NCBI RefSeq assembly: GCF_007004735.1
Contig: NZ_SSNL01000004.1
Location: 62,001-126,000 of the forward strand
DNA length: 64,000 nucleotides
DNA from: Salinigranum halophilum
Lineage (GTDB): Archaea; Halobacteriota; Halobacteria; Halobacteriales; Haloferacaceae
Reading direction: 5' to 3'
Shown piece by piece: positions 1 through 64,000 of this stretch. A model generated the notes under the pieces. The model saw only the letters and a list, made by a program, of their open reading frames with translations, had not been told where the DNA came from and made no database searches. The translations under genes and the position numbers were made by a program. Every line of letters begins with the position of its first letter. Within the stretch, counting starts at the first letter, position 1.

Positions 1-2235
1 TACCTCGGTGAGGAAGACGTCGACCTGACGGCCCTGCCCGGCGTCGACGCCGGCAGCGCCGCGACGTTCACCGGCGAGTCCGGTGACGCCGACGGTTCGA
101 CGGCCAGTATCGGCGACGGTGTCCAGGCCGACATCACGGAAGCGAACAACTTCCAGCAGGGTGGCTACGACTCGCCCGGCGGCACGGGCGACACCGACCG
201 CGAGCTGTTCGTCATCGAGCCTCGCGTCACCGACCTGACGCTCTACTCCGGCCCCGACACGGACGGAGCAGACATCACCGACGAGTCGATTATCTCCGGA
301 ACGAACAACCTCACGGTCGAAGCCGACTGGAACTTCGACGACGCTGAGTCCGTCGAGGTCACCGTCGAGGACGAAGACGGCCTCGAGGTCCAGTCACAGC
401 TCGGTTCGACGCCGATAACCATCGCAAACTCGGGCGGGAGCGTCACGCTCGAAGGTGTCGAAGAGCTCGACACGGGTGAGTACACGGTCACGGTCGAGGG
501 TGCAGACGACCTCGACGGTGCGTCGCGCAGCGCGACGTTCACCATCCGTGACGAGGCTCAGTCCGTCTCGCTGGACCAGTCGAGCGTCACCCAGGGCGAC
601 AACGTCGTCGCCACGGTCACCGGCACGCCCGGTGAGTACGGTCTCGTCCGCGTCGAAGGGGGCGACCTCGACGACCTCGACGCGACCGATGCATCGGCCG
701 AAGACGCCTTCGCCGACACCGGTGACGTCGTCGCCCTCGTCGGTACCGACGACCTCGCCGGCGATCAGGACGAGGACTACGTCGGTGCCGTCGTCGATCT
801 CGACGACGAGGCCGAGGCGCAGGTCCGCATCCAGACGAACGCGCTCGACACCACGACCGTCGACGTTGAGTTCGTCGAACTCGACGCACCGAACACCGAC
901 GACTCGACGCTTCAGACGGGCTTCAACTCGAGCGCCGACGACTCCGCCGAGCTGACGGTCGAAGAACAGTCGATCAACATCACGTCCGCTCCGAGCGTCG
1001 TCCGCATCGGTGAGGAGTTCACCATCGAGGGGACCGCCGCCGAGTCCGACGACGTGAAGGCGTACGCCCGCATCGACCAGAACTACGTCCCGCTCGTCGA
1101 CGAGGACGACGACTTCTCCGAGGACGACGTGGACTCCGACGGTGAGTTCTCGGTCGAGATCGACTCCAGCAGCGAGATCAGCCTGCCCGACTCGTACCGC
1201 ATCGCGATCGTCGCCGACCCCGTCGACGACGATGGCACGGACTACCTGACGGCAGCGAACCAGGACGACGAGATCAGCTCGGACGTCTACAGCGAGTTCG
1301 ACACGAAGGCGACGACGACGGTCCGCACCGTCGAGGGTGACCTCACGGCGGAGCTCTCGTCGACCAGCATCGCCGCAGACGTCGGTGACGAGATCACGCT
1401 GTCGGGCAGCGCGCTCGGCCAGGGTGACTCGGTCCGCGTCTACCTCATCGGTCCGCGCGGTAACTTCCTCGACGCCAGCGGTGGCGAGGGCTCCCTCGAG
1501 CAGATCGACGTCGACGAAGAGGAGTTCGAAGAGGACTACGCCGCGTTCGACAACCGCGGTCAGTACACGTTCATCATCGTCGGCCAGGGCCGCGACGGTG
1601 ACTACGCGTTCGAGCCGAACGGCGACGGGTCGGGCCTCATCGACTCTGACCTGACGCCGCAGCAGGCAGTCGCCATCGTCAACGACGAGTACACGGGCGC
1701 TGGCGTCGATGACCAGATCATCGAGCTGACCGTCCAGGCGGAGAACCCGTCGCTGACCATCGACGACTTCACCACGGACGGGCAGGTCGCCCAGGGTGAG
1801 GTCACGATCTCGGGTACCTCGAACCGTGAGGACGAGACGACCGTCTTCATCGAGGTCCTCGGTGAGGACAACAACGTCATCGCCTCGGACGAGGCCGAGG
1901 TCAACGGTTCGACCGGCGAGTGGTCGACCACGATCGACATGTCCGACGTCGAAACCGGCACGTACACGCTGCGCGCCGACGACGACGAGGCGTCCGCCTC
2001 GCTCGAGTTCGAGCTCGCCGAGACGGTGAGCACGCCGACCGAGGAGCCGACGCCGACCGAAGAGCCAACGGAAGAGCCGACTGACGAGCCCACGGAGGAG
2101 CCCACCGAGGCACCCTCCACTGAGGAGCCCACGGACGAGCCGACCGAGACGTCCACGTCGACGCCCGGCTTCGGCGTCGTCGTGGCCCTCGTCGCGCTCG
2201 TCGCCGCGGCGCTCGTCGCCGTCCGTCGCGACTAA
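1..2235 (+). CDS. csg: S-layer (surface) glycoprotein, C-terminal part; 5' end outside window
   Basis: Frame 1 is open from base 1 to a TAA, giving the last 744 residues of a large exported protein; the signal peptide and start lie to the left. The product should form the paracrystalline cell-surface layer. It is built from acidic, beta-rich Ig-like modules, has N-glycosylation sequons at about residues 103 (NLT), 309 (NSS), 326 (NIT) and 635 (NGS), then a Thr/Glu/Pro-rich spacer (about 677-719) of the O-glycosylated type, and ends in TPGFG, one hydrophobic segment and RRD. That last block is a PGF-CTERM signal, in other haloarchaea processed by archaeosortase ArtA with lipid attachment. The architecture is that of the Haloferax/Halobacterium cell-surface glycoprotein; any other PGF-CTERM surface protein is the alternative. 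Confidence 0.9.
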   Translation, partial: YLGEEDVDLTALPGVDAGSAATFTGESGDADGSTASIGDGVQADITEANNFQQGGYDSPGGTGDTDRELFVIEPRVTDLTLYSGPDTDGADITDESIISGTNNLTVEADWNFDDAESVEVTVEDEDGLEVQSQLGSTPITIANSGGSVTLEGVEELDTGEYTVTVEGADDLDGASRSATFTIRDEAQSVSLDQSSVTQGDNVVATVTGTPGEYGLVRVEGGDLDDLDATDASAEDAFADTGDVVALVGTDDLAGDQDEDYVGAVVDLDDEAEAQVRIQTNALDTTTVDVEFVELDAPNTDDSTLQTGFNSSADDSAELTVEEQSINITSAPSVVRIGEEFTIEGTAAESDDVKAYARIDQNYVPLVDEDDDFSEDDVDSDGEFSVEIDSSSEISLPDSYRIAIVADPVDDDGTDYLTAANQDDEISSDVYSEFDTKATTTVRTVEGDLTAELSSTSIAADVGDEITLSGSALGQGDSVRVYLIGPRGNFLDASGGEGSLEQIDVDEEEFEEDYAAFDNRGQYTFIIVGQGRDGDYAFEPNGDGSGLIDSDLTPQQAVAIVNDEYTGAGVDDQIIELTVQAENPSLTIDDFTTDGQVAQGEVTISGTSNREDETTVFIEVLGEDNNVIASDEAEVNGSTGEWSTTIDMSDVETGTYTLRADDDEASASLEFELAETVSTPTEEPTPTEEPTEEPTDEPTEEPTEAPSTEEPTDEPTETSTSTPGFGVVVALVALVAAALVAVRRD

Positions 2236-2247
2236 GTAACCACGACT

Positions 2248-2297
2248 GACCGGCGATACCGGTCACCGCGGTCCGCCATACGGCGGTTTCATTCTTT
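2248..2297 (+). terminator. Paired stem-loops and T-rich tract after the S-layer gene
   Basis: Thirteen bases past the stop codon lies a 6-bp stem (2248-2253 with 2259-2264, loop CGATA). A second 5-bp stem follows (2273-2277 with 2282-2286) and runs into the T-rich stretch TTTCATTCTTT. This is a plausible end for a very highly expressed transcript. Archaeal termination depends mainly on the T-tract, so the stems may serve 3'-end stability instead. Confidence 0.5.
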
Positions 2298-2459
2298 GCG
2301 ACACTCGCCCGACGAGTGACGACACCGTCGCACCGCGCTCGCGTGACACCCGTGTGGGCGCAGGACAGGACCGGTCGCGTTCGAGCGCGCAGTCGGACGG
2401 GAGCGGCCAGTCTCGAACAGGGGCATGATTTCAAGAGCCCCGGTCTCGAATGGAAGTCA

Positions 2460-3896
2460 GTGACCGAGAACAGGAGACGGGCAGACGGGGAGAGAACACG
2501 GGCGGCAGCGGAGAGACGGCCCGACACGGACCTGGCGCGTCCGACAGCCGCCGCCGTCGTCCCCGGGGACGTCGACGACCTCGTCACACTCACCGACGAC
2601 GTCGACACCGGTATCGTCCTTCTGTGGTGGAAAGACGGGACGTGCCGCCGGCTGACGTTCGCGTTCGACGTCTCGTCCGTCCCGTCCGGCGTCGAGAGAG
2701 ACGGCCACCCGACGGTCGACGTCCGCGCGGTCGACGACGACCCGCCGGTCGCCCGTCCGCTCCCGTTCGCGTCGGTCGAGGCGGTTCGACCGGTGTCGTG
2801 CGTGGAGACGGTGACGGAGGCGCTCCCCGCCGACCACGCCCGTCGGGCCGCGACGCTCCGCGGACTCGCCGACCACGCCCCTCTCCTCGTCGATATCACC
2901 GTCGTTCTCTGTCTCCTCGAGGCTAGCGACGACGACGGGGCGCGCCTCGACGCGCTTCGGTGCCTCTCGACGCTCGCGGACGCTCGCCCCGACGACTGCG
3001 TGGCGGCCATCCCTCGCGTCCACGACCTCGTCGTGGACCCCCCCGACAGTACCGTTCACGCGGGCGCGCTCACCTGCCTCGCGTCGCTCGCGGCGGCGCT
3101 TCCGGCGGAGGTCGCCCCGCACGTCCGGAGCGTGTTCTCCGCACTCGACGCCGCGGACGACGCAGCCGTGACCGCCGGCGTCACCTGCATCTCGCACGTC
3201 GCCAGCGCGGACGCCGAGGCAGTTGTCGACGCCGCCGACCGGCTCGTCGACCTGGTGACGGTGGCCGAGCCCACCGTCCGACTACACGCGGCGTACGCGC
3301 TCGGACGCATCGCCGTCGTGGCTCCCGAGGCCATCCGACCGGCGGTCGCAGACCTCACCGGCGTCGTCGGCGACGAGACCGAGCGGACCGCGACCCGGCT
3401 GAACGCGACCTGTGCGATCGGTCGGGTCGCCGGCGAGTGGCCCGACGTCGTCGTCGACCCCCTCCCGACGTTCGTCGACGCCCTCGACGCCGACGCCGCT
3501 GGAATCCGTGCCAACGCGGCCGGCGTCGTCGGCGACGTCGCGACGACGCAGGCCGTCGCGGTCAAGCGGCACGTCGCCCCGCTCTTCGCGTGTCTCGACG
3601 ACGCCGACGACGTCACGCGGGCGAACGCGTCGACGGCGCTCGCGCGCGTCGCCCGGGAGTTCCCCGAGGCGGTCACCGACCACGTCGACCCGCTCGTCGA
3701 CGCGCTCGACGACGACCACCCGCTCGTTCGCGAGAACGCCTGCTGGACGCTGGGGTACCTCCGCGACGAGGCCTGCCACGCCCGCCCGGTGCTCGAACGC
3801 GTCCGGACCGACGACGGGGACGAGCGGGTCCGCGGCCGTGCGGCGTGGGCGCTCGACGAGGTCGGAGACGGCTCCTCGGTCGGCGCGACGGACTGA
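2460..3896 (+). CDS. HEAT-repeat protein
   Basis: The product is about 478 residues if translation begins at the GTG at 2460, which has a TATA-like GATTTCAA at 2427-2434. The frame is open further upstream to 2316, so the start is uncertain. The N-terminal 100 residues are acidic and show no recognised motif. From about residue 110 to the end there are successive helical pairs of 35-40 residues with the HEAT/armadillo pattern (for example RLHAAYALGRIA, RANAAGVVGDVA, RANASTALARVA, RENACWTLGYL). Such solenoids act as protein-binding scaffolds. No catalytic motif or signal peptide is seen, so the protein is probably cytoplasmic. The partner is unknown and the neighbours give no clear hint. Confidence 0.8.
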   Translation: MTENRRRADGERTRAAAERRPDTDLARPTAAAVVPGDVDDLVTLTDDVDTGIVLLWWKDGTCRRLTFAFDVSSVPSGVERDGHPTVDVRAVDDDPPVARPLPFASVEAVRPVSCVETVTEALPADHARRAATLRGLADHAPLLVDITVVLCLLEASDDDGARLDALRCLSTLADARPDDCVAAIPRVHDLVVDPPDSTVHAGALTCLASLAAALPAEVAPHVRSVFSALDAADDAAVTAGVTCISHVASADAEAVVDAADRLVDLVTVAEPTVRLHAAYALGRIAVVAPEAIRPAVADLTGVVGDETERTATRLNATCAIGRVAGEWPDVVVDPLPTFVDALDADAAGIRANAAGVVGDVATTQAVAVKRHVAPLFACLDDADDVTRANASTALARVAREFPEAVTDHVDPLVDALDDDHPLVRENACWTLGYLRDEACHARPVLERVRTDDGDERVRGRAAWALDEVGDGSSVGATD

Positions 3897-3942
3897 GCCA
3901 GTCGACCGCAACGCGTTTGAGCGCGCCCGGCAGACCCCACGT

Positions 3943-5223
3943 GTGACACGCCCCTCCGTCTCGCCGTTCTTCGCGCTCTACGTCTCCCGATTCGCCGGCG
4001 GCTTCGGGTTCATCACGCTCGCGACCCTCCTCCCGAAGTACATCGACGCGCTCGACCCCTCGGCCGTGACCGTGTTGGGGCTGACCCTCTCGGCGGGCGT
4101 CGTCATCGGACTCTTCACGACGGGGTTCACGCTCTCGTCTGGCCTGGCCGTCGTTCCCGTCGCCTGGTGGGGTGACCGCGGCGACAAGCGGCACGTCCTG
4201 CTCGCCGGACTCGTCCTCGGTGTCGGTGTCTACGCCGCGTACCCGTTCGTCGAGTCGAGCCTCGCGTTCATCCTCCTCCGAACCGTCCAGGGAGTCGTCT
4301 TCGTCGCCCTCTCGCTCATGTCGCTCGGACTCGTCGGACAACTCGCGACCACGGGTACCAGGGCCAACTACATCGGGAAGGCCAACGCCGCCGCGTTCGC
4401 CGCCTCCATCGTCGGCAGCCTGAGCGCGGGCCTGCTCTACGACCAGTTCGGCTTCGGCCCCGTGTTCACCGTCGTCACCGCCGTCTTCGTCGTCACGACG
4501 GCGCTCGTCTGGTGGCTGCTCCCGCCTGACGACACCGTCGTCGAGGGCTTTCCCTTCTCGGACCTCGCGCTCAACGGGCGTATCCTCACTATCGCGACCT
4601 TCCGCACGCAGTACGCCGTCGCCGTCACGTTGGTCCGGACGTGGGTGCCCATCTTCGCTGGCGTCTCCGCCGCGACCGGTGGCCTCGCGTACGGCGCGCT
4701 CGCGGTGAGCCTCACCGTCGTCGCCGAGAAGTTCACCAACATGCTCTCACAGCCGACGATGGGTCGACTCTCGGACCGATACGGCCGCGCGTCGTTCGTC
4801 GCCATCGGCGGGGCGCTCTACGGACTCGTCGCCCTCCTCGTCCCCTTCTCACCGGCGGTGGGAGCGGCGCTCGGCCTCCCCGCGACGCTTCCACTCCTCG
4901 GGCCGCTCTCTCCGGCGTTCCTCCCGCTCGTCGCCCTCAGCGGGTCGCTGGGCGTGGCCGACAGCCTCCGCGAACCCGCGAGCATGGCGCTGTTCGCCGA
5001 CGAAGGGACCGACTCGGGCGGTGTCGCCTCCAGTTTCGGCGTCCGCGACCTGCTCTGGCGGCCGGGGAGCATCGCCGCACCACTCCTGGGGGGGTGGCTC
5101 ATGACCGAAATCGGTATGTCGTGGGTGTTCTACGTCGGCGGCGCGTTCGCCCTGACCGGCGTTGCGGCCTTCGTCGGGACGCTCGTGGCGCTCCACGGCC
5201 CCGGGGCGCTCTCGGAGTGGTGA
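3943..5223 (+). CDS. MFS transporter
   Basis: A 426-residue membrane protein with about 12 hydrophobic segments in two halves. Major-facilitator signatures lie after TM2 (WGDRGDKRH) and at the equivalent place in the second half (GRLSDRYGRASF). The GTG at 3943 is chosen because the first transmembrane helix follows directly (RPSVSPFFALYVSRFAGGFG) and the upstream extension of the frame only antisense-shadows the HEAT gene. It starts 46 bp after that gene and may be cotranscribed with it. The substrate cannot be read from the sequence; drug, sugar-phosphate or organic-anion export are all possible. Confidence 0.85.
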   Translation: MTRPSVSPFFALYVSRFAGGFGFITLATLLPKYIDALDPSAVTVLGLTLSAGVVIGLFTTGFTLSSGLAVVPVAWWGDRGDKRHVLLAGLVLGVGVYAAYPFVESSLAFILLRTVQGVVFVALSLMSLGLVGQLATTGTRANYIGKANAAAFAASIVGSLSAGLLYDQFGFGPVFTVVTAVFVVTTALVWWLLPPDDTVVEGFPFSDLALNGRILTIATFRTQYAVAVTLVRTWVPIFAGVSAATGGLAYGALAVSLTVVAEKFTNMLSQPTMGRLSDRYGRASFVAIGGALYGLVALLVPFSPAVGAALGLPATLPLLGPLSPAFLPLVALSGSLGVADSLREPASMALFADEGTDSGGVASSFGVRDLLWRPGSIAAPLLGGWLMTEIGMSWVFYVGGAFALTGVAAFVGTLVALHGPGALSEW

Positions 5224-5270
5224 GCGGGAGACGCCGCCAGAGGTTTGTCTCTCGTCGGCTTCTCACACCC

Positions 5271-5662
5271 CTGCACGTCACCGGAATCGACCACCTCGTC
5301 CTGTACGCGACCGACGTCGAACGGACCTGTGAGTTCTACGCGGAGACCTCGACGTGGTGACCGTCGAGACGTTCGCCGGCGGTCGCGTCGCACTCTCGTT
5401 CGGTACCACGAAGCTCGACCTCCACCCCGCTGGCGACGAGTACGAGCCACACGCTGCCGACCCCGCGCCGGGGTCGGCCGACTTCTGTCTGGTCGTCGAC
5501 GAGCCGATTCGGGCCGTCGTCGAACGAATCGAGAGTGCCGGCGTGTCGGTCGTCGAAGGTCCCGACACCCGGTCGGGTGCGCGTAGCGAGATGGCGTCGG
5601 TTTACGTCAGAGACCCGGACGGGAACCTCGTGGAGTTCGCTCACTACCGAGAACCCGAGTGA
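5271..5662 (+). pseudogene. VOC (glyoxalase/bleomycin-resistance) family gene with frameshift and no normal start
   Basis: Two adjoining frames together encode one VOC-fold protein. Frame 3 gives HVTGIDHLVLYATDVERTCE and then the start of a helix; frame 2 continues from about 5348 with LDVVTVETFAGGRVALSFG and ends VYVRDPDGNLVEF, the typical last VOC strand. Restoring one C in the CC run at 5347-5348 would fuse them as AETLDVV. In addition, no ATG, GTG or TTG precedes the first beta strand in frame; only CTG at 5271 fits. The intact family binds a divalent metal and acts as dioxygenase, lyase or resistance protein. It may be a true pseudogene, or an intact gene with a sequencing error and a CTG start. 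Confidence 0.7.
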
Positions 5663-5692
5663 GACGGGGGCGAACGGCGAGAACAGCGAGCC

Positions 5693-6865
5693 TCAGTCGT
5701 CGGAGGCGACCGGCGTGGCCTGCTGTGCGTCGTAGCCTTCCCGTTCGAGGCCGTCCGCGAGCGCCGAGAGGACGTACTCGACGTTCTTCTTTCGAGCCGA
5801 ATAGCCCATGCAGCCGATGCGCCAGATGTCACCCGCGAGGTCGCCGAGCCCGGAGGCGATCTCGAGGTCGTACTCGTCCAGCAGGTACGAGATGACCGCG
5901 CCGTCGTCGACGCCGTCGGGGACGCGCACCGCGTTCAGCGAGGGAAGCCAGTACTCGTCGGGCGCGTTCATCTCGAGGCCCATGGCCTCGAGCCCCGACT
6001 TGAGTTCGCCCGCGACCGCCAGATGGCGCTCCCAGCGGTTCTCGATGCCCTCCTCAGCCACCAATCGGAGCGCCTCGCGCAGCGCGTAGACGTTCGTCAC
6101 GGGGGCGGTGTGGTGGTACGCGCGCTCGTCGCCCCAGTAGCCTTCGAGCAACGAGAGGTCGAGGTACCACGACCGCGGCTCTTCCTCGCGGGAGAGCACC
6201 TTGTCCATCGCGCGGTCGCTCAGCGTGAGCGGCGACGCACCCGGCGGGCAGGAGAGACACTTCTGCGGCCCCGAGTAGGCGACGTCGACGTCCCACTCGT
6301 CGACGCGGAGTTCGACGCCGCCGAGGGAGGTGACGGAGTCGGCGACGACGTACGCGTCGTGGCTGTGGGCGATGTCGGTCAGTTCGGGGACGTTCGGCTG
6401 CTTCACGCCCGTCGAGGTCTCGGCGTGGACGAACCCGAACACGTCGGGCTGGTGTTCGTCGAAGGCCGCCTCGACGTCGACGGGGTCGAGCGGTTCGCCC
6501 CAGGGTGCCTCGACGTGGACGACGTCGCCGCCGGCGCGCTCGGCCATCGACGCCATGCGGCCGCCGAAGTAGCCGTTCGTCGGCACCAACATGGTGTCGC
6601 CGGGCTCGACGAGGTTGCCGATGGCGGCCTCCATCGACGCCGACCCCGTCCCCGAGACGGGGATGGTCCACTGGTTGTCGGTCCGGAACGTGTACCGGAG
6701 GAGCTCTTGGACCTCGTTCATGATGTCGATGAACGAGGGGTCGAGGTGGCCCACGAGCGGGGTGCTCATCGCGCGAAGCACGCGGGGGTGGACGTCGCTC
6801 GGACCGGGGCCCATCAGGGTCCGGTTCGGGGGTGTCAACTCGCCTACGTCTGGTGCTTCGTCCAT
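5693..6865 (-). CDS. Class V aminotransferase (alanine-glyoxylate / serine-pyruvate type)
   Basis: A 390-residue PLP-dependent enzyme of fold type I. The N-terminal PPNRTLMGPGPSDV block, the cofactor-binding ADSVTSLGG with Asp176, and SGPQKCLSCPPG with the Schiff-base Lys202 match the AGXT/SPT family, as does the total length. It should transfer amino groups among alanine, serine, glyoxylate or pyruvate in the cytoplasm. The ATG at 6865 is preferred over an ATG three codons upstream because a TATA-like GATTTTTCA lies about 27 bases before it, as for a leaderless transcript. It diverges from the alpha/beta hydrolase at 6968. The exact substrate is not decided by these motifs; purine-catabolic or glycine-forming roles are known in the family. 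Confidence 0.88.
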   Translation of the reverse strand: MDEAPDVGELTPPNRTLMGPGPSDVHPRVLRAMSTPLVGHLDPSFIDIMNEVQELLRYTFRTDNQWTIPVSGTGSASMEAAIGNLVEPGDTMLVPTNGYFGGRMASMAERAGGDVVHVEAPWGEPLDPVDVEAAFDEHQPDVFGFVHAETSTGVKQPNVPELTDIAHSHDAYVVADSVTSLGGVELRVDEWDVDVAYSGPQKCLSCPPGASPLTLSDRAMDKVLSREEEPRSWYLDLSLLEGYWGDERAYHHTAPVTNVYALREALRLVAEEGIENRWERHLAVAGELKSGLEAMGLEMNAPDEYWLPSLNAVRVPDGVDDGAVISYLLDEYDLEIASGLGDLAGDIWRIGCMGYSARKKNVEYVLSALADGLEREGYDAQQATPVASDD

Positions 6866-6886
6866 ACACCCCATCGAGAGTCCCGG

Positions 6887-6896
6887 GTGAAAAATC
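6887..6896 (-). promoter_or_regulatory. TATA-like element of the aminotransferase gene
   Basis: The reverse strand reads GATTTTTCAC here, centred about 27 bases upstream of the ATG at 6865. This spacing fits a leaderless haloarchaeal promoter and decides the start codon chosen for that gene. Confidence 0.5.
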
Positions 6897-6940
6897 CGTA
6901 TGAATCGTTCGCCCGGCCGCGCCGGGACCACACAAAGTAT

Positions 6941-6951
6941 CATTAGTATTT
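6941..6951 (+). promoter_or_regulatory. TATA-like element of the alpha/beta hydrolase gene
   Basis: CATTAGTATTT lies 22-26 bases before the ATG at 6968 in an AT-rich pocket between divergent genes. This fits a leaderless promoter. Confidence 0.5.
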
Positions 6952-6967
6952 CACTCCATTCGACGGT

Positions 6968-8383
6968 ATGGCTCACCTCGAGACTCCGACGGTCCACCGC
7001 CTCCTGGCGTCGCCGCTCGGCGGCGTGCTCGACACCGCGTGGTTCGAGCGGCTGAAGACCCGGTCGCTCCGGCGGGAGTTCGCGCTCCAGCGCGCCCGGG
7101 CCGCGGCCGACGTCGCCCTCGGCGCGTCCCCCCGGGAGTACCTCCGCGCGGTGGGGGCTCCACCCGCCCCACATCTCTCGGGTCGCATCGAGTCCGCGCT
7201 CGCTGCCTACGCGTCGCGGCGGGAAGCCGCGCTCGACGCCGCCGACCGGTGGCACGAGGTCCTCTGGGACCCGTCCTCGTCGGTCGACGACCGTCTCCAC
7301 GCCGAGCGCGAGCGGCGGCGGGCCGAGCACCGCCGCCGTGACGTCGCCGACGTCTTCGGCTTCCTCGTCGACGACCACCTCGTCCCGCCCGTCGACTACG
7401 CCGTTCCCGCCGTCGACGCCGTGCGCTCGAAGTACCACACCGACCTCGCCGCCCCCGGAGAGGTCTACGGCGTCTCCGAGCGGTTCCCGCGCGTCGAGCG
7501 CTCCGACTGGGTCCCCGGGCCGGGCACCGCCGAGTACTGGCTCCGGTTTCTTACCCCGTCGCCGTACGTCTCCGACGACGCCGTCGCCCGGGTGTACGAA
7601 CCGCCCGACGCCGGCGACGACCTCCCGACACTCGTCTTCTACGGCGGGCTAGGCATGGTGAACGACTGCGCCGCCTACTGGCCCGAGGAGGCGTACCTCG
7701 GCCGCGCGCTCGCGTCCGAGGGGGTTCGCGTCGTCCTCCCCGACGCCCCGTGGCACGGACGGCGCGAACCGCTCGGGCGGTTCAGCGGCGAGTCGTACCT
7801 CGCCCGCGCGCCGGAGTCGATGTTCCAGCTCTACGCGACCGCGACCGTCGAAGCCGGCTGCTTCGTCGACTGGGCGCACGCGGAGGGGTCGACCGTCGCC
7901 CTCGGCGGTGTCAGCCTCGGCGGCATCGTCGCGATGCACGTCGCAGGACGCTGTGGCTCGTGGCCCGCGTCGGCCCGTCCCGACAGCGTCGTCCCCGTGG
8001 CGGCGACGGGCGACGTCGACGCCGTCCTCGTCGAAGGCGACCTCTCGCCCCTGCTCGACCTCGACGACGTGCTCCGTGGGGCGGGCTGGTACCCGCACCT
8101 GCACGAACTGAGCCCGCTGTTGAACCCGCCCGAGTCGTGCGGACTCGACCCCGACCGGGTCTTCCCCGTCTTTGGCCGTCGAGACACCCTGGTCCCGCCG
8201 CACACGCTCACGGCGACGCTCGACGCGTGGGGCGTGCCGGCCGAGAACCGGACCGCCTGGGACACGGGCCACTTCGGCACGCTCCTCCGCTCGATCCGCG
8301 GCGACCTCACGCCGGTGGTCGAACGGGCGCTCGCGGTGGACGTCGCCGGACAGACGACACCCACCGACGCCGTGACGCCGTGA
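6968..8383 (+). CDS. Alpha/beta hydrolase family protein
   Basis: A 471-residue cytoplasmic protein whose C-terminal half (about 200-450) is an alpha/beta hydrolase. It shows an oxyanion-type YGGLG turn near 225, the nucleophile elbow GGVSLGG with Ser316, an acid candidate Asp406 in FGRRDTLVP, and the His435 of DTGHFG, in that order. The N-terminal 200 residues are charged and helical with no motif recognised. Ester, lactone or amide hydrolysis is expected but the substrate is unknown. Start choice is supported by a promoter element at 6941-6951. It lies 64 bp upstream of the metallo-hydrolase at 8448, in the same direction. Confidence 0.8.
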   Translation: MAHLETPTVHRLLASPLGGVLDTAWFERLKTRSLRREFALQRARAAADVALGASPREYLRAVGAPPAPHLSGRIESALAAYASRREAALDAADRWHEVLWDPSSSVDDRLHAERERRRAEHRRRDVADVFGFLVDDHLVPPVDYAVPAVDAVRSKYHTDLAAPGEVYGVSERFPRVERSDWVPGPGTAEYWLRFLTPSPYVSDDAVARVYEPPDAGDDLPTLVFYGGLGMVNDCAAYWPEEAYLGRALASEGVRVVLPDAPWHGRREPLGRFSGESYLARAPESMFQLYATATVEAGCFVDWAHAEGSTVALGGVSLGGIVAMHVAGRCGSWPASARPDSVVPVAATGDVDAVLVEGDLSPLLDLDDVLRGAGWYPHLHELSPLLNPPESCGLDPDRVFPVFGRRDTLVPPHTLTATLDAWGVPAENRTAWDTGHFGTLLRSIRGDLTPVVERALAVDVAGQTTPTDAVTP

Positions 8384-8447
8384 CGCCGTCGGTCGACCAC
8401 GGACCGGACCGGGAAACGCCGAAGTACCCGGCGCGCGCACTCAGCTT

Positions 8448-9056
8448 GTGATACACAACATCGCTCGCGACGTCGACGCCTTCACTAGCAACGCCTTCCT
8501 CGTCTCGCCGGCGGCCCGCGGGGACCACGGCGCGGACGGGCGAACCGTCCTGGTCGACACCGGGGCGAACTTCGACGCCGTCTCGCACCTCGAAGGGGAC
8601 GTCGACCACCTCGACGCCGTCGTCATCACCCACACCCACCCGGACCACGTCGGCAACGTCGACGCCATCAGAGACCGGTTCGACGTCGAGACGTGGGGGT
8701 TCGACGCGTCGCATCCGGCAGTGGACAACCGAATCGACGACGGCGACGTCGTCCGCATCGGAACGGACGCGTTCCGCGCGCTCCACACGCCCGGTCACGC
8801 CGCCGACCACCTCTGCCTGTACGACCCCGACTCGGGCGTGCTGTTCGCCGGTGACCTCGTCTTCGCCGGCGGGAGCTTCGGCCGGACCGACCTCCCCGGC
8901 GGCGACGGCCGCACGCTCGTCGAGAGCATCGAGCGCGTGGTGGAGGCGGTCGACGAGACCCTCCAGGTGCTCCACACCGGCCACGGGCCGAGCGTCCTGG
9001 ACGACCCGTTCGGAGCGCTGGAACAGTCGTTACAGGCCGCGCGGGCGCGTGCCTGA
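8448..9056 (+). CDS. Metallo-beta-lactamase-fold hydrolase
   Basis: A 202-residue MBL-fold protein starting at GTG. The metal-binding set is complete: THTHPDH (His62, His64, Asp66, His67), HTPGHAADH (His117), the bridging Asp136 in FAGDLVFAGG, and His179 in LHTGHG. The GGSFGRTDLPGG loop is typical of the glyoxalase II-like branch with broad thioester or lactone activity. It follows the alpha/beta hydrolase on the same strand and converges with the small gene at 9068. The natural substrate is unknown; hydroxyacylglutathione is unlikely because haloarchaea use gamma-glutamylcysteine instead of glutathione. Confidence 0.88.
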   Translation: MIHNIARDVDAFTSNAFLVSPAARGDHGADGRTVLVDTGANFDAVSHLEGDVDHLDAVVITHTHPDHVGNVDAIRDRFDVETWGFDASHPAVDNRIDDGDVVRIGTDAFRALHTPGHAADHLCLYDPDSGVLFAGDLVFAGGSFGRTDLPGGDGRTLVESIERVVEAVDETLQVLHTGHGPSVLDDPFGALEQSLQAARARA

Positions 9057-9067
9057 GGTGCGAGCGG

Positions 9068-9358
9068 TCAGTCGTCTTCGAGCGCCGCGACCGCCTCGTC
9101 GCTCACGCCGAAGTAGCCCGGTTCGTCCCCCTCCGGGTCGTTGATGACCATGTCCTTCTGGTGATAGACGAGCCACGGGATGGTCCAGGCGATGATGCGC
9201 GCCTCGGTCTCTTCTTCCAGATGCGTGTCGGGCGCGAGGTCCTGCAGTCGCCGGCCGATTTCGGGGACCGTGTACATCAGGTCGGGGTCGAGCACCTCGG
9301 CGGGCGTGTACATCTGGTATGGGTACAGCGTGTCGAAGTCCTCTTTGGGACGGGGCAT
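9068..9358 (-). CDS. Conserved haloarchaeal protein, probably DUF5827 family
   Basis: A 96-residue acidic protein starting MPRPKEDFDTLYPYQMYTPA. From memory this resembles the small DUF5827 proteins of haloarchaea (about 100 residues, with the YTPAEVLDPDLMYTV block), but I could not search. There is no transmembrane segment, signal peptide or Cys cluster. The ATG at 9358 is chosen because everything upstream in frame is low-complexity Ser/Pro that overlaps the neighbouring gene's control region. Function is unknown. Confidence 0.75.
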   Translation of the reverse strand: MPRPKEDFDTLYPYQMYTPAEVLDPDLMYTVPEIGRRLQDLAPDTHLEEETEARIIAWTIPWLVYHQKDMVINDPEGDEPGYFGVSDEAVAALEDD

Positions 9359-9413
9359 GGGAGACGCTTCGGCGTTGGCAGGTAAACGTGTGTCCTCTTC
9401 CGACCAGGCGGTG

Positions 9414-9611
9414 TCAGCGCCCGTACCGGAGATACGAGTAGGCGAGAAAAGAGAGGCCGACACCGCCCAGGAACCCGGCGAAGAACCCCGGTGGGCCGGC
9501 GAGTCGTAGACCGGCCACTCCCACGACGACCCCGAGACCCGCGACGGCGAGGACGAGAAAGAAGCCGGTCTGCCAGTCCTCGATGAACTCGACGATGCGG
9601 TCTCCGGACAT
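9414..9611 (-). CDS. Small two-helix membrane protein
   Basis: A 65-residue protein, MSGDRIVEFIEDWQTG followed by two hydrophobic segments (about 17-38 and 40-60) with a short loop RLAGPP between them and the end YLRYGR. It lies 55 bp upstream of the 96-residue gene on the same strand. The haloarchaeal codon bias and membrane pattern support a real gene. No family was recognised and no function is proposed. Confidence 0.65.
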   Translation of the reverse strand: MSGDRIVEFIEDWQTGFFLVLAVAGLGVVVGVAGLRLAGPPGFFAGFLGGVGLSFLAYSYLRYGR

Positions 9612-9718
9612 GCGTAGACCAACAGACACCACCGTGGTACCCGTACGGGACGGTCGGGACGAGAACGCTGTCGCTCGGAGTGTTGGATAAAAGAACGGAA
9701 GGTCGACCGAGTCGTCGC

Positions 9719-10318
9719 TTACTCGAACAGCTCGACTGCCTGCTCGTAGCGGGCTGCGGGCTCGTCCCAGTCGACGACGTCGAAGAACGCCGAGACGAAG
9801 TCGCCGCGGGCCGGGCCGTAGTCGTAGTAGTACGAGTGTTCCCACACGTCGAGTGCGAGGACGGGGTGGCTGCCCCAGAGCGCGCCCTGGTCGTGCTTGT
9901 CGACGACCACGTTGCGCAGCTGGTTCGAGAACGAGTCGTAGACCAGCAGGGCCCAGCCGCTGGCTGCGCCGGCTGCGGCCTCGAACTCGCCCTTCCACGC
10001 CTCGTAGGAGCCGAAGTCCTCCTCGATTCTGTCGGCGAGCGCACCGGAGGGCCCGTCGCCACCCTCGGGGGACATGCACTGCCAGAACAGGTCGTGGAGG
10101 ATGTGCCCACAGCCGTTGTGGGTGACGTTGCGGATGGCACCCGCAGAGGAGCCGAACTCACCGTTCTCGCGGTTCTCTGCGAGCGTCTCCTCCGCCGCGT
10201 TCCACCCGTTTACGTAGCCCTGGTGGTGCGTGTCGTGGTGCCAGGTGAGCACCTGCTCGGAGATGCTGCCTTCGAGTGCGTCGTAATCGTACGGTAATGG
10301 GTCGAGTTCGTAGCTCAT
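9719..10318 (-). CDS. sod: Superoxide dismutase (Mn/Fe family)
   Basis: A 199-residue cytoplasmic enzyme that dismutes superoxide to oxygen and peroxide. The four metal ligands are visible: His27 in TWHHDTHHQGYV, His74 in CGHILHDLFW, and Asp156 and His160 in LDVWEHSYYYDYG. Length and the conserved DQGALWG segment match the haloarchaeal enzymes, usually Mn-dependent. Unusually for this region the gene has a clear Shine-Dalgarno GGAGG (10325-10329, six bases before the ATG) and a TATA-like TTAACCTTTAAC further out, so its mRNA has a short leader. It is divergent from the MFS gene at 10414. Confidence 0.96.
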   Translation of the reverse strand: MSYELDPLPYDYDALEGSISEQVLTWHHDTHHQGYVNGWNAAEETLAENRENGEFGSSAGAIRNVTHNGCGHILHDLFWQCMSPEGGDGPSGALADRIEEDFGSYEAWKGEFEAAAGAASGWALLVYDSFSNQLRNVVVDKHDQGALWGSHPVLALDVWEHSYYYDYGPARGDFVSAFFDVVDWDEPAARYEQAVELFE

Positions 10319-10321
10319 GAT

Positions 10322-10366
10322 ATTCCTCCGTTGTACGAGTAGGACGGAACGCTGTTAAAGGTTAAG
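10322..10366 (-). promoter_or_regulatory. Promoter and ribosome binding site of sod
   Basis: Reverse-strand CTTAACCTTTAACAGC (10351-10366) is a TATA-like element. CGGAGGAAT (10322-10330) gives a perfect GGAGG ribosome binding site. Together they predict a leader of roughly 10-15 bases, in contrast with the leaderless layout of most genes nearby. Confidence 0.55.
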
Positions 10367-10413
10367 AAGAGGTATGTTAACAGCGTACATACACTTTCGA
10401 GGGCGGTGATGTC

Positions 10414-11636
10414 GTGCGGTTTCCGGCCGAAGCCGGAGGGCACTTGTGCTCCCTCACCCGAGTCCCGACCGTGACGTGGCGAGGTGTCGGCGTCGTGAGT
10501 GGCTGGCAGGTAACGGCGAGTCTGTGTTTCTACGCCATCTTCGCGGCGACCGCCTTCGTCCGCGAGAGTTTCGGCGTCTCGCGCACGCTGGTCGGCGTCT
10601 CGCTCACGGCGACGATGGCCGGCTACACCGCGTGCTTGTTCCTCACCGGTGCGGCCGTCGACGGCTACGGCGAGCGGCCGGTGATGGTCCTCGGTCTCGC
10701 CGCGCTCGCGGCGGCGATGGTCGGCGTCGCGCTCGCGCCCTCCTTCTCACTGCTGCTCGTCGCCCTGGTCGTCGTCGGCTGCGCGTACGCGACGGGATGC
10801 CCGCGACCAACCGCGCCGTCATCGTCGTCGCACCCGCCGAGCGGCGGAACCTGGCGATGAACGTCAAGCAGGTCGGCGTCACCGCCGGGAGCGGCCTCGG
10901 CGCGCTCCTCGTCACGAGTGCGGCCGGCACGCGCTACGGCTGGCGGGTCGGCTTCGGCGTCGCCGCGGTGCTGGCCGTCGTCGTCGCCGCCGTCTTCGCG
11001 ACGACGTACCGTGGTCGCGCCGGGTCGGGCGACCTCTCGCCGCCCGATCTCCGCGGCCTCGCCGGCCTCGCGGGCTACCGTCCGCTCGTCGCCGCCGGCT
11101 TCTTCCTCGGTGCCGCGGTGTTCACCACCACCGGCTACGTCGTGCTCCACCTCACCGAGTCGGTCGGCGCGGCCGCAGCCGTCGGTGGGCTGGTGCTCGC
11201 GGGTGTGCAGGTGACGGGGAGCCTCGGCCGTCTCGTCGGCGGGAGCGTCGCCGACGCGCTCCCCGGGAGCAACGCGCGGGCCTCGGCGCGGGTGCTCGTC
11301 GTCCAGGCGCTCCTCGCCGGCGTCGCCTTCGGCGGGGTCGTCGCTGCCGGGACGCCCGCGACAGCAGGCGTCGCGTTCGCCGTGCTCGGCCTCTTCATCC
11401 TCGGCTTCCCCGGCGTCTACTACGCCTGTCTCACCGCGCTCGTCCCCGACGACCAGGTCGGGGCGGCCACCGCCGGCGGACAGACTGCGCTCAATCTCGG
11501 CGGCCTGACCGCCCCGCCGGTCTTCGGCTTCCTCGCCGACACCCTCTCGTACGACGCGGGCTGGACGCTCCTCGCCGGCTGTACGCTCGTTGCCGGCGCG
11601 TTACTCGTCGGCCTCGCCCGCGACGAACACGCGTGA
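10414..11636 (+). pseudogene. MFS transporter gene interrupted by a one-base frameshift
   Basis: The first five or six membrane helices are in frame 1 from the GTG at 10414 (GTG at 10471 is an alternative start) to about 10795, ending GCAYATG. The second half runs in frame 3 from about 10797 (MPATNRAVIVVAPAERRNLA) to the TGA at 11636. Adding one G to the GGG at 10794-10796 joins them as ATGMPATNRA, the normal continuation of an MFS carrier of about 400 residues. Hydrophobicity and codon bias are intact on both sides, so either the mutation is very recent or it is a sequencing error. The last 36 bases overlap the end of the convergent DJ-1 gene. Confidence 0.8.
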
Positions 11637-12239
11637 GGGGTCGGTGTCGTACTCCAACTCCCGTGCCACCCGGTCGGCGACGTCGGCCCCGAAGTACCGA
11701 CCCACGAGGTGCAGCGCGAGGTCCAGCCCGGAGGTGATGCCGCCGGCGGTGAGGACGTCGCCGGTGTCGACGATGCGGGCGTCGACCACGTCTGCGTCGG
11801 TCGCCCGCAGGTCGTCAAGCGCACTCGCGTGCGTCACGGCGGGCCGCCCGTCGAGGAGTCCGGCCTCGGCGAGGAGCATCCCCCCCGTACAGACGGCGGC
11901 GACTGTCGAACCCGCCTCGGCGCGCTCGCGCACCGCCTCGGGAACCGCCCCGCGCTCTGCCTCGCGGCGAGCACCCGGTCGGTCGTCACCGGCGTTCCAC
12001 CCGCCACCGGGGACGACGAGTACGTCTGGCGCGTCGAGCACCCCGTCGACGCCGATACGGAGTCCGTGGCTCGCGGTCACCAGCGCTCGCTCCTCGAGCG
12101 TGACCGTCCGAACCGCGACGTCCCCGCCGAACGCCCCCGCCGTCTGAAACACCTCGTACGGTCCGACGCCGTCGAGTTCGTCGAACCCGTCGTAGAGTAA
12201 CACCTCGACCTCGACCGTCGACTCCTGCGTCCGGCTCAT
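11601..12239 (-). CDS. DJ-1/PfpI (GATase1-like) family protein
   Basis: A 212-residue protein of the ThiJ/PfpI fold. EVEVLLYDGFDELDGVGPYEVF contributes the acidic residue near Glu21, VLVVPGGG follows, and AAVCTGG places the nucleophile-elbow Cys117, followed by the conserved THAS. Family members are chaperones, isonitrile hydratases or glyoxalase-like enzymes, often linked to stress; the substrate is not evident here. The ATG at 12239 begins directly before the first beta strand. The 3' end overlaps the convergent MFS gene by 36 bp. Confidence 0.87.
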   Translation of the reverse strand: MSRTQESTVEVEVLLYDGFDELDGVGPYEVFQTAGAFGGDVAVRTVTLEERALVTASHGLRIGVDGVLDAPDVLVVPGGGWNAGDDRPGARREAERGAVPEAVRERAEAGSTVAAVCTGGMLLAEAGLLDGRPAVTHASALDDLRATDADVVDARIVDTGDVLTAGGITSGLDLALHLVGRYFGADVADRVARELEYDTDPSRVFVAGEADE

Positions 12240-12370
12240 GAGTAGACTGAACCGTGGGTCCCCCCGCGCAAAACGTTTGGCACCGGGACTGCCCGTCAGG
12301 CAGAGCCGTCCGTGCTTCGGGTGCCACCGTGTGGCGCACACCGCTCGCTCAGCCGGGATGAACAGGCGAC

Positions 12371-12380
12371 ACGTTATTAT
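12371..12380 (+). promoter_or_regulatory. TATA-like element before the exported NEW3/CARDB protein
   Basis: ACGTTATTAT is centred about 25 bases before the GTG at 12400. This supports a leaderless transcript and that start, although the ATG at 12418 is possible. Confidence 0.45.
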
Positions 12381-12399
12381 CGCCCGCTGTCGAAGATGA

Positions 12400-14031
12400 G
12401 TGAATACTCAACCTCATATGGCCCCGACACGCTCACTCCTCACTGTCGTCGTCGCCCTCCTCGTCGTCCTCTCGGGCCTCCCCCTCGCGAGCGCCGCGGA
12501 GAACCAGGTCATCGGCCGGCCCGACCTCTCGCTCTCCGTGCCGGACAACCGTGTCGCCCCCGGCGAGGCGACCACCCTCAGGGTGGCCGTCGTCAACGAC
12601 GGCGTCATCGTCCGCGGCGGCCCCGAGCGGTTCACCGAGCGAGTCACGACCGCTCGCGCGACGACTCTCGACGTCGGCGAGGTCCGTGGCCTCGACGTCG
12701 AGACGGAGAGCGTCGCCGTCGGGCAGGTCCCCGAAGGCGTCGTCGGCCCCGTCGAGATCGACCTCACCGTCCCCGAGTTCGTCCCGCCCGGACGGTACGA
12801 ACTCCCGGTCACGGTCTCGTACACTTACACCGGCACGGTGACGTACGACGAGGCGACACCGAACGACAACCCCCGGTTCAACGACCGCTCCGTGACGCGA
12901 CGGCTCACGATTCCCATCGTCGTCGAGGACCAGGCCCGCTTCCGGGTCGTCGGCGTCGACACCGGCGTCCAGGTCGGTGCCAACGGGACCATGGCCGTCT
13001 CGGTGCGGAACGTGGGGACCGACCCCGCCCGCGAGGCGAGCGTCGGACTCACCTCCGCCAACAGCGACCTCAGTTTCGGTGGCGTCGCCACCGCGGAGAG
13101 CTTCGTCGGGACGTGGCGACCCGGGGAGACGCGGACGGTGACCTTCCCCGTCGCCATCGCCGCGGACGCCGAACGCCGTGACTACACGCTCACCGGCGCG
13201 GTCACCTACACCGACACCGACGGCATCGTCCGGACCTCGAACGAACTCCGGACCAGCGTGCGCCCGCTCGCCGAGCAGTCGTTCTCGCTCGCGGACGTCT
13301 CCTCCTCGTTGCGCGTCAACTACGAGGGCACCGTCGAGGGGACGGTGACGAACGAGGGGCCGTCGCCGATTTCCGACGCCGTCGTCGTCCTCCGGCCGGC
13401 GAGCGCCAACTTCGACGCGAGTGAGACGGAGTTCGCCATCCCCGATCTCGCCGCGGGCGAGTCGGCCGACTTCGCGTTCGACGTCGAGGTGTCGAGCGCC
13501 GCCGACCCCGGGTCGAGACAGCTCTCCTTCGCGGTCCGGTACGAGAACGAGGACGGCGACACCCGAACGAGCGACCCGCTGACCGCACGAATCCAGGTCG
13601 ACGCCGAGCGCGACCCCTTCACCGTCGAGGCCGACGACTCGACCCTGGCCGCCGGCGACTCGGGACGGCTGACCCTGACGGTCACCAACACCGAAGACGA
13701 GACGCTCTCGGACATCTCGGCGAAGCTGTTCGTCGACGACCCCATCTCGTCCAGCGACGACGAGGCGTTCATCGACGCACTCGAACCCGGTGAGTCCGCC
13801 GAGGTCACCTTCCAGATAAGCACCGCGGGCTCGACATTCGCCAAGGACTACCCGGTCTCCGTCGACTTCGAGTACGACCGCGAGGATGGCACGACGCAGG
13901 TCTCCGACTCGTTCAGACTGCCCGTGACCGTCGAGGAGTCGTCCGGCGGCGGCTTCCCGCTCGGCCTCGTCGTCGGCGTGGGTGCCGTCGTCCTCATCGG
14001 TGCGGCGGTCGTCGTCGTCCGGCGGAGGTGA
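12400..14031 (+). CDS. COG1361-type exported S-layer-like protein (NEW3/CARDB domains), partner of the RND transporter
   Basis: A 543-residue exported protein. Residues about 8-32 form a signal peptide (SLLTVVVALLVVLSGLPLA, then SAAE). The body is a chain of beta-sandwich modules of the CARDB/NEW3 type, recognisable from repeats such as VSVRNVGTDPAREASVGL, GTVTNEGPSPISDAVVVL and LTVTNTEDETLSDISAKL, each followed by a PGE-type turn. The C-terminus is one membrane helix ending RRR, after SSGGGFPLG. It should therefore stand outside the cell, anchored at its C-terminus. It ends 9 bp before an RND/MMPL transporter, so the two are surely cotranscribed, and an extracellular adaptor role is inferred. 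Confidence 0.85.
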   Translation: MNTQPHMAPTRSLLTVVVALLVVLSGLPLASAAENQVIGRPDLSLSVPDNRVAPGEATTLRVAVVNDGVIVRGGPERFTERVTTARATTLDVGEVRGLDVETESVAVGQVPEGVVGPVEIDLTVPEFVPPGRYELPVTVSYTYTGTVTYDEATPNDNPRFNDRSVTRRLTIPIVVEDQARFRVVGVDTGVQVGANGTMAVSVRNVGTDPAREASVGLTSANSDLSFGGVATAESFVGTWRPGETRTVTFPVAIAADAERRDYTLTGAVTYTDTDGIVRTSNELRTSVRPLAEQSFSLADVSSSLRVNYEGTVEGTVTNEGPSPISDAVVVLRPASANFDASETEFAIPDLAAGESADFAFDVEVSSAADPGSRQLSFAVRYENEDGDTRTSDPLTARIQVDAERDPFTVEADDSTLAAGDSGRLTLTVTNTEDETLSDISAKLFVDDPISSSDDEAFIDALEPGESAEVTFQISTAGSTFAKDYPVSVDFEYDREDGTTQVSDSFRLPVTVEESSGGGFPLGLVVGVGAVVLIGAAVVVVRRR

Positions 14032-14040
14032 GACGACGCC

Positions 14041-16566
14041 GTGGCACCGAAGGTCGAGTACCAGCGACTCATCGACGCGGCCGACGGGTGGATCACGGGC
14101 CGGCCGGGCACCGTCGTGCTCGTCTTCGTCCTCCTGACCGCCGGGTTCGCCGCGGGCCTCCCCGCCGTGTCGACCGAGTCGGGCACGGAGCAGTTCTCCG
14201 AGGACGTCCCCGCCGAGCAGGCGCTACAGGACGTCAACGACAAGTTCTCCGACCCGTTCGCACCCGACGAGGGGTCGACACAGCTCATCCAGCGCAACGA
14301 GAACGTCCTCTCGAAACAGGGGCTGCTCCGGATGCTCCGCGTGCAAGAGCGGATGGCGAACGAACCGGACATGCGCGTCGTCTCCACCGAGAGTGCTGCC
14401 CGCCTCGTCGCCCGCCAACTCGACCCCTCGGCGTCGACGCTCGAAGCGGAGATAACGGCCGTCGAACGCGCCACGCCCGGTGAAATCCGCGTCGCCGTCG
14501 GCACCCTCACCCGCGAGAACCCCGGCTTCGCCTCGCTCCTGAGCGACGACTTCAATCCGACAGCGGCGTCCGCCTCCGCGACGGTCGGTGTCGTCCGCCA
14601 CGAGGTGCCGAGCGGCATCTCGGGCGGGTCGGGACAGGGCGGGGCCAGCCCGCTCGAACCCATCCAGCTCGAGGCGGTGTACATCGCCGACGCCGCCGGC
14701 GGCGACATCGTCGTCTTCGGCTCGGGTGTCATCGCCCAGGAGTTCGGCACCGTCATCGGCGACTCGCTGCTCATCGTCGTCCCCGCCGCCGTGTTCTTCA
14801 TCATCCTCTTTCTCGTCGTGGCCTACCGCGACCTGGTCGACCTCGTCCTCGGGACCGTCGCGCTCGGGATGGCCATCGTCTGGACGTTCGGCTTCATGGG
14901 CTTCGCCGGTATCGCGTTCTCGCAGATCCTCATCGCCGTGCCGCCGCTCCTGTTGGCTGTCGGGATCGACTTCGGCATCCACGCCATCAATCGCTACCGC
15001 GAGGAGCGCCTGGTCGAGGACGACCCCGTGACGGCGATGCGGACCACGACGGACCAGTTGCTCGTGGCCTTCTTCATCGTCACCGCCACGACGGTCATCG
15101 GCTTCTCTTCGAACCTCGTGAGCGGCCTCCTGCCCATCCGGGAGTTCGGCGTCGTCGCCGCCATCGGCATCACCTTCACCTTCCTCATCTTCGGCGTCTT
15201 CCTCCCCGCGCTGAAGCTGTACACCGACGAACTCCGCGAGCGCTACCCCATCCCGACGCTCTCGCAGGCACCCATCGGCTCGGAAGGCTCCTCGCTCGGC
15301 GGGGTGCTTTCGGGCGGTGTGACGATCGCACGGGTCGCCCCGGTCGTGTTCCTCGTGGTCGTACTCCTCGGCTCTGGGTACGCCGCGTTCTACGCGTCCG
15401 GCATCGACACGAGCTTCTCACAGGAACAGTTCCTCCCACCGGAGGAGACGGCCGACTACTACGACGTGCTCCCCGAGCCGTTCAAACCCGGCGAGTACAC
15501 CATCACGGCCACCATCAACTTCCTCGAAGACAACTTCGAGTCGAGCGAGGACGACGAGACGGTGGTCTTCGTGGAGGGACCGATGGAGCGGAACTCGGCG
15601 CTGGAGTCGATGTGGAACGCCGGCGAGGACCCCCCGGACACCTTCGTTCGCGACGGCCGCCACGCACGCGAGACGTCCATCGTGACCGTCATCCTCGCCT
15701 ACCAGGAGCGCGACCCCGCGTTCGACGCCCTCGTGGCGAGAAACGACCGCAACGCCAACGGCATCCCCGACCAGAACCTCGGCGAGGTGTACGACTACCT
15801 CTTCGCCTCACCTGCGAGAGGACAGGCCCTCGAGTACCTCACCGAGGACCGCCGGAACGCCCGGGTCGTCTACGCGGTGAAAGCCGACGAGTCCGACGGG
15901 GCCATCACGGACGACACCCGCGCCGTCGCCGAGCGCTACCGGATGGGAGCCACCGCGACGGGCAGCATCGTCGTGTTCAAGGCCATCTCGGACATCATCT
16001 TCGAGTCAGCCATCGTCAGCCTCGCGCTCGCCATCGCCGGGACCGCCGCCTTCTTGCTGTTCATCTACTGGCTCCTCGAGGGGAGGGCGACGCTGGGGCT
16101 CGCCAACCTCATCCCCATCGTCGTCACCGTCGCGTTCGTCGCCGGGTCGATGCGCTATCTCGGCTTCTCGCTCAACGCCTTCACCGCCACGGTGCTGGCG
16201 ATGACCATCGGACTCGGCATCGACTACTCCGTGCACCTCACCCACCGCTACATCGACGAGCGGGAGCTCCAGCCCACGGTCAGCGCGGCGCTCTCTCGGA
16301 CCGTCTACGGGACGGGCGGCGCGCTCTTGGGCAGCGTCCTCACCACGATGTTCGGCATCGGCGTCCTCGTCCTGTCGGTGTTCCCGGCCATCGGCGACTT
16401 CGGCCTCATCGCGGCCCTGTCGGTGTTCTACGCCTTCATGGCCTCGCTGCTCGTCTTACCCGCCGCGCTGGTCGTCTGGGAGCGGCTCTTCGGCGCGGGC
16501 GACATCGACGCCGCCACGCCGGGGGCGGCGGCCGACCGGTCGTCGGGGGCGACCCCGAGCGACTGA
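14041..16566 (+). CDS. RND/MMPL family transporter
   Basis: An 841-residue membrane protein with the duplicated RND layout: TM1 near residues 22-40, a large outer loop, a block of five helices (about 240-395), a second TM1-loop unit (about 435-660), and a final five-helix block (about 665-825). The two halves carry the SSD/MMPL-type motifs AVGIDFGIHAINRYREE and TIGLGIDYSVHLTHRYIDE, whose Asp residues are candidates for ion coupling. Family members move hydrophobic substrates such as lipids or isoprenoids. Translation begins at GTG 14041, just after the stop of the exported NEW3 protein, which implies joint function. The substrate is unknown. Confidence 0.9.
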   Translation: MAPKVEYQRLIDAADGWITGRPGTVVLVFVLLTAGFAAGLPAVSTESGTEQFSEDVPAEQALQDVNDKFSDPFAPDEGSTQLIQRNENVLSKQGLLRMLRVQERMANEPDMRVVSTESAARLVARQLDPSASTLEAEITAVERATPGEIRVAVGTLTRENPGFASLLSDDFNPTAASASATVGVVRHEVPSGISGGSGQGGASPLEPIQLEAVYIADAAGGDIVVFGSGVIAQEFGTVIGDSLLIVVPAAVFFIILFLVVAYRDLVDLVLGTVALGMAIVWTFGFMGFAGIAFSQILIAVPPLLLAVGIDFGIHAINRYREERLVEDDPVTAMRTTTDQLLVAFFIVTATTVIGFSSNLVSGLLPIREFGVVAAIGITFTFLIFGVFLPALKLYTDELRERYPIPTLSQAPIGSEGSSLGGVLSGGVTIARVAPVVFLVVVLLGSGYAAFYASGIDTSFSQEQFLPPEETADYYDVLPEPFKPGEYTITATINFLEDNFESSEDDETVVFVEGPMERNSALESMWNAGEDPPDTFVRDGRHARETSIVTVILAYQERDPAFDALVARNDRNANGIPDQNLGEVYDYLFASPARGQALEYLTEDRRNARVVYAVKADESDGAITDDTRAVAERYRMGATATGSIVVFKAISDIIFESAIVSLALAIAGTAAFLLFIYWLLEGRATLGLANLIPIVVTVAFVAGSMRYLGFSLNAFTATVLAMTIGLGIDYSVHLTHRYIDERELQPTVSAALSRTVYGTGGALLGSVLTTMFGIGVLVLSVFPAIGDFGLIAALSVFYAFMASLLVLPAALVVWERLFGAGDIDAATPGAAADRSSGATPSD

Positions 16567-16605
16567 GTCGACGACCGGGACGCCGGCACGGCTACGTCTC
16601 CCGAT

Positions 16606-18015
16606 TCAGTCGTCGCCGCGCGCTCGCTCGAACATCGCGAGCGCCTCCTCGCGCCGCTCGGCGTGGTCGACGATCGGTTCGGGGTAGTCGGGCGCGGCGT
16701 TGCGCCGCTGGAGCGCCGAGCACTCGTGCCACGAGTGGATGACCGAGGGGTCGACCCCCTCGAGTTCGGGGACGTAGGTCTTGATGTACTCGGCGTCGGG
16801 GTCGTACCGTTCTCCTTGCGTCATCGGGTTGAAGATACGGAAGTACGGCTGGGCGTCGGTCCCCGTCGAGGCGGCCCACTGCCAGCCGCCGTTGTCGTTC
16901 TGTGTGTCGTGGTCCGCCAGCAGGTTCCGAAAGTGGGCGTAGCCGTGCCGCCAGTCACAGAGCAGGTCCTTCGTGAGGAAGGAGGCGACGATCATCCGCA
17001 CCCGGTTGTGCATGTACGCCTCCGCTTTCAACTGCCGCATCCCCGCGTCGACGATGGGGTAGCCCGTCCGCCCTTCGCGCCACGCCGCCAGTTCCTCGGG
17101 GTCGTCGCGCCACTCGATGTCGTTCTCGTACTCCTTGAAGTTCTGTGAGACCACCTCGGGGTTGAAGAAGAGGACGTGGGTGTAGAACTCCCGCCACGCG
17201 AGCTGTGACTGGAACTCCTCGACCGACTCCCGTTCGTCCTCGCCGGCCGCGTCCATCGCTGCCTCCGTCGCGGCGTACACCTCGCGCACGCCCAGCGTCC
17301 CCCACTTGAGGTCGGTCGAGAGGCGCGAGACGGCGTCCCGCGTCGGGTAGTCCCTGTCGGAATCGTACCGGAAGATGCCGTCGTCACGGAATCGTGCGAG
17401 ACGCTCGCGGGCCGGCTCGGTGCCCGCGTCTGGAACGGTCGCGATGGGCTCTTCGAAGCCGAGGGCCTCGATGCTCGGCAGGGTGCCAGTGTCGTCGACG
17501 ACGCCCGGGTCGGCGAGACGGTCACTGGAGGGCTCGGCGTACGGCTCGGCCTTCTCGCGGTCGCGCCACTTCTTCCAGAAGTAGGTGTACACCGAGTACG
17601 GCTCGCCCTTGTTTGTCGTGATGGAGCCCGGTTCGTGGTGGAGGTGGTCGTGGACGCTCTCGCGGGCGACGTCCACCCCGTCGAGGGCCCGGCGAACCGC
17701 GGCGTCGCGCTCGCGGGCGAGGCCCGAGTAGTCCTTGTTCCAGCAGACGCGGTCCGCGCCGACATCGCGAGCGACCTGCGGGACGACCTCGCGGGGGTCG
17801 CCGTGGCGGACGACGAGGTCCGAGTCGAGCGCTCGATACCGCGCCCGCAGCGCGTCGAGCGCGTCGAGCATGTATCTGACCCGCGGTGCGCCCGCGTGTT
17901 CGAGGACCGCGTCGTCGAAGACGAAGAGCGGGACGACGGGTCCGGCGTCGGCGGCGGCCGCGAGCCCCCGGTTGTCTGCGGTCCGGAGGTCGCGGCGGTG
18001 CCAGTGAAGCTGCAT
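16606..18015 (-). CDS. phr2: Deoxyribodipyrimidine photo-lyase
   Basis: A 469-residue flavoprotein that splits cyclobutane pyrimidine dimers in light. The N-terminal Rossmann part binds an antenna chromophore (LHWHRRDLRTADNRGL, VCWNKDYSG). The C-terminal FAD domain shows SQLAWREFYTHVLF, TGYPIVDAGMRQL, HNRVRMIVASFLTKDLL and DNGGWQWAASTGTDAQPYFR, all diagnostic for class I CPD photolyases rather than plant-type cryptochromes. The length agrees with the experimentally known Halobacterium enzyme. It reads towards the RND gene and is separated from the divergent gene at 18305 by 289 bp. Light-protected surface life of haloarchaea explains its presence. Confidence 0.95.
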   Translation of the reverse strand: MQLHWHRRDLRTADNRGLAAAADAGPVVPLFVFDDAVLEHAGAPRVRYMLDALDALRARYRALDSDLVVRHGDPREVVPQVARDVGADRVCWNKDYSGLARERDAAVRRALDGVDVARESVHDHLHHEPGSITTNKGEPYSVYTYFWKKWRDREKAEPYAEPSSDRLADPGVVDDTGTLPSIEALGFEEPIATVPDAGTEPARERLARFRDDGIFRYDSDRDYPTRDAVSRLSTDLKWGTLGVREVYAATEAAMDAAGEDERESVEEFQSQLAWREFYTHVLFFNPEVVSQNFKEYENDIEWRDDPEELAAWREGRTGYPIVDAGMRQLKAEAYMHNRVRMIVASFLTKDLLCDWRHGYAHFRNLLADHDTQNDNGGWQWAASTGTDAQPYFRIFNPMTQGERYDPDAEYIKTYVPELEGVDPSVIHSWHECSALQRRNAAPDYPEPIVDHAERREEALAMFERARGDD

Positions 18016-18145
18016 ACCGGCAGCAAGGAGGGGCCAAACGAGAAGCTACCGGCCTCGCGAGAGCGGTGGCGGTCGCGCGTCGGACGGCCGGCGGACCGGT
18101 GGCGGGAGATGCTCGTCATCCGGACGGTTAAGCCGACAACATTCT

Positions 18146-18180
18146 CCCCAGACGATACGTTTCGCCCCGTTAGTCTGGGG
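18146..18180. repeat. Perfect 8-bp inverted repeat between phr2 and the membrane zinc-ribbon gene
   Basis: CCCCAGAC at 18146-18153 is exactly matched by GTCTGGGG at 18173-18180, with a 19-base loop. It lies in the 289-bp divergent spacer. It may be a binding site for a dimeric regulator or an RNA stem. Beyond it, at about 18217-18227, is the TATA-like CTCATAATC that could serve the gene at 18305 with a leader of some 50 bases. Confidence 0.5.
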
Positions 18181-18304
18181 TTCCGACCGGTTCAGCCCAG
18201 CCTACCCGGCCGAATACTCTCATAATCGGACGGTATCCTACCCATACCTAACCATCGGTATCACCATAGACGGGCAGCAACGCCTGCCGAGGCCGCCCCC
18301 ACAC

Positions 18305-19117
18305 ATGAACCTCATCGCGTTCGTCTCGTCGCTCGGACACCCGTCCTATACGGGACGCGCCCGCGAGCCGGGATTCGTCGTCGCCAACGTGCTGGTGGTG
18401 AGCCTCGTCGCCGTCGGTGTCGAGCGGCTGGTGCCGCTGTCGGGCGCTGTCCTCATCGGTGTCGGCGTGGCGTTCCTCGTCCTCCGCGGCTACGCCGTCC
18501 CCGGCACCCCGGCGTTCGTCCGTGCCGTCTCCGACTGGCTCGACGCCGCCAACTCTCACTCCCCCGCCCCGCCGGACGAACGGGAACTCCTCCGTGCGGG
18601 CGTCCTCCGGCGGGCGAGCGGGGACTTCCAGCCTGCCCCGTCGTTCCTCGCTGCGTGGCGTGCGCGCGTCCGCTCGGCCGGGCCTCGTGAGGACGACGCT
18701 CGGGCGCTCGCCGCCGCCCTCTCCGTCGCTCCCGAGCGTGTCACCCTCGCGTGGCGGGACGGCGTCCTGTTCGCCGAGGCCGCCGGCGCGCCGCTCGGCG
18801 CGTGGCTCTCCCGGGCCGCACTGGTCGCGGACACGGCCAGCATCCACGAACTCCGCCGTCGATACCCGCGGTGGGACGCGGTCTCACCGCAACGACGCGG
18901 GGCGATGCTCTCGACGCTTCGGCTGTATCTGGACGTCTGTCCGAGCTGTGACGGGACGACAGTGCTCGACCGGGCGTCGAGCCGCGTTCCCGGGGTGAAC
19001 GAGCGGACCGTCGCGGTGACCTGCGCCGACTGCGACGCCCGCCTCTTCGAGAGCGGGTTCACCGCCAGCGTGGCCGTCGTCGACGACGACACGTCACCGT
19101 CCGTCGTCGGGCGGTGA
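18305..19117 (+). CDS. Membrane-anchored zinc-ribbon protein of unknown function
   Basis: A 270-residue protein with two adjacent N-terminal transmembrane helices (about 23-40 and 44-62). A charged helical middle follows, then a C-terminal zinc ribbon with CPSC (Cys212, Cys215) and CADC (Cys240, Cys243). The ribbon should face the cytoplasm. I do not recognise the family. The gene is tail to tail with mptE and their coding ends overlap by 24 bp. Zinc-ribbon binding of nucleic acid or protein is possible but not shown. Confidence 0.75.
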   Translation: MNLIAFVSSLGHPSYTGRAREPGFVVANVLVVSLVAVGVERLVPLSGAVLIGVGVAFLVLRGYAVPGTPAFVRAVSDWLDAANSHSPAPPDERELLRAGVLRRASGDFQPAPSFLAAWRARVRSAGPREDDARALAAALSVAPERVTLAWRDGVLFAEAAGAPLGAWLSRAALVADTASIHELRRRYPRWDAVSPQRRGAMLSTLRLYLDVCPSCDGTTVLDRASSRVPGVNERTVAVTCADCDARLFESGFTASVAVVDDDTSPSVVGR

Positions 19118-19798
19118 GCGCGGCTCGAGCGGGTCGCGGTGGCCGTCGAGGACGGCGAACCGGTCGCCGCGCCGCGCCTCGAGCCACGTGAGGAGCCGTG
19201 CGGCCCACCGGAGCTTCGCCGCCTTCATCGGGTCGACCGTGGGGTCGTCGAAGTCCCAGCCGACGAAGACGAGCGCGGCAGCGCCGAGGTGGTCCGCGAG
19301 GAAGGCGGCCCGGTCGCCGTCGGTGAAGCCGCCGGCGTTCACCACGGGGTCGACCGGCGCGGCCTGTGTCGTCGGGAGTGTCCACTCGGAAGCGAACCGC
19401 GGAAGCCACTCCCGGAGGAGCGGGACGTTGTCCCCGTGTGCGTGCGCGGCGACCGGCGTTCCGCCGTGGGTGAGGTCGGCGGCAGTCTCGGGGTTCTTGT
19501 CGAGGTCGGTCACCATGAGGTCGACGTCGATCCCGTGCTCGAGACAGACGTCGGCGGCAGTCGATGCGGCGAAGACGCGGTCGGCCTCGGCGGCCCGGTG
19601 GACCTCGTCGGCGAGCGCGGGTGCCGCGCCCACGACGGCGACCGTGTTCCCCTCGACACCGTCTCGAAGGGTGTCGACGTCGAACACACCCCCGACGAGC
19701 GACCGACAGACGTCTCTGGCGTGTTCGTCGGCGGCGCGGTCGAAGCCGAAGTCGGCCAGGATTCGTTCGTACACCGGCTCCCACTCCTCGAAGTTCAT
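19094..19798 (-). CDS. mptE: 6-hydroxymethyl-7,8-dihydropterin pyrophosphokinase (MptE/DUF115)
   Basis: A 234-residue cytoplasmic enzyme of the archaeal DUF115 family, which transfers pyrophosphate from ATP to 6-hydroxymethyl-dihydropterin. It replaces bacterial FolK. Typical blocks are NTVAVVGAAPAL, FAASTAADVCLEHGIDVDLMVTDLDKN, AHAHGDN and VFVGWDFDDP. The ATG at 19798 (MNFEEWEPVYERIL) is chosen over an extension to 19855 because homologues begin with this FEEW helix. The next gene on this strand is folP, which uses the product of this enzyme, so the pair forms consecutive steps of folate-type cofactor synthesis. Confidence 0.88.
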   Translation of the reverse strand: MNFEEWEPVYERILADFGFDRAADEHARDVCRSLVGGVFDVDTLRDGVEGNTVAVVGAAPALADEVHRAAEADRVFAASTAADVCLEHGIDVDLMVTDLDKNPETAADLTHGGTPVAAHAHGDNVPLLREWLPRFASEWTLPTTQAAPVDPVVNAGGFTDGDRAAFLADHLGAAALVFVGWDFDDPTVDPMKAAKLRWAARLLTWLEARRGDRFAVLDGHRDPLEPRSPPDDGR

Positions 19799-19830
19799 GC
19801 GCACTCTCCAGCGTCGTGACTCACGGGTCG

Positions 19831-19840
19831 TGAATAAATG
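19831..19840 (-). promoter_or_regulatory. TATA-like element of mptE
   Basis: Reverse-strand CATTTATTCA lies about 37 bases before the ATG at 19798. It predicts a leader of about ten bases, and it argues that mptE has its own promoter rather than only read-through from folP. Confidence 0.45.
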
Positions 19841-19971
19841 ATCGGCGAACCGCACGAGCCGGAGTGGCAGCGTGTACCCCTACCCGCGTGCCCCTCCGGC
19901 CTCCGCATAGTCGGTTTACTGTGGCCCTGCATAAGTTTTCTCGTCCGTGAATATCGGGGGCGGCGGGGTGT

Positions 19972-21111
19972 TCAGGCCATCGGCAGCCGTTCGAGTGCCG
20001 TCTCGAGCGCCGGGGTGGTGTCGCCGACGGCTCCCTGGAGCCGCGCGTACCCACCGGGGGTCCCGACGAGCAGGAGTCGCCCGCCCTCGTCGCCCGCGAC
20101 GAGCGTCACGCCCGCCTCGCGAGCCGCGGCGTCCAGTGTGGCCCGTTCGTCGCGGCTGACGCCGGCGAACTCGACGGGACGAACGACGCTCTCGGCCGCG
20201 ACGCCGTCGTCGACACCGAGTCGATCGAGGTGTCGGCTCGCCTCGCCGACCGCCGTCACGTCGAGTTCCTCCACGTCGAGTTCCCCCGACTCGCGGACCC
20301 GTTCGCGGGTGAACGCCCTGCCGATGAGCGCCGCGTCGCGCGTCTCGGCGACGTCGTGCGTCCGGACGACGTGCGCGCCGCGTTCGACGGCCATGGCGGT
20401 CGCCGCGAGCGAGACCGAGAGCGCATCCTCGGTGTCGCGACCCGCGACCTCCCGGAGGAAGTTCTTGCGGTTGATGGAGACGAGGAGGGGGCGGCCGTAG
20501 CCTCTGAACTCCCGGAGCCGACGGAACGTCTCGCGGTCGTCCTCGGTGGTCTTCTCCTCGGACCACCCGCCGAACGCGGGGTCGAGGATGGTCTTGTCGG
20601 TGAAGCCGTTCAGTTCGAGCGCGTCGTAGATGTCGTCGACGTCCTCGATGGCACCGGGGCGTTCGAGGTCCGGCGGGGAGGCCATCTTCGCCACGGCGAC
20701 GTCGTACTCCTCGCAGACGCGGGGCATCTCCGGGTCGGCGAAGCCGCAGATGTCGTTCACCATGTCGAAGCCGCCCTCGATGGCCGCCTCGGCCACCTCG
20801 TGGTACCGGGTCTCGATGGAGAACACCGCGTCGCCCGAGACGCTGTCGACGACGTCGAGCGCCGTCTCCAGCCGTTCGAGTTCGCCCGCCGCCGAGAGCA
20901 CCTCGAACTTCTTGTTCGCCGACTCCAGTCCGATGTCGACGATGTCGGCCCCCTGGTCGATGAGTTCGGTGTCGACGTACTCGGCGGCCTCGCCGGGGTC
21001 GTTGAAGACGCTCGGCTTGTACGGCGATTCCTTCGAGACGTTCAGGACGCCCATGATTCTCGGGGGCGCGTCGTCGCCGATGTCCAGGCCGGCTGCGTTG
21101 ACCGTTCGCAT
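19972..21111 (-). CDS. folP: Dihydropteroate synthase, archaeal type with C-terminal extension
   Basis: A 379-residue TIM-barrel enzyme that joins 6-hydroxymethyl-dihydropterin diphosphate with p-aminobenzoate or an archaeal equivalent. Landmarks in order are IMGVLNVSKESPYKPSVF (near 19), QGADIVDIGLES, SIETRYHEVAEAAIEGGFDMVND, TILDPAFGG, LLVSINRKNFL and ERGAHVVRTHDV. The barrel ends near residue 280. The remaining 100 residues (ELDVEELDVTAV onwards) have no recognised domain. A TATA-like TCTATACG sits 22-29 bases before the ATG. It lies upstream of mptE on the same strand and diverges from the gene at 21242. Confidence 0.9.
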   Translation of the reverse strand: MRTVNAAGLDIGDDAPPRIMGVLNVSKESPYKPSVFNDPGEAAEYVDTELIDQGADIVDIGLESANKKFEVLSAAGELERLETALDVVDSVSGDAVFSIETRYHEVAEAAIEGGFDMVNDICGFADPEMPRVCEEYDVAVAKMASPPDLERPGAIEDVDDIYDALELNGFTDKTILDPAFGGWSEEKTTEDDRETFRRLREFRGYGRPLLVSINRKNFLREVAGRDTEDALSVSLAATAMAVERGAHVVRTHDVAETRDAALIGRAFTRERVRESGELDVEELDVTAVGEASRHLDRLGVDDGVAAESVVRPVEFAGVSRDERATLDAAAREAGVTLVAGDEGGRLLLVGTPGGYARLQGAVGDTTPALETALERLPMA

Positions 21112-21132
21112 ACTCGCGCTGAGGACTCAGTG

Positions 21133-21140
21133 CGTATAGA
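21133..21140 (-). promoter_or_regulatory. TATA-like element of folP
   Basis: Reverse-strand TCTATACG is centred about 26 bases before the ATG at 21111, consistent with leaderless transcription. Confidence 0.45.
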
Positions 21141-21210
21141 CCGACCGGTCACGGCGAGTGGTGGGTCGCGGTCGACGCCCTGTCGAATCGCTCTCGACGG
21201 CGAGTCACGC

Positions 21211-21219
21211 TCTTTTTGT
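21211..21219 (+). promoter_or_regulatory. TATA-like element of the Cys/His protein-trmJ pair
   Basis: TCTTTTTGT is centred about 27 bases before the ATG at 21242. It fixes that start in preference to an upstream GTG and should drive the overlapping gene pair. Confidence 0.5.
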
Positions 21220-21241
21220 CCGTCCCGCGGGTACGTTGGGT

Positions 21242-21865
21242 ATGTCGAAGGTCAGCATCGGACTTCGCGGCTGGCGGTTCGAAGAGCGCGAAGTGTTCAC
21301 CGAGGAGGGCGAGTTCCGGCCGCTCACCGAGATTCCCGAGGACGCCCGGCACCGCCTCGTTCGCCTGTCGCTCATCGTCGAGCGGCCCTGTGACGCCTGC
21401 TATCTCGTCCACGGCGACGCCGAGAAGGACCGGTGCCGTCAGGCGAGCATCGTCTACGGCGAACCGCTCGACGAGGTACTGCTCTGTGACCACCACGAGG
21501 CGGACTTCCTCTACTGGTTCCGCGAGGAGGGCGGTCGTGACCTCGCCGGCGACGACGGGTTCCGCGACGCGTTCCACGAGTGGTTCGCCGCGGGCGGCCG
21601 CGCGCCCGAGGGGTACGCGGGGCTCGAGTACGTCGAAACCGACCCCGACGAACTGCCGGACCCCCCGGACCCCCAGGAGATTCAGCGGCGACTCGAAGCG
21701 GAGAACGAGTTCGAAGGCGAGCGCATCGACCTCCGGGAGGGAACGCCGTTCGAGCGTCCCGCCAAACTGGACGGGGAGAGCGAGGACGACGAGGACGAGG
21801 AGGACGAAGGCGACGCGAACGTCGACCTCGACGTCGACCTCGGGGCGGACTACCCGACGCGATGA
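21242..21865 (+). CDS. Conserved haloarchaeal Cys/His-containing protein, cotranslated with trmJ
   Basis: A 207-residue soluble protein. Its N-terminal 100 residues hold a possible metal site, Cys50 and Cys53 in ERPCDACYLV, Cys65 in DRCRQ, and Cys82-Asp-His-His in LLCDHHEADF. The second half includes DPPDPQEIQRRLEAENEFEGER and an Asp/Glu run, and the protein ends LGADYPTR. The family is not recognised. Its stop codon overlaps the ATG of the TrmJ-type methyltransferase (ATGA), which signals translational coupling and suggests a role in RNA modification or as its partner. That is inference only. Confidence 0.82.
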   Translation: MSKVSIGLRGWRFEEREVFTEEGEFRPLTEIPEDARHRLVRLSLIVERPCDACYLVHGDAEKDRCRQASIVYGEPLDEVLLCDHHEADFLYWFREEGGRDLAGDDGFRDAFHEWFAAGGRAPEGYAGLEYVETDPDELPDPPDPQEIQRRLEAENEFEGERIDLREGTPFERPAKLDGESEDDEDEEDEGDANVDLDVDLGADYPTR

Positions 21866-22614
21866 GTGCGGACGCGCCCGTCGTCGTCGTGGTCGAACCG
21901 GAGACGCCGGGGAACGTCGGAACCATCGCCCGCGCGATGAAGAACTTCGGCTTCTCGGACCTGAAGCTGGTCGACCCACCAGCGATGACGCGCGACAGCG
22001 AGGCGTACGGTTTCGCCGGTCACGCCCGTGAGGACGTCCTGCCGAACGCCGACGAGGTGACCTTCGACCACGTCGTCGAGCAGTACCACACCGTCGGCTT
22101 CACCGCCATCACCAACGAGGACGCCCGGCGGCACGTCCGCTTCCCGTTCCGGACGCCGCGCGAACTGGCCGACTCGCTCGCCCGCGTCGAGACGCAGACG
22201 GCCCTCGTCTTCGGTCGGGAGGGCACCGGCCTGTCGAACGAGGAGTTAGAGCGCCTCGACGAGGTCTGTTCGATTCCCGCCTCCGAGGAGTACCCCGTCC
22301 TCAACCTCGGCCAGGCAGCGACCGTCGCCCTGTACGAACTGCGGACGCTCACGCTCGGTGCGGGCGTCGAGAACACACAACTCCCCGACGTCGAGCGCGA
22401 GCGCGCCGACGAGGCCGACATCGAGCGCTTCTACGACTTCTTCGAGACGTTCCTCACACAGCTCGAACACCGCGAGCATAAGCGCGAGAAGACGATGCGG
22501 ATGGTCCGCCGGCTGCTCGGGAGGGCACACCCCACCGACCGGGAGGTCACGACGCTCACGGGGCTCTTCCGGAAGGCGTCCGAGCGCGTCCAGCCCCCCG
22601 AGAAGCCGCGGTAA
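21862..22614 (+). CDS. trmJ: SpoU/TrmH-superfamily RNA 2'-O-methyltransferase, TrmJ type
   Basis: A 250-residue SPOUT enzyme with the three family motifs in order: EPETPGNVGTIARAMKNFG (motif 1, near residue 12), ALVFGREGTGLSNEEL (motif 2, near 115) and SIPASEEYPVLNLGQAATVALYEL (motif 3, near 138) that form the SAM-binding trefoil knot. A C-terminal helical region of about 85 residues follows. Archaeal TrmJ methylates the ribose of C32 in tRNA. Group 1 TrmH proteins can also act on rRNA, so the exact target is inferred. It overlaps the upstream gene by 4 bp. Confidence 0.9.
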   Translation: MSADAPVVVVVEPETPGNVGTIARAMKNFGFSDLKLVDPPAMTRDSEAYGFAGHAREDVLPNADEVTFDHVVEQYHTVGFTAITNEDARRHVRFPFRTPRELADSLARVETQTALVFGREGTGLSNEELERLDEVCSIPASEEYPVLNLGQAATVALYELRTLTLGAGVENTQLPDVERERADEADIERFYDFFETFLTQLEHREHKREKTMRMVRRLLGRAHPTDREVTTLTGLFRKASERVQPPEKPR

Positions 22615-22659
22615 GCACGACACCCGCGGTAGCCGCGACCACGGCCGCCGCACCCGACC

Positions 22660-23094
22660 TCACTCGGTTCGCCGCGCGAACAGGACGTTGCCGACCATCG
22701 AGAACACCTTCTCCCCCGCCTCGTTTCTCGTCACGACGGACAGGCGGACGAGTCCGCGTTCGGGGTCACACTCGACCACCTCGACGGTGGCCGAGAGGAC
22801 GTCGTCGGGGAAGACCGGCCGCCACCAGCGGAGCTCGTCGACGCCCTTCGCGCCGAGCGAGGCGGCGTCGGCGAGGAGTCCGTCGACGAGGAGGCGCATC
22901 GTCATCGCCGCGGTGTGCCAGCCGCTGGCGATGAGCTCGCCGTACATCGATTCCTCGCGCGCCCGGTCGGGGTCGGTGTGGAACCACTGCGGGTCGTACT
23001 GCTCGGCGAACTCGCGTATCTCGGCCTCGCTCACCGCGTACGTGCCGAGGTCGAAGCGGTCGCCGACGTCGAAGTCCTCGAAGAGCAGGGTCAC
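22660..23094 (-). CDS. MaoC-like dehydratase (hot-dog fold)
   Basis: A 144-residue single-domain hot-dog protein beginning at GTG. The hydratase-2 motif is visible as YDPQWFHTDPDRARES-like text (Asp34 and His39 in YDPQWFHTDP), followed by the GELIASGWHTAAMTMRLL helix and the WWRPVFPDDVLSATVEVVE strand pair. Such proteins hydrate enoyl-CoA or dehydrate 3-hydroxyacyl-CoA in fatty-acid or polyhydroxyalkanoate metabolism. It lies 52 bp from the DMT transporter on the same strand, but no functional link is evident. Confidence 0.85.
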   Translation of the reverse strand: MTLLFEDFDVGDRFDLGTYAVSEAEIREFAEQYDPQWFHTDPDRAREESMYGELIASGWHTAAMTMRLLVDGLLADAASLGAKGVDELRWWRPVFPDDVLSATVEVVECDPERGLVRLSVVTRNEAGEKVFSMVGNVLFARRTE

Positions 23095-23146
23095 GGTCGA
23101 GCGGTTCGAGCGAGGAGGAGAAGACCGTTTCGCCGACGAAAGCGGC

Positions 23147-24082
23147 TCAGCAGTCGGCGACGGTCCACCGCGAGCGAACGAGACAGCGAACGGCGTCGCG
23201 CTTGAGGAGTCCGAAGCCCGCGAAGATGACGACGAACCCCGCGACGGCGGTCGTGCCGAGCACCTCGCCGAGGACGGCCCAGCTGACCAGCGCCGCGACG
23301 ATGGGGTTGAGATAGTTGACCAGATTGAGTTCGGAAGGCCCCACCCGCTCGAGGAGTTCGAAGTAGATCAGGAAGCCGACGACGCCCGAGACGACGGCGA
23401 GGTAGCCGAACGAGAGAAGCACCGACGGCGTCCACGCCGACGCGACGAACGACTCACCACGGACGACACTCCCGAGGTGCAAGACGGCGGCTCCGACGAG
23501 CATCGTCCACGCCTGCTGGGAGACCACCGGGAAGTCGGCCGAGACCGACCGCGTGGCGACACTCCCGAGGGCGAACGCGACCGCGGAGAGGAAGACGAGG
23601 CCGATGCCCAGCGCGGCCGTGGAGTCGAGCGCGCCCGGAGTGGGGTTCGCGACGACGACGACCCCCACGACGCCGAAGACGAACCCGGCACCGCCAACGG
23701 GTTCGAGGCGGCGCTCGCCGAGGAGCGTGTGGTCGAAGACCGCCGTCAGGAGCGGGACGAGGCTGACGACGATGGCGGCGACAGCGCCCGAGACGGCACC
23801 CTGGCCGAGGTACAACAGGGCGTGGAAGGCACCGACGAGGAAGACGCCGCCGACGAGCGCCGAGAGCCAGTCGCGCCGGGTCCGGGGAAGCCACCGGTCG
23901 TGAGTGACCGCCGCGTACGCGAGGACGACGACGCCGGCGAGGTCGTAGCGGAGCGCGGCGAACAGGAGCGGCGGCACGCGTTCGAGGCCGACGTCGATGG
24001 CGACGAACGAGGTCCCCCAGAACGCGGCGAGCAGGACGAACAGAACGGGTGTTGATTGAATCTTGCTTTGGATAGTTTCCAT
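23147..24082 (-). CDS. EamA/DMT-superfamily exporter
   Basis: A 311-residue membrane protein with ten helices in two EamA repeats. The first repeat has the typical AAFWGTSFVAIDVGLERVPPLL and the end of the second is NYLNPIVAALVSWAVLGEVLG. Members of this family export amino acids or other metabolites. The gene diverges from an Lrp/AsnC regulator across a 172-bp spacer rich in inverted repeats, the usual arrangement of a regulator with the exporter it controls. An amino acid substrate is therefore likely but unproven. Confidence 0.88.
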   Translation of the reverse strand: METIQSKIQSTPVLFVLLAAFWGTSFVAIDVGLERVPPLLFAALRYDLAGVVVLAYAAVTHDRWLPRTRRDWLSALVGGVFLVGAFHALLYLGQGAVSGAVAAIVVSLVPLLTAVFDHTLLGERRLEPVGGAGFVFGVVGVVVVANPTPGALDSTAALGIGLVFLSAVAFALGSVATRSVSADFPVVSQQAWTMLVGAAVLHLGSVVRGESFVASAWTPSVLLSFGYLAVVSGVVGFLIYFELLERVGPSELNLVNYLNPIVAALVSWAVLGEVLGTTAVAGFVVIFAGFGLLKRDAVRCLVRSRWTVADC

Positions 24083-24095
24083 TTCGTCGAATTCA

Positions 24096-24161
24096 GTTCG
24101 AACTCGTCGCTTGAAGGTTGTTAAGACCTTCTACAACGAGGCGAGTCGTTGTTGAACGTTC
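24096..24161. promoter_or_regulatory. Cluster of inverted repeats between the DMT exporter and Lrp genes (candidate operators)
   Basis: Four dyads lie within 66 bases: GTTCGAAC (24096-24103); GAAGGT-7-ACCTTC (24113-24118 with 24126-24131); CAACGA-6-TCGTTG (24134-24139 with 24146-24151); and GAACGTTC (24154-24161). They start 14 bases before the DMT start codon, so a bound dimer would cover its promoter. Lrp proteins bind such imperfect dyads as multimers. Confidence 0.6.
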
Positions 24162-24254
24162 CTTTCGGTTTCCTCGTGTGTGCCGGTACTGGTTCGAGAC
24201 TGCTCGCGCTCGTGACACCGAGGTTCAAGTGCCCGTCGTGGCTATCTGCCCGCC

Positions 24255-24737
24255 ATGGACGAACGCGACGTCACGCTGTTGAAGGCCATCTCGGACCTCG
24301 GGACGGGTAGCCCCGAGAAACTCCACGAGGAGACGGGAATCCCCGTCTCGACCATCCACTACCGGTTGAACAACCTCCGCGAGGCGGGCGTCATCGAGAA
24401 CGACCTCTACGACGTCGACCTCGACGCCTTCGGACTCGGGGTGACGGTCATCGTCGAGGTGCTCGCGAGCTACGACCGGTACGAGGACGTCTCCGAGCGC
24501 CTCGAAGCGGTCGAGGGCGTCACTCAGTTGTACTTCACGATGGGCGAGACCGACTTCGTGGTCGTCGCCCGACTCCCCGACAGCGACGACGTCGAACGGC
24601 TCGTCCGCGACTTCGAGTCGATTCCAGAGGTCGAACGAACCAACTCGACGTTCGTCATCTCGAGCATCCGCGACAGCACGCGCCCGTTGAAGAGCTACAG
24701 CCTCGAGACGCTCCTGTCGGAACTGGTCGACGACTGA
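24255..24737 (+). CDS. Lrp/AsnC family transcriptional regulator
   Basis: A 160-residue regulator. The N-terminal winged helix (residues 1-50) reads MDERDVTLLKAISDLGTGSPEKL and ETGIPVSTIHYRLNNLREAG, the recognition helix. The C-terminal RAM/AsnC ligand domain (about 65-150) follows with GVTVIVEVLAS and GVTQLYFTMGETDFVVVARLPD, where the effector amino acid binds between subunits. It is divergent from a DMT exporter, with several dyads in between, and probably represses itself and the exporter. Haloarchaeal members control amino acid and redox metabolism. Confidence 0.92.
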   Translation: MDERDVTLLKAISDLGTGSPEKLHEETGIPVSTIHYRLNNLREAGVIENDLYDVDLDAFGLGVTVIVEVLASYDRYEDVSERLEAVEGVTQLYFTMGETDFVVVARLPDSDDVERLVRDFESIPEVERTNSTFVISSIRDSTRPLKSYSLETLLSELVDD

Positions 24738-24756
24738 AGACGGCCAACGGCTCGAC

Positions 24757-26625
24757 TCAGGCGCGCTTTTGAATCTCCTCGCGCAGGACGTCGCTCACCT
24801 GACCGCCGTCGGCTTTGCCCCTGAGCGCCCCCATCGCCTCGCCCATCAGGGCGGAGAACGCGCCCATCCCCTCCGCTTCGACCTGGTCGGCGTTGCGTTC
24901 GACGACCTCGACGATGGCCTCGCGGACCTCCTCGTCGCCGACGCCGGCGAGTCCGGCCTCCTCGACGCCTTCCTCGGCCGTGAGCGACGGGTCCGCCGCG
25001 AGGACGGTGAGCACGTCGCCGATGCCCTCCTTCGCCAGGTCGCCCGCTTCGACGAGTCGGAGCACGTCCATCAGGTGGTCGTCGGTCAGACGCGCCACGG
25101 TGACGTCGTCGCGGCGGAGTTCGGTCAGCGTCGACTCCAGGGTGTTGGCCGCGAGCGTCGGGTCGACGCCGTCGTCGACGGCGGCTTCGAACAGGGTGAA
25201 CCGGCGTCCGTACGCCACCTGCTCGGCGAGGCCGGCGTCGAGACCGTACTCGTCCTCGTAGCGCGCGGCCTTCTCGGTGAGCAGTTCGGGCACCTCGACC
25301 GCAGACGGGTCCGGTTCGACCGGGGGGACGTCCGTCTCGGGGTACATCCGCGCCGCGCCGGGCAGCGGGCGGAGATAGCGCGTGGTGCCGTCTTCCAGTG
25401 CGTCGCGCGTCTCCTCGGGGACGCCGTCGACGGCCGTGCGCGCGCGCTCGGCGACGGCGTCGACGGCTAACTCGACGGTCTCGGTGTCGTCGGCGACGAG
25501 GGCCACCGCATCGTCGGGGCCGGCGTCGACCGCCTCGCGCAGCGCCGCGACCTCCGCCTCGGTGACGCCGTAGGCGGGGAGTTCGTCGGTGTGGAAGACA
25601 CCACCCGCACCGTGGCGCTTCGCGTGGTCCGAGAGCTCCGTCCCGAGGCGGCGGTCGGGCTGGAGTTCGTGGCCGACGAGACCGTCGAAGCCCTCCAGGC
25701 GGACCGCCCCGACCGAGCCCCCAGCCGAGAGCGCACCGGCGATGACGCCCGAGTCGGTGTCCTCGAACACCGCCGTGACGTCCTGTGGCTCGCCCACGGC
25801 GGCGTCCCGTTCTCGGAGCGAGTCGCGAATCTCGAGGAGTTCGACCTGTCGCTGCACCTCGAGGCGGACGATGTCGTCGATGTCGTCGAGCGCCTGCACG
25901 CCCTTTATCTCCACACGCGCCCCGTCGGCGATGGAGACGTTGACGTCCTGGCGGATGGTGCCGAGTCCGCGCTTTACCTTCCCGGTCGACCGCAGCAGCA
26001 TCCCGATGGTCTCGGCGGCCTCGCGGGCCTGCTCGGGCGAGGAGATGTCCGGACCGGTCCCGATCTCCACGAGGGGGATGCCGAGTCGGTCGAGCGACCA
26101 GCGGACGCCTCGGTCGGTGGCCTCGACGCGCTGGGCCGACTCCTCTTCGAGCAGGAGGTCGACGACGGAGACCGGCCCCTCCGAGGTCGATATCTCGCCC
26201 TCCTGTGCGACGAGCGTGGTGCGCTGGAAGCCGGAGGTGTTCGAGCCGTCGATGACGAGCTTCCGCATGACGTGCGCCTGGTCGACGACCTCCATGTCGA
26301 GCAGGGCGGCGATCTGCATCGTCACGTCGAGCGCCTCCTGAGAGAGCCGGGAGGGGGGCTCGTCGTCCTCTTCGACCAGACAGGTGGTGTCGTACCCGAG
26401 ATACTCGAACTCGCGGTCGACGCGGCTCTCCTCGAGGGCGGCGTCGTCGAGTTCGCCGAGTTCACTCTTCGTCGGGTGGAGATACCGGGTGAGCGTCCGA
26501 TCGGCCGCTGCGGGCTCGCGACGCTCTGTCGGACACTCGCAGAACAGTTTGCGCGAGGTGTCCAGCTGCTGGTGGATCTCGAGCCCCGCGACGAGCCCGA
26601 GTTCCTCGTAGTCGTACGCGCTCAT
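24757..26625 (-). CDS. gatE: Glu-tRNA(Gln) amidotransferase subunit E
   Basis: A 622-residue archaeal-specific subunit of the GatDE complex, which converts Glu-tRNA(Gln) to Gln-tRNA(Gln). The N-terminal GatB-like cradle begins YEELGLVAGLEIHQQLDT and includes LFCECPT, CLVEEDDEPPSRLS and LVEIGTGPDI. The AspRS-like GAD insert lies near 290-410. The C-terminal helical and YqeY-like tail (about 475-620, ending VLREEIQKRA) grips the tRNA. The partner gatD is not in the window. A TATA-like CTTTTTTACG about 27 bases before the ATG indicates a leaderless mRNA. Confidence 0.96.
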   Translation of the reverse strand: MSAYDYEELGLVAGLEIHQQLDTSRKLFCECPTERREPAAADRTLTRYLHPTKSELGELDDAALEESRVDREFEYLGYDTTCLVEEDDEPPSRLSQEALDVTMQIAALLDMEVVDQAHVMRKLVIDGSNTSGFQRTTLVAQEGEISTSEGPVSVVDLLLEEESAQRVEATDRGVRWSLDRLGIPLVEIGTGPDISSPEQAREAAETIGMLLRSTGKVKRGLGTIRQDVNVSIADGARVEIKGVQALDDIDDIVRLEVQRQVELLEIRDSLRERDAAVGEPQDVTAVFEDTDSGVIAGALSAGGSVGAVRLEGFDGLVGHELQPDRRLGTELSDHAKRHGAGGVFHTDELPAYGVTEAEVAALREAVDAGPDDAVALVADDTETVELAVDAVAERARTAVDGVPEETRDALEDGTTRYLRPLPGAARMYPETDVPPVEPDPSAVEVPELLTEKAARYEDEYGLDAGLAEQVAYGRRFTLFEAAVDDGVDPTLAANTLESTLTELRRDDVTVARLTDDHLMDVLRLVEAGDLAKEGIGDVLTVLAADPSLTAEEGVEEAGLAGVGDEEVREAIVEVVERNADQVEAEGMGAFSALMGEAMGALRGKADGGQVSDVLREEIQKRA

Positions 26626-26649
26626 TGGTCATCCTTCCGAGCGGGGGGC

Positions 26650-26659
26650 GTAAAAAAGG
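26650..26659 (-). promoter_or_regulatory. TATA-like element of gatE
   Basis: Reverse-strand CCTTTTTTAC is centred about 28 bases before the ATG at 26625. It is the clearest AT-rich block in the spacer to the divergent protease gene. Confidence 0.5.
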
Positions 26660-26724
26660 CTCCAGTTCCGACGCACCGTCTGTGGGGTGCGAGTTGAAGT
26701 GACCGGTCGGCGTACGCGTTTGCA

Positions 26725-28503
26725 ATGCCCCCGTCACGACTGCGCGTACTGACCCTCCTCTCGACGCTCGTGGTGGTCGCGTCGGTGGTGGGTTCGACCC
26801 CGGGTCTCGCTGTCGCCGTCGCCAGTAGTCCGTCACCCGCGCTCAACACGGCGCCGCCCGTGGCGTCGGCACACCGAGCCGACGTCGCCGCGGCGGGTGT
26901 GGCGTCGAGACACGGACCGGAGATCGGTGAACTGCAGACGTTCACCCGCGGCGACACGTCCGGGACGGCTCGCCTCCGTCTCCGGTACGACATCCCCACC
27001 GGCGTGACGGCGTTCCGGGTGCGGCTCCCGGAGCTCGCCGGGTCGTCGGTCTCGGTCGTCGACAGCGACGGCTTCGACCGCGAGGACGAGACGACGTTCG
27101 CGTGGACCCGGTCGACGTCGACGCCGACGGTCACCCTGCAGCTTCAGCTGTCGACGGACGAGGTCTCCACGGGTGAGTGGGGTGTCGAACGCGACGGCTG
27201 GGCGTTCGCCACGGTCCCGCCCACCGGCATCGACGTCACCTACACCGGGACCCGTCCCCGACTGGTCTCCACGACGCGGGTCGACGGCGACGGCTACGCG
27301 ACGGACCGCATGGCGTTCATGGGCGCGTACGACACCGTCGACGTGCGCGGTCAGGGGGAGACGGTCCGGTTCGTCGTCGGCGACGGAACCACGGCGGCTA
27401 ACGTCTCTGCCGCCCGGTCGTTCCTCGACCGAGCGCGGGGACGATTCGACTTCGGGGTCCGCCGCGACCGCCTCGTCGTCTTCGTCCTCCCGTACGAGGG
27501 CCGCACCGGGTCGGAGGAGGCCGTCGTGACCGGCGAGGCGTTCGGCGACGCCTTCTGGGTGACCGCCGACGCAACTGCGGTCTCGGGGGCCGAGAACGCC
27601 CTGGCCCACGAGTACGTCCACTCCCGACTCGGCGACGTGGGCAACGGGTCGGCCGCCTGGCTCACCGAGGCCACCGCCGAATACTACGGCTCCCTGTCGG
27701 TGGTGAACGTCGGCGGCACCACCTACGACGCGTTCTACCGCGAGACCCGGGCGGACCGGTTCAGGCCGAACCGGACGGCCGTGGTCCTCTCCGAGCCGAC
27801 GACCTGGCGCGGGACGCTCGCCGACTATGAGAAGGGCGCGCACGTCCTCGCCGCGCTCGACGCGGAGATCAGAGCCCGCACCGACGGGACGCTGTACGAA
27901 GTCTTCCTCGCCCACCAGTCGTTCGACGACTACACCGCGTTCCGGCGCGCCGTCGTCGAGACGACCGGCGAGGAGTCGCTCGGACCGTGGCTCGACCGGT
28001 ACGTCACGACGGAGGCCCTCCCGCCGCTTCCGGACGACCCGGCGCGCTACGTCCATGGGGGGGACCTCGACCCCGACGGTGACGGCCTCACCAGCCGCAC
28101 GGAGGTGGCGTCGACGCCCCCGACGAACCCGTTCGTGGCCGACACCGACGGCGACACGCTCTCGGACGGCCGCGAGCGTGAGATACAGACCGACCCGACG
28201 AGTCCAGACACCGACGGGGACGGGACGAACGATGCGCTCGACGTCTCGCCGACCGACCCGTCGGTCCAGCGCACGGACGCGAGCGCGGGCGCGAAGACGA
28301 CGCAGTTGGCGTCGACGGAGCCGTCGCTGGACGAACGGGAACCGGTCACGGTGTCGACCGTAGAGAACACGTCGGCGGGCACGACGCGAACCGAGACGCC
28401 CGGGTTCGGCGTCGGTGTGACGCTCGGCGGGTTCGGGCTCGGCGTCGCGGCGGGAATCCTCAGGGGGATGCGATACCGTCGGGAGAATCGAGCGCCGCCT
28501 TAG
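26725..28503 (+). CDS. Secreted metalloprotease-like protein with Ca-binding repeats and PGF-CTERM anchor
   Basis: A 592-residue exported protein. Residues 1-34 are a signal peptide ([18 protein letters not shown]). A beta-rich domain (about 65-215) precedes a gluzincin-like peptidase domain with HEYVH at 295-299 and a third-ligand candidate Glu315 in [13 protein letters not shown], resembling M1/M61 enzymes. From about 450 to 510 there are three thrombospondin-3-like calcium loops ([27 protein letters not shown]). A Thr/Ser-rich spacer leads to TPGFG, a glycine-rich membrane segment and RYRRE, a PGF-CTERM sorting signal. It is probably a cell-surface protease acting outside; the substrate is unknown. 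Confidence 0.85.
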
Positions 28504-28664
28504 AGCCGCCGGAGCCCCTCACCGATACCTTCCGCCTCGCCGCATTCGGGGCACTCGTAGTGCCATCCGTCCTTTGTCGCCCGCCCCTCGGGGAACTCTG
28601 CGGCACATTTTCGGCATACGAGCATGTCTCGACCGGACTGCTTTGTGATCTGCATCCCCGCCAT
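28500..28664 (-). CDS. Small zinc-finger protein
   Basis: A 54-residue protein with two CxxC pairs, Cys17-Cys20 in [10 protein letters not shown] and Cys38-Cys41 in [10 protein letters not shown], forming one zinc ribbon. Haloarchaea encode many such very small zinc-finger proteins, several of which affect swarming or biofilm when deleted. The ATG at 28664 is preferred; ATG 28655 is also possible, and an open extension to 28757 has no such motif. Its last codons overlap the end of the convergent protease gene by 4 bp. Function unknown. Confidence 0.7.
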
Positions 28665-28750
28665 AGTGACAAGGACACCAGCATGTAGCTTCAAGATGTC
28701 GCTTCTCTTCGGTTTCGTAGAAAGTGACTGCGGAAGAAAAGCGCTAGCGC

Positions 28751-28775
28751 GGTCCACGGACGGATTCGAACCGTG
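28751..28775 (-). other. tRNA T-arm-like sequence without a tRNA body
   Basis: On the reverse strand this reads as a T-arm: ACGG, loop TTCGAAT, CCGT, followed by seven bases that could be an acceptor 3' strand. The 60 bases upstream contain no matching acceptor 5' strand, D-arm or anticodon arm. It may be a chance match or the remnant of a tRNA 3' end such as an old integration site. Confidence 0.3.
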
Positions 28776-28834
28776 TGCTCGACTGTCACGGTGGTGCCAG
28801 GCGGACGGGTGATGGGACGCGGCTCGGAGCCGAG

Positions 28835-30241
28835 TCAGTCGTCGCCGAGGATGCCGCGCCGGGTCATCGCCATGGGGTCGAGCACCTCGTCGGCCTCCTC
28901 CTCGGTGAGGTACCCTTCGCTGACGGCGACTTCGCGGACGGTCTTGCCCTCCGCGAGCGCCTGTTTGGCGACCTTCGACGCCTTGTCGTAGCCGATGGCG
29001 GGGTTCAACGCGGTGGCGAGTGCCATCGAGCGTTCGACCTGGGTCGCGCAGTGCTCCTCGTTGGCCTCGAGTTTGTCGACGAAGCGCTCGGCGAACACCG
29101 CCGCGGCGTTCGAGAGCAGCTGGCTGGACTCGAGGAAGTTGTGCGCGAGGACGGGTTTGTAGAGGTTGAGGTCTATCTGACCCTCGGCCGCGCCGGCGGC
29201 GACGGCCGCGTCGTTGCCGACGACCTGCTTGTGGACCTGGTTGACCGCCTCGGCGACGACCGGGTTGACCTTGCCGGGCATGATGGAAGAGCCGGGCTGG
29301 TTCTCCGGCTGTTCGAGTTCGCCCAGCCCGTTCCGCGGGCCCGACGCGAGGAGTCGGAGGTCGTTCGCGATCTTGTTCATCGACCCGGCCACCGTCCGGA
29401 GCGCGCCGTGGGCCTCGCTCATCGCGTCGTGGGCCGCCTGCGCCTCGAAGTGACTGTCCGCCTCGCGGAACGCGACGCCCGTCTCCTCGGACATGTACTC
29501 GGCCGCCAGTTCGGGGAACTCGGGGTCGGTGTTCAGTCCGGTCCCGACGGCGGTCCCGCCGAGGGCGAGTTCGCCGAGGTGCTCACGTGTGTTCTCCACG
29601 CGCGTGACGCCCTTCTCGACCTGGGTCCGATACCCCTCGAACTCCTGGCCGAGCGTGATGGGCGTGGCGTCCTGCAGATGGGTCCGACCGGTCTTGACGA
29701 CGTCCGCGAACTCGTCCGCCTTCTCCTCGAGCGACGCGGCGAGCGCCTCCAGGGCGGGAAGGAGGTCCTTCTCGACGGCCTCCAGCGCGGAGACGTGCAT
29801 CGCCGTCGGGATGACGTCGTTCGACGACTGTCCGTAGTTGACGTGGTCGTTCGGATGGACCGCACGGTCGCCGACCTCCTTGCCCATGAGTTCGGCGGCG
29901 CGGTTCGCGATGACCTCGTTCGCGTTCATGTTCGAGGAGGTCCCCGACCCGGTCTGGAACACGTCGACCGGGAACTGGTCGTCGAGGTCGCCCGCGATGA
30001 CCTCGTCGGCGGCTTCGACGATGGCGTCAGCGACGTCCTCGTCGAGGTGACCGAGGTCGCGGTTCGCCTGTGCGGCGGCCTTCTTCACCACACCGAGCGC
30101 CCGGACGAACCGACGGCCGAACGTGATGCCCGAGATGGGGAAGTTCTCCACCGCGCGCTGGGTCTGTGCGCCCCAGTACGCCCCTTGCGGCACCTGCATC
30201 TCGCCGAGACTGTCCCGTTCGATTCGGAAGTCGTCGCTCAT
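28835..30241 (-). CDS. fumC: Fumarate hydratase class II
   Basis: A 468-residue TCA-cycle enzyme that interconverts fumarate and malate. All class II landmarks are present: MQVPQGAYWGAQTQRAVENFPIS at the start, FQTGSGTSSNMNANEVIANRA, HVNYGQSSNDVIPTAMH, KTGRTHLQDATPITLGQE, and the superfamily signature GSSIMPGKVNP with its catalytic loop serine. The ATG at 30241 has a TATA-like GCTTTTAGG about 28 bases upstream. The open extension beyond it shows no conserved residues. No other TCA gene is adjacent, and the gene is divergent from the sugar importer operon. Confidence 0.96.
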   Translation of the reverse strand: MSDDFRIERDSLGEMQVPQGAYWGAQTQRAVENFPISGITFGRRFVRALGVVKKAAAQANRDLGHLDEDVADAIVEAADEVIAGDLDDQFPVDVFQTGSGTSSNMNANEVIANRAAELMGKEVGDRAVHPNDHVNYGQSSNDVIPTAMHVSALEAVEKDLLPALEALAASLEEKADEFADVVKTGRTHLQDATPITLGQEFEGYRTQVEKGVTRVENTREHLGELALGGTAVGTGLNTDPEFPELAAEYMSEETGVAFREADSHFEAQAAHDAMSEAHGALRTVAGSMNKIANDLRLLASGPRNGLGELEQPENQPGSSIMPGKVNPVVAEAVNQVHKQVVGNDAAVAAGAAEGQIDLNLYKPVLAHNFLESSQLLSNAAAVFAERFVDKLEANEEHCATQVERSMALATALNPAIGYDKASKVAKQALAEGKTVREVAVSEGYLTEEEADEVLDPMAMTRRGILGDD

Positions 30242-30601
30242 GTCTGGGGCAACGCAACCGGGTCGCCTAAAAGCTACTCTTGCGGCACGGCCGGTCCCAC
30301 AGTGCTGCCTCGGGGACGACGTCGTCGGAGCCACCGGCGTCGCGTCGACAGTCCAGTCGGCTCGGTCGACCCGCGTCACGGCGGCCTGGCTGACGGTGCT
30401 CGCCCGGCGACTATCACCGGAGAGGTGACGAACGAAGTAAGATATGTACTCTGACTATTTTGGGTGTGTCTCGTTACTGTGTTTCGATAATGTATTATCG
30501 AAAATCTGTTGAATATTCTTTATTGTTGAGAGAGTAAACTTGAGAAGGTTTATCATGATAGTGCCGAAGGATTTGAGTACCTCTGACGAGGACAAAAAAC
30601 C
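30242..30601. promoter_or_regulatory. 360-bp gene-free spacer between fumC and the sugar ABC operon
   Basis: The left 180 bases are ordinary high-GC sequence holding the fumC promoter (near 30267-30273). From about 30435 to 30600 the composition turns AT-rich, unlike anything else in the window. It holds the perfect palindrome at 30482-30503, the AT run AATATTCTTTATTG (30511-30524), and a TATA-like GGTTTATCAT (30548-30557). A weak ribosome site GAGGAC occurs about nine bases before the ATG at 30602. The layout predicts a leadered, tightly regulated transcript. Confidence 0.55.
30482..30503. repeat. Perfect 10-bp inverted repeat upstream of the sugar importer
   Basis: TTTCGATAAT at 30482-30491 is mirrored exactly by ATTATCGAAA at 30494-30503 with only GT between. 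The centre is about 60 bases upstream of the TATA-like element, the position of an activator site or a distal operator. The AT-rich half-site is rare in this genome and is unlikely to be chance. Confidence 0.7.
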
Positions 30602-31984
30602 ATGGACGATAACGAACGATTATCACGGAGGACGTACGTCAAGTTCGCGGGACTCGCAAGCGCTGGGATGGCCGGCCTCGCTGGCTGTTCCGGTGGGGGT
30701 GGTTCCGGCGGGTCTGGCGGCGACTCCGGTGGCTCCGGTGGGTCCGGAGACTCCGGCGGGTCCGGTGGTGACGGCGGAAGCTCCAGCGACGGCGGGAGCT
30801 CCGGCGGTTCGAGCGGACCGGTCGAGATTCTCCACGGGTGGACCGGCGGTGACGGCGCTCGTGCGGCGGAGGCGCTCGCGAGCGCGTTCAGCGAGGCGTA
30901 CCCCGACGTCTCGGCCGAGTTCAACCCCATCGGTGGCGGCGGCAACGAGAACCTCGACGCCGTCGTCGCCAACCGCCTCCAGAGCGGCGACCCGCCGAGC
31001 ACGTTCGCGAACTGGCCGGGCAAGAACCTCCAGCGCTACGAGGGGGCGCTCGGCAGCGTCGACGACGTCTGGTCGGAGAACGACTTCTCCGAGGTCATGG
31101 TCCAGGAGGCCGTCGACCTCCACCAGCAGGGCGGGAGCTTCCGCGCCGTCCCGCTCGGCTCTCACCGACTGAACTGCCTGTTCTACAACGTCTCGGTGGT
31201 GGAGGAGGCGGGCGTCGACGTCGACTCGCTGAACAGCGTCTCGGCCTTCGCCGACGCGCTCGACACCGTCGCGACGGAGACGGACTACATCCCGTTCACA
31301 CACGGGATGTCCGGCACGTGGACGACGACACAGCTGTGGGCCTCGATGATGCTCGGCCAGGAAGGCTACCAGGCCTACATGGACTTCATCAACGGTGAGG
31401 GCTCCGAAGCGGCCGTCCGCGCGACGTTCGAGTCGACGGCAGCCGTCCTCGAGAACTACATCAGCGACGACGCCTCCTCCATCGGCCTCACCGAGTCGAA
31501 CCAGAACATCATCAACGGTAACGCGGCGTTCATCCACCAGGGGAACTGGGCCGCGGGCGCCTACCGGAACGCGGAGGACTTCGACTACGACGAGGACTGG
31601 GGCTTCAAGACGTTCCCCGGCACCGAGGGGATGTACATGCTCCACTTCGACTCGTTCCTCTACCCCTCGAACAACCCGACCCCCGAGGCGACGAAGACCT
31701 ACCTGGAGTTCGTCGGCAGCCCCGAGGCGCAGATCGCGTTCAACCAGTACAAGGGCTCCATCCCGACCCGGACCGACGTCAGCCTGGACGAGTTCGGGCC
31801 GTACCTCCAGGAGACCGCCCAGGACTTCGCCGAGGCCGAAGAGCGCCCGCCGACGCTCCAGCACGGGCTGGCAGTCTCCTCGGAGAAGATGACGGCGCTC
31901 AACGAGGTCATCTCCTCGGAGTTCACGGGACCGTACAACGTCGACGCCGCGACGCAGGGCTTCCTCGACGCGGTCTCCAACTAA
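30602..31984 (+). CDS. Sugar ABC transporter substrate-binding lipoprotein (CUT1 family)
   Basis: A 460-residue extracellular binding protein. The Tat signal reads LSRRTYVKFAGLASAGMAGLAGC, with the lipobox Cys at residue 29. A Gly/Ser/Asp-rich linker of about 45 residues follows, then the bilobed solute-binding domain typical of ExtracelL. family 1 proteins (VEILHGWTGGDGARAAEALASAF, NFINGEGSEAAV-like segments, MYMLHFDSFLYPSNNPTPEATK). It heads a complete import operon with two permeases and an ATPase. Family context indicates uptake of a mono- or oligosaccharide; glucose, trehalose and maltose systems look alike, so the sugar is not assigned. Confidence 0.92.
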   Translation: MDDNERLSRRTYVKFAGLASAGMAGLAGCSGGGGSGGSGGDSGGSGGSGDSGGSGGDGGSSSDGGSSGGSSGPVEILHGWTGGDGARAAEALASAFSEAYPDVSAEFNPIGGGGNENLDAVVANRLQSGDPPSTFANWPGKNLQRYEGALGSVDDVWSENDFSEVMVQEAVDLHQQGGSFRAVPLGSHRLNCLFYNVSVVEEAGVDVDSLNSVSAFADALDTVATETDYIPFTHGMSGTWTTTQLWASMMLGQEGYQAYMDFINGEGSEAAVRATFESTAAVLENYISDDASSIGLTESNQNIINGNAAFIHQGNWAAGAYRNAEDFDYDEDWGFKTFPGTEGMYMLHFDSFLYPSNNPTPEATKTYLEFVGSPEAQIAFNQYKGSIPTRTDVSLDEFGPYLQETAQDFAEAEERPPTLQHGLAVSSEKMTALNEVISSEFTGPYNVDAATQGFLDAVSN

Positions 31985-32002
31985 TCGAGGCATCGCAGAC
32001 TC

Positions 32003-33040
32003 ATGTCCCGAATTTTTCGCAGGCTCCGACGGCTACTCCCGGGTGAAGCGACAGGACACGACGAACAGTGCTCGGCAGGAGAAACGCGAGCTGACGGTGG
32101 CGTCGTGACCGACTCGTCGACCACCGGGCCCGTCGACAGACTGGTCCGCGGCGTCGACGGGCGACTCGGCCAGGACTTCGTCGAGTCGCTCCCGTTCTGG
32201 CTGCCGGCGTTCCTCCTCGTCGGACTGTTCGTCTACGGTGCAATCTTCTGGAACCTCCTCATCTCGCTCACCGACTACGAAGGGTTCGCCCAGGCACCGA
32301 ACTACGCGGACCTCGACTTCGAGATGTACATCCGGGCGGCGACGGACTCCGGCGCGGTCGACGCCGCGCTCAACACGGTCATCCTGCTCTTGGCGTTCAC
32401 CATCGCGACGCTCGCGCTCGGGCTCGCGCTGGCCATCCTCATCGACCGTGGAATCCGGTTCGAGAACACCTTCCGGACCATCTATCTGCTGCCGATGAGC
32501 CTCTCGTTCGTCGTCACCGCGCAGTTCTGGCTGTGGATGTACAACTTCAACAACGGGGTCGTCAACATCTTCCTCGGCAGCTTCGGCGTCGGGCCGGTCG
32601 ACTGGATCGGCAATCAGCAGGTCGTCCTCTGGGCGGTCATCTTCGCGCTCATGTGGCAGTTCTCCGGCTACGCGATGGTCGTCTACCTCGCCGGACTGCG
32701 AGCGATTCCGACAGAGCACTACGAGGCCGCGAAGGTCGACGGCGCCTCCACGCTGAAGATGTACTGGCGAGTCATCATCCCACAGCTCAAGAGCGCGACC
32801 ATCGGTGCCGCCGTGGTGCTCATGGTGTTCGCGCTGAAGGCGTTCGACTTCCTCTACTCGCTGACCGCCAACTACCGCCCACCCAACGGGGCCGACATCC
32901 TGGCGACGAAGATGGTCCGTGAGGCGTACTCGAACCAGAACTGGGCCTACGGGGCCGCCCTGGCCATCATCCTCTTCGCGATGGCGCTGTCGGTCATCGG
33001 CCCGTATCTCGCCTACCAGTTCCGGAGGGGGAACCTATGA
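32003..33040 (+). CDS. Sugar ABC transporter permease (MalF-like)
   Basis: A 345-residue inner-membrane subunit with six helices. The EAA loop that docks on the ATPase is EHYEAAKVDGASTLKMYWRVIIPQL near residues 236-260. The ATG at 32003 lies 18 bp after the binding-protein stop. The first 34 residues (basic, then acidic) are not typical, and the GTG at 32105 (VTDSSTTGPVDRLV) is a serious alternative that would give 311 residues. The stop codon overlaps the next gene's ATG, so the two permeases are translationally coupled and form the heterodimeric channel. Confidence 0.9.
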   Translation: MSRIFRRLRRLLPGEATGHDEQCSAGETRADGGVVTDSSTTGPVDRLVRGVDGRLGQDFVESLPFWLPAFLLVGLFVYGAIFWNLLISLTDYEGFAQAPNYADLDFEMYIRAATDSGAVDAALNTVILLLAFTIATLALGLALAILIDRGIRFENTFRTIYLLPMSLSFVVTAQFWLWMYNFNNGVVNIFLGSFGVGPVDWIGNQQVVLWAVIFALMWQFSGYAMVVYLAGLRAIPTEHYEAAKVDGASTLKMYWRVIIPQLKSATIGAAVVLMVFALKAFDFLYSLTANYRPPNGADILATKMVREAYSNQNWAYGAALAIILFAMALSVIGPYLAYQFRRGNL

Positions 33041-33936
33041 GCACCGAGACCGAGACGGGACTGTCGCTCGACCCGTACCGGGTCGGACTCTACGCCGTCC
33101 TCCTCGGGTTGATGGCGTTCTACCTGACGCCCATCGAGTCGGGGCTCGTCACCTCGTTCAAGACGAACACCGCCGTCGTCGAGACGGCACCCTTCGCCCC
33201 GCCGGGCGGCGGTGGGTTCACGACCGAAAAGTGGCAGACAGCGATTGATGCGCTCGTCCGAGGGATGGGGAACAGCCTCCTCTATGCGGTGCCCGCGACG
33301 ATCCTCTCGGCCTTTTTCGGCAGCATCACCGCCTACGGCCTCACCATCACTAACTGGCGGATGCGCTACAAAGCGCCCCTCCTGGCGCTGTTCGTCGCCG
33401 GCATCTTCATCCCGTACCAGGCCGTGTTGGTGCCGCTGAGCCAGTTCTGGGCGCAGTTCGCACCGCTCGACGAGTGGCTCTCGTTCCTCTGGGCGATGGG
33501 TATCAACGACGACTACGTCGGCATCCTCGAACTCATCGTCACCCACGTCGCCTACGGCATCCCCATCTGCACCATCCTCTTCCGCTCGTACTACAAGAAC
33601 ATCAGCACCGAGATGGTCGAGTCCGCGCGACTCGACGGAGCCACCCTCCGACGGGTGTACCAGCGTATCGTCTTCCCGCTGTCGACGCCGATGTTCGCCG
33701 TCGTCCTCATCTACCAGTTCACCCAGATCTGGAACGACCTGCTCTTTACGCTCATCCTCGTGGCCACCGAGTCGAGCGCGGCCGCCCCCGTCGTGTTGAT
33801 TCTCGCCGGACTGGGCCAGTCGCTCGAAGGGCAGGACTTCGGCCTCCGCATGGCCGGGGCGTTCTTCGCGGCGCTCCCCACCCTCGCGGTGTACATCATG
33901 TTCGGCGAGGAGTTCGCCGAGGGGGTGGCGACGTGA
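33037..33936 (+). CDS. Sugar ABC transporter permease (MalG-like)
   Basis: A 299-residue permease with six helices and a periplasmic-type loop after TM1 (SFKTNTAVVETAPFAPPGGGGF). The EAA motif is EMVESARLDGATLRRVYQRIVFPL near 190-213. It overlaps the upstream permease by four bases (ATGA). Together with that partner, the binding lipoprotein and the ATPase it completes a CUT1 importer. The 65-bp gap to the ATPase contains no obvious promoter, so a single transcript is likely. Confidence 0.92.
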   Translation: MSTETETGLSLDPYRVGLYAVLLGLMAFYLTPIESGLVTSFKTNTAVVETAPFAPPGGGGFTTEKWQTAIDALVRGMGNSLLYAVPATILSAFFGSITAYGLTITNWRMRYKAPLLALFVAGIFIPYQAVLVPLSQFWAQFAPLDEWLSFLWAMGINDDYVGILELIVTHVAYGIPICTILFRSYYKNISTEMVESARLDGATLRRVYQRIVFPLSTPMFAVVLIYQFTQIWNDLLFTLILVATESSAAAPVVLILAGLGQSLEGQDFGLRMAGAFFAALPTLAVYIMFGEEFAEGVAT

Positions 33937-34001
33937 GGGTCCCTGTTCCGACCGCGCCGATAGCTCCAGTACCACAGACAGACAACAGGAGGCAGTAACA
34001 C

Positions 34002-35150
34002 ATGGCAACACTCGAACTCGATTCGCTCACGAAGGTGTATCAGGACGGAGACGCGGAGGTCGTCGCGGTCGACGACGTCTCGGTAGAGATCGCCGACGGC
34101 GAGTTCCTCGTCGTCGTCGGTCCCTCCGGCTGTGGGAAGTCGACGACGCTCCGGATGGTCGCGGGGCTCGAGACCGTCTCGGGCGGGCGTATCAGCCTCG
34201 ACGGCCGAGTCATCAACGACGTCAAACCGCAGGACAGAGACATCGCGATGGTGTTTCAGTCCTACGCGCTCTACCCACACATGAGCGTGCGGCAGAACAT
34301 GTCGTTCGGCCTCGAAGAGAGCACGAACCTCTCGGACGCCGAGATTCGTGAGCGCGTCGAGGAGACGGCGAGCCTCCTCGACATGGCTGAACTCCTCGAC
34401 CGCAAACCGCGGGACCTCTCCGGTGGGCAGCAACAGCGGGTCGCACTCGGGCGGGCCATCGTCCGCGACCCCGAAGTGTTCCTGATGGACGAACCGCTCT
34501 CGAACCTGGACGCGAAGCTCCGCGCGCAGATGCGGACCGAACTCCAGCGCCTCCAAGAGGACCTCGGGGTGACGACGATGTACGTCACGCACGACCAGAC
34601 CGAGGCGATGACGATGGGAGACCGCATCGCCATCCTCGACGGTGGCGAACTGCAACAGGTGGCGACACCGCTCGAATGCTATCACGAACCCGCCAACGTC
34701 TTCGTGGCTGGCTTCCTCGGCGAGCCGTCGATGAACTTCTTCGACGTCACGTTCGACGGGGAGACGCTCGTCGCCGACTCGTTCGAGTACCCGGTGTCCG
34801 AGGAGACCGCGGTCGACATCGGTGACGAGACGGACCTCGTCTTCGGCATCCGCCCGGAGGCAATCGAACTCGTCAGCGAGGCCACGGGCCCACACGATTT
34901 CGAGACCGAGGTCGACGTCGTCGAGCCGATGGGCGACGAGAACACGGTGTATCTGACGTTCGGTGAGCGAGACCCCGACAACGCGGTCGTCGCGACGACG
35001 AGCAGTATGCGACAGTTCAGTCGTGGCGAGAGCGTGGTCGTGCGCTTCCCCGAGGAGGCAATCCACGTCTTCGACCGGCGAACGGGGCGGGCGCTCCACA
35101 ACCGGACCATCGTCGACGAGGACGCCATCGCCGACGCGCCGTCGAACTGA
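34002..35150 (+). CDS. Sugar ABC transporter ATP-binding protein (UgpC/MsmX-like)
   Basis: A 382-residue ATPase that powers the importer. Walker A GPSGCGKST is at residues 40-48, the Q-loop at VFQSYALYPHMSVRQNM, the ABC signature LSGGQQQRVALGRA at 139-152, Walker B VFLMDEPLSNLDAKLR from 159, and the H-loop Thr-His in TMYVTHDQTEAM. The C-terminal 140 residues form the TOBE/OB regulatory domain found in MalK-type subunits (FGIRPEAIELV). One such ATPase may serve several importers, but its position as the last gene of the operon ties it to this one. Confidence 0.94.
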   Translation: MATLELDSLTKVYQDGDAEVVAVDDVSVEIADGEFLVVVGPSGCGKSTTLRMVAGLETVSGGRISLDGRVINDVKPQDRDIAMVFQSYALYPHMSVRQNMSFGLEESTNLSDAEIRERVEETASLLDMAELLDRKPRDLSGGQQQRVALGRAIVRDPEVFLMDEPLSNLDAKLRAQMRTELQRLQEDLGVTTMYVTHDQTEAMTMGDRIAILDGGELQQVATPLECYHEPANVFVAGFLGEPSMNFFDVTFDGETLVADSFEYPVSEETAVDIGDETDLVFGIRPEAIELVSEATGPHDFETEVDVVEPMGDENTVYLTFGERDPDNAVVATTSSMRQFSRGESVVVRFPEEAIHVFDRRTGRALHNRTIVDEDAIADAPSN

Positions 35151-35183
35151 ACCCGGACCCGACGAGCCACACCCACAGCCTTC

Positions 35184-35867
35184 TCACGCCGGTTGCCACC
35201 GACTCCGGTCGAGTCCCTCACCGACCAGTCGCGCGGCCACCACGTGCGCGTACGCGAAGACGATAGCGAGGAGAATCGCGGCGGGTGTCGCCGTCGCCAC
35301 CGCCGTGAGGAGGCTCCACACGCTGACGACGAGCGACGTCGCGACGGTCCACGCGAAGAAGTACGACCCGCTGGCGAGACCGCCGAGCGACGCGCGGCGG
35401 AAGCCCGAACGGAGCCCGTTTCGCCCCGCCGCCGCCACCGCCGCGGGGAGGGTGTAGAGCGCCACGACGGTCACGAGGAGCGCGAGGGTCGGCGCGAGCG
35501 TCAGCAGCATCCCACCGCCGCCGCTGAGAAGGACGAACGCGGTGAGCGCGAGCGCGAGCACCGCCGGCAGGAGGTAGACGGCGGCGACGGCGACGACCCG
35601 AGCACCGGTTCGGAGGTTCGCTGCCGACCACGAGAAGGCCGTCGCCGACGACCGTGGCTCGGCCGCGAGGACCCGCCCGAGATAGCCGGCGAACAGCACC
35701 GTCGGGACGAGCGCGAGGAGCGCGGGCACCAGCGCGAACGGGTCGGGCCACAGCGCACGCGCCGCCCGGAGCAACAGCAACGCGACCAGGACCAGCCCAG
35801 TACAGACCGCGACGGCGTCACGGGCCGTCCTCGCTCGGAGCGGGTACCGGAACGACTCGGCGAGCAT
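35184..35867 (-). CDS. DUF4013-like polytopic membrane protein
   Basis: A 227-residue protein with about six hydrophobic segments and very few polar residues in between. The opening (MLAESFRYPLRARTARDAV) and the first loop (LFAGYLGRVLAAEPRSS) match the pattern of the two DUF4013 proteins at 53149 and 53965 (ESLRYLRSSEDW and GYYVRVLRGTMHD), so it is assigned to that family with less certainty. It converges with the sugar ATPase gene, 33 bp away. Function of the family is unknown. Confidence 0.7.
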   Translation of the reverse strand: MLAESFRYPLRARTARDAVAVCTGLVLVALLLLRAARALWPDPFALVPALLALVPTVLFAGYLGRVLAAEPRSSATAFSWSAANLRTGARVVAVAAVYLLPAVLALALTAFVLLSGGGGMLLTLAPTLALLVTVVALYTLPAAVAAAGRNGLRSGFRRASLGGLASGSYFFAWTVATSLVVSVWSLLTAVATATPAAILLAIVFAYAHVVAARLVGEGLDRSRWQPA

Positions 35868-35963
35868 CAGTCCTCTCGGCGGTGCCGGGGCTGGTCGGTG
35901 AGTCGGGACACGCTCCGATTTCTCAACACCGGCTGAAAACCGTGTCGTCCTCCGCGTGCGGGC

Positions 35964-36233
35964 TCACTGCCCGCCGGCGTGCTCCTCGTACTCCTCGGGC
36001 GTGTAGGTCTTCATCTCGAGCGCGTGGATGTCCGTCGTCATGTGCCCCTCGAGGGCGTCGTACACTAGCTGGTGCTGCTGGACGAGCGACTTCCCCTCGA
36101 AGGCGGGCGAGACGACCACCGCCGCGAAGTGGGCGTCCTCGAACTCCTGGTCCGGGTTCCGGGGAGTGGTCACCGTCGCGTCGGCGTCTTCGATACCCGC
36201 TTCGATGAGCCTCTCGACCTCGTCGGTGTTCAT
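35964..36233 (-). CDS. bolA: BolA family protein
   Basis: An 89-residue protein with the BolA fold: MNTDEVERLIEAGIEDADA forms helix 1, FEDAHFAAVVVSPAFEGKSLVQQHQLVYDAL is the class II-like helix-turn-helix core with its conserved histidines, and IHALEMKTYTPEEY is the last strand and helix. BolA proteins partner with monothiol glutaredoxins in iron-sulfur handling in other organisms. In haloarchaea the partner is not known. The ATG at 36233 is chosen over nine upstream codons that lack conservation. Confidence 0.88.
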   Translation of the reverse strand: MNTDEVERLIEAGIEDADATVTTPRNPDQEFEDAHFAAVVVSPAFEGKSLVQQHQLVYDALEGHMTTDIHALEMKTYTPEEYEEHAGGQ

Positions 36234-36388
36234 ACCGTGAGACGAGTCCCGGAAGGGCAAAAAGCGACGGGTCGCGACCGGGAGTCACGTCCATGACTCA
36301 GTTGTGATACTCGACGGCAAAGCCTGAAGTGTCGGGTTCTGATTCGCCTGCCCCTCGAGACCAGGCCTGATAGTCGGAGACGAACGGT

Positions 36389-36396
36389 CATATACC
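36389..36396 (+). promoter_or_regulatory. TATA-like element of the Tat-exported protein at 36417
   Basis: CATATACC is centred about 25 bases before the ATG at 36417, in otherwise GC-rich sequence. It supports leaderless transcription and this start codon. Confidence 0.5.
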
Positions 36397-36416
36397 TCGC
36401 TCGCGGTCGCTCGAAC

Positions 36417-36971
36417 ATGTGGACCCGACGGACCCTCCTCGCGAGCGCCGGGGTCTCCCTGTGTTCGCTCACGGTGGCGGGACAACTACAGCGCGGACGG
36501 ACCACCGGCGGCACCCGGTACCTCGCCGACCTCCGTATCGACGAACGACCACGCGACGTCGACGGCGACGACGAGTCCGAACGGCTCGTCCGGGTGCGGT
36601 TCGTCCCGAGGCGACCGCTCGTGGCCGTCCGACTCGAACACCGCGTCGACGACGCCAGCAACCCCGACCTCGCACGCGAACTCGACGACGACGGGGACGG
36701 CTGGTACGTCGTCGCCCGCCGGATTCGGCTGGGGTACGACCACAGCCAGCGCGGGAACGAGCAGTTCCTCTCGGCGCGCCGCAGTCGGGACGCCCTCGAC
36801 GGGACTCAGTGGCTCGCAGAGAGTCGGGGGTTCCAGCCGGGCCGGACCGCACGTCCCGACGTCCGCGGCTTCGCGCGAGGCGACGTGCTCCGCGTCGTCG
36901 CCGTCCCCGCGGGCCGGAACCCGGTCGTCGTCACCGAACACGTCGTCGGCGTCGAGACGGCCGAGCAGTGA
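36417..36971 (+). CDS. Putative Tat-exported haloarchaeal protein of unknown function
   Basis: A 184-residue protein beginning MWTRRTLLASAGVSLCSLTV, a short twin-arginine signal with a Cys at residue 16 that is not in a clear lipobox. The mature part is basic and acidic, with no Cys and no recognised domain; segments such as RLVRVRFVPRRPLVAVRLEH and RGDVLRVVAVPAGRNPVVVT suggest a small beta-rich fold. The family was not identified. It is followed by a gene in the same direction with its own promoter. Confidence 0.65.
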   Translation: MWTRRTLLASAGVSLCSLTVAGQLQRGRTTGGTRYLADLRIDERPRDVDGDDESERLVRVRFVPRRPLVAVRLEHRVDDASNPDLARELDDDGDGWYVVARRIRLGYDHSQRGNEQFLSARRSRDALDGTQWLAESRGFQPGRTARPDVRGFARGDVLRVVAVPAGRNPVVVTEHVVGVETAEQ

Positions 36972-37017
36972 CGGGTCGACCCGACAGTATTTGACGACCG
37001 GTCGTCAACACGCCCCT

Positions 37018-37446
37018 GTGACCGCCGTCGACCCGACTGCCGTGGAGACCTACCTCGTGAGCGAACACGCGGACGTGCTCGACGCCGTGCGAACGTGTGC
37101 GGCGGCGTCGGCCGCGGCGGAGACCGGTGAGTCCCGAAGCGATACGAGCGCGGTCCGAGAGGGGACCGAGGCACGCCTGCGTTCTGCAGGCGTCTGGGAG
37201 TCCCTCCCGCGAGTCCTCGCGGGCTGTGTCGAACAGACCGGGAACCGACTCCGCGCGCCGCCGGTCGCCGCGCCGCCGTACGTCGCGGCGACGGCGACGG
37301 GTGTCGTGTTGCGGGCCACGCTCGACGACGGTCGGCTGGTCGTCTCCATCGAAGCGCTCGCGGTCGAGCGTACCGACCGCGGGCCGATGCTCCGCGCTCG
37401 CGACGTGTCGGGCGAGGAGGTCGTGCGCGTCGAGTGGCGCCAGTGA
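37018..37446 (+). CDS. Hypothetical haloarchaeal protein
   Basis: A 142-residue soluble protein from the GTG at 37018, which has a TATA-like AGTATTTGA about 27 bases upstream; the frame also extends to 36991. It has an alanine-rich helical N-terminal half and a beta-rich C-terminal half (PPYVAATATGVVLRATLDDGRLVVSIEALAVER). No motif or membrane segment was recognised. Codon use is that of the neighbours, so it is probably a real gene of unknown role. Confidence 0.7.
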   Translation: MTAVDPTAVETYLVSEHADVLDAVRTCAAASAAAETGESRSDTSAVREGTEARLRSAGVWESLPRVLAGCVEQTGNRLRAPPVAAPPYVAATATGVVLRATLDDGRLVVSIEALAVERTDRGPMLRARDVSGEEVVRVEWRQ

Positions 37447-37474
37447 GCGTGGACGAGGCGCTCGACGGCGGAGT

Positions 37475-37795
37475 CTACATCTGATAGCGTCGCTCGTCGT
37501 CGCGCTGTGGGTACTGGTCGGCGCCGGTCATCTCGTCGTAGGTCATCCCCGCCAGGTACTCGTCGTAGGTGACGTCGTAGCCCTGTCGGAGGTGGAAGTC
37601 GAGGTCACCGGTGTCGACGGTCGACCGGAAGAGCGCGTGGACGCCCCGTCGGACTAGCTCGTCCACGTCGGCGTCGAAGACGGCCGCGAGCATCGCCAGT
37701 TCGTTCTTTGTCTCCCGGTCGAGTTCGACGGCGTGCTCGTCGTTCAGCCCGCCGTAGACCGCCATCACGTCGTCGTCGAGGTCGTCGAGTGACAT
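37475..37795 (-). CDS. Hypothetical small acidic protein
   Basis: A 106-residue soluble acidic protein, MSLDDLDDDVMAVYGGL, with a helical centre (RETKNELAMLAAVFDADVDELVRRGVHALF) that resembles a ribbon-helix-helix or similar small helical domain, and a polar tail rich in Tyr and Asp. The family was not recognised. It diverges from cysE at 37856 with a 60-bp shared spacer. Confidence 0.72.
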   Translation of the reverse strand: MSLDDLDDDVMAVYGGLNDEHAVELDRETKNELAMLAAVFDADVDELVRRGVHALFRSTVDTGDLDFHLRQGYDVTYDEYLAGMTYDEMTGADQYPQRDDERRYQM

Positions 37796-37855
37796 GAGAG
37801 ACCGCAGGCCCGGCGGAGGGATACGACTTTTCGTTCGGCGCGGTCAACGCCCCGT

Positions 37856-38719
37856 ATGGCGTACACGTACACCGGGGACGTTCATCGGGCGTTGAGCGCG
37901 TCGCTTCGCGCCGACGAGGAGCCGTTTCCCACGCGTACCGACCTCGCGTTCCCGCGCCGGGACCACCTGCGCGACGAAATCGGGGTGTTGGAACGACTCT
38001 TCTTTCCCCGCTGTTGGAACGCCGGCGGTCTCGTCGAGGACGGCGACGCGCTCGCAGCGACCGTCGAGCGCCTCGGTCGGCTCTGTCACCAGGGGACCGC
38101 GCCCTATCTCGACGCGGACCCGACCCCCCTCGTCGACGGCGTGCTCGGGCGACTCCCCGAGATTCGGGAGACGATCAAACGCGACGTCGACGCCGCCTAC
38201 CGGGGTGACCCCGCCGCGAAGAGCTACGTCGAGGTCATCCGCTCGTACCCGAGCGTCCAGGCGCTCGTCGTCCACCGTGTCGCCCACGCACTCTACGAGG
38301 CCGGCGCGCCCGAGTACGCCAGGGAACTCGCCGAGTACGCGAAGACCGAGACCGGTATCGACATCCACCCCGGCGCGACCGTCGGCGACCACTGCTTCAT
38401 CGACCACGGCACCGGCGTCGTCATCGGCGAGACGGCCACCGTCGGCGAGTGGGCGCGCATCTACCAGAACGTCACCTTGGGCGCACTCCACTTCGAAGAG
38501 GAGGAGAACGAGGCGCACACGCTGAAGAAGGGGTACAAACGCCACCCCGACGTCGGCGCGCACGTCGTCATCGGGGCCGGGACGAACGTGCTCGGACCCG
38601 TGACCGTGGGAGACCACGTGAGCATCGGCGCGAACTCGTGGATCACCGAAGACGTCCCGGACCACACGAGCGTCTTCGTCGCCGAACACCCCGAGCAGGT
38701 GCGGAAACAACACGACTGA
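37856..38719 (+). CDS. cysE: Serine O-acetyltransferase
   Basis: A 287-residue enzyme that makes O-acetylserine for cysteine synthesis from serine and acetyl-CoA. The N-terminal helical domain has RDVDAAYRGDPAAKSYVEVIRSYPSV. The C-terminal left-handed beta-helix shows hexapeptide repeats (GIDIHPGATVGDHCFIDHGTGVVIGETATVGEWARIYQNVTLG), with the catalytic His pair region at IDHGTG, followed by a charged loop (EEEENEAHTLKKGYKRHP) and further hexapeptides. Length resembles the EpsC-like long form. No cysK is adjacent. A TATA-like CTTTTCG at 37828-37834 precedes it. Confidence 0.93.
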   Translation: MAYTYTGDVHRALSASLRADEEPFPTRTDLAFPRRDHLRDEIGVLERLFFPRCWNAGGLVEDGDALAATVERLGRLCHQGTAPYLDADPTPLVDGVLGRLPEIRETIKRDVDAAYRGDPAAKSYVEVIRSYPSVQALVVHRVAHALYEAGAPEYARELAEYAKTETGIDIHPGATVGDHCFIDHGTGVVIGETATVGEWARIYQNVTLGALHFEEEENEAHTLKKGYKRHPDVGAHVVIGAGTNVLGPVTVGDHVSIGANSWITEDVPDHTSVFVAEHPEQVRKQHD

Positions 38720-38791
38720 CCCGACACGCCACACCGACTCCCGGATGGGCGAACCACCACGCATTTACGCCGGAGTTCCCTCCCTCCGTCG

Positions 38792-39742
38792 ATGAGCGAC
38801 CACGCGGCCCCACTGGACGACGTCGACCTCGATTCGGTTCGAACGGCGCTCGTCGAGTGGTACGAGGCCGACCATCGCGACTTCCCCTGGCGGCGGACGA
38901 CCGACCCCTACGCCATCTTGGTCTCGGAGGTCATGAGCCAGCAGACCCAGTTGGGGCGGGTCGTCGAGGCGTGGGAGGACTTCCTCGACGAGTGGCCCAC
39001 CGTCGACGACCTGGCCGCCGCCGACAGAGCGGACGTGGTGCGCTTCTGGTCGGACCACTCACTGGGGTACAACAACCGCGCGAAGTACCTCCACGAGGCG
39101 GCCCAACAGGTCACGACGGAGTTCGACGGGTCGTTCCCCGACTCGCCCGGCGAGCTAGAGGAGCTGATGGGCGTCGGGCCGTACACGGCGAACGCCGTCG
39201 CCTCCTTCGCGTTCAACACCGGGAACGCCGTCGTCGACACCAACGTCAAGCGCGTCCTCCACCGCGCGTTCGACGTCCCCGACGACGACTCGGCGTTCGA
39301 GGCCGCGGCCCGAAAACTCATGCCACCCGGCGAGTCGCGCGTGTGGAACAACGCCGTGATGGAACTCGGGGGGGTCGCCTGCGGGAAGACGCCCCGGTGC
39401 GACGAAGCAGGGTGTCCGTGGCGCACGCGGTGTCACGCCTACGAGACCGGGGACTTCACCGCGCCGGACGTTCCAACGCAACCGAGCTTCGAGGGGTCGC
39501 GCCGGCAGTTCCGCGGACGGGTGGTTCGCGTCCTCGGTGAGTACGACGAACTCGCGCTCGACGAACTCGGACCGCGTGTGCGAGTCGACTACGGCCCGAA
39601 CTCCCGCGAGTGGCTCCGCGGCCTGGTCGACGACCTCGCCGCGGACGGACTGGTCGAGGTCGTCGAGGGGGCGGACGACGACCACGACAGCGACGGCGCG
39701 GACGACGACGGCTCGCGCCTCCGCGCCCGTCTCCGAACGTAA
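38792..39742 (+). CDS. mutY: A/G-specific adenine DNA glycosylase
   Basis: A 316-residue base-excision repair enzyme that removes adenine mispaired with 8-oxoguanine. Catalytic Glu46 lies in VSEVMSQQTQ. The helix-hairpin-helix is LMGVGPYTANAVASFAF, and the catalytic Asp149 lies in AVVDTNVKRVLHRAF. Iron-sulfur cysteines are Cys197, Cys203, Cys208 and Cys214, spaced 5-4-5 rather than the textbook 6-2-5. The C-terminal 90 residues are short and acidic and do not look like the full Nudix-like 8-oxoG recognition domain. A TATA-like CATTTACG sits about 28 bases before the ATG. Confidence 0.93.
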   Translation: MSDHAAPLDDVDLDSVRTALVEWYEADHRDFPWRRTTDPYAILVSEVMSQQTQLGRVVEAWEDFLDEWPTVDDLAAADRADVVRFWSDHSLGYNNRAKYLHEAAQQVTTEFDGSFPDSPGELEELMGVGPYTANAVASFAFNTGNAVVDTNVKRVLHRAFDVPDDDSAFEAAARKLMPPGESRVWNNAVMELGGVACGKTPRCDEAGCPWRTRCHAYETGDFTAPDVPTQPSFEGSRRQFRGRVVRVLGEYDELALDELGPRVRVDYGPNSREWLRGLVDDLAADGLVEVVEGADDDHDSDGADDDGSRLRARLRT

Positions 39743-39834
39743 CGCCCGGGGACGGCGGATGGCGGGGGCAGGTGAGGCACTCCCGCGCGTGCAGGACCGT
39801 GACGCCTTTCTCTCCCACTCTCGTCGCCTGTGGT

Positions 39835-40425
39835 ATGACACACGTACTCGCTCTCTGCGGGAGCCGTCGAGACGAGAGCGCGACCCGCGCCGCACTCGGC
39901 GTCGCGCTCGCCGCCGCCGAGGCGGCCGGCGCGTCGACGGAACTCTTCGACCTCCGCACCGTCGACCTGCCGCCGCTCGACGCCGACCGCGACGCGGCGG
40001 ACCAGGGAGACGGCGCACAGTTGCTGGCCGCCGTCGACGCCGCGGACGCCGTCGTCCTCGGGACACCGGTGTACCACGGCTCGTACTCGGGCGTGCTGAA
40101 GAACGCCCTCGACTACTGCGGCTTCGACGAGTTCGAGGGGAAGACCGTCGGGCTGTTGGGCGTCGCCGGCGGCTCGTTCCCCGTCACGGCGCTCGACCAC
40201 CTCCGGTCGGTCTGCCGGGCGCTCGACTGCTGGGTTCTCCCACACCAGGCGGCGATTCCCCGGGCGTCCCAGCACGTCTCGTACGCGGGAGGTGAGGGCC
40301 GAATCACGAGCGACGACCTCGACGAACGGGTCCGCGTCCTCGGTCGGCGCGTCGTCCAGTACGCGACCATCGAGCCCGAACCGGCGACGTTCGAGGCGGG
40401 CGAGAACCTCGGGGCAGATGATTGA
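39835..40425 (+). CDS. NADPH-dependent FMN reductase
   Basis: A 196-residue flavodoxin-like oxidoreductase. The FMN phosphate loop is LALCGSRRDESATR at the N-terminus, and the family-typical GTPVYHGSYSGVLKNALDYCG near residues 80-98 packs on the flavin ring. GVAGGSFPVTALDHLRSVCRALDCWVLP completes the fold. It should reduce FMN, quinones or azo compounds with NAD(P)H in the cytoplasm. It runs without a gap into the XapX gene, so the two are probably cotranscribed. Confidence 0.9.
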   Translation: MTHVLALCGSRRDESATRAALGVALAAAEAAGASTELFDLRTVDLPPLDADRDAADQGDGAQLLAAVDAADAVVLGTPVYHGSYSGVLKNALDYCGFDEFEGKTVGLLGVAGGSFPVTALDHLRSVCRALDCWVLPHQAAIPRASQHVSYAGGEGRITSDDLDERVRVLGRRVVQYATIEPEPATFEAGENLGADD

Positions 40426-40426
40426 G

Positions 40427-40624
40427 ATGAACACGCAGGTGGTCCTCGCACTCCTGACGGGAGTCGTCGCCGGCGCGGCCTTCGCGGCGCTCGAGGTTCC
40501 CATCCCCGCGCCGCCGAACGTCGCCGGCGTGATGGGCATCGTCGGCATCTACCTCGGGTTCAGAGGTGTCGAGGCGCTCGGGTACAGCGTCGACCTGCTC
40601 GCGGTGCTCCGTGGCCTGTTCTGA
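40427..40624 (+). CDS. XapX domain membrane protein
   Basis: A 65-residue protein with two transmembrane helices and the XapX core PIPAPPNVAGVMGIVGIYLGF. The ATG at 40427 follows the FMN reductase stop by one base. An ATG nine bases upstream (40418) overlaps that stop and is an alternative. XapX proteins are found in bacteria and archaea, often near oxidoreductase genes, with no known biochemical role. Confidence 0.85.
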   Translation: MNTQVVLALLTGVVAGAAFAALEVPIPAPPNVAGVMGIVGIYLGFRGVEALGYSVDLLAVLRGLF

Positions 40625-40702
40625 CGCCGGCGGTCTGCGGCCACGGGCGCGCGAGCGGACGAGACGGAACCGTTTTGACCCTCGCTTCGCCCCTCTCGAA
40701 GC

Positions 40703-41320
40703 GTGCACGCCATCACGAAGAGCGGGTGGGTCGAGGTGGTCACCGGGTCGATGTTCTCCGGCAAGACGGAGGAGTTGCTGCGGCGGCTTCGACGCGCCGA
40801 AATCGCGGGGCAGGAGGTCGCCGTCTTCAGCCCCGCCGTCGACGACCGGTACGGGAAGACCACCGTCGGGTCGCACGACGGACGGAGCTGGGAGGCGACG
40901 GTCGTCGCCAGCGAGGACGAGGACGAGGGCGACAGCGACGGCGCCTGGGAGATATACGACCGCCTCGAGCGCCGGGACGCGGCGGTCGACGTCGTCGCCG
41001 TCGACGAGGGCAACTTCTTCGGGCCCGAACTGGTCGACGTCGCCGAGTCGCTGGCGGACGACGGCTACCGTGTCGTGGTCTGCGGGCTCGACACCACCTT
41101 CCGCGGCGAGCCGTTCGAGCCGATGCCGCATCTGATGGCCGTCGCGGAGTACGTCGAGAAGCTGCAGGCCATCTGTTCTGTCTGCGGTGAACCGGCGACC
41201 CGGACCCAGCGGCTCGTCGACGGCGAGCCCGCCCACGTCGACGACCCGACGGTCCTCGTCGGCGCGGAGGAGTCATACCAGGCGCGATGTCGGAACTGTC
41301 ATACACTTCGGCGTGCCTAA
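40703..41320 (+). CDS. tdk: Thymidine kinase (type II)
   Basis: A 205-residue salvage enzyme that phosphorylates thymidine with ATP. Walker A is GSMFSGKT (15-22), the Walker B and catalytic base segment is VVAVDEGNFF with Glu102, and the structural zinc is held by Cys158, Cys161, Cys196 and Cys199. An acidic insert (EDEDEGDSDG, 71-80) is a halophilic loop. The GTG start at 40703 has a TATA-like CGTTTTGAC about 27 bases upstream. The promoter of the following Yip1 gene appears to lie inside its last codons. Confidence 0.95.
   Translation: MHAITKSGWVEVVTGSMFSGKTEELLRRLRRAEIAGQEVAVFSPAVDDRYGKTTVGSHDGRSWEATVVASEDEDEGDSDGAWEIYDRLERRDAAVDVVAVDEGNFFGPELVDVAESLADDGYRVVVCGLDTTFRGEPFEPMPHLMAVAEYVEKLQAICSVCGEPATRTQRLVDGEPAHVDDPTVLVGAEESYQARCRNCHTLRRA
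41301..41309 (+). promoter_or_regulatory. TATA-like element of the Yip1 gene inside tdk
   Basis: ATACACTTC sits 20-28 bases before the GTG at 41329 and within the last codons of tdk. It supports GTG 41329 as the start, rather than an overlapping ATG at 41287. Confidence 0.4.
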
Positions 41321-41328
41321 CGTCTGGT

Positions 41329-41931
41329 GTGACTACGTGGGTCGATACTCCCGGTGAGGGCCGCGAGCGGGGGCCGCTCGGTATCGGTCGCGCCTGGGTC
41401 GACGTCCTCGTCCGCCCGCGCGGTTTCTTCCGGGCCGGGGTCGTCCCCGGCGACCAGGCACCGGGGCTCGTGTTCGCCGTCGTCGTCGCCTTCGTGTTCG
41501 TCGCCACGCGCTTTCTCCTCGTGCCGGGCTCGATTCCGGCCATCCAGGGTGGACCGGTGCTCTCGGCGACGCTGGCGCTCTTGGCCGTCACGCTGCTCAT
41601 CGCCCCGGCGACGCTGCACCTCACGGCGGCCATCCAGACGCTGCTGCTCATCGCGCTCGTCCGTGACCGGGCTGGCGTGAGCGAGACGGTCCAGACCGTC
41701 GCCTACGCCACCGCGCCCTGTGCGCTCGCCGGCCTCCCGTACCCCTCGCTTCGGGCGCTGTGTGCGGCGTACGGCGCGTTCCTCCTCGTCGTCGGGCTGT
41801 CGGAGGTCCACGGGACGTCCCTGACGAGAGCGGCACTCGCCGCCGTCGTTCCGGCGTCGCTCGTGTTCGGCTACGCGTTCGGCGGGTTCGGTGCCGTGGT
41901 CTCCGTGGCGCAGGCCTGGGCGCTGATTTGA
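41329..41931 (+). CDS. Yip1-domain membrane protein
   Basis: A 200-residue protein with an N-terminal amphipathic stretch (GRAWVDVLVRPRGFFRAGVVPGDQ) typical of Yip1-family proteins, followed by five hydrophobic segments (about 47-67, 80-110, 125-135, 145-165 and 175-198). The family occurs in bacteria and archaea with unknown biochemical role, often in membrane organisation. The start was chosen at GTG 41329, 9 bp after tdk, because it directly precedes the family's conserved N-terminus. Confidence 0.8.
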   Translation: MTTWVDTPGEGRERGPLGIGRAWVDVLVRPRGFFRAGVVPGDQAPGLVFAVVVAFVFVATRFLLVPGSIPAIQGGPVLSATLALLAVTLLIAPATLHLTAAIQTLLLIALVRDRAGVSETVQTVAYATAPCALAGLPYPSLRALCAAYGAFLLVVGLSEVHGTSLTRAALAAVVPASLVFGYAFGGFGAVVSVAQAWALI

Positions 41932-41956
41932 TTTCCCCCCTCGGTCTATCACGGGT

Positions 41957-42211
41957 ATGCTCACGCTCGACCTGTCGGATTTCATGCTCGAACTCGACGA
42001 GGGAACGGTGAAACACGTCGGCACCAAGACGAAAGGTGCCACGGTCAAACTGTATCACGTCACCGAGACCGAGGCCCGGGAGTTCGGCGACCGGGTCAAG
42101 TTCGCCTTCGACGACGGGGAAGGCAATCACGTCGAGGTGGCGCTGGACCCCGAACAGGTTGAGTCGCTCCTCGCGGACGTCACGGCGCTGCAGGACGAGT
42201 CAACGGACTGA
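41957..42211 (+). CDS. Small conserved haloarchaeal protein
   Basis: An 84-residue acidic soluble protein, MLTLDLSDFMLELDEGTVKH, with alternating strands and a last helix (PEQVESLLADVTALQDE). No Cys, membrane segment or known motif is seen. The strong Asp/Glu content and normal codon bias favour a real gene. It lies between the Yip1 gene and the S1-OB-DHH gene in the same direction. Function is unknown. Confidence 0.72.
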   Translation: MLTLDLSDFMLELDEGTVKHVGTKTKGATVKLYHVTETEAREFGDRVKFAFDDGEGNHVEVALDPEQVESLLADVTALQDESTD

Positions 42212-42303
42212 ACGGTCGGCGGCCGGCCGGCGCTCGTCTGCTCCCCGGGGCTGGATTCGCGTCGGGAGTGATGGGCCTCGACCCGCAGAGACGTATCGAC
42301 AAT

Positions 42304-42311
42304 CGTTTTAG
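42304..42311 (+). promoter_or_regulatory. TATA-like element of the S1-OB-DHH gene
   Basis: CGTTTTAG, about 80 bases before the ATG at 42389, is the only TATA-like block in the spacer. It predicts a leader of about 55 bases, which would contain the hairpin at 42343-42365. Confidence 0.45.
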
Positions 42312-42342
42312 GCGGCGGACGTTTTCTTCGAGCAACGGACCT

Positions 42343-42365
42343 GGCCCGCCGAATATCGGCGGGTC
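42343..42365 (+). promoter_or_regulatory. Stem-loop in the predicted leader of the S1-OB-DHH gene
   Basis: CCCGCCGA (42345-42352) pairs perfectly with TCGGCGGG (42356-42363) around the three-base loop ATA. A G-T and a G-C pair extend the stem to ten. It ends 24 bases before the ATG and is followed by TCCTTTCCC. It could regulate translation or stability, or be a protein-binding dyad. Confidence 0.55.
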
Positions 42366-42388
42366 CTTTCCCATCTAAGTGACACACC

Positions 42389-44440
42389 ATGGATTGGATT
42401 ACCCACGAAGAAGACGTCTGGTTCGACTTCCGAGGAGAGCACCCGAATCAACTCACTGCGGGGCGTTTCTACCGCGGGACGGTCGACGGCTTCGCCGAGT
42501 TCGGCGTCTTCGTCGACCTCTCGCCGAGCGTCACCGGCCTCCTGCACCGAAGCGAACTCGACCGCCGTCTCGAGAGTCTCGACTGGGACCGCGGCGACAC
42601 CGTGTTCGTCCAGGTCAAGAACGTCCGCGACAACGGAAACGTCGACCTCGGCTGGTCCATCCGACAGTCCGAGAGCGAGTTCCGCGGTGCCCGAATCGAC
42701 GACCCCGACGGCGCTCCCGAGGGAGAGCCGTTCGAGGCCGACGCCGCGGACGATTCCGGCTCGAAGCCGGTGAAGACACGCCCGAAGCAGGACACCGAGA
42801 GTCGACACGAGCCGTCGGAAGACGACGAGGTGTCCGCCGACGGTGCCGCCGGGAACGGGCGCGTCTCCGAGCAGGAAGCGTCCGCAGAGACCGAGTCCGA
42901 ATCGCCCTCGTCAGAATCGGTCACGTCCGAACCGGTCGACACCGACAGCTTCCCGCGCGTCGCCATCGACGATCTCGAAGACCGCGTCGGTAACGACGTG
43001 AGTGTCGAAGGGTTCGTCGTCGACGTCTACCAGACCTCCGGGCCGACCGTGTTCGAGGTCCGCGACGAGACTGGCAGCATCGAGTGTGCCGCCTTCGTCG
43101 AGGCAGGCGTCCGCGCGTACCCCGACGTCGAGGTCGACGATGCCGTCCGCCTGGCCGGCGAGGTCGAACTCCGACGCGGCGAACTCCAGATCGAGACCGA
43201 GGCACTCGACGTCCTCGACGACGACGACGCCGCGGCGGTCCAGGGTCGTGTCGAGGACGCCATGACCTCCCGCGCCCGCCCCGCGTCGGTCGAACCGCTC
43301 GCCGCACACGCCGCCGTCGAGGCGCTCGTCGACGAGGTTGCCGACGCCGCCGAAGCCATCCGCCGAGCCGTGTTCGATGGCCGCCCCATCGTCGTCCGTC
43401 ACGCCGCGACGGCCGACGGCTACGTCGCCGGCGCGGCCATCGAACGCGCGGTCCTCCCGCTGATCCGCGAGGAGTACCCGACCTCCGACGCGGAGTACCA
43501 CTACTTCACGCGCCGGCCGCTCGACGAGCCCATGTACGGGATGGACGCCGCGACGAACGACGTGACCCGGATGCTCCAGGGCCGCGACCGTCACGACGAG
43601 AAGCTCCCGCTCGTGCTCCTCGTCGGGACGGGCTCGACGGTCGAGTCGACGGACGGTCTCGGCCTCCTCGGCGTCTACGGCGCTCGCCGGGTCGTCATCG
43701 ACGCGGCCACTGCGGACGAGGAAGTCGCCGACGTGAGCGAGGTGCTCGTCGACGGGGGCGAGTCGGGTGAGCTCTCGACGGGCGCTCTCGCGGCGAACGT
43801 CGCGGCCGCGGTCAACGCCGACGTCCGTGACGACCTGGTCCACCTCCCCGCGGTCAGCTACTGGGAGCACACACCAGACGCGTACGTCCAAGCCGCCGAA
43901 GACGCCGGCTACGACGCCGACCGTGTCCGCGAGATGCGCGAGGCCGTCGCGCTCGAAGCGTACTACCAGTCGTACCAGGACAAACGCGAACTCATCACCG
44001 ACCTCCTGTTCGAGGACGGCGGTGGGCTCGCGGGCCACGTCTCCGAGCAGTTCCGCATCAAACTCGACACCGAGGTCGAGACGGCGGAGGCGAACCTCGA
44101 GACGCGCGAGGCGGGCGGCGTCCACTTCGCGGTGCTGGACACCGACTCGTACACCCACCGCTTCGACTTCCCGCCGACGACGCTGCTCCTCGACGAACTC
44201 CACCGCCGGAACCGCGTCGACGACGCCCCGTTCGTGACCGTCGGCGTCGGCACCGACGAACTCCACGTCAGAAGCACGACGCCCGTCGACGTCCGCGCCG
44301 TCGCGGCCGCGGCACGCGAGAGCGTCCCCGGGGCCGGCGTCACCGCCTTCGGCATCCGTGACGGCCGCATCGAGTTCCTCTCTGGCATGCGCGAGGACGT
44401 GCTCAACGCCGTCATCGCCGCCATCGCGGACCAGCGGTAA
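42389..44440 (+). CDS. S1-OB-DHH domain protein (RecJ-like family, active site degenerate)
   Basis: A 683-residue protein with an S1 RNA-binding domain at about 20-95 (AGRFYRGTVDGFAEFGVFVDLSP), a long acidic linker (about 100-190), an OB fold at about 195-280 (VGNDVSVEGFVVDVYQTSGPTVFEV), and a DHH/DHHA1 phosphoesterase-like region from about 320 to the end. Active RecJ proteins bind two metals with HxDADG and DHH motifs. Here the first is HAATADG (338-344) with Thr for the first Asp, and the second is VIDAATAD (438-443) with Ala-Ala for His-His. A nuclease role is therefore doubtful; nucleic acid binding or a scaffold role is more likely. Confidence 0.82.
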   Translation: MDWITHEEDVWFDFRGEHPNQLTAGRFYRGTVDGFAEFGVFVDLSPSVTGLLHRSELDRRLESLDWDRGDTVFVQVKNVRDNGNVDLGWSIRQSESEFRGARIDDPDGAPEGEPFEADAADDSGSKPVKTRPKQDTESRHEPSEDDEVSADGAAGNGRVSEQEASAETESESPSSESVTSEPVDTDSFPRVAIDDLEDRVGNDVSVEGFVVDVYQTSGPTVFEVRDETGSIECAAFVEAGVRAYPDVEVDDAVRLAGEVELRRGELQIETEALDVLDDDDAAAVQGRVEDAMTSRARPASVEPLAAHAAVEALVDEVADAAEAIRRAVFDGRPIVVRHAATADGYVAGAAIERAVLPLIREEYPTSDAEYHYFTRRPLDEPMYGMDAATNDVTRMLQGRDRHDEKLPLVLLVGTGSTVESTDGLGLLGVYGARRVVIDAATADEEVADVSEVLVDGGESGELSTGALAANVAAAVNADVRDDLVHLPAVSYWEHTPDAYVQAAEDAGYDADRVREMREAVALEAYYQSYQDKRELITDLLFEDGGGLAGHVSEQFRIKLDTEVETAEANLETREAGGVHFAVLDTDSYTHRFDFPPTTLLLDELHRRNRVDDAPFVTVGVGTDELHVRSTTPVDVRAVAAAARESVPGAGVTAFGIRDGRIEFLSGMREDVLNAVIAAIADQR

Positions 44441-44456
44441 CGCTCTCTTTTCGTCT

Positions 44457-44479
44457 CGCTCACTCGCCGACCGTGAGCG
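44457..44479. terminator. Stem-loop and T-rich tract after the S1-OB-DHH gene
   Basis: CTCTCTTTTCGTC (44441-44453) directly follows the stop codon and is the likely T-rich terminator. Then comes a perfect 7-bp stem, CGCTCAC (44457-44463) with GTGAGCG (44473-44479). The stem also overlaps the end of a possible reverse-strand gene fragment. Confidence 0.4.
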
Positions 44480-44543
44480 GTGTCGAGTGCTCCCGGAACG
44501 TCTCGTAGACCCACTCGGCCCACGCCCGGAAGGCAGACGAGTT
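44460..44543 (-). pseudogene. Possible C-terminal remnant of an unknown protein
   Basis: Reverse-strand codons from 44543 to the TGA at 44460-44462 read as a plausible protein tail (AFRAWAEWVYETFREH, then STPLTVGE). An in-frame stop lies just upstream, and there is no start codon. The aromatic, helical text is unlike the Arg/Ser-rich nonsense usual in shadow frames here. It may be the last piece of a decayed gene; its family is unknown. Confidence 0.3.
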
Positions 44544-44563
44544 TCACCGCACAGTCGGTCGCG

Positions 44564-44746
44564 TCAGCCCCGCTGGGCGGCTTCCTCGTACGCGACGGAG
44601 AGGGCCCCACACGCCGTGGCGAGGACGGCCGCGGCTCCAGCCCGCCCACGCGACCCGTCGTTGTGAGCGACGACGGCGACGACAGTGAACGCCCCCGCGA
44701 ACGCACCACAGAGGTACGAGCGGACGCGCTTCGGATGCAGTGACAT
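44564..44746 (-). CDS. Small membrane protein
   Basis: A 60-residue protein, MSLHPKRVRSYLCGAFAGAF, with two hydrophobic helices (about 9-26 and 36-52) separated by HNDGSRGRAG. The basic N-terminus and hydrophobic pattern support a real inner-membrane microprotein, although no promoter element is convincing. No family was recognised. The 201 bp between this gene and the acidic protein hold nothing else that I can support. Confidence 0.5.
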   Translation of the reverse strand: MSLHPKRVRSYLCGAFAGAFTVVAVVAHNDGSRGRAGAAAVLATACGALSVAYEEAAQRG

Positions 44747-44947
44747 CGTGTAACCCGAACGGCGCAGCGGACACAACACTTGCGGCTGAGGGGGCGGTCA
44801 CGGTACTGACCGACCCCGTCGCTCGCTCCGGCAGTGGACCGCGACGTGAGGGAGGCCACCGGGGAGTGGTTCGGGGGACGTTCGAGCGGGACGCCACGTC
44901 CGACCACCCCTCCGACGTGCATTCCGGTCACGCCCCTTCCCGTCGCG

Positions 44948-45202
44948 TCAGGACTCGAACGGTCGCTCGTCGCGGTGGTTGTCGACGTTCTCTTGGTCTT
45001 TCGCCTCCGCCTCGCGACGCTCGTCCCCCTCGTCGGGTCCCGTTCCGGAGTCGTGTGGTGCGTCCACCTCGTCGGACTCCTCGGGGGCGGCCGCCCCCGC
45101 GTCGCCGCCGCCTTCGACGTCGACACCGTGTCCCTCGCTGTCGACGACGTCTGGGTCTCTGTCGGTGACGTCCGCGTCGGTTTCCGATGAATCGTCGCTC
45201 AT
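44948..45202 (-). CDS. Small, extremely acidic disordered protein
   Basis: An 84-residue protein, MSDDSSETDADVTDRDPDVV, made almost wholly of Asp, Glu, Gly, Ser and Ala and predicted to be disordered. No Cys and almost no aromatic residues are present. A strong TATA-like GATATATC (45230-45237) lies about 30 bases before the ATG and supports expression. Haloarchaea carry many such acidic microproteins; the function is unknown. It diverges from elp3. Confidence 0.6.
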   Translation of the reverse strand: MSDDSSETDADVTDRDPDVVDSEGHGVDVEGGGDAGAAAPEESDEVDAPHDSGTGPDEGDERREAEAKDQENVDNHRDERPFES

Positions 45203-45229
45203 ATCGCCTCGTCGTTGTGTCGTTACACC

Positions 45230-45237
45230 GATATATC
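45230..45237 (-). promoter_or_regulatory. TATA-like element of the acidic protein gene
   Basis: GATATATC is a perfect palindrome centred about 31 bases before the ATG at 45202. It predicts a leader of only about five bases. Confidence 0.5.
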
Positions 45238-45340
45238 TGGTGCCTGTTCGAGCCGGAGACACCCACCGGAGGCGAACGGACCACCGACCGCCCGGGGAGA
45301 CGGCCGAGTCCTCTCGGGCGTCCGGGGGTGGGAGCGACAC

Positions 45341-45348
45341 GCTTATTC
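45341..45348 (+). promoter_or_regulatory. TATA-like element of elp3
   Basis: GCTTATTC is centred about 28 bases before the ATG at 45373. It identifies the true start against a much longer open frame reaching back to 45187. Confidence 0.5.
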
Positions 45349-45372
45349 GGCCGAATCGACCACTCATTGACG

Positions 45373-47079
45373 ATGACCGGCACCGCCGAGGGCACAGTCG
45401 AGGAGTCCTCACCCGAGGAGACCGAGGCCTTCCGACAGACCTGTGAGACGCTCGTCGAGCGCATCATCGCGGGCGACGTCGACGCCGATTCGCTCGAGGG
45501 GGCGAAACTCCAAGCGTGTTCGGAGCACTCCTCGCCGAAGGTGCCGAAGAACACGGACATCCTCCAGTACGCGCCGAAAGACCGCCGAGCGGACGTGAAA
45601 GAGGTCGTCCGCCGCAAGCCCGTCCGGACGGCGTCGGGCGTCTCGCCCATCGCCATCATGACCTCGCCGCACATGTGCCCGCACGGGAAGTGTCTGTACT
45701 GTCCCGGCGGGCCGGCCTCGGAGTTCGACTCGTCGCAGTCGTACACGGGCCACGAACCCGCCGCGGCGCGCGGCGAGCAGAACGACTACGACCCGTACGG
45801 GCAGGTGACGCTCCGCCTCGAACAGCTCAGACACATCGGCCACCCCGTCGACAAGGCCGAACTCATCCTGATGGGCGGGACGATGACGGCGCGGAGTCAC
45901 GACTATCAGGAGTGGTTCGTCAAGCGCGCGCTGCAGGCGATGAACGAGTACGACCTCGAGTCGGAGCCGAACCCCGCAGAGGGACGGTCGTTCGCCCAGG
46001 AACCGGGCGAGTACGACTTCCGCTACGTCGAGGACGTCATCGCCGACAACGAGACGGCGGACGTGCGCTGTGTGGGGATGACGTTCGAGACGAAGCCCGA
46101 CTGGTGTGACCCCGAACAGATCGACCGGATGCTCCGCTTGGGGGGCACGAAGGTCGAAGTCGGCGTGCAGACGACGTACGAGCGCATCAACCGTGAGATG
46201 CACCGCGGGCACGGGACACAAGCGTCGGTCGACGCCAACCGTCGGCTCAGAGACGCCGGGTTCAAAGTCGGCTTCCACATGATGCCCGGCCAGCCCGGGA
46301 TGACCCGCGAGATGTGCGTCGAGGACTTCCGCCAGCTCCGGGACAACCCGAAATGGCGACCCGACTACCTGAAAATCTATCCGACGCTCGTCGTCAGGGG
46401 AACGAGGGTGTACGACCAGTGGCGGCGCGAGGAGTTCGACCCTCTGACGAACGAGGAGGCGGCCGACGTCGTCGCGGAGGCGATGGGGCTCGTCCCCGAG
46501 TACACGCGGCTCCAGCGCGTCCAGCGCGACATCCCCGCGGACTTCATCGACGCCGGCGTCTGGAAGTCGAACCTCCGACAGTTGGCGGAACAGCGCGCCG
46601 CAGAGCGCGGTATCGAGTGCCGCGATATCCGCGCCCGCGAGGTGGGCATGAACGACGCGGACCCCGACCCCGAGCGGGTCGAACTCTCGGCTCAAACGTA
46701 CGAGGCCGCCGGCGGCCGCGAGCAGTTCCTCGCGTTCGAAGACCCTCACCACGACCTCCTCATCGGCTTCTGTCGCCTCCGGTATCCCTCGAACTCGCCC
46801 TACGGCGACCGGCCCGACGCCGACCCGGTCCGCGAGGAACTACGAGACGCCGCCATCGTTCGCGAACTGCACGTCTACGGGAGCGAGGTCGGCCTCGGTG
46901 GGGAGGGAGACTGGCAACACCGCGGCTACGGCAGGCGGCTCGTCGAGGAGGCAGAACGCCGCGCGAGCGAGGACGGCTTCTCGAAACTCGCGGTCATCTC
47001 GGGTATCGGCGTCCGCCAGTACTACCGCGAGAAGCTGGGCTACCGGCAGGACGGCCCCTACGTGTCGAAGCAGCTGTGA
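45373..47079 (+). CDS. elp3: tRNA uridine(34) acetyltransferase Elp3 (radical SAM/GNAT)
   Basis: A 568-residue enzyme that installs the carboxymethyl group at wobble U34 of tRNA, using SAM and acetyl-CoA. The radical SAM part begins after an N-terminal tRNA-binding stretch. Its cluster cysteines are Cys102, Cys107 and Cys110 in HMCPHGKCLYCPGG. Further landmarks are LMGGTMTARSHDYQEWFVKRAL, GMTFETKPDWC, VEVGVQTTYE and GFHMMPGQPGM. The C-terminal KAT/GNAT domain (about 430-568) has the acetyl-CoA loop QHRGYGRRLVEEAE and ends YRQDGPYVSKQL. Archaea need only Elp3, so lack of other Elongator genes is expected. Confidence 0.96.
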   Translation: MTGTAEGTVEESSPEETEAFRQTCETLVERIIAGDVDADSLEGAKLQACSEHSSPKVPKNTDILQYAPKDRRADVKEVVRRKPVRTASGVSPIAIMTSPHMCPHGKCLYCPGGPASEFDSSQSYTGHEPAAARGEQNDYDPYGQVTLRLEQLRHIGHPVDKAELILMGGTMTARSHDYQEWFVKRALQAMNEYDLESEPNPAEGRSFAQEPGEYDFRYVEDVIADNETADVRCVGMTFETKPDWCDPEQIDRMLRLGGTKVEVGVQTTYERINREMHRGHGTQASVDANRRLRDAGFKVGFHMMPGQPGMTREMCVEDFRQLRDNPKWRPDYLKIYPTLVVRGTRVYDQWRREEFDPLTNEEAADVVAEAMGLVPEYTRLQRVQRDIPADFIDAGVWKSNLRQLAEQRAAERGIECRDIRAREVGMNDADPDPERVELSAQTYEAAGGREQFLAFEDPHHDLLIGFCRLRYPSNSPYGDRPDADPVREELRDAAIVRELHVYGSEVGLGGEGDWQHRGYGRRLVEEAERRASEDGFSKLAVISGIGVRQYYREKLGYRQDGPYVSKQL

Positions 47080-47150
47080 CCGCCGTCGTCTGGTTTTCAA
47101 TCCGACTGTTGCGCGAGCGACCAGTGTGAGCGAACGGAAGGGCTGGGTGC

Positions 47151-48260
47151 TCACTGCTGGAAGACGTACACAGCACCGGCATCGTCGCCGCGTTCGTCGT
47201 CGAAGACGGTGCCGACCGCGAGCGTCCCCTCCGCCACCGCGACGCTGAACCCAAAGAGGTCTCCGGGTGCGAGGCTGTCGGGTGCGACCTTCGTCGGTGG
47301 CCGAGCGAGGTCGGCCCGGTCGTAGACGTACACCGCCCCCGTGTCGGTCCCCCCGCCGTCGTCGCCGATGGCACCGACGGCCAGCGTCTCGGCCGAGAGC
47401 GCCACCGAGTAGCCGAAGAGGTCGCCCGGCACGAGTCCCTCGGGGACGAGCTTCGTCGGTGGGCGAGCCAACTCGGTCAGGTCGTAGACGTACACCGCTC
47501 CCGCCTGGGACCCCCTGTCGTCGTCGAAAGGTGTGCCGACGACGAGCGTGTCACCCGCCGCGGCGAGGGGGCGACCGAACTGGTCGCCCGCGGCGAGGTC
47601 GTCCGGGGTGAGCCGTGCTGGCGGTGCGTCGAGGTCGGCCCTGTCGTAGACGTACACCGCTCCCGCCTGGGGTCCACTGTCGTCGTCGCCGACGGCACCA
47701 CTGACGAGCCACTCGTCGGTCACCGCGACGGAGATTCCGAAGAGGTCGCGTTCTGCGAGCCCGGCGGGAGCGAGCTTCCTCGCCGTCGTCGGGTCGGCGA
47801 GGTCGAAGACGAAGACCGACCCGGCGAAGGACCCGCGTTCGTCATCGAGGTGAGCACCGGCGACGAGGGTGTCGTCCAGCGCCGCCATCGACAGGCCGAG
47901 GAAGTCGTGTGCGCGCAGGGTTGGCGGCGCGAGCCGGGTCGGCGGTCGAGAGAGGTCGGCGAAGTCGTAGACGTACACCGTGCCGGCGTCGGCACCCTGC
48001 TCGTCGTCACAGACCGCACTGACCAGGAGCGATTCGCCCGACGCGGCGACGGCGATACCCGCGAGGTCGCCCCGCTGGAGGAACGCGGGCGCGAGTTTTG
48101 TCGCCGGACGGGATAGGTCGACGACGTCGTAGACGTACGCTGCGCCCGCGTTGGCTCCTCTGTCGTCGTCACCGGGTCCGGTAGCGACGAGCGTGTCGGC
48201 CGTGAGGTGGACGGCGGTCCCGAACTGGTCGCCGGTGTCGAGGGAGGGTGGACTGACCTT
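47151..48260 (-). repeat. Seven tandem FG-GAP coding repeats of about 160 bp
   Basis: The DNA of the seven protein repeats is itself similar; for example, the block encoding GAVYVYD recurs about every 160 bp as GTAGACGTACACCGC or close variants on the + strand. Repeats 2 to 7 are the most alike and repeat 3 is the most divergent. Recombination between units could change the number of blades. Confidence 0.75.
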
Positions 48261-49019
48261 CCGACGGAGTCGCCAGGGCCGTCTCACGTCGACCGTCACC
48301 GTCGCGACGCTCAACGTGCCGAAGTCGTCGGCGACCCGGTGGCTGACGGTGACGGGACCCGCCTCCGCGTAGGTCGTCGTGACCCGCCAGCCCCTGGTCT
48401 CGTACACGCCGTCGCCGTCGAGGTCCCACGCCTCGCGGAGTCTGTCGGTCGGGAGGTCGGGGTCGGTCGCCGTCGAAACCAGCGTGACCTCCTCGCCGGG
48501 GGCCGCCACGAGCGTCTCCCCGTCGTGAACCGACCGCGCCGCTGTCGTCGCGGTGACGGTCGCTGTCGGTGGACTGTTGAACCCGGCCGGGACGCACCCT
48601 GGTTCGGCGTTCGCGTGGCCCGTTCGGTCGCCGGCGGCGTGGTCGATGACGACCCGCACGAGCGACCCACGGGCGGCGAGCCGTACCGTCGTCCGGTCGT
48701 GCGCCGGGTTGTGTCGGACGAGCAGCGGTCGGTAGGCGTACAGTTCCGTCTCAGTCACCGGAATCTCGTACCGCGCGAGGCGGGTTCCCTGCTGTCTGGC
48801 GTAGTAGACAGAGAGCGTCTCGACGTCCCGCGCACCCGTGATGACCGCCGTGTGGCAGTCGTCGAACTGGACCGAAGCAGCCGAAGGAGACGCGCGTGTT
48901 GGCGGTACAGACACGACGGAGCCGACCAGTCCCCCGGCCAGTCCGAGGATGAATCGCCGCCGTGTGAACCGACCCGAGAGTCGCGTGCGTTCCCCCTCGT
49001 CTGCGTTCGGTGCCGCCAT
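47151..49019 (-). CDS. Tat-exported FG-GAP/PKD protein with seven tandem repeats
   Basis: A 622-residue exported protein. The N-terminus carries a twin-arginine signal (FTRRRFILGLAGGLVGSVVS). A PKD-like Ig domain lies near 165-245 (TDPDLPTDRLREAWDLDGDG, TYAEAGPVTVSHRVAD). The rest, about residues 254-622, is seven near-identical units of 52-54 residues. Each has GDxFG, then LAVGxxxDDxxGxxxGAVYVYD, then LxRPPTKLxP, the FG-GAP pattern that folds as blades of a beta-propeller. Seven units would close one propeller, so the C-terminus is complete. It is likely a surface adhesin or recognition protein; no catalytic motif is seen. Confidence 0.87.
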   Translation of the reverse strand: MAAPNADEGERTRLSGRFTRRRFILGLAGGLVGSVVSVPPTRASPSAASVQFDDCHTAVITGARDVETLSVYYARQQGTRLARYEIPVTETELYAYRPLLVRHNPAHDRTTVRLAARGSLVRVVIDHAAGDRTGHANAEPGCVPAGFNSPPTATVTATTAARSVHDGETLVAAPGEEVTLVSTATDPDLPTDRLREAWDLDGDGVYETRGWRVTTTYAEAGPVTVSHRVADDFGTLSVATVTVDVRRPWRLRRKVSPPSLDTGDQFGTAVHLTADTLVATGPGDDDRGANAGAAYVYDVVDLSRPATKLAPAFLQRGDLAGIAVAASGESLLVSAVCDDEQGADAGTVYVYDFADLSRPPTRLAPPTLRAHDFLGLSMAALDDTLVAGAHLDDERGSFAGSVFVFDLADPTTARKLAPAGLAERDLFGISVAVTDEWLVSGAVGDDDSGPQAGAVYVYDRADLDAPPARLTPDDLAAGDQFGRPLAAAGDTLVVGTPFDDDRGSQAGAVYVYDLTELARPPTKLVPEGLVPGDLFGYSVALSAETLAVGAIGDDGGGTDTGAVYVYDRADLARPPTKVAPDSLAPGDLFGFSVAVAEGTLAVGTVFDDERGDDAGAVYVFQQ

Positions 49020-49040
49020 CACCGGGTATATGTTACGCGA

Positions 49041-49050
49041 TTTATAAAAA
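49041..49050 (-). promoter_or_regulatory. Strong TATA box of the FG-GAP protein gene
   Basis: Reverse-strand TTTTTATAAA is centred about 26 bases before the ATG at 49019. It is the best TATA box in the window and indicates a leaderless transcript. Confidence 0.6.
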
Positions 49051-49102
49051 AGCCGCTGTGGCTCCCGCGCTCGGGAACGGTCGTGTGTACCGAGGACCCG
49101 CT

Positions 49103-49963
49103 TCACCCCGTCTGTTCGACGTCGACGGCCACGAGGTCGGCCTCCTCGAACCGCGCCAGGCAGGCGTCGCCGTCGACGGGGAATCGGACGGTCGTCTGCC
49201 AGGGGTTCGTCGATTCGACGGTCGTGTGCGCACTGGTGAGACACTGTGGAACCTCCCAGTAGTAGCCGTCGCGGAGGTCGACCCCGCGCTCGCGATGGAA
49301 CGAGCGGACGCGCGGGTCGTAGATGGCGACGCCACCGAACGACGTGACGACTGCGCCGCGACAGACGTCACACTCGAAGACGACGGCGGCGGGCTTGTCG
49401 ATCGACGGCGGGACGTCGTCGGTCACCGTCCCGTCAGTGGGGCCCGAGCAGTCGGGACAGACGCCGTCGCGAGCCTGCGAGACGCGGTGGTACGAGAACC
49501 GAGCGAAGGCGTCGACGGCCACCCCTGGTGACCGCTCGCGGACGCCGCTCGACGGGAAGCCGACGTTCAACACGACCTCGTCGCAGCACGGGCACCGAAA
49601 CCGGAGCCGCTCGTCACGGTAGGAGACACACAGGTGTGTCTCACAGCGGTGACAGACGCTGTCGTGTTCGAACTCGTCGAAGCGGACGTCGGCCGTGAAC
49701 CGGCCCGCCGCGACGGCGCGGACGACCTGCCGACCCGCCGCGGTGAGGCGGTAGCCCTCGCCCGCCTTCTCGACGAAGTGGGGGCGCAGCCGAGAGAGGT
49801 GGTAGTTGAACTGTCCGCTGTCGTCGACGCCGACTGCCTCGTGGAGTGCCGAGAAGGTCTGACACCGACCGGAGGCGGCGTCGAGTGCTCGGATGATCTC
49901 GAGTCGCCTCGCGTCCGCGAGCGCACTGAACGCCGCCGCGGGGGTCCACTCGTCGCTCGTCAT
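49103..49963 (-). CDS. ArsR-like winged-helix regulator with zinc-ribbon modules (DUF7351-like)
   Basis: A 286-residue regulator. The N-terminal winged helix (about 8-85) reads AAFSALADARRLEIIRALDAA, FSALHEAVGVDDSGQFNYHLSRLRPHFVEKAGEGYRLT. The remainder is a haloarchaeal ligand or metal domain with three pairs of cysteines: CHRCETHLC, CPCC and CPDC plus CDVC further on, separated by aromatic segments. This resembles the DUF7351 regulators as I remember them. It may sense metals or redox state. It lies upstream of the FG-GAP gene on the same strand, but 83 bp and a strong TATA box separate them. Confidence 0.8.
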   Translation of the reverse strand: MTSDEWTPAAAFSALADARRLEIIRALDAASGRCQTFSALHEAVGVDDSGQFNYHLSRLRPHFVEKAGEGYRLTAAGRQVVRAVAAGRFTADVRFDEFEHDSVCHRCETHLCVSYRDERLRFRCPCCDEVVLNVGFPSSGVRERSPGVAVDAFARFSYHRVSQARDGVCPDCSGPTDGTVTDDVPPSIDKPAAVVFECDVCRGAVVTSFGGVAIYDPRVRSFHRERGVDLRDGYYWEVPQCLTSAHTTVESTNPWQTTVRFPVDGDACLARFEEADLVAVDVEQTG

Positions 49964-50312
49964 CGTTCCACGACAGGTACGGTGCCGAGATGAAGCCTCC
50001 GCTCGCCGCGGCCCCGTTCGTGGCACGCGGTTTCGAACGCACTGTTGGGTCGCGGCGCGACATCCCCAGACGTATCAGAACGAGCACAGAAATGTGCTTC
50101 AGAAATCACTTATGCCGGTGGCGTCCGGACCGAACAGTGGACACACCCACACGGTGGTGTCCTGTCGGCACCGGTCTCCGGGTTCGCTCGACCTCCCCTG
50201 ACCCGCTGACGTCCCCTCAGCCCTCCCCACACCGTCGCCTCATACGGTCGACCACCCGGCGTTTGTCTCTCACGCGGCCCCGTGCTCGACGCGTTCTCTC
50301 GGACCGACGAGC
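49964..50312. other. 349-bp spacer without a supported gene
   Basis: This lies between the winged-helix gene start and the end of the acetyltransferase gene. Short open frames on both strands are Arg/Ser/Pro-rich and lack conserved features. A modest AT-rich patch (AGAAATCACTTATG, 50101-50114) is the only promoter-like element, and no gene follows it. Nothing further can be supported. Confidence 0.5.
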
Positions 50313-50753
50313 TCAGACCGACCGGACCATCTCGACGTGTCGGATACCGGCCTCTTCGAACTCCTCGCCCACTCGCCGGTAGCCGCGCCTCGCGTAGAAC
50401 CCCTCGACGGCGGTCTGAGCGTGGAGGACGAGCGCCTCGAACCCTCGGCGCTCCGCGGCGGCCTCGACGGCGTCCATCAGTCGAGCGCCGAGCCCTTCAC
50501 CGCGGTACGTCTCGAGGACGGCGACGCGCTCGACCTTCCCGCGGGTCTCGCCCTCGTCCGCCCGCAGTCGGGCGGCGCCGACGGGGCTGTCGCCGTCGAA
50601 GGCGACGAAGTGTGTCGCCCCGTCGAGGCTGTCGTACTCGTCGACCTCCAGTTCGGGCGGGACGCCCTGTTCCTCGACGAACACCCGCTCGCGGACCGCG
50701 AGCGCCGCCGCGAGTTCCTCGTCGGTCTCGACGCGCTTGACCCGTCGTGTCAC
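50313..50753 (-). CDS. GNAT family N-acetyltransferase
   Basis: A 146-residue single-domain acetyltransferase. After the opening ALAVRERVFVEEQGVPPELEVDEYDSL the acetyl-CoA-binding motif A is VERVAVLETYRGEGLGARLMDAV, and ALVLHAQTAVEGFYARRGYRRVG closes the fold. The acceptor is unknown; this subtype, with RxxVFxxEQ at the start, acts on small molecules in the few known cases. GTG 50753 is chosen because of a TATA-like ACTCATACA about 28 bases upstream; GTG 50789 is possible. It diverges from rqcH. Confidence 0.87.
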   Translation of the reverse strand: MTRRVKRVETDEELAAALAVRERVFVEEQGVPPELEVDEYDSLDGATHFVAFDGDSPVGAARLRADEGETRGKVERVAVLETYRGEGLGARLMDAVEAAAERRGFEALVLHAQTAVEGFYARRGYRRVGEEFEEAGIRHVEMVRSV

Positions 50754-50867
50754 GCCCGACTGTTCTGCGAGCGCGTGTATGAGTCTCACGCTCGCCGCGC
50801 CGCTTCTACCGGTGCCGACAGCGCAGAAGCGACACCCCTTTTCGGCGCCCGCTGATACCGAGAGGAC

Positions 50868-52967
50868 ATGGACCCGAAGCAGGAGCTTTCGAGCGTCGAC
50901 CTCGCAGCTCTCGTCACCGAGCTCAATCGATACGAGGGCGCGAAGGTCGACAAGGCCTATCTGTACGGTGATGACCTCCTGCGCCTCCGCATGCGCGACT
51001 TCGACCGCGGCCGCGTCGAACTCATCGTCGAGGTGGGCGACGTGAAGCGCGCGCACATCGCCGACCCCGAACACGTCCCCGACGCCCCCGGTCGGCCGCC
51101 GAACTTCGCGATGATGCTCCGGAACCGTATCGCCAACGCGGACTTCGTCGGGGCCGAACAGTACGAGTTCGACCGCATCCTCGTCTTCGAGTTCGAGCGC
51201 GGCGACGAGCGGACGAAAATCGTCGCCGAACTGTTCGGCCAGGGGAACATCGCCGTCCTCGACGAGACGGACGAGGTCGTCCGCAGCCTCGAAACCGTCC
51301 GACTGAAGTCGCGCACCGTCGCACCCGGCGCACAGTACGAGTTCCCCTCCTCGCGGCTGAACCCCCTCACCGTCGGGTTCGATACCTTCCGCCGACGGAT
51401 GGCCGAATCCGACACGGACGTCGTGCGGACGCTCGCGACCCAGCTCAATCTGGGTGGGTTGTACGCCGAGGAACTCTGCACACGGGCGGGCGTCGAGAAG
51501 ACACTCGCCATCGAGGATGCGGGCGAAGCGGAGTACCGCGCGGTTCACGACGCCATCGCCGACCTCGCCGCGCAGCTCAAATCGGGTGACTTCGAACCGC
51601 GCGTGTACCTCGACGGCGACCGGGTGGTCGACGCGACTCCCTTCCCCCTCCGCGAGCGCGAGCGCGAGGAACTGAACGAGGAGGCGTACGACACGTTCAA
51701 CGAGGCACTCGACGCGTACTTCTACCGGGTGCAGCTCGCCGAGGAAGAGGAGCCGGAACCGGGGGACAACCGCCCGGACTTCGAGGCGGAAATCGCCAAA
51801 CAGCAACGTATCATCGAGCAGCAAGAGGGTGCCATCGAAGGGTTCGAAGAGCAGGCGCAAGCCGAACGGGAGAAGGCCGAGACACTCTACGCACGGTACG
51901 ACCTCGTCGACGAGATTCTCGCCACCGTTCGCGATGCGCGCGAGCAGGGCGTCCCGTGGGACGATATCGAAGCGACGCTTAGCGCGGGTGCCGAACAGGG
52001 GATTCCGGCGGCCGAGGCCGTCGTCGGTGTCGACGCCGCGGAGGGGACGGTCACCGTCGACCTCGACGGGACGCGCGTGACCGTCGACGTCTCGATGGGC
52101 GTCGAGAAGAACGCCGACCGCCTCTACACCGAGGCCAAGCGTATCGAGGAGAAGAAAGCGGGTGCGCTGGCCGCCATCGAGGACACCCGTGAGGAGCTCG
52201 CGGCGGTGAAAAAGCGCCGGGACGCCTGGGAGGCCGACGACGAGGAGGACGACGAGGAAGACGACGGCGAGGACGTCGACTGGCTCTCGCGGCAGTCCAT
52301 CCCCATCCGCCAGCCCGAACACTGGTACGAACGGTTCCGGTGGTTCGAGACCTCGGACGGCTTCCTCGTGGTCGGTGGGCGGAACGCGGACCAGAACGAG
52401 GACCTCGTGAAGAAGTACCTCTCGAAGCACGACCGGTTCTTCCACGCGCAGGCGCACGGGGGGCCGGTGACGGTACTCAAGGCCTCGCGGCCGTCGGAGC
52501 CGTCGAATCCGGTCGATTTCCCCGACTCGACGCTCGAGGAGGCCGCGCAGTTCGCCGTCGCGTACTCGTCGGTGTGGAAGGACGGCCGGCACGCGGGCGA
52601 CGCGTACATGGTGACGCCCGACCAGGTGTCGAAGACACCCGAGAGCGGCGAGTATCTCGAGAAGGGTGGATTCGTCATCCGCGGTGACCGCACCTACTTC
52701 CGCGACTGCGAGGCGCGGCTCGCCGTCGGGATTCGGTGTGAAGGCGAGACGCGTGTCATCGGTGGGCCGCCGACGGCCATCGAACCGCAGGCGGAGACGA
52801 CCATCACGCTCGAACCCGGCCGCTACGCACAGAACGACGCGGCGAAGATGTGTTATCGGGAGTTCAAGACCCGGTTCGCCGACCAGTCGTTCCTCCGGAA
52901 AATCGCCAGTCCGGACCGCATCCAGGAGTTCCTCCCGCCGGGTGGGAGCGAACTGCGCGACGTGTAA
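50868..52967 (+). CDS. rqcH: Archaeal RqcH/NEMF ribosome quality-control factor (NFACT)
   Basis: A 699-residue protein homologous to Rqc2/NEMF/RqcH, which binds split 60S/50S subunits with stalled peptidyl-tRNA and promotes C-terminal tailing. The NFACT-N domain is at 1-180 (SSVDLAALVTELNRYEGAKVDKAYLYG). A HhH region follows, then a coiled coil near 305-345 and another near 425-460 (RIEEKKAGALAAIEDTREEL), an acidic linker EEDDEEDDGEDVDW, and the NFACT-R domain near 485-610 (WYERFRWFETSDGFLVVGGRNADQNE, YLSKHDRFFHAQAHGGP). Pelota lies 1.75 kb downstream on the same strand, reinforcing a ribosome-rescue role. Confidence 0.93.
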   Translation: MDPKQELSSVDLAALVTELNRYEGAKVDKAYLYGDDLLRLRMRDFDRGRVELIVEVGDVKRAHIADPEHVPDAPGRPPNFAMMLRNRIANADFVGAEQYEFDRILVFEFERGDERTKIVAELFGQGNIAVLDETDEVVRSLETVRLKSRTVAPGAQYEFPSSRLNPLTVGFDTFRRRMAESDTDVVRTLATQLNLGGLYAEELCTRAGVEKTLAIEDAGEAEYRAVHDAIADLAAQLKSGDFEPRVYLDGDRVVDATPFPLREREREELNEEAYDTFNEALDAYFYRVQLAEEEEPEPGDNRPDFEAEIAKQQRIIEQQEGAIEGFEEQAQAEREKAETLYARYDLVDEILATVRDAREQGVPWDDIEATLSAGAEQGIPAAEAVVGVDAAEGTVTVDLDGTRVTVDVSMGVEKNADRLYTEAKRIEEKKAGALAAIEDTREELAAVKKRRDAWEADDEEDDEEDDGEDVDWLSRQSIPIRQPEHWYERFRWFETSDGFLVVGGRNADQNEDLVKKYLSKHDRFFHAQAHGGPVTVLKASRPSEPSNPVDFPDSTLEEAAQFAVAYSSVWKDGRHAGDAYMVTPDQVSKTPESGEYLEKGGFVIRGDRTYFRDCEARLAVGIRCEGETRVIGGPPTAIEPQAETTITLEPGRYAQNDAAKMCYREFKTRFADQSFLRKIASPDRIQEFLPPGGSELRDV

Positions 52968-53035
52968 GCACGACGCGGGCTCGAACCCACACGGGGCGGT
53001 TCGGGCGTCGTGTTTCCGTCAGCCATAACGTTCTG

Positions 53036-53073
53036 TTTATCTGATGGAAGGAGGGGCATACATAATACCTCAG
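53036..53073 (+). promoter_or_regulatory. AT-rich promoter region before the DUF4013 pair
   Basis: TTTATCTG (53036-53043) and CATAATACC (53061-53069) are two TATA-like elements in the 181-bp spacer after rqcH. Either predicts a leader of 50-85 bases. A ribosome site GGTGA lies six bases before the ATG at 53149, unlike the leaderless genes around. Confidence 0.4.
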
Positions 53074-53148
53074 ATAGCGTGTGAGTGGCAGAGCAACTGC
53101 AGGCTACAGCGTCCAGTTCGCCCGTGGCGGCAGGCTCGGTGACAAACC

Positions 53149-53856
53149 ATGATTGAAGAATCACTCAGATATCTGCGCAGCAGCGAAGACTGGATCAAGA
53201 CCGTCCTCATCGGCGGCCTCCTGACCATCTTCGGGTTCCTCCTCGTCCCCCTGTTCATCGTCGTGGGCTACTACGTCCGCGTCCTCCGGGGGACGATGCA
53301 CGACGAGAGCGAACCCCCGGTGTTCGACGACTGGGGGGAGATGTTGATGGAGGGGCTGAAGGGCTTCGCCATCTACGTCGTCTACGGGCTCGTCCCCGGT
53401 ATCATCGGCGCGATCATCGCGTTCGTCGGCATCGGCGGCGCGATTGCCGGCGACTCGGGCGCTGCAGGCGTTCTCGGTGGTCTGGTCGCCCTCGTGGGCT
53501 TCCTCGTCGCGCTCGCGCTCGGCCTCCTGGCGGCGTACATCGTCCCCGCCGCGCTGGCGAACTTCGTCGAGAAGGACGACCTGATGGCCGGCTTCGCCTT
53601 CGGCGAGATCCGTGCGGTCATCACGACCAAGGCGTACGCGATGGGCTGGCTGACGGCGTTCGCGCTACTGCTCGGCGCAGGTATCCTCACCTCCGTCCTG
53701 AGCATCGTCCCGGTCATCGGGACCGTCATCGGCATCTTCGTGACGTTCTACGCGGCTGTCGCCGCGTTCTACGTCATCGGCCACACCTGGGCCGACGTCC
53801 ACCCCGTCGACCTCCACGAGGAAGAGGAGATGCCCGGCCAGCAGCCGGCGATCTGA
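53149..53856 (+). CDS. DUF4013 membrane protein
   Basis: A 235-residue protein of the DUF4013 family. An amphipathic start (MIEESLRYLRSSEDWIKTVL) leads into about six hydrophobic segments; the first loop is GYYVRVLRGTMHDESEPPVFDDWGEM and a conserved polar helix lies before the third segment. A glycine/isoleucine-rich pair (IIGAIIAFVGIGGAIAG) sits mid-protein, and the tail is acidic. The family is common in haloarchaea and methanogens, function unknown. A tandem paralogue follows 108 bp downstream and pelA after that. Confidence 0.88.
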   Translation: MIEESLRYLRSSEDWIKTVLIGGLLTIFGFLLVPLFIVVGYYVRVLRGTMHDESEPPVFDDWGEMLMEGLKGFAIYVVYGLVPGIIGAIIAFVGIGGAIAGDSGAAGVLGGLVALVGFLVALALGLLAAYIVPAALANFVEKDDLMAGFAFGEIRAVITTKAYAMGWLTAFALLLGAGILTSVLSIVPVIGTVIGIFVTFYAAVAAFYVIGHTWADVHPVDLHEEEEMPGQQPAI

Positions 53857-53964
53857 CCACCGACGCGGCTGCCTCGGCTCGACCGTTCCCTATTCACGTC
53901 GTCCAGCGGAACGCCTCCCTCGGACACACAAGAACTAACTCCGTACCCGATTACCGGGCGGGTG

Positions 53965-54660
53965 ATGCTCTCCGATGCACTGTCGTTTCCTCGCCGAGGT
54001 GACGACTGGCTGTCGACCCTCCTCGTCGGTGGTATCCTGACCATCCTCGGATTCTTGCTCCTCCCCGCGTTCGTCCTCCAGGGCTACCTCGTCCGGGTGC
54101 TGAACGCCGCCGCCCGCGGGGAGCGTACGCCGCCGTCGTTCACCCAGTGGGGGACGCTCCTCGTCGACGGCGTGAAGGTGTTCGTCGTGAACCTCGTCTA
54201 CGGGCTGTTCGCTCTCGTCCCGTTCGTCCTCCTCTTCGGTAGCCTCCTCGTCGCCGTCCCCAGTGACCCGGTCCCGATGGAGCCGGCGACGACGCCACCG
54301 CCGCCACCGGGATCTGCGAGTGGCCTCGTAATCGTCGTCCTGCTCGTCGCCGTCGTCGCCGTGGTGACCCTCCTCCTCACCTACCTCGTCCCGGCGGCGC
54401 TCGCGAACTTCGCCATCGAGGGGCGGCTCGGCGCAGCGTTCGCGCTACGGACCATCGTCTCGGGGGCGTTCACGAGCGACTACGCCGTCGCGTGGGTGCT
54501 CGCACTCGTCGTCGGCATCGTCGGTGTCCTCGTCGGTGCCGCGCTCTCGGCCGTCGTCGTCGGCGTCTTCGTCCTCTTCTACGTCCAGGTGGTGTTCTAC
54601 TACCTCGTGGGGCGGGGGTTCGCGGCGGGCCTCGCGAAGAAGCGGTGGACCGAGCCGTGA
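53965..54660 (+). CDS. DUF4013 membrane protein, tandem paralogue
   Basis: A 231-residue paralogue of the preceding protein: MLSDALSFPRRGDDWLSTLL aligns with its start, ILGFLLLPAFVLQGYLVRVLNAAARGERTPPSFTQWG with its first helix and loop. A proline-rich outer loop (MEPATTPPPPPGSASG) is specific to this copy. The ATG at 53965 is preferred to the GTG one codon earlier by that alignment. The gene ends 57 bp before pelA on the same strand. Tandem duplication followed by divergence is the likely origin. Confidence 0.87.
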   Translation: MLSDALSFPRRGDDWLSTLLVGGILTILGFLLLPAFVLQGYLVRVLNAAARGERTPPSFTQWGTLLVDGVKVFVVNLVYGLFALVPFVLLFGSLLVAVPSDPVPMEPATTPPPPPGSASGLVIVVLLVAVVAVVTLLLTYLVPAALANFAIEGRLGAAFALRTIVSGAFTSDYAVAWVLALVVGIVGVLVGAALSAVVVGVFVLFYVQVVFYYLVGRGFAAGLAKKRWTEP

Positions 54661-54717
54661 GACCGCACAGACGGAACGAATAACAAGACACGTAACGCCG
54701 CATCTCCGAGAACGGAT

Positions 54718-55788
54718 ATGCGAATCGTCAGCCGCGGCCGCGGCGAGGAGGGGCGCGAGCGGATGACACTCGTCCCCGAGAACGTCGACGACCTCTGGCA
54801 CCTCTCGTACGTGCTCGAACCGGGCGACCTCGTCGAGGGCGACACCACCCGGCGCATCCAGCGTAACGACGAACAGATGCGCGACACGGGCGGCGAGCGC
54901 GAACACCTCCACGTCACCATCGAGGTCGACGACGTGGAGTTCGCTCGCTTCGCTAACCGTCTCCGGGTCGGCGGCGAGATCGTCGGCTGCTCCCGCGAGG
55001 ACCAGCTCGGGCACCACCACACGCTGAACGTCGAGGAGCGCTCCGAGCTCACCGTGGAGAAACAGTTCAAGCCCGACCAGACAGAGCGCCTGGAGGAGGC
55101 CGAACAGGCGACCGAGAACCCCGACGTCGCCATCGTCACCGTCGAAGAGGGCGAGGCGTACATCCACACCGTCGCCCAGTACGGGACCGAAGAGTACGCC
55201 TCGTTCACCCGACCGACCGGGAAGGGTGACTACGCCCGCCCCCGGTCGGAGCTGTTCGACGAGGTGGGAAAGGCGCTGTCGCACCTCGACGTCGACGCGG
55301 TCATCCTCGCCGGGCCGGGGTTCACCAAGAACGACGCCCGCGACCACCTGAACGAGGAGTACGCCGAGGCGGCCGAGAAGATAATCAAGACTGTCGACAC
55401 CTCGGGTGTCGGCGACCGCGGCGTCCACGAGGTGCTCAAACGCGGCGCGGTCGACGACGTCCAAGAGCAGACGCGCATCGCCGAGGAGTCCCGGCTCATC
55501 GACGACCTGATGGACGGGATGGCTCAGGGAGCCAAGGTCGCCTACGGTATCGACGAGACGGCCGAAGCCGCCGAGTTCGGGGCCGTCGAGCACCTGCTCG
55601 TCCTCGACTCGCGACTCAGAGACGAGCGCCAGGGGACGGGCGACTGGGACGTCGACGTGAACGACGTCATCGAGACGGTCGAGCAGAAAGGGGGCGACGT
55701 GACCGTCTTCTCGGGGGAGTTCGCCCCCGGCCAGCAGCTGAAGAACCTCGGCGGCATCGCAGCGCTGTTGCGGTACCGCCTGCAGTAA
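54718..55788 (+). CDS. pelA: Pelota homologue (ribosome rescue factor)
   Basis: A 356-residue homologue of Pelota/Dom34, structurally related to release factor eRF1. With aEF1A or aABCE1 it recognises ribosomes stalled with an empty A site and splits them. Domain 1 (1-130) has the Sm-like fold with [33 protein letters not shown]. Domain 2 (about 135-250) contains [15 protein letters not shown] and the [10 protein letters not shown] helix but no GGQ, as expected. Domain 3 (about 255-356) ends [11 protein letters not shown]. Its nearness to rqcH makes a quality-control neighbourhood. Confidence 0.96.
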
Positions 55789-55856
55789 CCGTCGCCGACT
55801 GTTCCTCGGGGGCCGCCGGCAGTAATCGTTTACTCGCTCGACCCCTGACTACCACT

Positions 55857-56303
55857 GTGGCTGAGGGCTCGAACCGGACGTGGATACAGCGGCTCGACCG
55901 CTTCCTCGACTACACGTTCTTCGCCGCGATGGAGGTGAACGTGCTGGTCATTCCCGTGCTGTGGCTCCTCCTCGTCGCGGCACACCCCGCAGAGGTTTCT
56001 CTCTCCGCGATGACGACACTCTCCGTCGCCTCGCTCGCCGTTGGAATCCTCCGTGGCCGGTACGTCGACGTCGGCTGGTGGCCGAAGCCCGGCCACCTCG
56101 CGACGCTCCCCGTTCGCGCGGCGTACTACGGCGTCGTCGTCGGCGTGGCGACCTACGTGGGCGTCGCGGTCCAGTTGGCGACCGGGTCACCGTGGCCCGG
56201 TATCGGCGTCCCGGCCGTCCTGTCGGTGCTCGTGCTCCTCCCGTTCCCGTGGTTCCTCTCGCGGTTCGAACGCCTCGCGAAGGCTCAACCGGCGTGGGCG
56301 TGA
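55857..56303 (+). CDS. Hypothetical membrane protein
   Basis: A 148-residue protein starting at GTG, with four hydrophobic segments (about 22-42, 48-65, 83-105, 112-132). Basic ends (NRTWIQRLDRFLDY and RFERLAKAQPAWA) would lie in the cytoplasm. The family is not recognised. It lies 68 bp after pelA on the same strand and might be read through from it. The 170 bp beyond it contain no supported gene. Confidence 0.7.
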   Translation: MAEGSNRTWIQRLDRFLDYTFFAAMEVNVLVIPVLWLLLVAAHPAEVSLSAMTTLSVASLAVGILRGRYVDVGWWPKPGHLATLPVRAAYYGVVVGVATYVGVAVQLATGSPWPGIGVPAVLSVLVLLPFPWFLSRFERLAKAQPAWA

Positions 56304-56473
56304 CCGAACCACGGCGACACGGGTCGGCCGCGTACTGGTCGGACGCAGAGCGGACCAGTCCGTCGACTCGTCCGTCTCGTCGACCCGGACAACAGCACGC
56401 CGGCTCCGTCGCCGCGGCCGTGGTGCTCGGTCTCGGCGGTGGTGGTAGCAAGTCGGAGTCGGTGTCGGCGGCG

Positions 56474-57463
56474 TCAGAACGCCTCGCTCGCGGGCGAGAA
56501 GTCGACCGTCGTGCCGAGTCCGTTCTCGGTGGCTCGTTCGTACAGCAGGTACGCCGCGGCGACGGTCTCGATGCCGGTTCCACCGGAGTCGAAGACGGTG
56601 ATTTCGTCCTCGGTGGTACGCCCCTCGGCGACCCCGGCGACGACCTCTCCCAGTTCGGCGTGGATGTGTGACTCGTCGACGACCCCCTCCTCCATCGCGA
56701 GGAGGAACGAGCCCGCATCCGTCGTGGCCCGCTTGCGAAGGTCGGGCACGTAGGTCGCCCGCTCGATGGTCGTCGCATCGAGTTCCCGCTTCTCGGGGTG
56801 GTACTGTCCCATCGCGGTGACGTGGGTCCCCGGTTCGAGCCGGTCGCCGTCGAACACCGGCTCCCGGGCCGTGGTCGCCGTGACGACGATATCGGCGTTC
56901 TCGATTGCCGCCGAGGCGGAGGCGACGGCGGCGACGCTCGCGTCGAGTTCGCGGTCCATCTCGCCCGCGAACGACTCGCGGTTCTCCTTCGTGGGCGAGT
57001 AGACCCACGCGGTGTCGAGGTCACGGACGGTCGCGAGCGTGCGGAGCTGACCGCGTGCCTGCGCGCCGCTCCCGATGAGCGCGACGGAGGTCGCGTCCTC
57101 ACGAGCCAGCGCGTCCGCGCCGACAGCCCCCGCCGCGCCCGTCTTGTACGGGTTCATGTGGGCACCGTCGATGACGGCGAGGAGTTCGCCGGACTCCGAA
57201 TCGAACAGCGGCGTGACGAACCAGGCGTCGCGCGCCCCGAAGCCCGCGCTGTACATGTAGCCGCCCATCGCGCCCGTCTCGGGGAGCACGGCGCCGTACG
57301 TCGTGAGCATCCCCGGCGGGTCGTCGGGCAAGAACTTCGTCCGAGGCTCCGCGGGTGCGCCCCGACCCCGCTGACGGTACCCCTCGCGGACCACGTCGAC
57401 GTACTCCGCGGGCGACACGAGTCCGGCCACGTCGTCGCTCGAGAGGAACAGCGTCTCGGTCAT
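56474..57463 (-). CDS. Ornithine cyclodeaminase / mu-crystallin family (alanine dehydrogenase-like)
   Basis: A 329-residue NAD(P)-dependent enzyme of the OCD/mu-crystallin family. An N-terminal substrate part has PAEPRTKFLPDDPPGMLTTYGAVLP and KTGAAGAVGADALARED. The Rossmann site is SVALIGSGAQARGQLRTLATV near residues 128-148, and the segment FDSGGTGIETVAAAYLLYE near 295 is conserved. Archaeal members include an alanine dehydrogenase and imino-acid reductases, while true ornithine cyclodeaminases are rarer, so the substrate is left open. A TATA-like GGTTTTGCC lies about 28 bases before the ATG. Confidence 0.87.
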   Translation of the reverse strand: MTETLFLSSDDVAGLVSPAEYVDVVREGYRQRGRGAPAEPRTKFLPDDPPGMLTTYGAVLPETGAMGGYMYSAGFGARDAWFVTPLFDSESGELLAVIDGAHMNPYKTGAAGAVGADALAREDATSVALIGSGAQARGQLRTLATVRDLDTAWVYSPTKENRESFAGEMDRELDASVAAVASASAAIENADIVVTATTAREPVFDGDRLEPGTHVTAMGQYHPEKRELDATTIERATYVPDLRKRATTDAGSFLLAMEEGVVDESHIHAELGEVVAGVAEGRTTEDEITVFDSGGTGIETVAAAYLLYERATENGLGTTVDFSPASEAF

Positions 57464-57614
57464 ACCCGCCGAGAGGTGGTCGAAGGGCAAAACCGTGGGG
57501 GATGCGGACGCGCACGTCTCCGTCGGTCGGGAGGTCGTGAAGTCGGGAGAGAGGCAACGAAGAGAGACGCGAGAACAGACGGAGAGAAGCAAACCACGAA
57601 CGCCGGATACCGTC

Positions 57615-57860
57615 TCAGGCCTGTTCGGGAATCGGGGTCGGGGAAGGCTCTGCGTGTTCCGCGGTCACTGGCTGCTGGACGGTGTCCGTCGGAGCGACGG
57701 GGCCGTTGATGAACAGTGCGTGACCCACGATGAGGCCTGACACGCCCGCGCCCACCGGGACCGCCGTCGTCAGTCCAAAGCCGGCGACGAACAGGATGGC
57801 CGTGAGTCCGAGGAGGGTCAGCGGAATGAGACCGAGCACGTAGTCGTAATATCCAGTCAT
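57615..57860 (-). CDS. Small haloarchaeal membrane protein
   Basis: An 81-residue protein, MTGYYDYVLGLIPLTLLGLT, with two membrane helices (about 8-27 and 31-55) and a polar Pro/Thr-rich tail. Small membrane proteins starting MxGYYDYVLG are familiar from haloarchaeal genomes, but no function is known. An AT-rich stretch (57888-57898, reverse-strand AAGAATTATAT) about 30 bases upstream is a suitable promoter. Confidence 0.72.
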   Translation of the reverse strand: MTGYYDYVLGLIPLTLLGLTAILFVAGFGLTTAVPVGAGVSGLIVGHALFINGPVAPTDTVQQPVTAEHAEPSPTPIPEQA

Positions 57861-57943
57861 AATACAATACATACTATGTCCGCACCCAATATAATTCTTT
57901 GCCATGGCCAACCAGTAAGCACTTCGTATACACCAAAGATGCT

Positions 57944-57960
57944 ACTCATAACTTATGAGT
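57944..57960. repeat. 17-base palindrome in the divergent spacer before the MFS gene
   Basis: ACTCATAA (57944-57951) and TTATGAGT (57953-57960) are exact mirror images around a single C. The dyad is AT-rich and sits about 84 bases upstream of the small membrane gene and 137 bases upstream of the MFS gene. It is a strong candidate for a regulator binding site. Confidence 0.6.
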
Positions 57961-58067
57961 CGATACTGGACGCAGGACCCCTCTGAGAGCCGTGAGACGA
58001 TGGTTCCGGGGACGTCTCTTCGGTTGAGGGGGTCCTTTTCTGATACGAGCTGCGCCGACCCGAAGGG

Positions 58068-58076
58068 GTAAATCAC
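58068..58076 (+). promoter_or_regulatory. TATA-like element of the MFS gene at 58097
   Basis: GGTAAATCA is centred about 25 bases before the GTG at 58097, supporting a leaderless transcript and the GTG start. Confidence 0.5.
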
Positions 58077-58096
58077 CCGGGACTCTGCACTCAGAT

Positions 58097-59410
58097 GTGA
58101 ATCGGAACGACCGCTCCATCGTCGCACTGGTGAGTCTCGCACACGGGATGGTCCACACCTACGAACTGTCGATTCCGATCTTCGTCTCCATCTGGCTCGT
58201 CGAATTCTCGGCGGTCGACCTCGGCTTCACGCAGGTCGGCGTCACGACGGCGACGCTCGGGGTCGTCGTCACTGCCGGCTACGGGCTGTTCGGCGCGGGT
58301 GCACTCCCCAGCGGCGTCCTCGTCGACCGGGTCGGTTCGCGGCGCCTCATCCGCGCCTGCCTCTTCGGCATGGCCGCGTCGTTCCTCTTACTCGCGGTGG
58401 CTCCGGGCCTCGTCGCCGTGACGCTCGCGCTGTTGGTGTGGGGAATCGCGGCGTCGGTCTACCACCCCGCCGGGCTCGCGCTGCTCTCGAAGGGCGTCGA
58501 AGAGCGCGGCACGGGCTTTGCGTACCACGGTATCGCCGGAAACATCGGGCAGGGTGGCGGTCCGCTCGTGACGACGCTCCTCCTCTTGTTCTTGGACTGG
58601 ACGCTCGTCGCGGCGCTTTTGGCCGTCCCCGCGCTCGTGGCGGGACTGTACGCCTCGCGCGCGGAGTTCGACGAGACGGCGGCGGTCACGCCGAGCACGG
58701 ACGGCGGCGAGGACGCGTCCACCGACGGTGGCTCGAAAGCCACTTCGGGCGTCGACTCGCTCGCCGACTTCCGCACCGAATCGCTGCGGCTCTTCACCGG
58801 CGGGTTCGTCCTCGTGTTCGTCGTCGCGCTCTGTTCGGGGCTGTACTACCGGGGCTTTCTGACGTTCCTCCCCGGTGTCTTGAGCTCGGTCCCCGGCTTC
58901 GAGCCGTTCCCACTCTCGGCGGTGCTCCCGGCCGAACTCGCCCGGGCCATCGGCGGCGGCTCCCAGCTCGTCCGCCCCGAGCGGTACTTCTACGCGGGAC
59001 TGCTCGTCGTCGGCGTCTTCGGCCAGTACGCCGGGGGGAAGCTCTCGGACCGAATCGACGTCGAGAAAGGCATCGTCGGTGGCTTCGGCATGTTGGCCCT
59101 TCTCGCGCTCGTGTTCCTCCCCGTCGCAGACACGGGGGTGGCTCCGCTCGTCGTCCTCGGAGCCGTCATCGGCTTCTTCCTCTTCTTCGTCCAGCCGTTC
59201 TACCAGGCGACCGTCGCCGAGTACAGCCCCGCGGACGCCCGGGGGCTCTCGTACGGCTACACCTACTTCGGCGTCTTCGGCGTCGGCGCGCTCGGCGGCA
59301 CCGTCGCCGGGGTCGTCCTCACCTACGCCGCGCCCGCCGAACTGTTCGTCGTCCTCGCGGGCATCGCCGTCGTCGCCACGGGACTCGGCCTGTCCCTCGT
59401 CCGACGCTGA
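58097..59410 (+). CDS. MFS transporter, Fsr-like
   Basis: A 437-residue carrier with 12 predicted helices and a long acidic central loop (about 195-225, AVTPSTDGGEDASTDGG). The N-terminal SLAHGMVHTYELSIPIFVSIWL and the DRVGSRRL loop recall the fosmidomycin-resistance (Fsr) branch of the family, as does YHPAGLALLSKGVEERGTGFAYHGIAGNIGQ. The second half has GGKLSDRIDVEKG at the matching loop. Efflux of a drug or metabolite is likely but the substrate is unknown. The promoter element and a palindrome upstream suggest regulation. Confidence 0.88.
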   Translation: MNRNDRSIVALVSLAHGMVHTYELSIPIFVSIWLVEFSAVDLGFTQVGVTTATLGVVVTAGYGLFGAGALPSGVLVDRVGSRRLIRACLFGMAASFLLLAVAPGLVAVTLALLVWGIAASVYHPAGLALLSKGVEERGTGFAYHGIAGNIGQGGGPLVTTLLLLFLDWTLVAALLAVPALVAGLYASRAEFDETAAVTPSTDGGEDASTDGGSKATSGVDSLADFRTESLRLFTGGFVLVFVVALCSGLYYRGFLTFLPGVLSSVPGFEPFPLSAVLPAELARAIGGGSQLVRPERYFYAGLLVVGVFGQYAGGKLSDRIDVEKGIVGGFGMLALLALVFLPVADTGVAPLVVLGAVIGFFLFFVQPFYQATVAEYSPADARGLSYGYTYFGVFGVGALGGTVAGVVLTYAAPAELFVVLAGIAVVATGLGLSLVRR

Positions 59411-59446
59411 CCCGGGACGCCGACTCCCCAGCGGTCGTCGCTCACC

Positions 59447-60016
59447 TCACCGATAGTGTTCGAACAGGACCGCTCGGACGTCGTCTTTCGTCCGCGCACG
59501 CTCGGTGCCGCCGTCGGGGAGGTCGACCTCGTACTTCGCCTCGCCACCGTCGGCTTCGCGCCACACCTCGCCGTGGTCGTCGAGCAGACTCATCACCGAG
59601 TTCAGTCGCGCGTCGTCGCCTGCCGCTCCCGCGTCGTCACTCCCCTTGTCGGCTCCCTCGTCCGGTCCGTCGGACCCCTCGGCTCCGTCAGCGGCCCGCG
59701 CATCAGCTTCGTTCTCGGGGGCGTCGCCCGCCGCCGCATCCTCATCGGTGGCCGCTCGGTGGCTCGCGGCCGGCCTGCCGTTGCGGACCTCGAACTCGGC
59801 GCTCGCGTTCGCGTTCGTGTCCGCCGCTGCCGTCTCCAGTGTCGCTGTCGACGCCGCCCCGTCCGCGTCGGCCGCTGTTGCCTCCTCGACGCTGTCGAGT
59901 AGGAACTCGATTGCGTCGCGCGGCCTGACGTGTCCGTAGACGACGTCCGCGGCGAGTCGCTCTTGGACCCGGCGGAGCCGCTCGCGTTGGTCGTCGGTGA
60001 CCGAGATGTCTGGCAT
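59447..60016 (-). CDS. RHH-like protein with long disordered linker
   Basis: A 189-residue acidic protein. The N-terminal 45 residues (PDISVTDDQRERLRRVQERLAA, RDAIEFLLDSVEE) look like a ribbon-helix-helix or similar DNA-binding segment. An Ala/Asp/Glu-rich, surely disordered linker (about 48-135) follows, then a compact C-terminal domain (about 140-189, SVMSLLDDHGEVWREADGGEAKYEVDLPDGG). The ATG at 60016 has a TATA-like ATTCATATC about 26 bases upstream. Family not recognised; regulator or chromatin-associated protein are possible roles. Confidence 0.7.
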   Translation of the reverse strand: MPDISVTDDQRERLRRVQERLAADVVYGHVRPRDAIEFLLDSVEEATAADADGAASTATLETAAADTNANASAEFEVRNGRPAASHRAATDEDAAAGDAPENEADARAADGAEGSDGPDEGADKGSDDAGAAGDDARLNSVMSLLDDHGEVWREADGGEAKYEVDLPDGGTERARTKDDVRAVLFEHYR

Positions 60017-60130
60017 ACCGAACTGCTTTGCACCGACCGATATGAATCTCCCTGCGCCGTTCTCGAGACTGATGTCCACGTCGGCGTCGTGACCGATACG
60101 CTAAGGTGTGTGCTACCGTTACCTCCTCTC

Positions 60131-60682
60131 ATGCGCGTCCGCGACTGGAAAGATATCCTCGCCGAGGTGTCGGCGGAGTCGACCGAACCGGCGGGGTGGC
60201 GTGCCGTCGCCGGGCAGCGCCGCGACGGCGTCGGTGAAGACCTCTACTTCGGACACCCCGCACGGGGCGTCTACCACCTCAAAACGTACGCGAAGAACCC
60301 CTACGAGCTGAAGGGCGTGGGGGCACAGGTGGCCCGGAAGGTCGACGGCGACATCGACCCGCTGCTTCCCGCCGGCGACGACCACGGACGGTTCGCCGTC
60401 CAGCGCGCGCCCGAAGACGAAGACCACGCGGAGACGATGGGAACCCGACTGCGCGAGACGCTCCGCGTCCACAGCGAGGCGCCCACCTCGCCCGAGGACT
60501 TCTTCGAGGACCTCATGGAGGCCATCGAGAGCCCGGCGTTCGGTCCGATGGAGTACGAGTTCACCGGCCGTCCCGACCGCCTCGACGACCTGTCGTCGAC
60601 GTTCGAAGAGAGCGAGGAACTACTCGAAGCCGAACTCGAAGACCTCATCGACGACGACGACATCGGCCGCGGCTTCGCGTGA
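60131..60682 (+). CDS. Conserved haloarchaeal protein of unknown function
   Basis: A 183-residue soluble acidic protein, MRVRDWKDILAEVSAESTEP. It has a central compact part (DLYFGHPARGVYHLKTYAKNPYELKGVGAQVARKVDGDIDPLL) and an acidic helical tail that ends DDDDIGRGFA. No cysteine or membrane segment is seen. The ATG at 60131 is chosen because the preceding codons overlap the divergent gene's start. Homologues in other haloarchaea are expected, but no function is known to me. Confidence 0.75.
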   Translation: MRVRDWKDILAEVSAESTEPAGWRAVAGQRRDGVGEDLYFGHPARGVYHLKTYAKNPYELKGVGAQVARKVDGDIDPLLPAGDDHGRFAVQRAPEDEDHAETMGTRLRETLRVHSEAPTSPEDFFEDLMEAIESPAFGPMEYEFTGRPDRLDDLSSTFEESEELLEAELEDLIDDDDIGRGFA

Positions 60683-60729
60683 CTGTCGTGTCCCGCGGAT
60701 TCAAATCCTCTCGCCCCTTGCCACCGCGT

Positions 60730-61140
60730 ATGAGCGCTCGGGAGACCGTCCTCGACTACTACGAGGCCCTCCGTCGCGGAGAGCCGCTGGCACCGTACTT
60801 CGCGGAGCGGCCGGACGTCGTCAAAGTGGGGGTGTTCTCGCGGGTCGTCGGCTTCGACGACGTCGCCGAATCCCTCCGCGAGCAGACGCGGACGACGGCG
60901 GCGTGGACCGTCGACAGTCACGACCTCCGGACGCACGAACCGCCGACCGACGACGCGTGCGTGTGGTTCACCGACGTGGTGGACCTCTCGTGGCGCGAGA
61001 CGGGTCGCGAGACGTCCCACGCGTTCGAGACCCGATGGAGTGGCGTGCTCGAACCCCGTGGCGACGGTGACGCCCGCGAGTGGGTGTTCGCCACCATGCA
61101 CGTCTCGGCACCGCACCGCCCCCAACAGGACGCCGAATAA
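60730..61140 (+). CDS. SnoaL-like / NTF2-fold protein
   Basis: A 136-residue protein with the cone-shaped NTF2 fold: ARETVLDYYEALRRGEPLAPYFAERPDVVKVG, a central VVGFDDVAESLREQTRTTAAWTV, and the strand series WFTDVVDLSWRE, RWSGVLEPRGDGDAREWVFATMHVS. Members are isomerases, hydrolases or ligand-binding proteins. A TATA-like GATTCAAATC lies about 27 bases before the ATG. The stop overlaps the start of the next gene by one base (TAATG), so both are cotranslated. Confidence 0.82.
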   Translation: MSARETVLDYYEALRRGEPLAPYFAERPDVVKVGVFSRVVGFDDVAESLREQTRTTAAWTVDSHDLRTHEPPTDDACVWFTDVVDLSWRETGRETSHAFETRWSGVLEPRGDGDAREWVFATMHVSAPHRPQQDAE

Positions 61141-61382
61141 TGGTCGGACCGAGCATCACCGACGACGAGCGACAGGTCGCGTACACCCGCCTTCAGGTCG
61201 GATTCGTCGTCCTCGTCGGCGTCTCCGGTGGTCTCGTCGCGGCACAGGCCGGGGCGGCGCCGCTCCAGGTCGGACTCGCCATCGGCGGGGCGCTCGTCCT
61301 CGGTGGGGTACTGCTCCTGTGGCTCCGACGCTGGTCGGCGCAGTTCCGACGGGAGACGAACCAGCGTCGACCGCGCCGCTGA
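61140..61382 (+). CDS. Small two-helix membrane protein coupled to the NTF2-fold gene
   Basis: An 80-residue protein, MVGPSITDDERQVAYTRLQV, with two hydrophobic helices (about 20-38 and 44-62) and a strongly basic cytoplasmic tail (RRWSAQFRRETNQRRPRR). Its ATG shares one base with the upstream stop codon. No family recognised. The coupling suggests a membrane partner for the NTF2-fold protein, which is inference. Confidence 0.7.
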   Translation: MVGPSITDDERQVAYTRLQVGFVVLVGVSGGLVAAQAGAAPLQVGLAIGGALVLGGVLLLWLRRWSAQFRRETNQRRPRR

Positions 61383-61455
61383 AGAGATAACGAGAGAACA
61401 GAGGACGGGAGAACAGAGAACAGCGGAGTGAACGCGAGAGGGCGTCCGGAACCCT

Positions 61456-62418
61456 TCAGGGGTCGACGCGGCGGAGCCACCGCGAGGGGTCGTCGAGTTC
61501 GGCGCTAGTCGGGAGGTTCTCCGGGCGGTCCCAGACCCGGCTGGCAGCGGCGACGCCGCGGGCGTCGGCCACCGCACGGAAGAACCGGGCACCGCGCTCG
61601 TACTGCCGTCGTTTGAGACCGAGACCGAGCAGCCGACGGACCACACGGGCAAGCGGACCGCCACCCTGTCTGCGGGCGTCGAGTTTCTCGCGAAGGTCGG
61701 CGTACTCGTCGTCGAACGCCCGGTCCATCAGCAGTTCGGCGTAGCCCTCGACGGCGGTCATCGCCACGTCGAGGTCCGCGAACGCCTCCCTGTCGAGGTC
61801 GCCTGCAGCGAGCGCGTCGAGGCCGCGCTCCATCCGACTCTCGAGGTGGTCCGAAAGCCACGGGGCCGCGCCGAACTCCGCGGCGTGGGCCACCTCGTGG
61901 AAGGCGATCCACCGGCGGAATCGAGGGTACTCGACGTCCAGGAGTTCGGCGACCCGGACGATGTTCGGGTGAACGAAGTACAGCCCGTGGTCGTCGTCGC
62001 CGTCGGCGAGTAGTAGCGGGTCGTACTGGCCGAGGACGTGCTTCGCGAGAAACGAGAGGACGAACGCCATCGTCCCGGTGTTGACGACGCGGGTTACTCC
62101 CGGGAGAACGGTCGTCCCGTGCTCCTCGATGGGGTGCATCACTCGCTCGAACGTCCGGATGTTGGCGTCGACCCAGTGGTGGCGGTTCTGGATCTCGATG
62201 GTCGGCGGGACGTCGAATTCGACGTCGCCGACCGAGCGGAGGCGTCGGCGGGCGTCCCGCACGTCGGCGGCGTACCCCTCACGCTCCGCCGACGACAGGT
62301 CGAGCGAACCCGGTTCGACAGAGGCCTGGGCCGCCTCGGCGACGGCGTCCCAGTCGATCGCTCCGGAGCCGTCGCCGGTGGATTCGGCAACCGCCCGGAC
62401 GCTCCGGTACAGATTCAT
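61456..62418 (-). CDS. Zinc-dependent metalloprotease-like protein (DUF2342 / F420-associated zincin)
   Basis: A 320-residue cytoplasmic protein. The zinc motif HEVAH is at 174-178 in WIAFHEVAHAAEFGAAPWL. LPGVTRVVNTGTMAFVLSFLAKHVLGQYDPLLL precedes it and DVAMTAVEGYAELLMDRAF follows, a pattern of the DUF2342 family, members of which are annotated in actinobacteria as linked to coenzyme F420 biosynthesis. No signal peptide. Haloarchaea do contain F420, so a similar link is possible. A TATA-like GGTTTTGTCG lies about 27 bases before the ATG. Confidence 0.85.
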   Translation of the reverse strand: MNLYRSVRAVAESTGDGSGAIDWDAVAEAAQASVEPGSLDLSSAEREGYAADVRDARRRLRSVGDVEFDVPPTIEIQNRHHWVDANIRTFERVMHPIEEHGTTVLPGVTRVVNTGTMAFVLSFLAKHVLGQYDPLLLADGDDDHGLYFVHPNIVRVAELLDVEYPRFRRWIAFHEVAHAAEFGAAPWLSDHLESRMERGLDALAAGDLDREAFADLDVAMTAVEGYAELLMDRAFDDEYADLREKLDARRQGGGPLARVVRRLLGLGLKRRQYERGARFFRAVADARGVAAASRVWDRPENLPTSAELDDPSRWLRRVDP

Positions 62419-62549
62419 ACTCCACTGTGGGTGAGGAAGCGACAAAACCCTTCGGACCACCGGGACAGAACACCGGACACCGGGCACCGGACAGCCGGCC
62501 GTCCCCCCACCGACCGAACGCTCATCACGCTCGCTGCCCTGTTCATCCC

Positions 62550-63362
62550 ATGCGAATCGACCACGTCGCGTTCGGATGGGACGCTCTCGCCCCGGTCTGT
62601 GACGCGCTCGACCGCGTCGGCCTGCCGTTCGACCACGGCGGCACACACGCCGACGGCACGACACAGATGGCGCTGACCGGCCTCCCGGACGGGTCGTATC
62701 TCGAGTACATCGCGCCGACGGCGGGGACCGACCCCGGCGCTGCGGGGTTCTGGCCCGAGGCGCTCGCCGCCCGCGCGGGGCCGGCGGCGTGGTGTCTTCG
62801 GAGCGACGACGTCGTCGCCGCGGCGAAACGAGCTATCGACTGCGGTCTCGCTATCGAGGGACCGCTCCACGGCGGCCGCGACAGACCCGACGGTCGCCGC
62901 GTGGAGTGGGACCAGTTCTTCCAGGGTGGCGACGACCGATGGTTCTACCCGTTCGTCATCGGCGACAGGACCCCACGGGAGTGGCGCGTCACGGAGACGG
63001 ACGGCGTCACCGCTCTCTCCGGCGTCGACACCGTCGTCGTCGGCGTCCGAGACGTCGAGACGGCGGCGGCCCGACTCGACCGACGGTACCGGACGCCAGC
63101 CACGACGCCGGTCGAGACCGACGCCGTCGACGGCGGCGACGACGCGTTCGTGCTTCCGGGGTTCCCCGTCGCACTGGTCCGCGGTGATGACGCCCGACTC
63201 GACCGTGTCGGCGAGCGTCCGATCGCCGTCCTCGTCGGAACCGACGACCTCGCGGCGGCGCGGACGGCGTACGAACTCACGCCTCCCGTCGCCTGGGGTG
63301 ACCGGTCTCTCGCGTGGTTCGACCACGACCTCCTTCGGGGGAGGGTCGGCGTCGTCGGGTGA
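62550..63362 (+). CDS. Glyoxalase-like (VOC superfamily) protein
   Basis: A 270-residue protein beginning MRIDHVAFGWDALAPVCDALD, the typical first strand of a VOC half-module. The pattern TQMALTGLPDGSYLEYIAP follows, then RRVEWDQFFQGGDDRWFYPFVIGDRTPREW, which resembles the Glyoxalase_3 branch. The second half repeats the fold more weakly (VDTVVVGVRDVETAAARLDRRY, VALVRGDDARLD). Candidate metal ligands are His5 and Glu57 of the first module. The substrate is unknown. It diverges from the zincin gene at 62418. Confidence 0.82.
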   Translation: MRIDHVAFGWDALAPVCDALDRVGLPFDHGGTHADGTTQMALTGLPDGSYLEYIAPTAGTDPGAAGFWPEALAARAGPAAWCLRSDDVVAAAKRAIDCGLAIEGPLHGGRDRPDGRRVEWDQFFQGGDDRWFYPFVIGDRTPREWRVTETDGVTALSGVDTVVVGVRDVETAAARLDRRYRTPATTPVETDAVDGGDDAFVLPGFPVALVRGDDARLDRVGERPIAVLVGTDDLAAARTAYELTPPVAWGDRSLAWFDHDLLRGRVGVVG

Positions 63363-63365
63363 CCC

Positions 63366-63460
63366 CGTTCCACGTACGGTGGGGGACGGTGCGGCGGACA
63401 CGCCGACCGGCGTCGGCGGCGTCGACGAGTGCCGCCGCTCTCGACTCGCTCGTGGAACGG
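63366..63460. repeat. Widely spaced 10-bp inverted repeat between convergent genes
   Basis: CCGTTCCACG (63366-63375) is exactly mirrored by CGTGGAACGG (63451-63460). The 75 bases between are very GC-rich with further short complementary blocks (GGCGTCGGCGG and similar). It fills most of the 127-bp spacer between the VOC gene and rps2, which end towards each other. It may be a shared 3'-end structure or an unannotated RNA. Confidence 0.4.
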
Positions 63461-63489
63461 TGGGCCCGAAACGTGACTCCGAAAGAACT

Positions 63490-64000
63490 CTAGACTTCCT
63501 CGAACTCGTCGAGGGCGTACACCTGGTCGGTGCCGCGGCGGTCGAGCGTCTCGTTGGCCAAGAGCCAGTAGACGACCGACAGGGCGCGTCGACCCTTGTT
63601 GTTCGTCGGGACGACGAGGTCGACGTTCGACGTCTGGTTGTTCGAGTCGCACATCGCGATGACCGGGATACCGACGGTGATAGCCTCTTTGACGGCCTGG
63701 GCGTCACCGATGGGGTCGGTCACCACGACGACGTCCGGCTCGATGTAGCCGGCGTAGTCGGGGTTCGTCAGCGTCCCCGGGATGAAGCGCCCGGTCCGGG
63801 CGCGCGCACCGACGGCGTCGGCGAACTTCTCCGCCGGGAACCGACCGTACTGGCGCGAGGAGGTGACGAGAATCTGCTCGGGCGCGTAGTTCGCGAGGAA
63901 GTCCGCGGCCGTGCGGATGCGCTGGTCGGTCTGTGAGACGTCGAGCACGTAGAGACCGTCGTCGCGGACGCGGTGGATGAACCGCTCCATGTCCTTCGTC
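63490..64000 (-). CDS. rps2: 30S ribosomal protein S2, C-terminal part; 5' end outside window
   Basis: The last 169 residues of archaeal/eukaryotic-type ribosomal protein S2 (uS2), running off the right edge. Landmarks are [74 protein letters not shown] and [40 protein letters not shown]. It forms part of the small-subunit body at the mRNA exit. In haloarchaea it usually follows S9, RNA polymerase subunits and enolase, which would lie to the right of this window. Confidence 0.97.

Follow-up and report, generated by a model that had tools for sequence, protein, structure and literature searches.

An exported chain of Ig-like domains encoded with RND, ABC-2 and MFS exporters in archaea: a candidate exporter accessory in Salinigranum halophilum

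Introduction

The closest described counterpart of the locus considered here is the HVO_A0466/HVO_A0467 gene pair of Haloferax, which the available text of a 2024 report (PMC11349517) gives as conserved in 21 haloarchaeal genomes with matching phylogenies. In that text HVO_A0466 is an RND-T-associated protein with a four-Ig AlphaFold model and reported glycosylation, siderophore export is proposed for the pair from docking and a 44-fold induction on iron starvation, and deletion of the RND gene has little phenotype. A second point of reference is the mycobacterial MmpS-MmpL system, where MmpS, an anchored β-sandwich adaptor encoded with the MMPL permease, stabilises the permease trimer, and a third is provided by the bacterial adaptors AcrA, MacA and EmrA. 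Single-membrane archaea use pumps whose bacterial counterparts need periplasmic adaptors of this kind.

The two-gene locus that we describe lies in a stretch of 64,000 nucleotides of Salinigranum halophilum, referred to as the window, and resembles the Haloferax pair in its features as described in the available text of PMC11349517: the order and close spacing of the genes, a secreted first product (the partner) that has four Ig-like domains and is anchored by a C-terminal TM helix, an RND/MMPL permease, matched phylogenies and several paralogous pairs per genome. The association of partner and RND pump is thus already known and is reproduced here in a larger sample, and an earlier note on this DNA, which regarded the function of such pairs as not established, is outdated by the 2024 description. 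That account, so far as its text is available, is confined to RND pumps in 21 haloarchaeal genomes, and it is the present analysis that brings in ABC-2 and MFS exporters, pairs in methanogens and linkage to S-layer genes. In the literature searched only the RND pairing was found, with nothing on ABC-2 or MFS pairing, S-layer linkage or TetR-type palindromes, and nothing on RND together with COG1361. The latter is the name that we take to apply to partner-type proteins.

Results and Discussion

The features of the window on which the argument rests are as follows.

1..2235, +, S-layer glycoprotein-like gene (PGF-CTERM), 5' end beyond the window; a linked neighbour outside the operon (TIGR04216, PGF_CTERM)
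12367..12381, +, promoter region CGACACGTTATTATC containing TATA-like TTATTATC at 12374-12381; all 15 bases recur ahead of the Salinigranum salinum orthologue
12397..12410, no strand, short inverted repeat TGAGTGAATACTCA, close to where transcription presumably begins; a possible operator that has drifted away from the family motif ACTGAACGNNCGTTCAGT
12418..14031, +, partner chain, exported, anchored at the C-terminus, four Ig-like/NEW3-CARDB domains (ORF, Pfam, structure model)
12418..12495, +, Sec-type signal peptide, residues 1-26 (inspection of the sequence)
12499..12921, +, Ig-like domain D1, distal; outside the modelled region, extent estimated from length and sequence
12925..13272, +, Ig-like domain D2 (strands in the structure model)
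13273..13611, +, Ig-like domain D3 (strands in the structure model)
13612..13941, +, Ig-like domain D4, membrane-proximal, with the best NEW3 and CARDB matches (Pfam, structure model)
13960..14022, +, C-terminal TM helix, then RRR (sequence, model); presumably N-out/C-in
14041..16566, +, RND/MMPL-type permease of 841 aa with 12 TM helices and two halves related by pseudo-symmetry (NCBIfam, Pfam, model, Foldseek)
14968..14970, +, codon of TM4 Asp310, in GIDF; Asp in 84 of 84 aligned rows
16222..16224, +, codon of TM10 Asp728, in GIDY; of 84 aligned rows, 52 have Asp and 32 have Ala

The partner is a chain of 537 aa. Counted from GTG the ORF (12400-14031, +) would give 543 aa; ATG 12418 is the better start because a typical signal peptide, MAPTRSLLTVVVALLVVLSGLPLASA, opens there and the TATA-like element is conserved in Salinigranum salinum. 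Pfam recognises NPCBM_assoc/NEW3 in three stretches (6.7e-18) and CARDB (8.3e-12), NCBIfam yields a weak match to 'putative S-layer protein', and in the AlphaFold model the Ig-like sandwiches D2-D4 are followed by a single C-terminal helix and then by the 12-TM RND fold. The partner thus has the features of the RND-T-associated family, namely a signal peptide, four Ig-like domains (that of D1 being assigned from length and sequence), a C-terminal TM helix and a gene directly upstream of an RND gene. Its stop codon and the start of the permease are separated by 9 nt, exactly as the earlier note had it when it described an exported, C-terminally anchored multi-domain chain ending just ahead of an RND/MMPL transporter, and both ORFs lie in one frame.

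For the permease, Pfam gives MMPL in two stretches (5e-30) along with sterol-sensing and Patched matches, and the protein shows what characterises the MMPL type of the RND superfamily: two homologous MMPL halves that together have 12 TM helices, and domains of large size on the exoplasmic side. Both acidic residues for proton coupling, in TM4 and TM10, are retained. The solved folds nearest to its model in Foldseek are MmpL4/5 (top), MmpL3, HpnN and NPC1. With the HAE3/MMPL family (TIGR00921) and HpnN it shares the two MMPL halves, the 12 TM helices and the TM4 Asp motif, and TIGR00921 is its best NCBIfam match (1.5e-59), although the score of 201.8 bits against a curated cut-off of 351.9 places it outside formal HAE3 membership.

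By analogy, MmpS-MmpL is the nearest solved counterpart of the window pair. In MmpS4/5-MmpL4/5, too, the partner gene stands upstream of an MMPL-type RND permease in an operon and encodes an all-β extracytoplasmic protein anchored by a single TM helix, and it is MmpL4/5 that heads the structural matches of the window permease. However, MmpS consists of one sandwich with an N-terminal anchor, whereas the window partner has four Ig-like domains and a C-terminal anchor and lacks a Pfam MmpS match, which sets it outside the MmpS family; the long helical hairpin of MmpL4/5 is likewise not seen in the archaeal permease model. The adaptors AcrA, MacA and EmrA offer a different likeness, as one family found beside RND, ABC and MFS exporters and together with TetR-type regulators. 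In contrast to these, the window partner is all Ig-like, with no outer-membrane channel to reach; Pfam and NCBIfam searches of the partner return no membrane fusion protein (HlyD/AcrA/MacA) domains, and lipoyl, α-hairpin and β-barrel elements are absent.

Since the flanking genes run on the opposite strand (DJ-1/PfpI at 11601-12341 upstream, photolyase at 16606-18015 downstream), the layout of partner and permease is that of a transcription unit of two genes. The arrangement, including the DJ-1 and photolyase neighbours, is kept in Salinigranum salinum, where the RND and partner orthologues are 88% and 78% identical, respectively. Genes for TetR or TrmB-type regulators adjoin many partner loci, and an operator-like palindrome of TetR type approximating ACTGAACGNNCGTTCAGT (up to 4 mismatches) occurs in 20 of 123 upstream regions (16%) as against ~1% of control windows, a small part of this enrichment being circular as the motif was derived from two related loci of which one is inside the counted set. 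The inverted repeat of the window departs from the motif at 6 positions. Regulator genes and palindromes are consistent with efflux regulation. The reading frame is shared in 65 of 109 partner-pump pairs, compared with 81 of 209 other neighbouring pairs, an excess that led us to consider programmed read-through of the stop codon and descent from a fused gene; sequence relatedness and fixed stop-start spacing probably account for it, and no natural partner-pump fusion was noticed among the pairs examined.

Conservation of the pair extends far beyond chance. Our match lists comprise the best ~150 matches and were used as listed; for 103 of the 150 best RND matches, drawn from 146 genomes of the order, a partner homologue lies immediately upstream on the same strand, at gaps of 3-462 nt between the matches, and for the other 47 no listed homologue is directly upstream. 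A lack of such adjacency, the main observation that according to the earlier note would speak against a partnership, is therefore not what the survey found. Haloferax pairs were recovered at ~40% (partner chain) and ~59% (RND) identity to the window proteins. Over 96 pairs, the tree distances among partners and those among their pumps show a correlation of 0.525, a value reached by none of 500 swaps of paralogues within genomes (mean 0.326, maximum 0.463), so that paralogous partners follow their own cognate pump.

The partner family is not RND-specific, for it also pairs with ABC-2 and DHA2-type MFS exporters. Among the best 143 homologues, 108 neighbour a class-I RND and 10 a class-II RND (about 750 aa), 8 an ABC-2 transporter consisting of an ATPase and an ABC2_membrane_2 permease, and 2 a DHA2-type MFS; a further 9, in Halorussus-type genomes, have an RND a few kb off across an S-layer gene, 4 are without an exporter and 2 lie at contig ends. 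This tally was counted by hand, with exemplars checked in Pfam and the other classes assigned from profile hits and sequence inspection. The genome from which the window derives has three of these arrangements, with a class-I RND at C3 and C2, a class-II RND at C8 and an ABC-2 transporter at C5. On a tree of 67 partners exporter class follows clades (9 changes, compared with a mean of 27.5 on shuffling) and ABC-2 partners account for at least 3 separate changes on supported branches, in three clades; the exporter class of the partner has therefore been swapped several times. The DHA2-type MFS pair is common to two haloarchaeal genera, with a TetR gene beside one, and MFS pairing recurs separately in methanogen genomes of the phylum (loci L276 and L280). 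Of 20 partner loci sampled from the methanogen classes 11 have an RND neighbour, but pairing is no strict rule: 17 of 30 methanogen RND loci compared lack the partner gene, which is also missing from the neighbourhood of most relatives of one ABC-2 permease.

The earlier note had suggested predicting the structure of the complex. Two partner-pump pairs were modelled with AlphaFold as single fused chains in which the stop codon was read as glycine. The folds are good, but the relative placement is not confident and neither model resolves an interface, the pTM values of 0.69 and 0.60 being about what independent parts would give. As models of single fused chains and not of trimers, they neither support nor exclude binding.

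One alternative, of low likelihood, is that the Ig chain captures or delivers an exported amphiphile in the pseudo-periplasm as a substrate-binding or chaperoning partner that forms no stable complex and does not touch the S-layer. Such a role would agree with the failure of the fused models to predict a rigid complex and would make exchange among pump classes easy, and NEW3/CARDB-type sandwiches are, as a family, common as binding and spacer modules. It is at odds with the co-inheritance of partner and cognate pump, which suggests specific recognition, and it leaves unexplained the association with S-layer genes, to which we now turn.

Across the order, 16 of 34 S-layer genes of the HVO_2072 family have a partner gene no more than 10 kb away where 0.46 would be expected, 9 of the 16 belonging to one genus so that independent cases are fewer, and in a second S-layer family the count is 8 of 48 where 0.57 would be expected; both expectations take the genes to be spread evenly over a genome of 3.5 Mb. 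S-layer glycoprotein genes cluster with partner genes in about ten haloarchaeal genera, which belong to a handful of families, and in Halorussus-type genomes a gene of the HVO_2072 family stands between pump and partner (loci L085, L086 and L164). General linkage of S-layer genes to any transporter runs counter to a control set of ABC-2 permeases, where 0 of 42 are so linked. The linkage is a minority pattern, most partner-pump pairs being away from S-layer genes, and in methanogens no S-layer gene was seen close to partner genes when the places were compared by eye. In the window itself the gene at 1-2235 matches TIGR04216 over its whole available length at 236.8 bits, below the cut-off of 400, and PGF_CTERM at 3.4e-12, and it stands 10.2 kb upstream of the partner gene, just outside the 10-kb limit.

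These data bear on a second alternative, also of low likelihood, in which the Ig chain is a structural accessory of the surface or S-layer, a lipid or glycolipid exported by the pump is needed for building or anchoring the S-layer, and the operon serves as a unit of S-layer assembly. It would account for S-layer glycoprotein genes beside the pairs, even between pump and partner, for the S-layer-like gene some 10 kb away in the window and for the weak NCBIfam match of the partner. It sits less easily with the majority of pairs, which lie elsewhere, with the unlinked S-layer genes of methanogens and with the several paralogous pairs per genome and their TetR-type control, which suggest condition-specific export. 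Mere co-location, in which two envelope genes stay together to be co-regulated and are coupled neither physically nor mechanistically, is improbable, for while it fits the models without an interface, the many pumps with no partner alongside and a possible general clustering of surface-protein genes, it is opposed by a partner class that holds steady inside clades but has switched several times from one pump family to another, unrelated one, by a co-phylogeny that survives the within-genome swaps and by the ABC-2 control.

The reading that we prefer, at a probability of about 0.5, is that the two-gene operon encodes an exporter together with an exoplasmic partner dedicated to it, a rod that would bind the pump and reach the S-layer. 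The permease is an RND/MMPL-type transporter and keeps the aspartate that proton-driven RND pumps carry in TM4. The rod may bind its cognate exporter from outside through the C-terminal helix and the membrane-proximal Ig domain, with the distal Ig domains extending through the pseudo-periplasm to the S-layer, where it could hold the pump or steer the pump product outward past the S-layer. It would then do the job of a bacterial adaptor (AcrA/MacA/EmrA, or MmpS for MmpL) as an unrelated protein. By these analogies the partner is best read as an exporter accessory that probably works like an adaptor, outside the MmpS and AcrA/MacA-type families. Direct binding, S-layer contact, the direction of transport and the function are what we infer in this proposal; the domain architecture with signal and anchor, the operon layout, the co-inheritance with the cognate pump, the pairing of one family with RND, ABC-2 and MFS exporters and the genomic linkage to haloarchaeal S-layer genes are observed. 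Weighing against the proposal are the fused models, which predict no interface, the Haloferax RND deletion with its slight phenotype, the many RND pumps and ABC-2 relatives that lack the partner, and an S-layer linkage seen in a minority of cases and not in the methanogens compared.

A joint role of this kind was put forward in the earlier note, and conserved adjacency, co-inheritance with the cognate pump and the operon layout favour it. The ABC-2 and MFS pairs show in addition that the partner is not confined to RND pumps. The clustering of S-layer glycoprotein genes with partner genes in haloarchaea lends indirect support to the idea of a bridge to the S-layer, with contact itself still a conjecture. 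The lipid or bile-salt-like substrates also suggested there find nothing in the analysis that points to them, the only published hint, in the available text of PMC11349517, being siderophore export in Haloferax.

Concluding Remarks

What is added to current knowledge is the pairing with several exporter classes and the linkage to S-layer genes, the RND half being already known. More tentatively, and with some doubt, Ig-chain proteins may constitute a general archaeal class of adaptors that dock RND, ABC-2 and MFS exporters and link them to the S-layer, a non-homologous counterpart of AcrA/MacA/EmrA in which, if true, the S-layer would take the place of the bacterial outer membrane. Should one Ig-chain family indeed serve three unrelated classes of exporter and the S-layer, this would amount to an archaeal export architecture that is testable in Haloferax volcanii, and it would give a function to widespread proteins named so far only by their NEW3/CARDB domains.

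The partner gene, encoding the exported chain of four Ig-like domains (NEW3/CARDB), shares its reading frame with the RND/MMPL pump gene that follows it in 65 of the 109 pairs compared, including that of the window (junction region 13929-14060), and in most of these a single stop separates the two, as compared with a frame-sharing baseline of 39% among other neighbouring genes. The shared frame probably reflects relatedness of the sequences together with fixed spacing. Within the pump itself the TM4 Asp is invariant across 84 aligned related pumps, and 32 of them have Ala in place of the TM10 Asp (window codon 16222-16224).

Ig-chain genes also occur without an adjoining exporter. At five loci from several methanogen families (L279, L281, L285, L286 and L288) the gene that follows encodes a cupin-type glucose-6-phosphate isomerase, an assignment checked against Pfam at L279 only, and no exporter occupies that place. 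At L068, L148 and L161, from one haloarchaeal family, an exporter-less homologue sits in conserved housekeeping surroundings (tpiA/pyrB-like, assigned by inspection).

Locus L080 (1-2306) resembles MacAB in gene arrangement, with an exported 415-aa protein, for which no Pfam match was found, followed by an ABC ATPase and an FtsX-like permease. An S-layer glycoprotein-like gene, truncated by the window start, occupies window 1-2235, and similar genes are present at two further loci of the same genome, C2 and C5.

Two Ig-chain paralogues lie close together at L159 (5454-7079 and 10017-11294). Because their N-terminal stretches are identical even though their pumps differ, one being class I and the other class II, and because the second copy reads in two pieces, the sequences suggest recombination between them.
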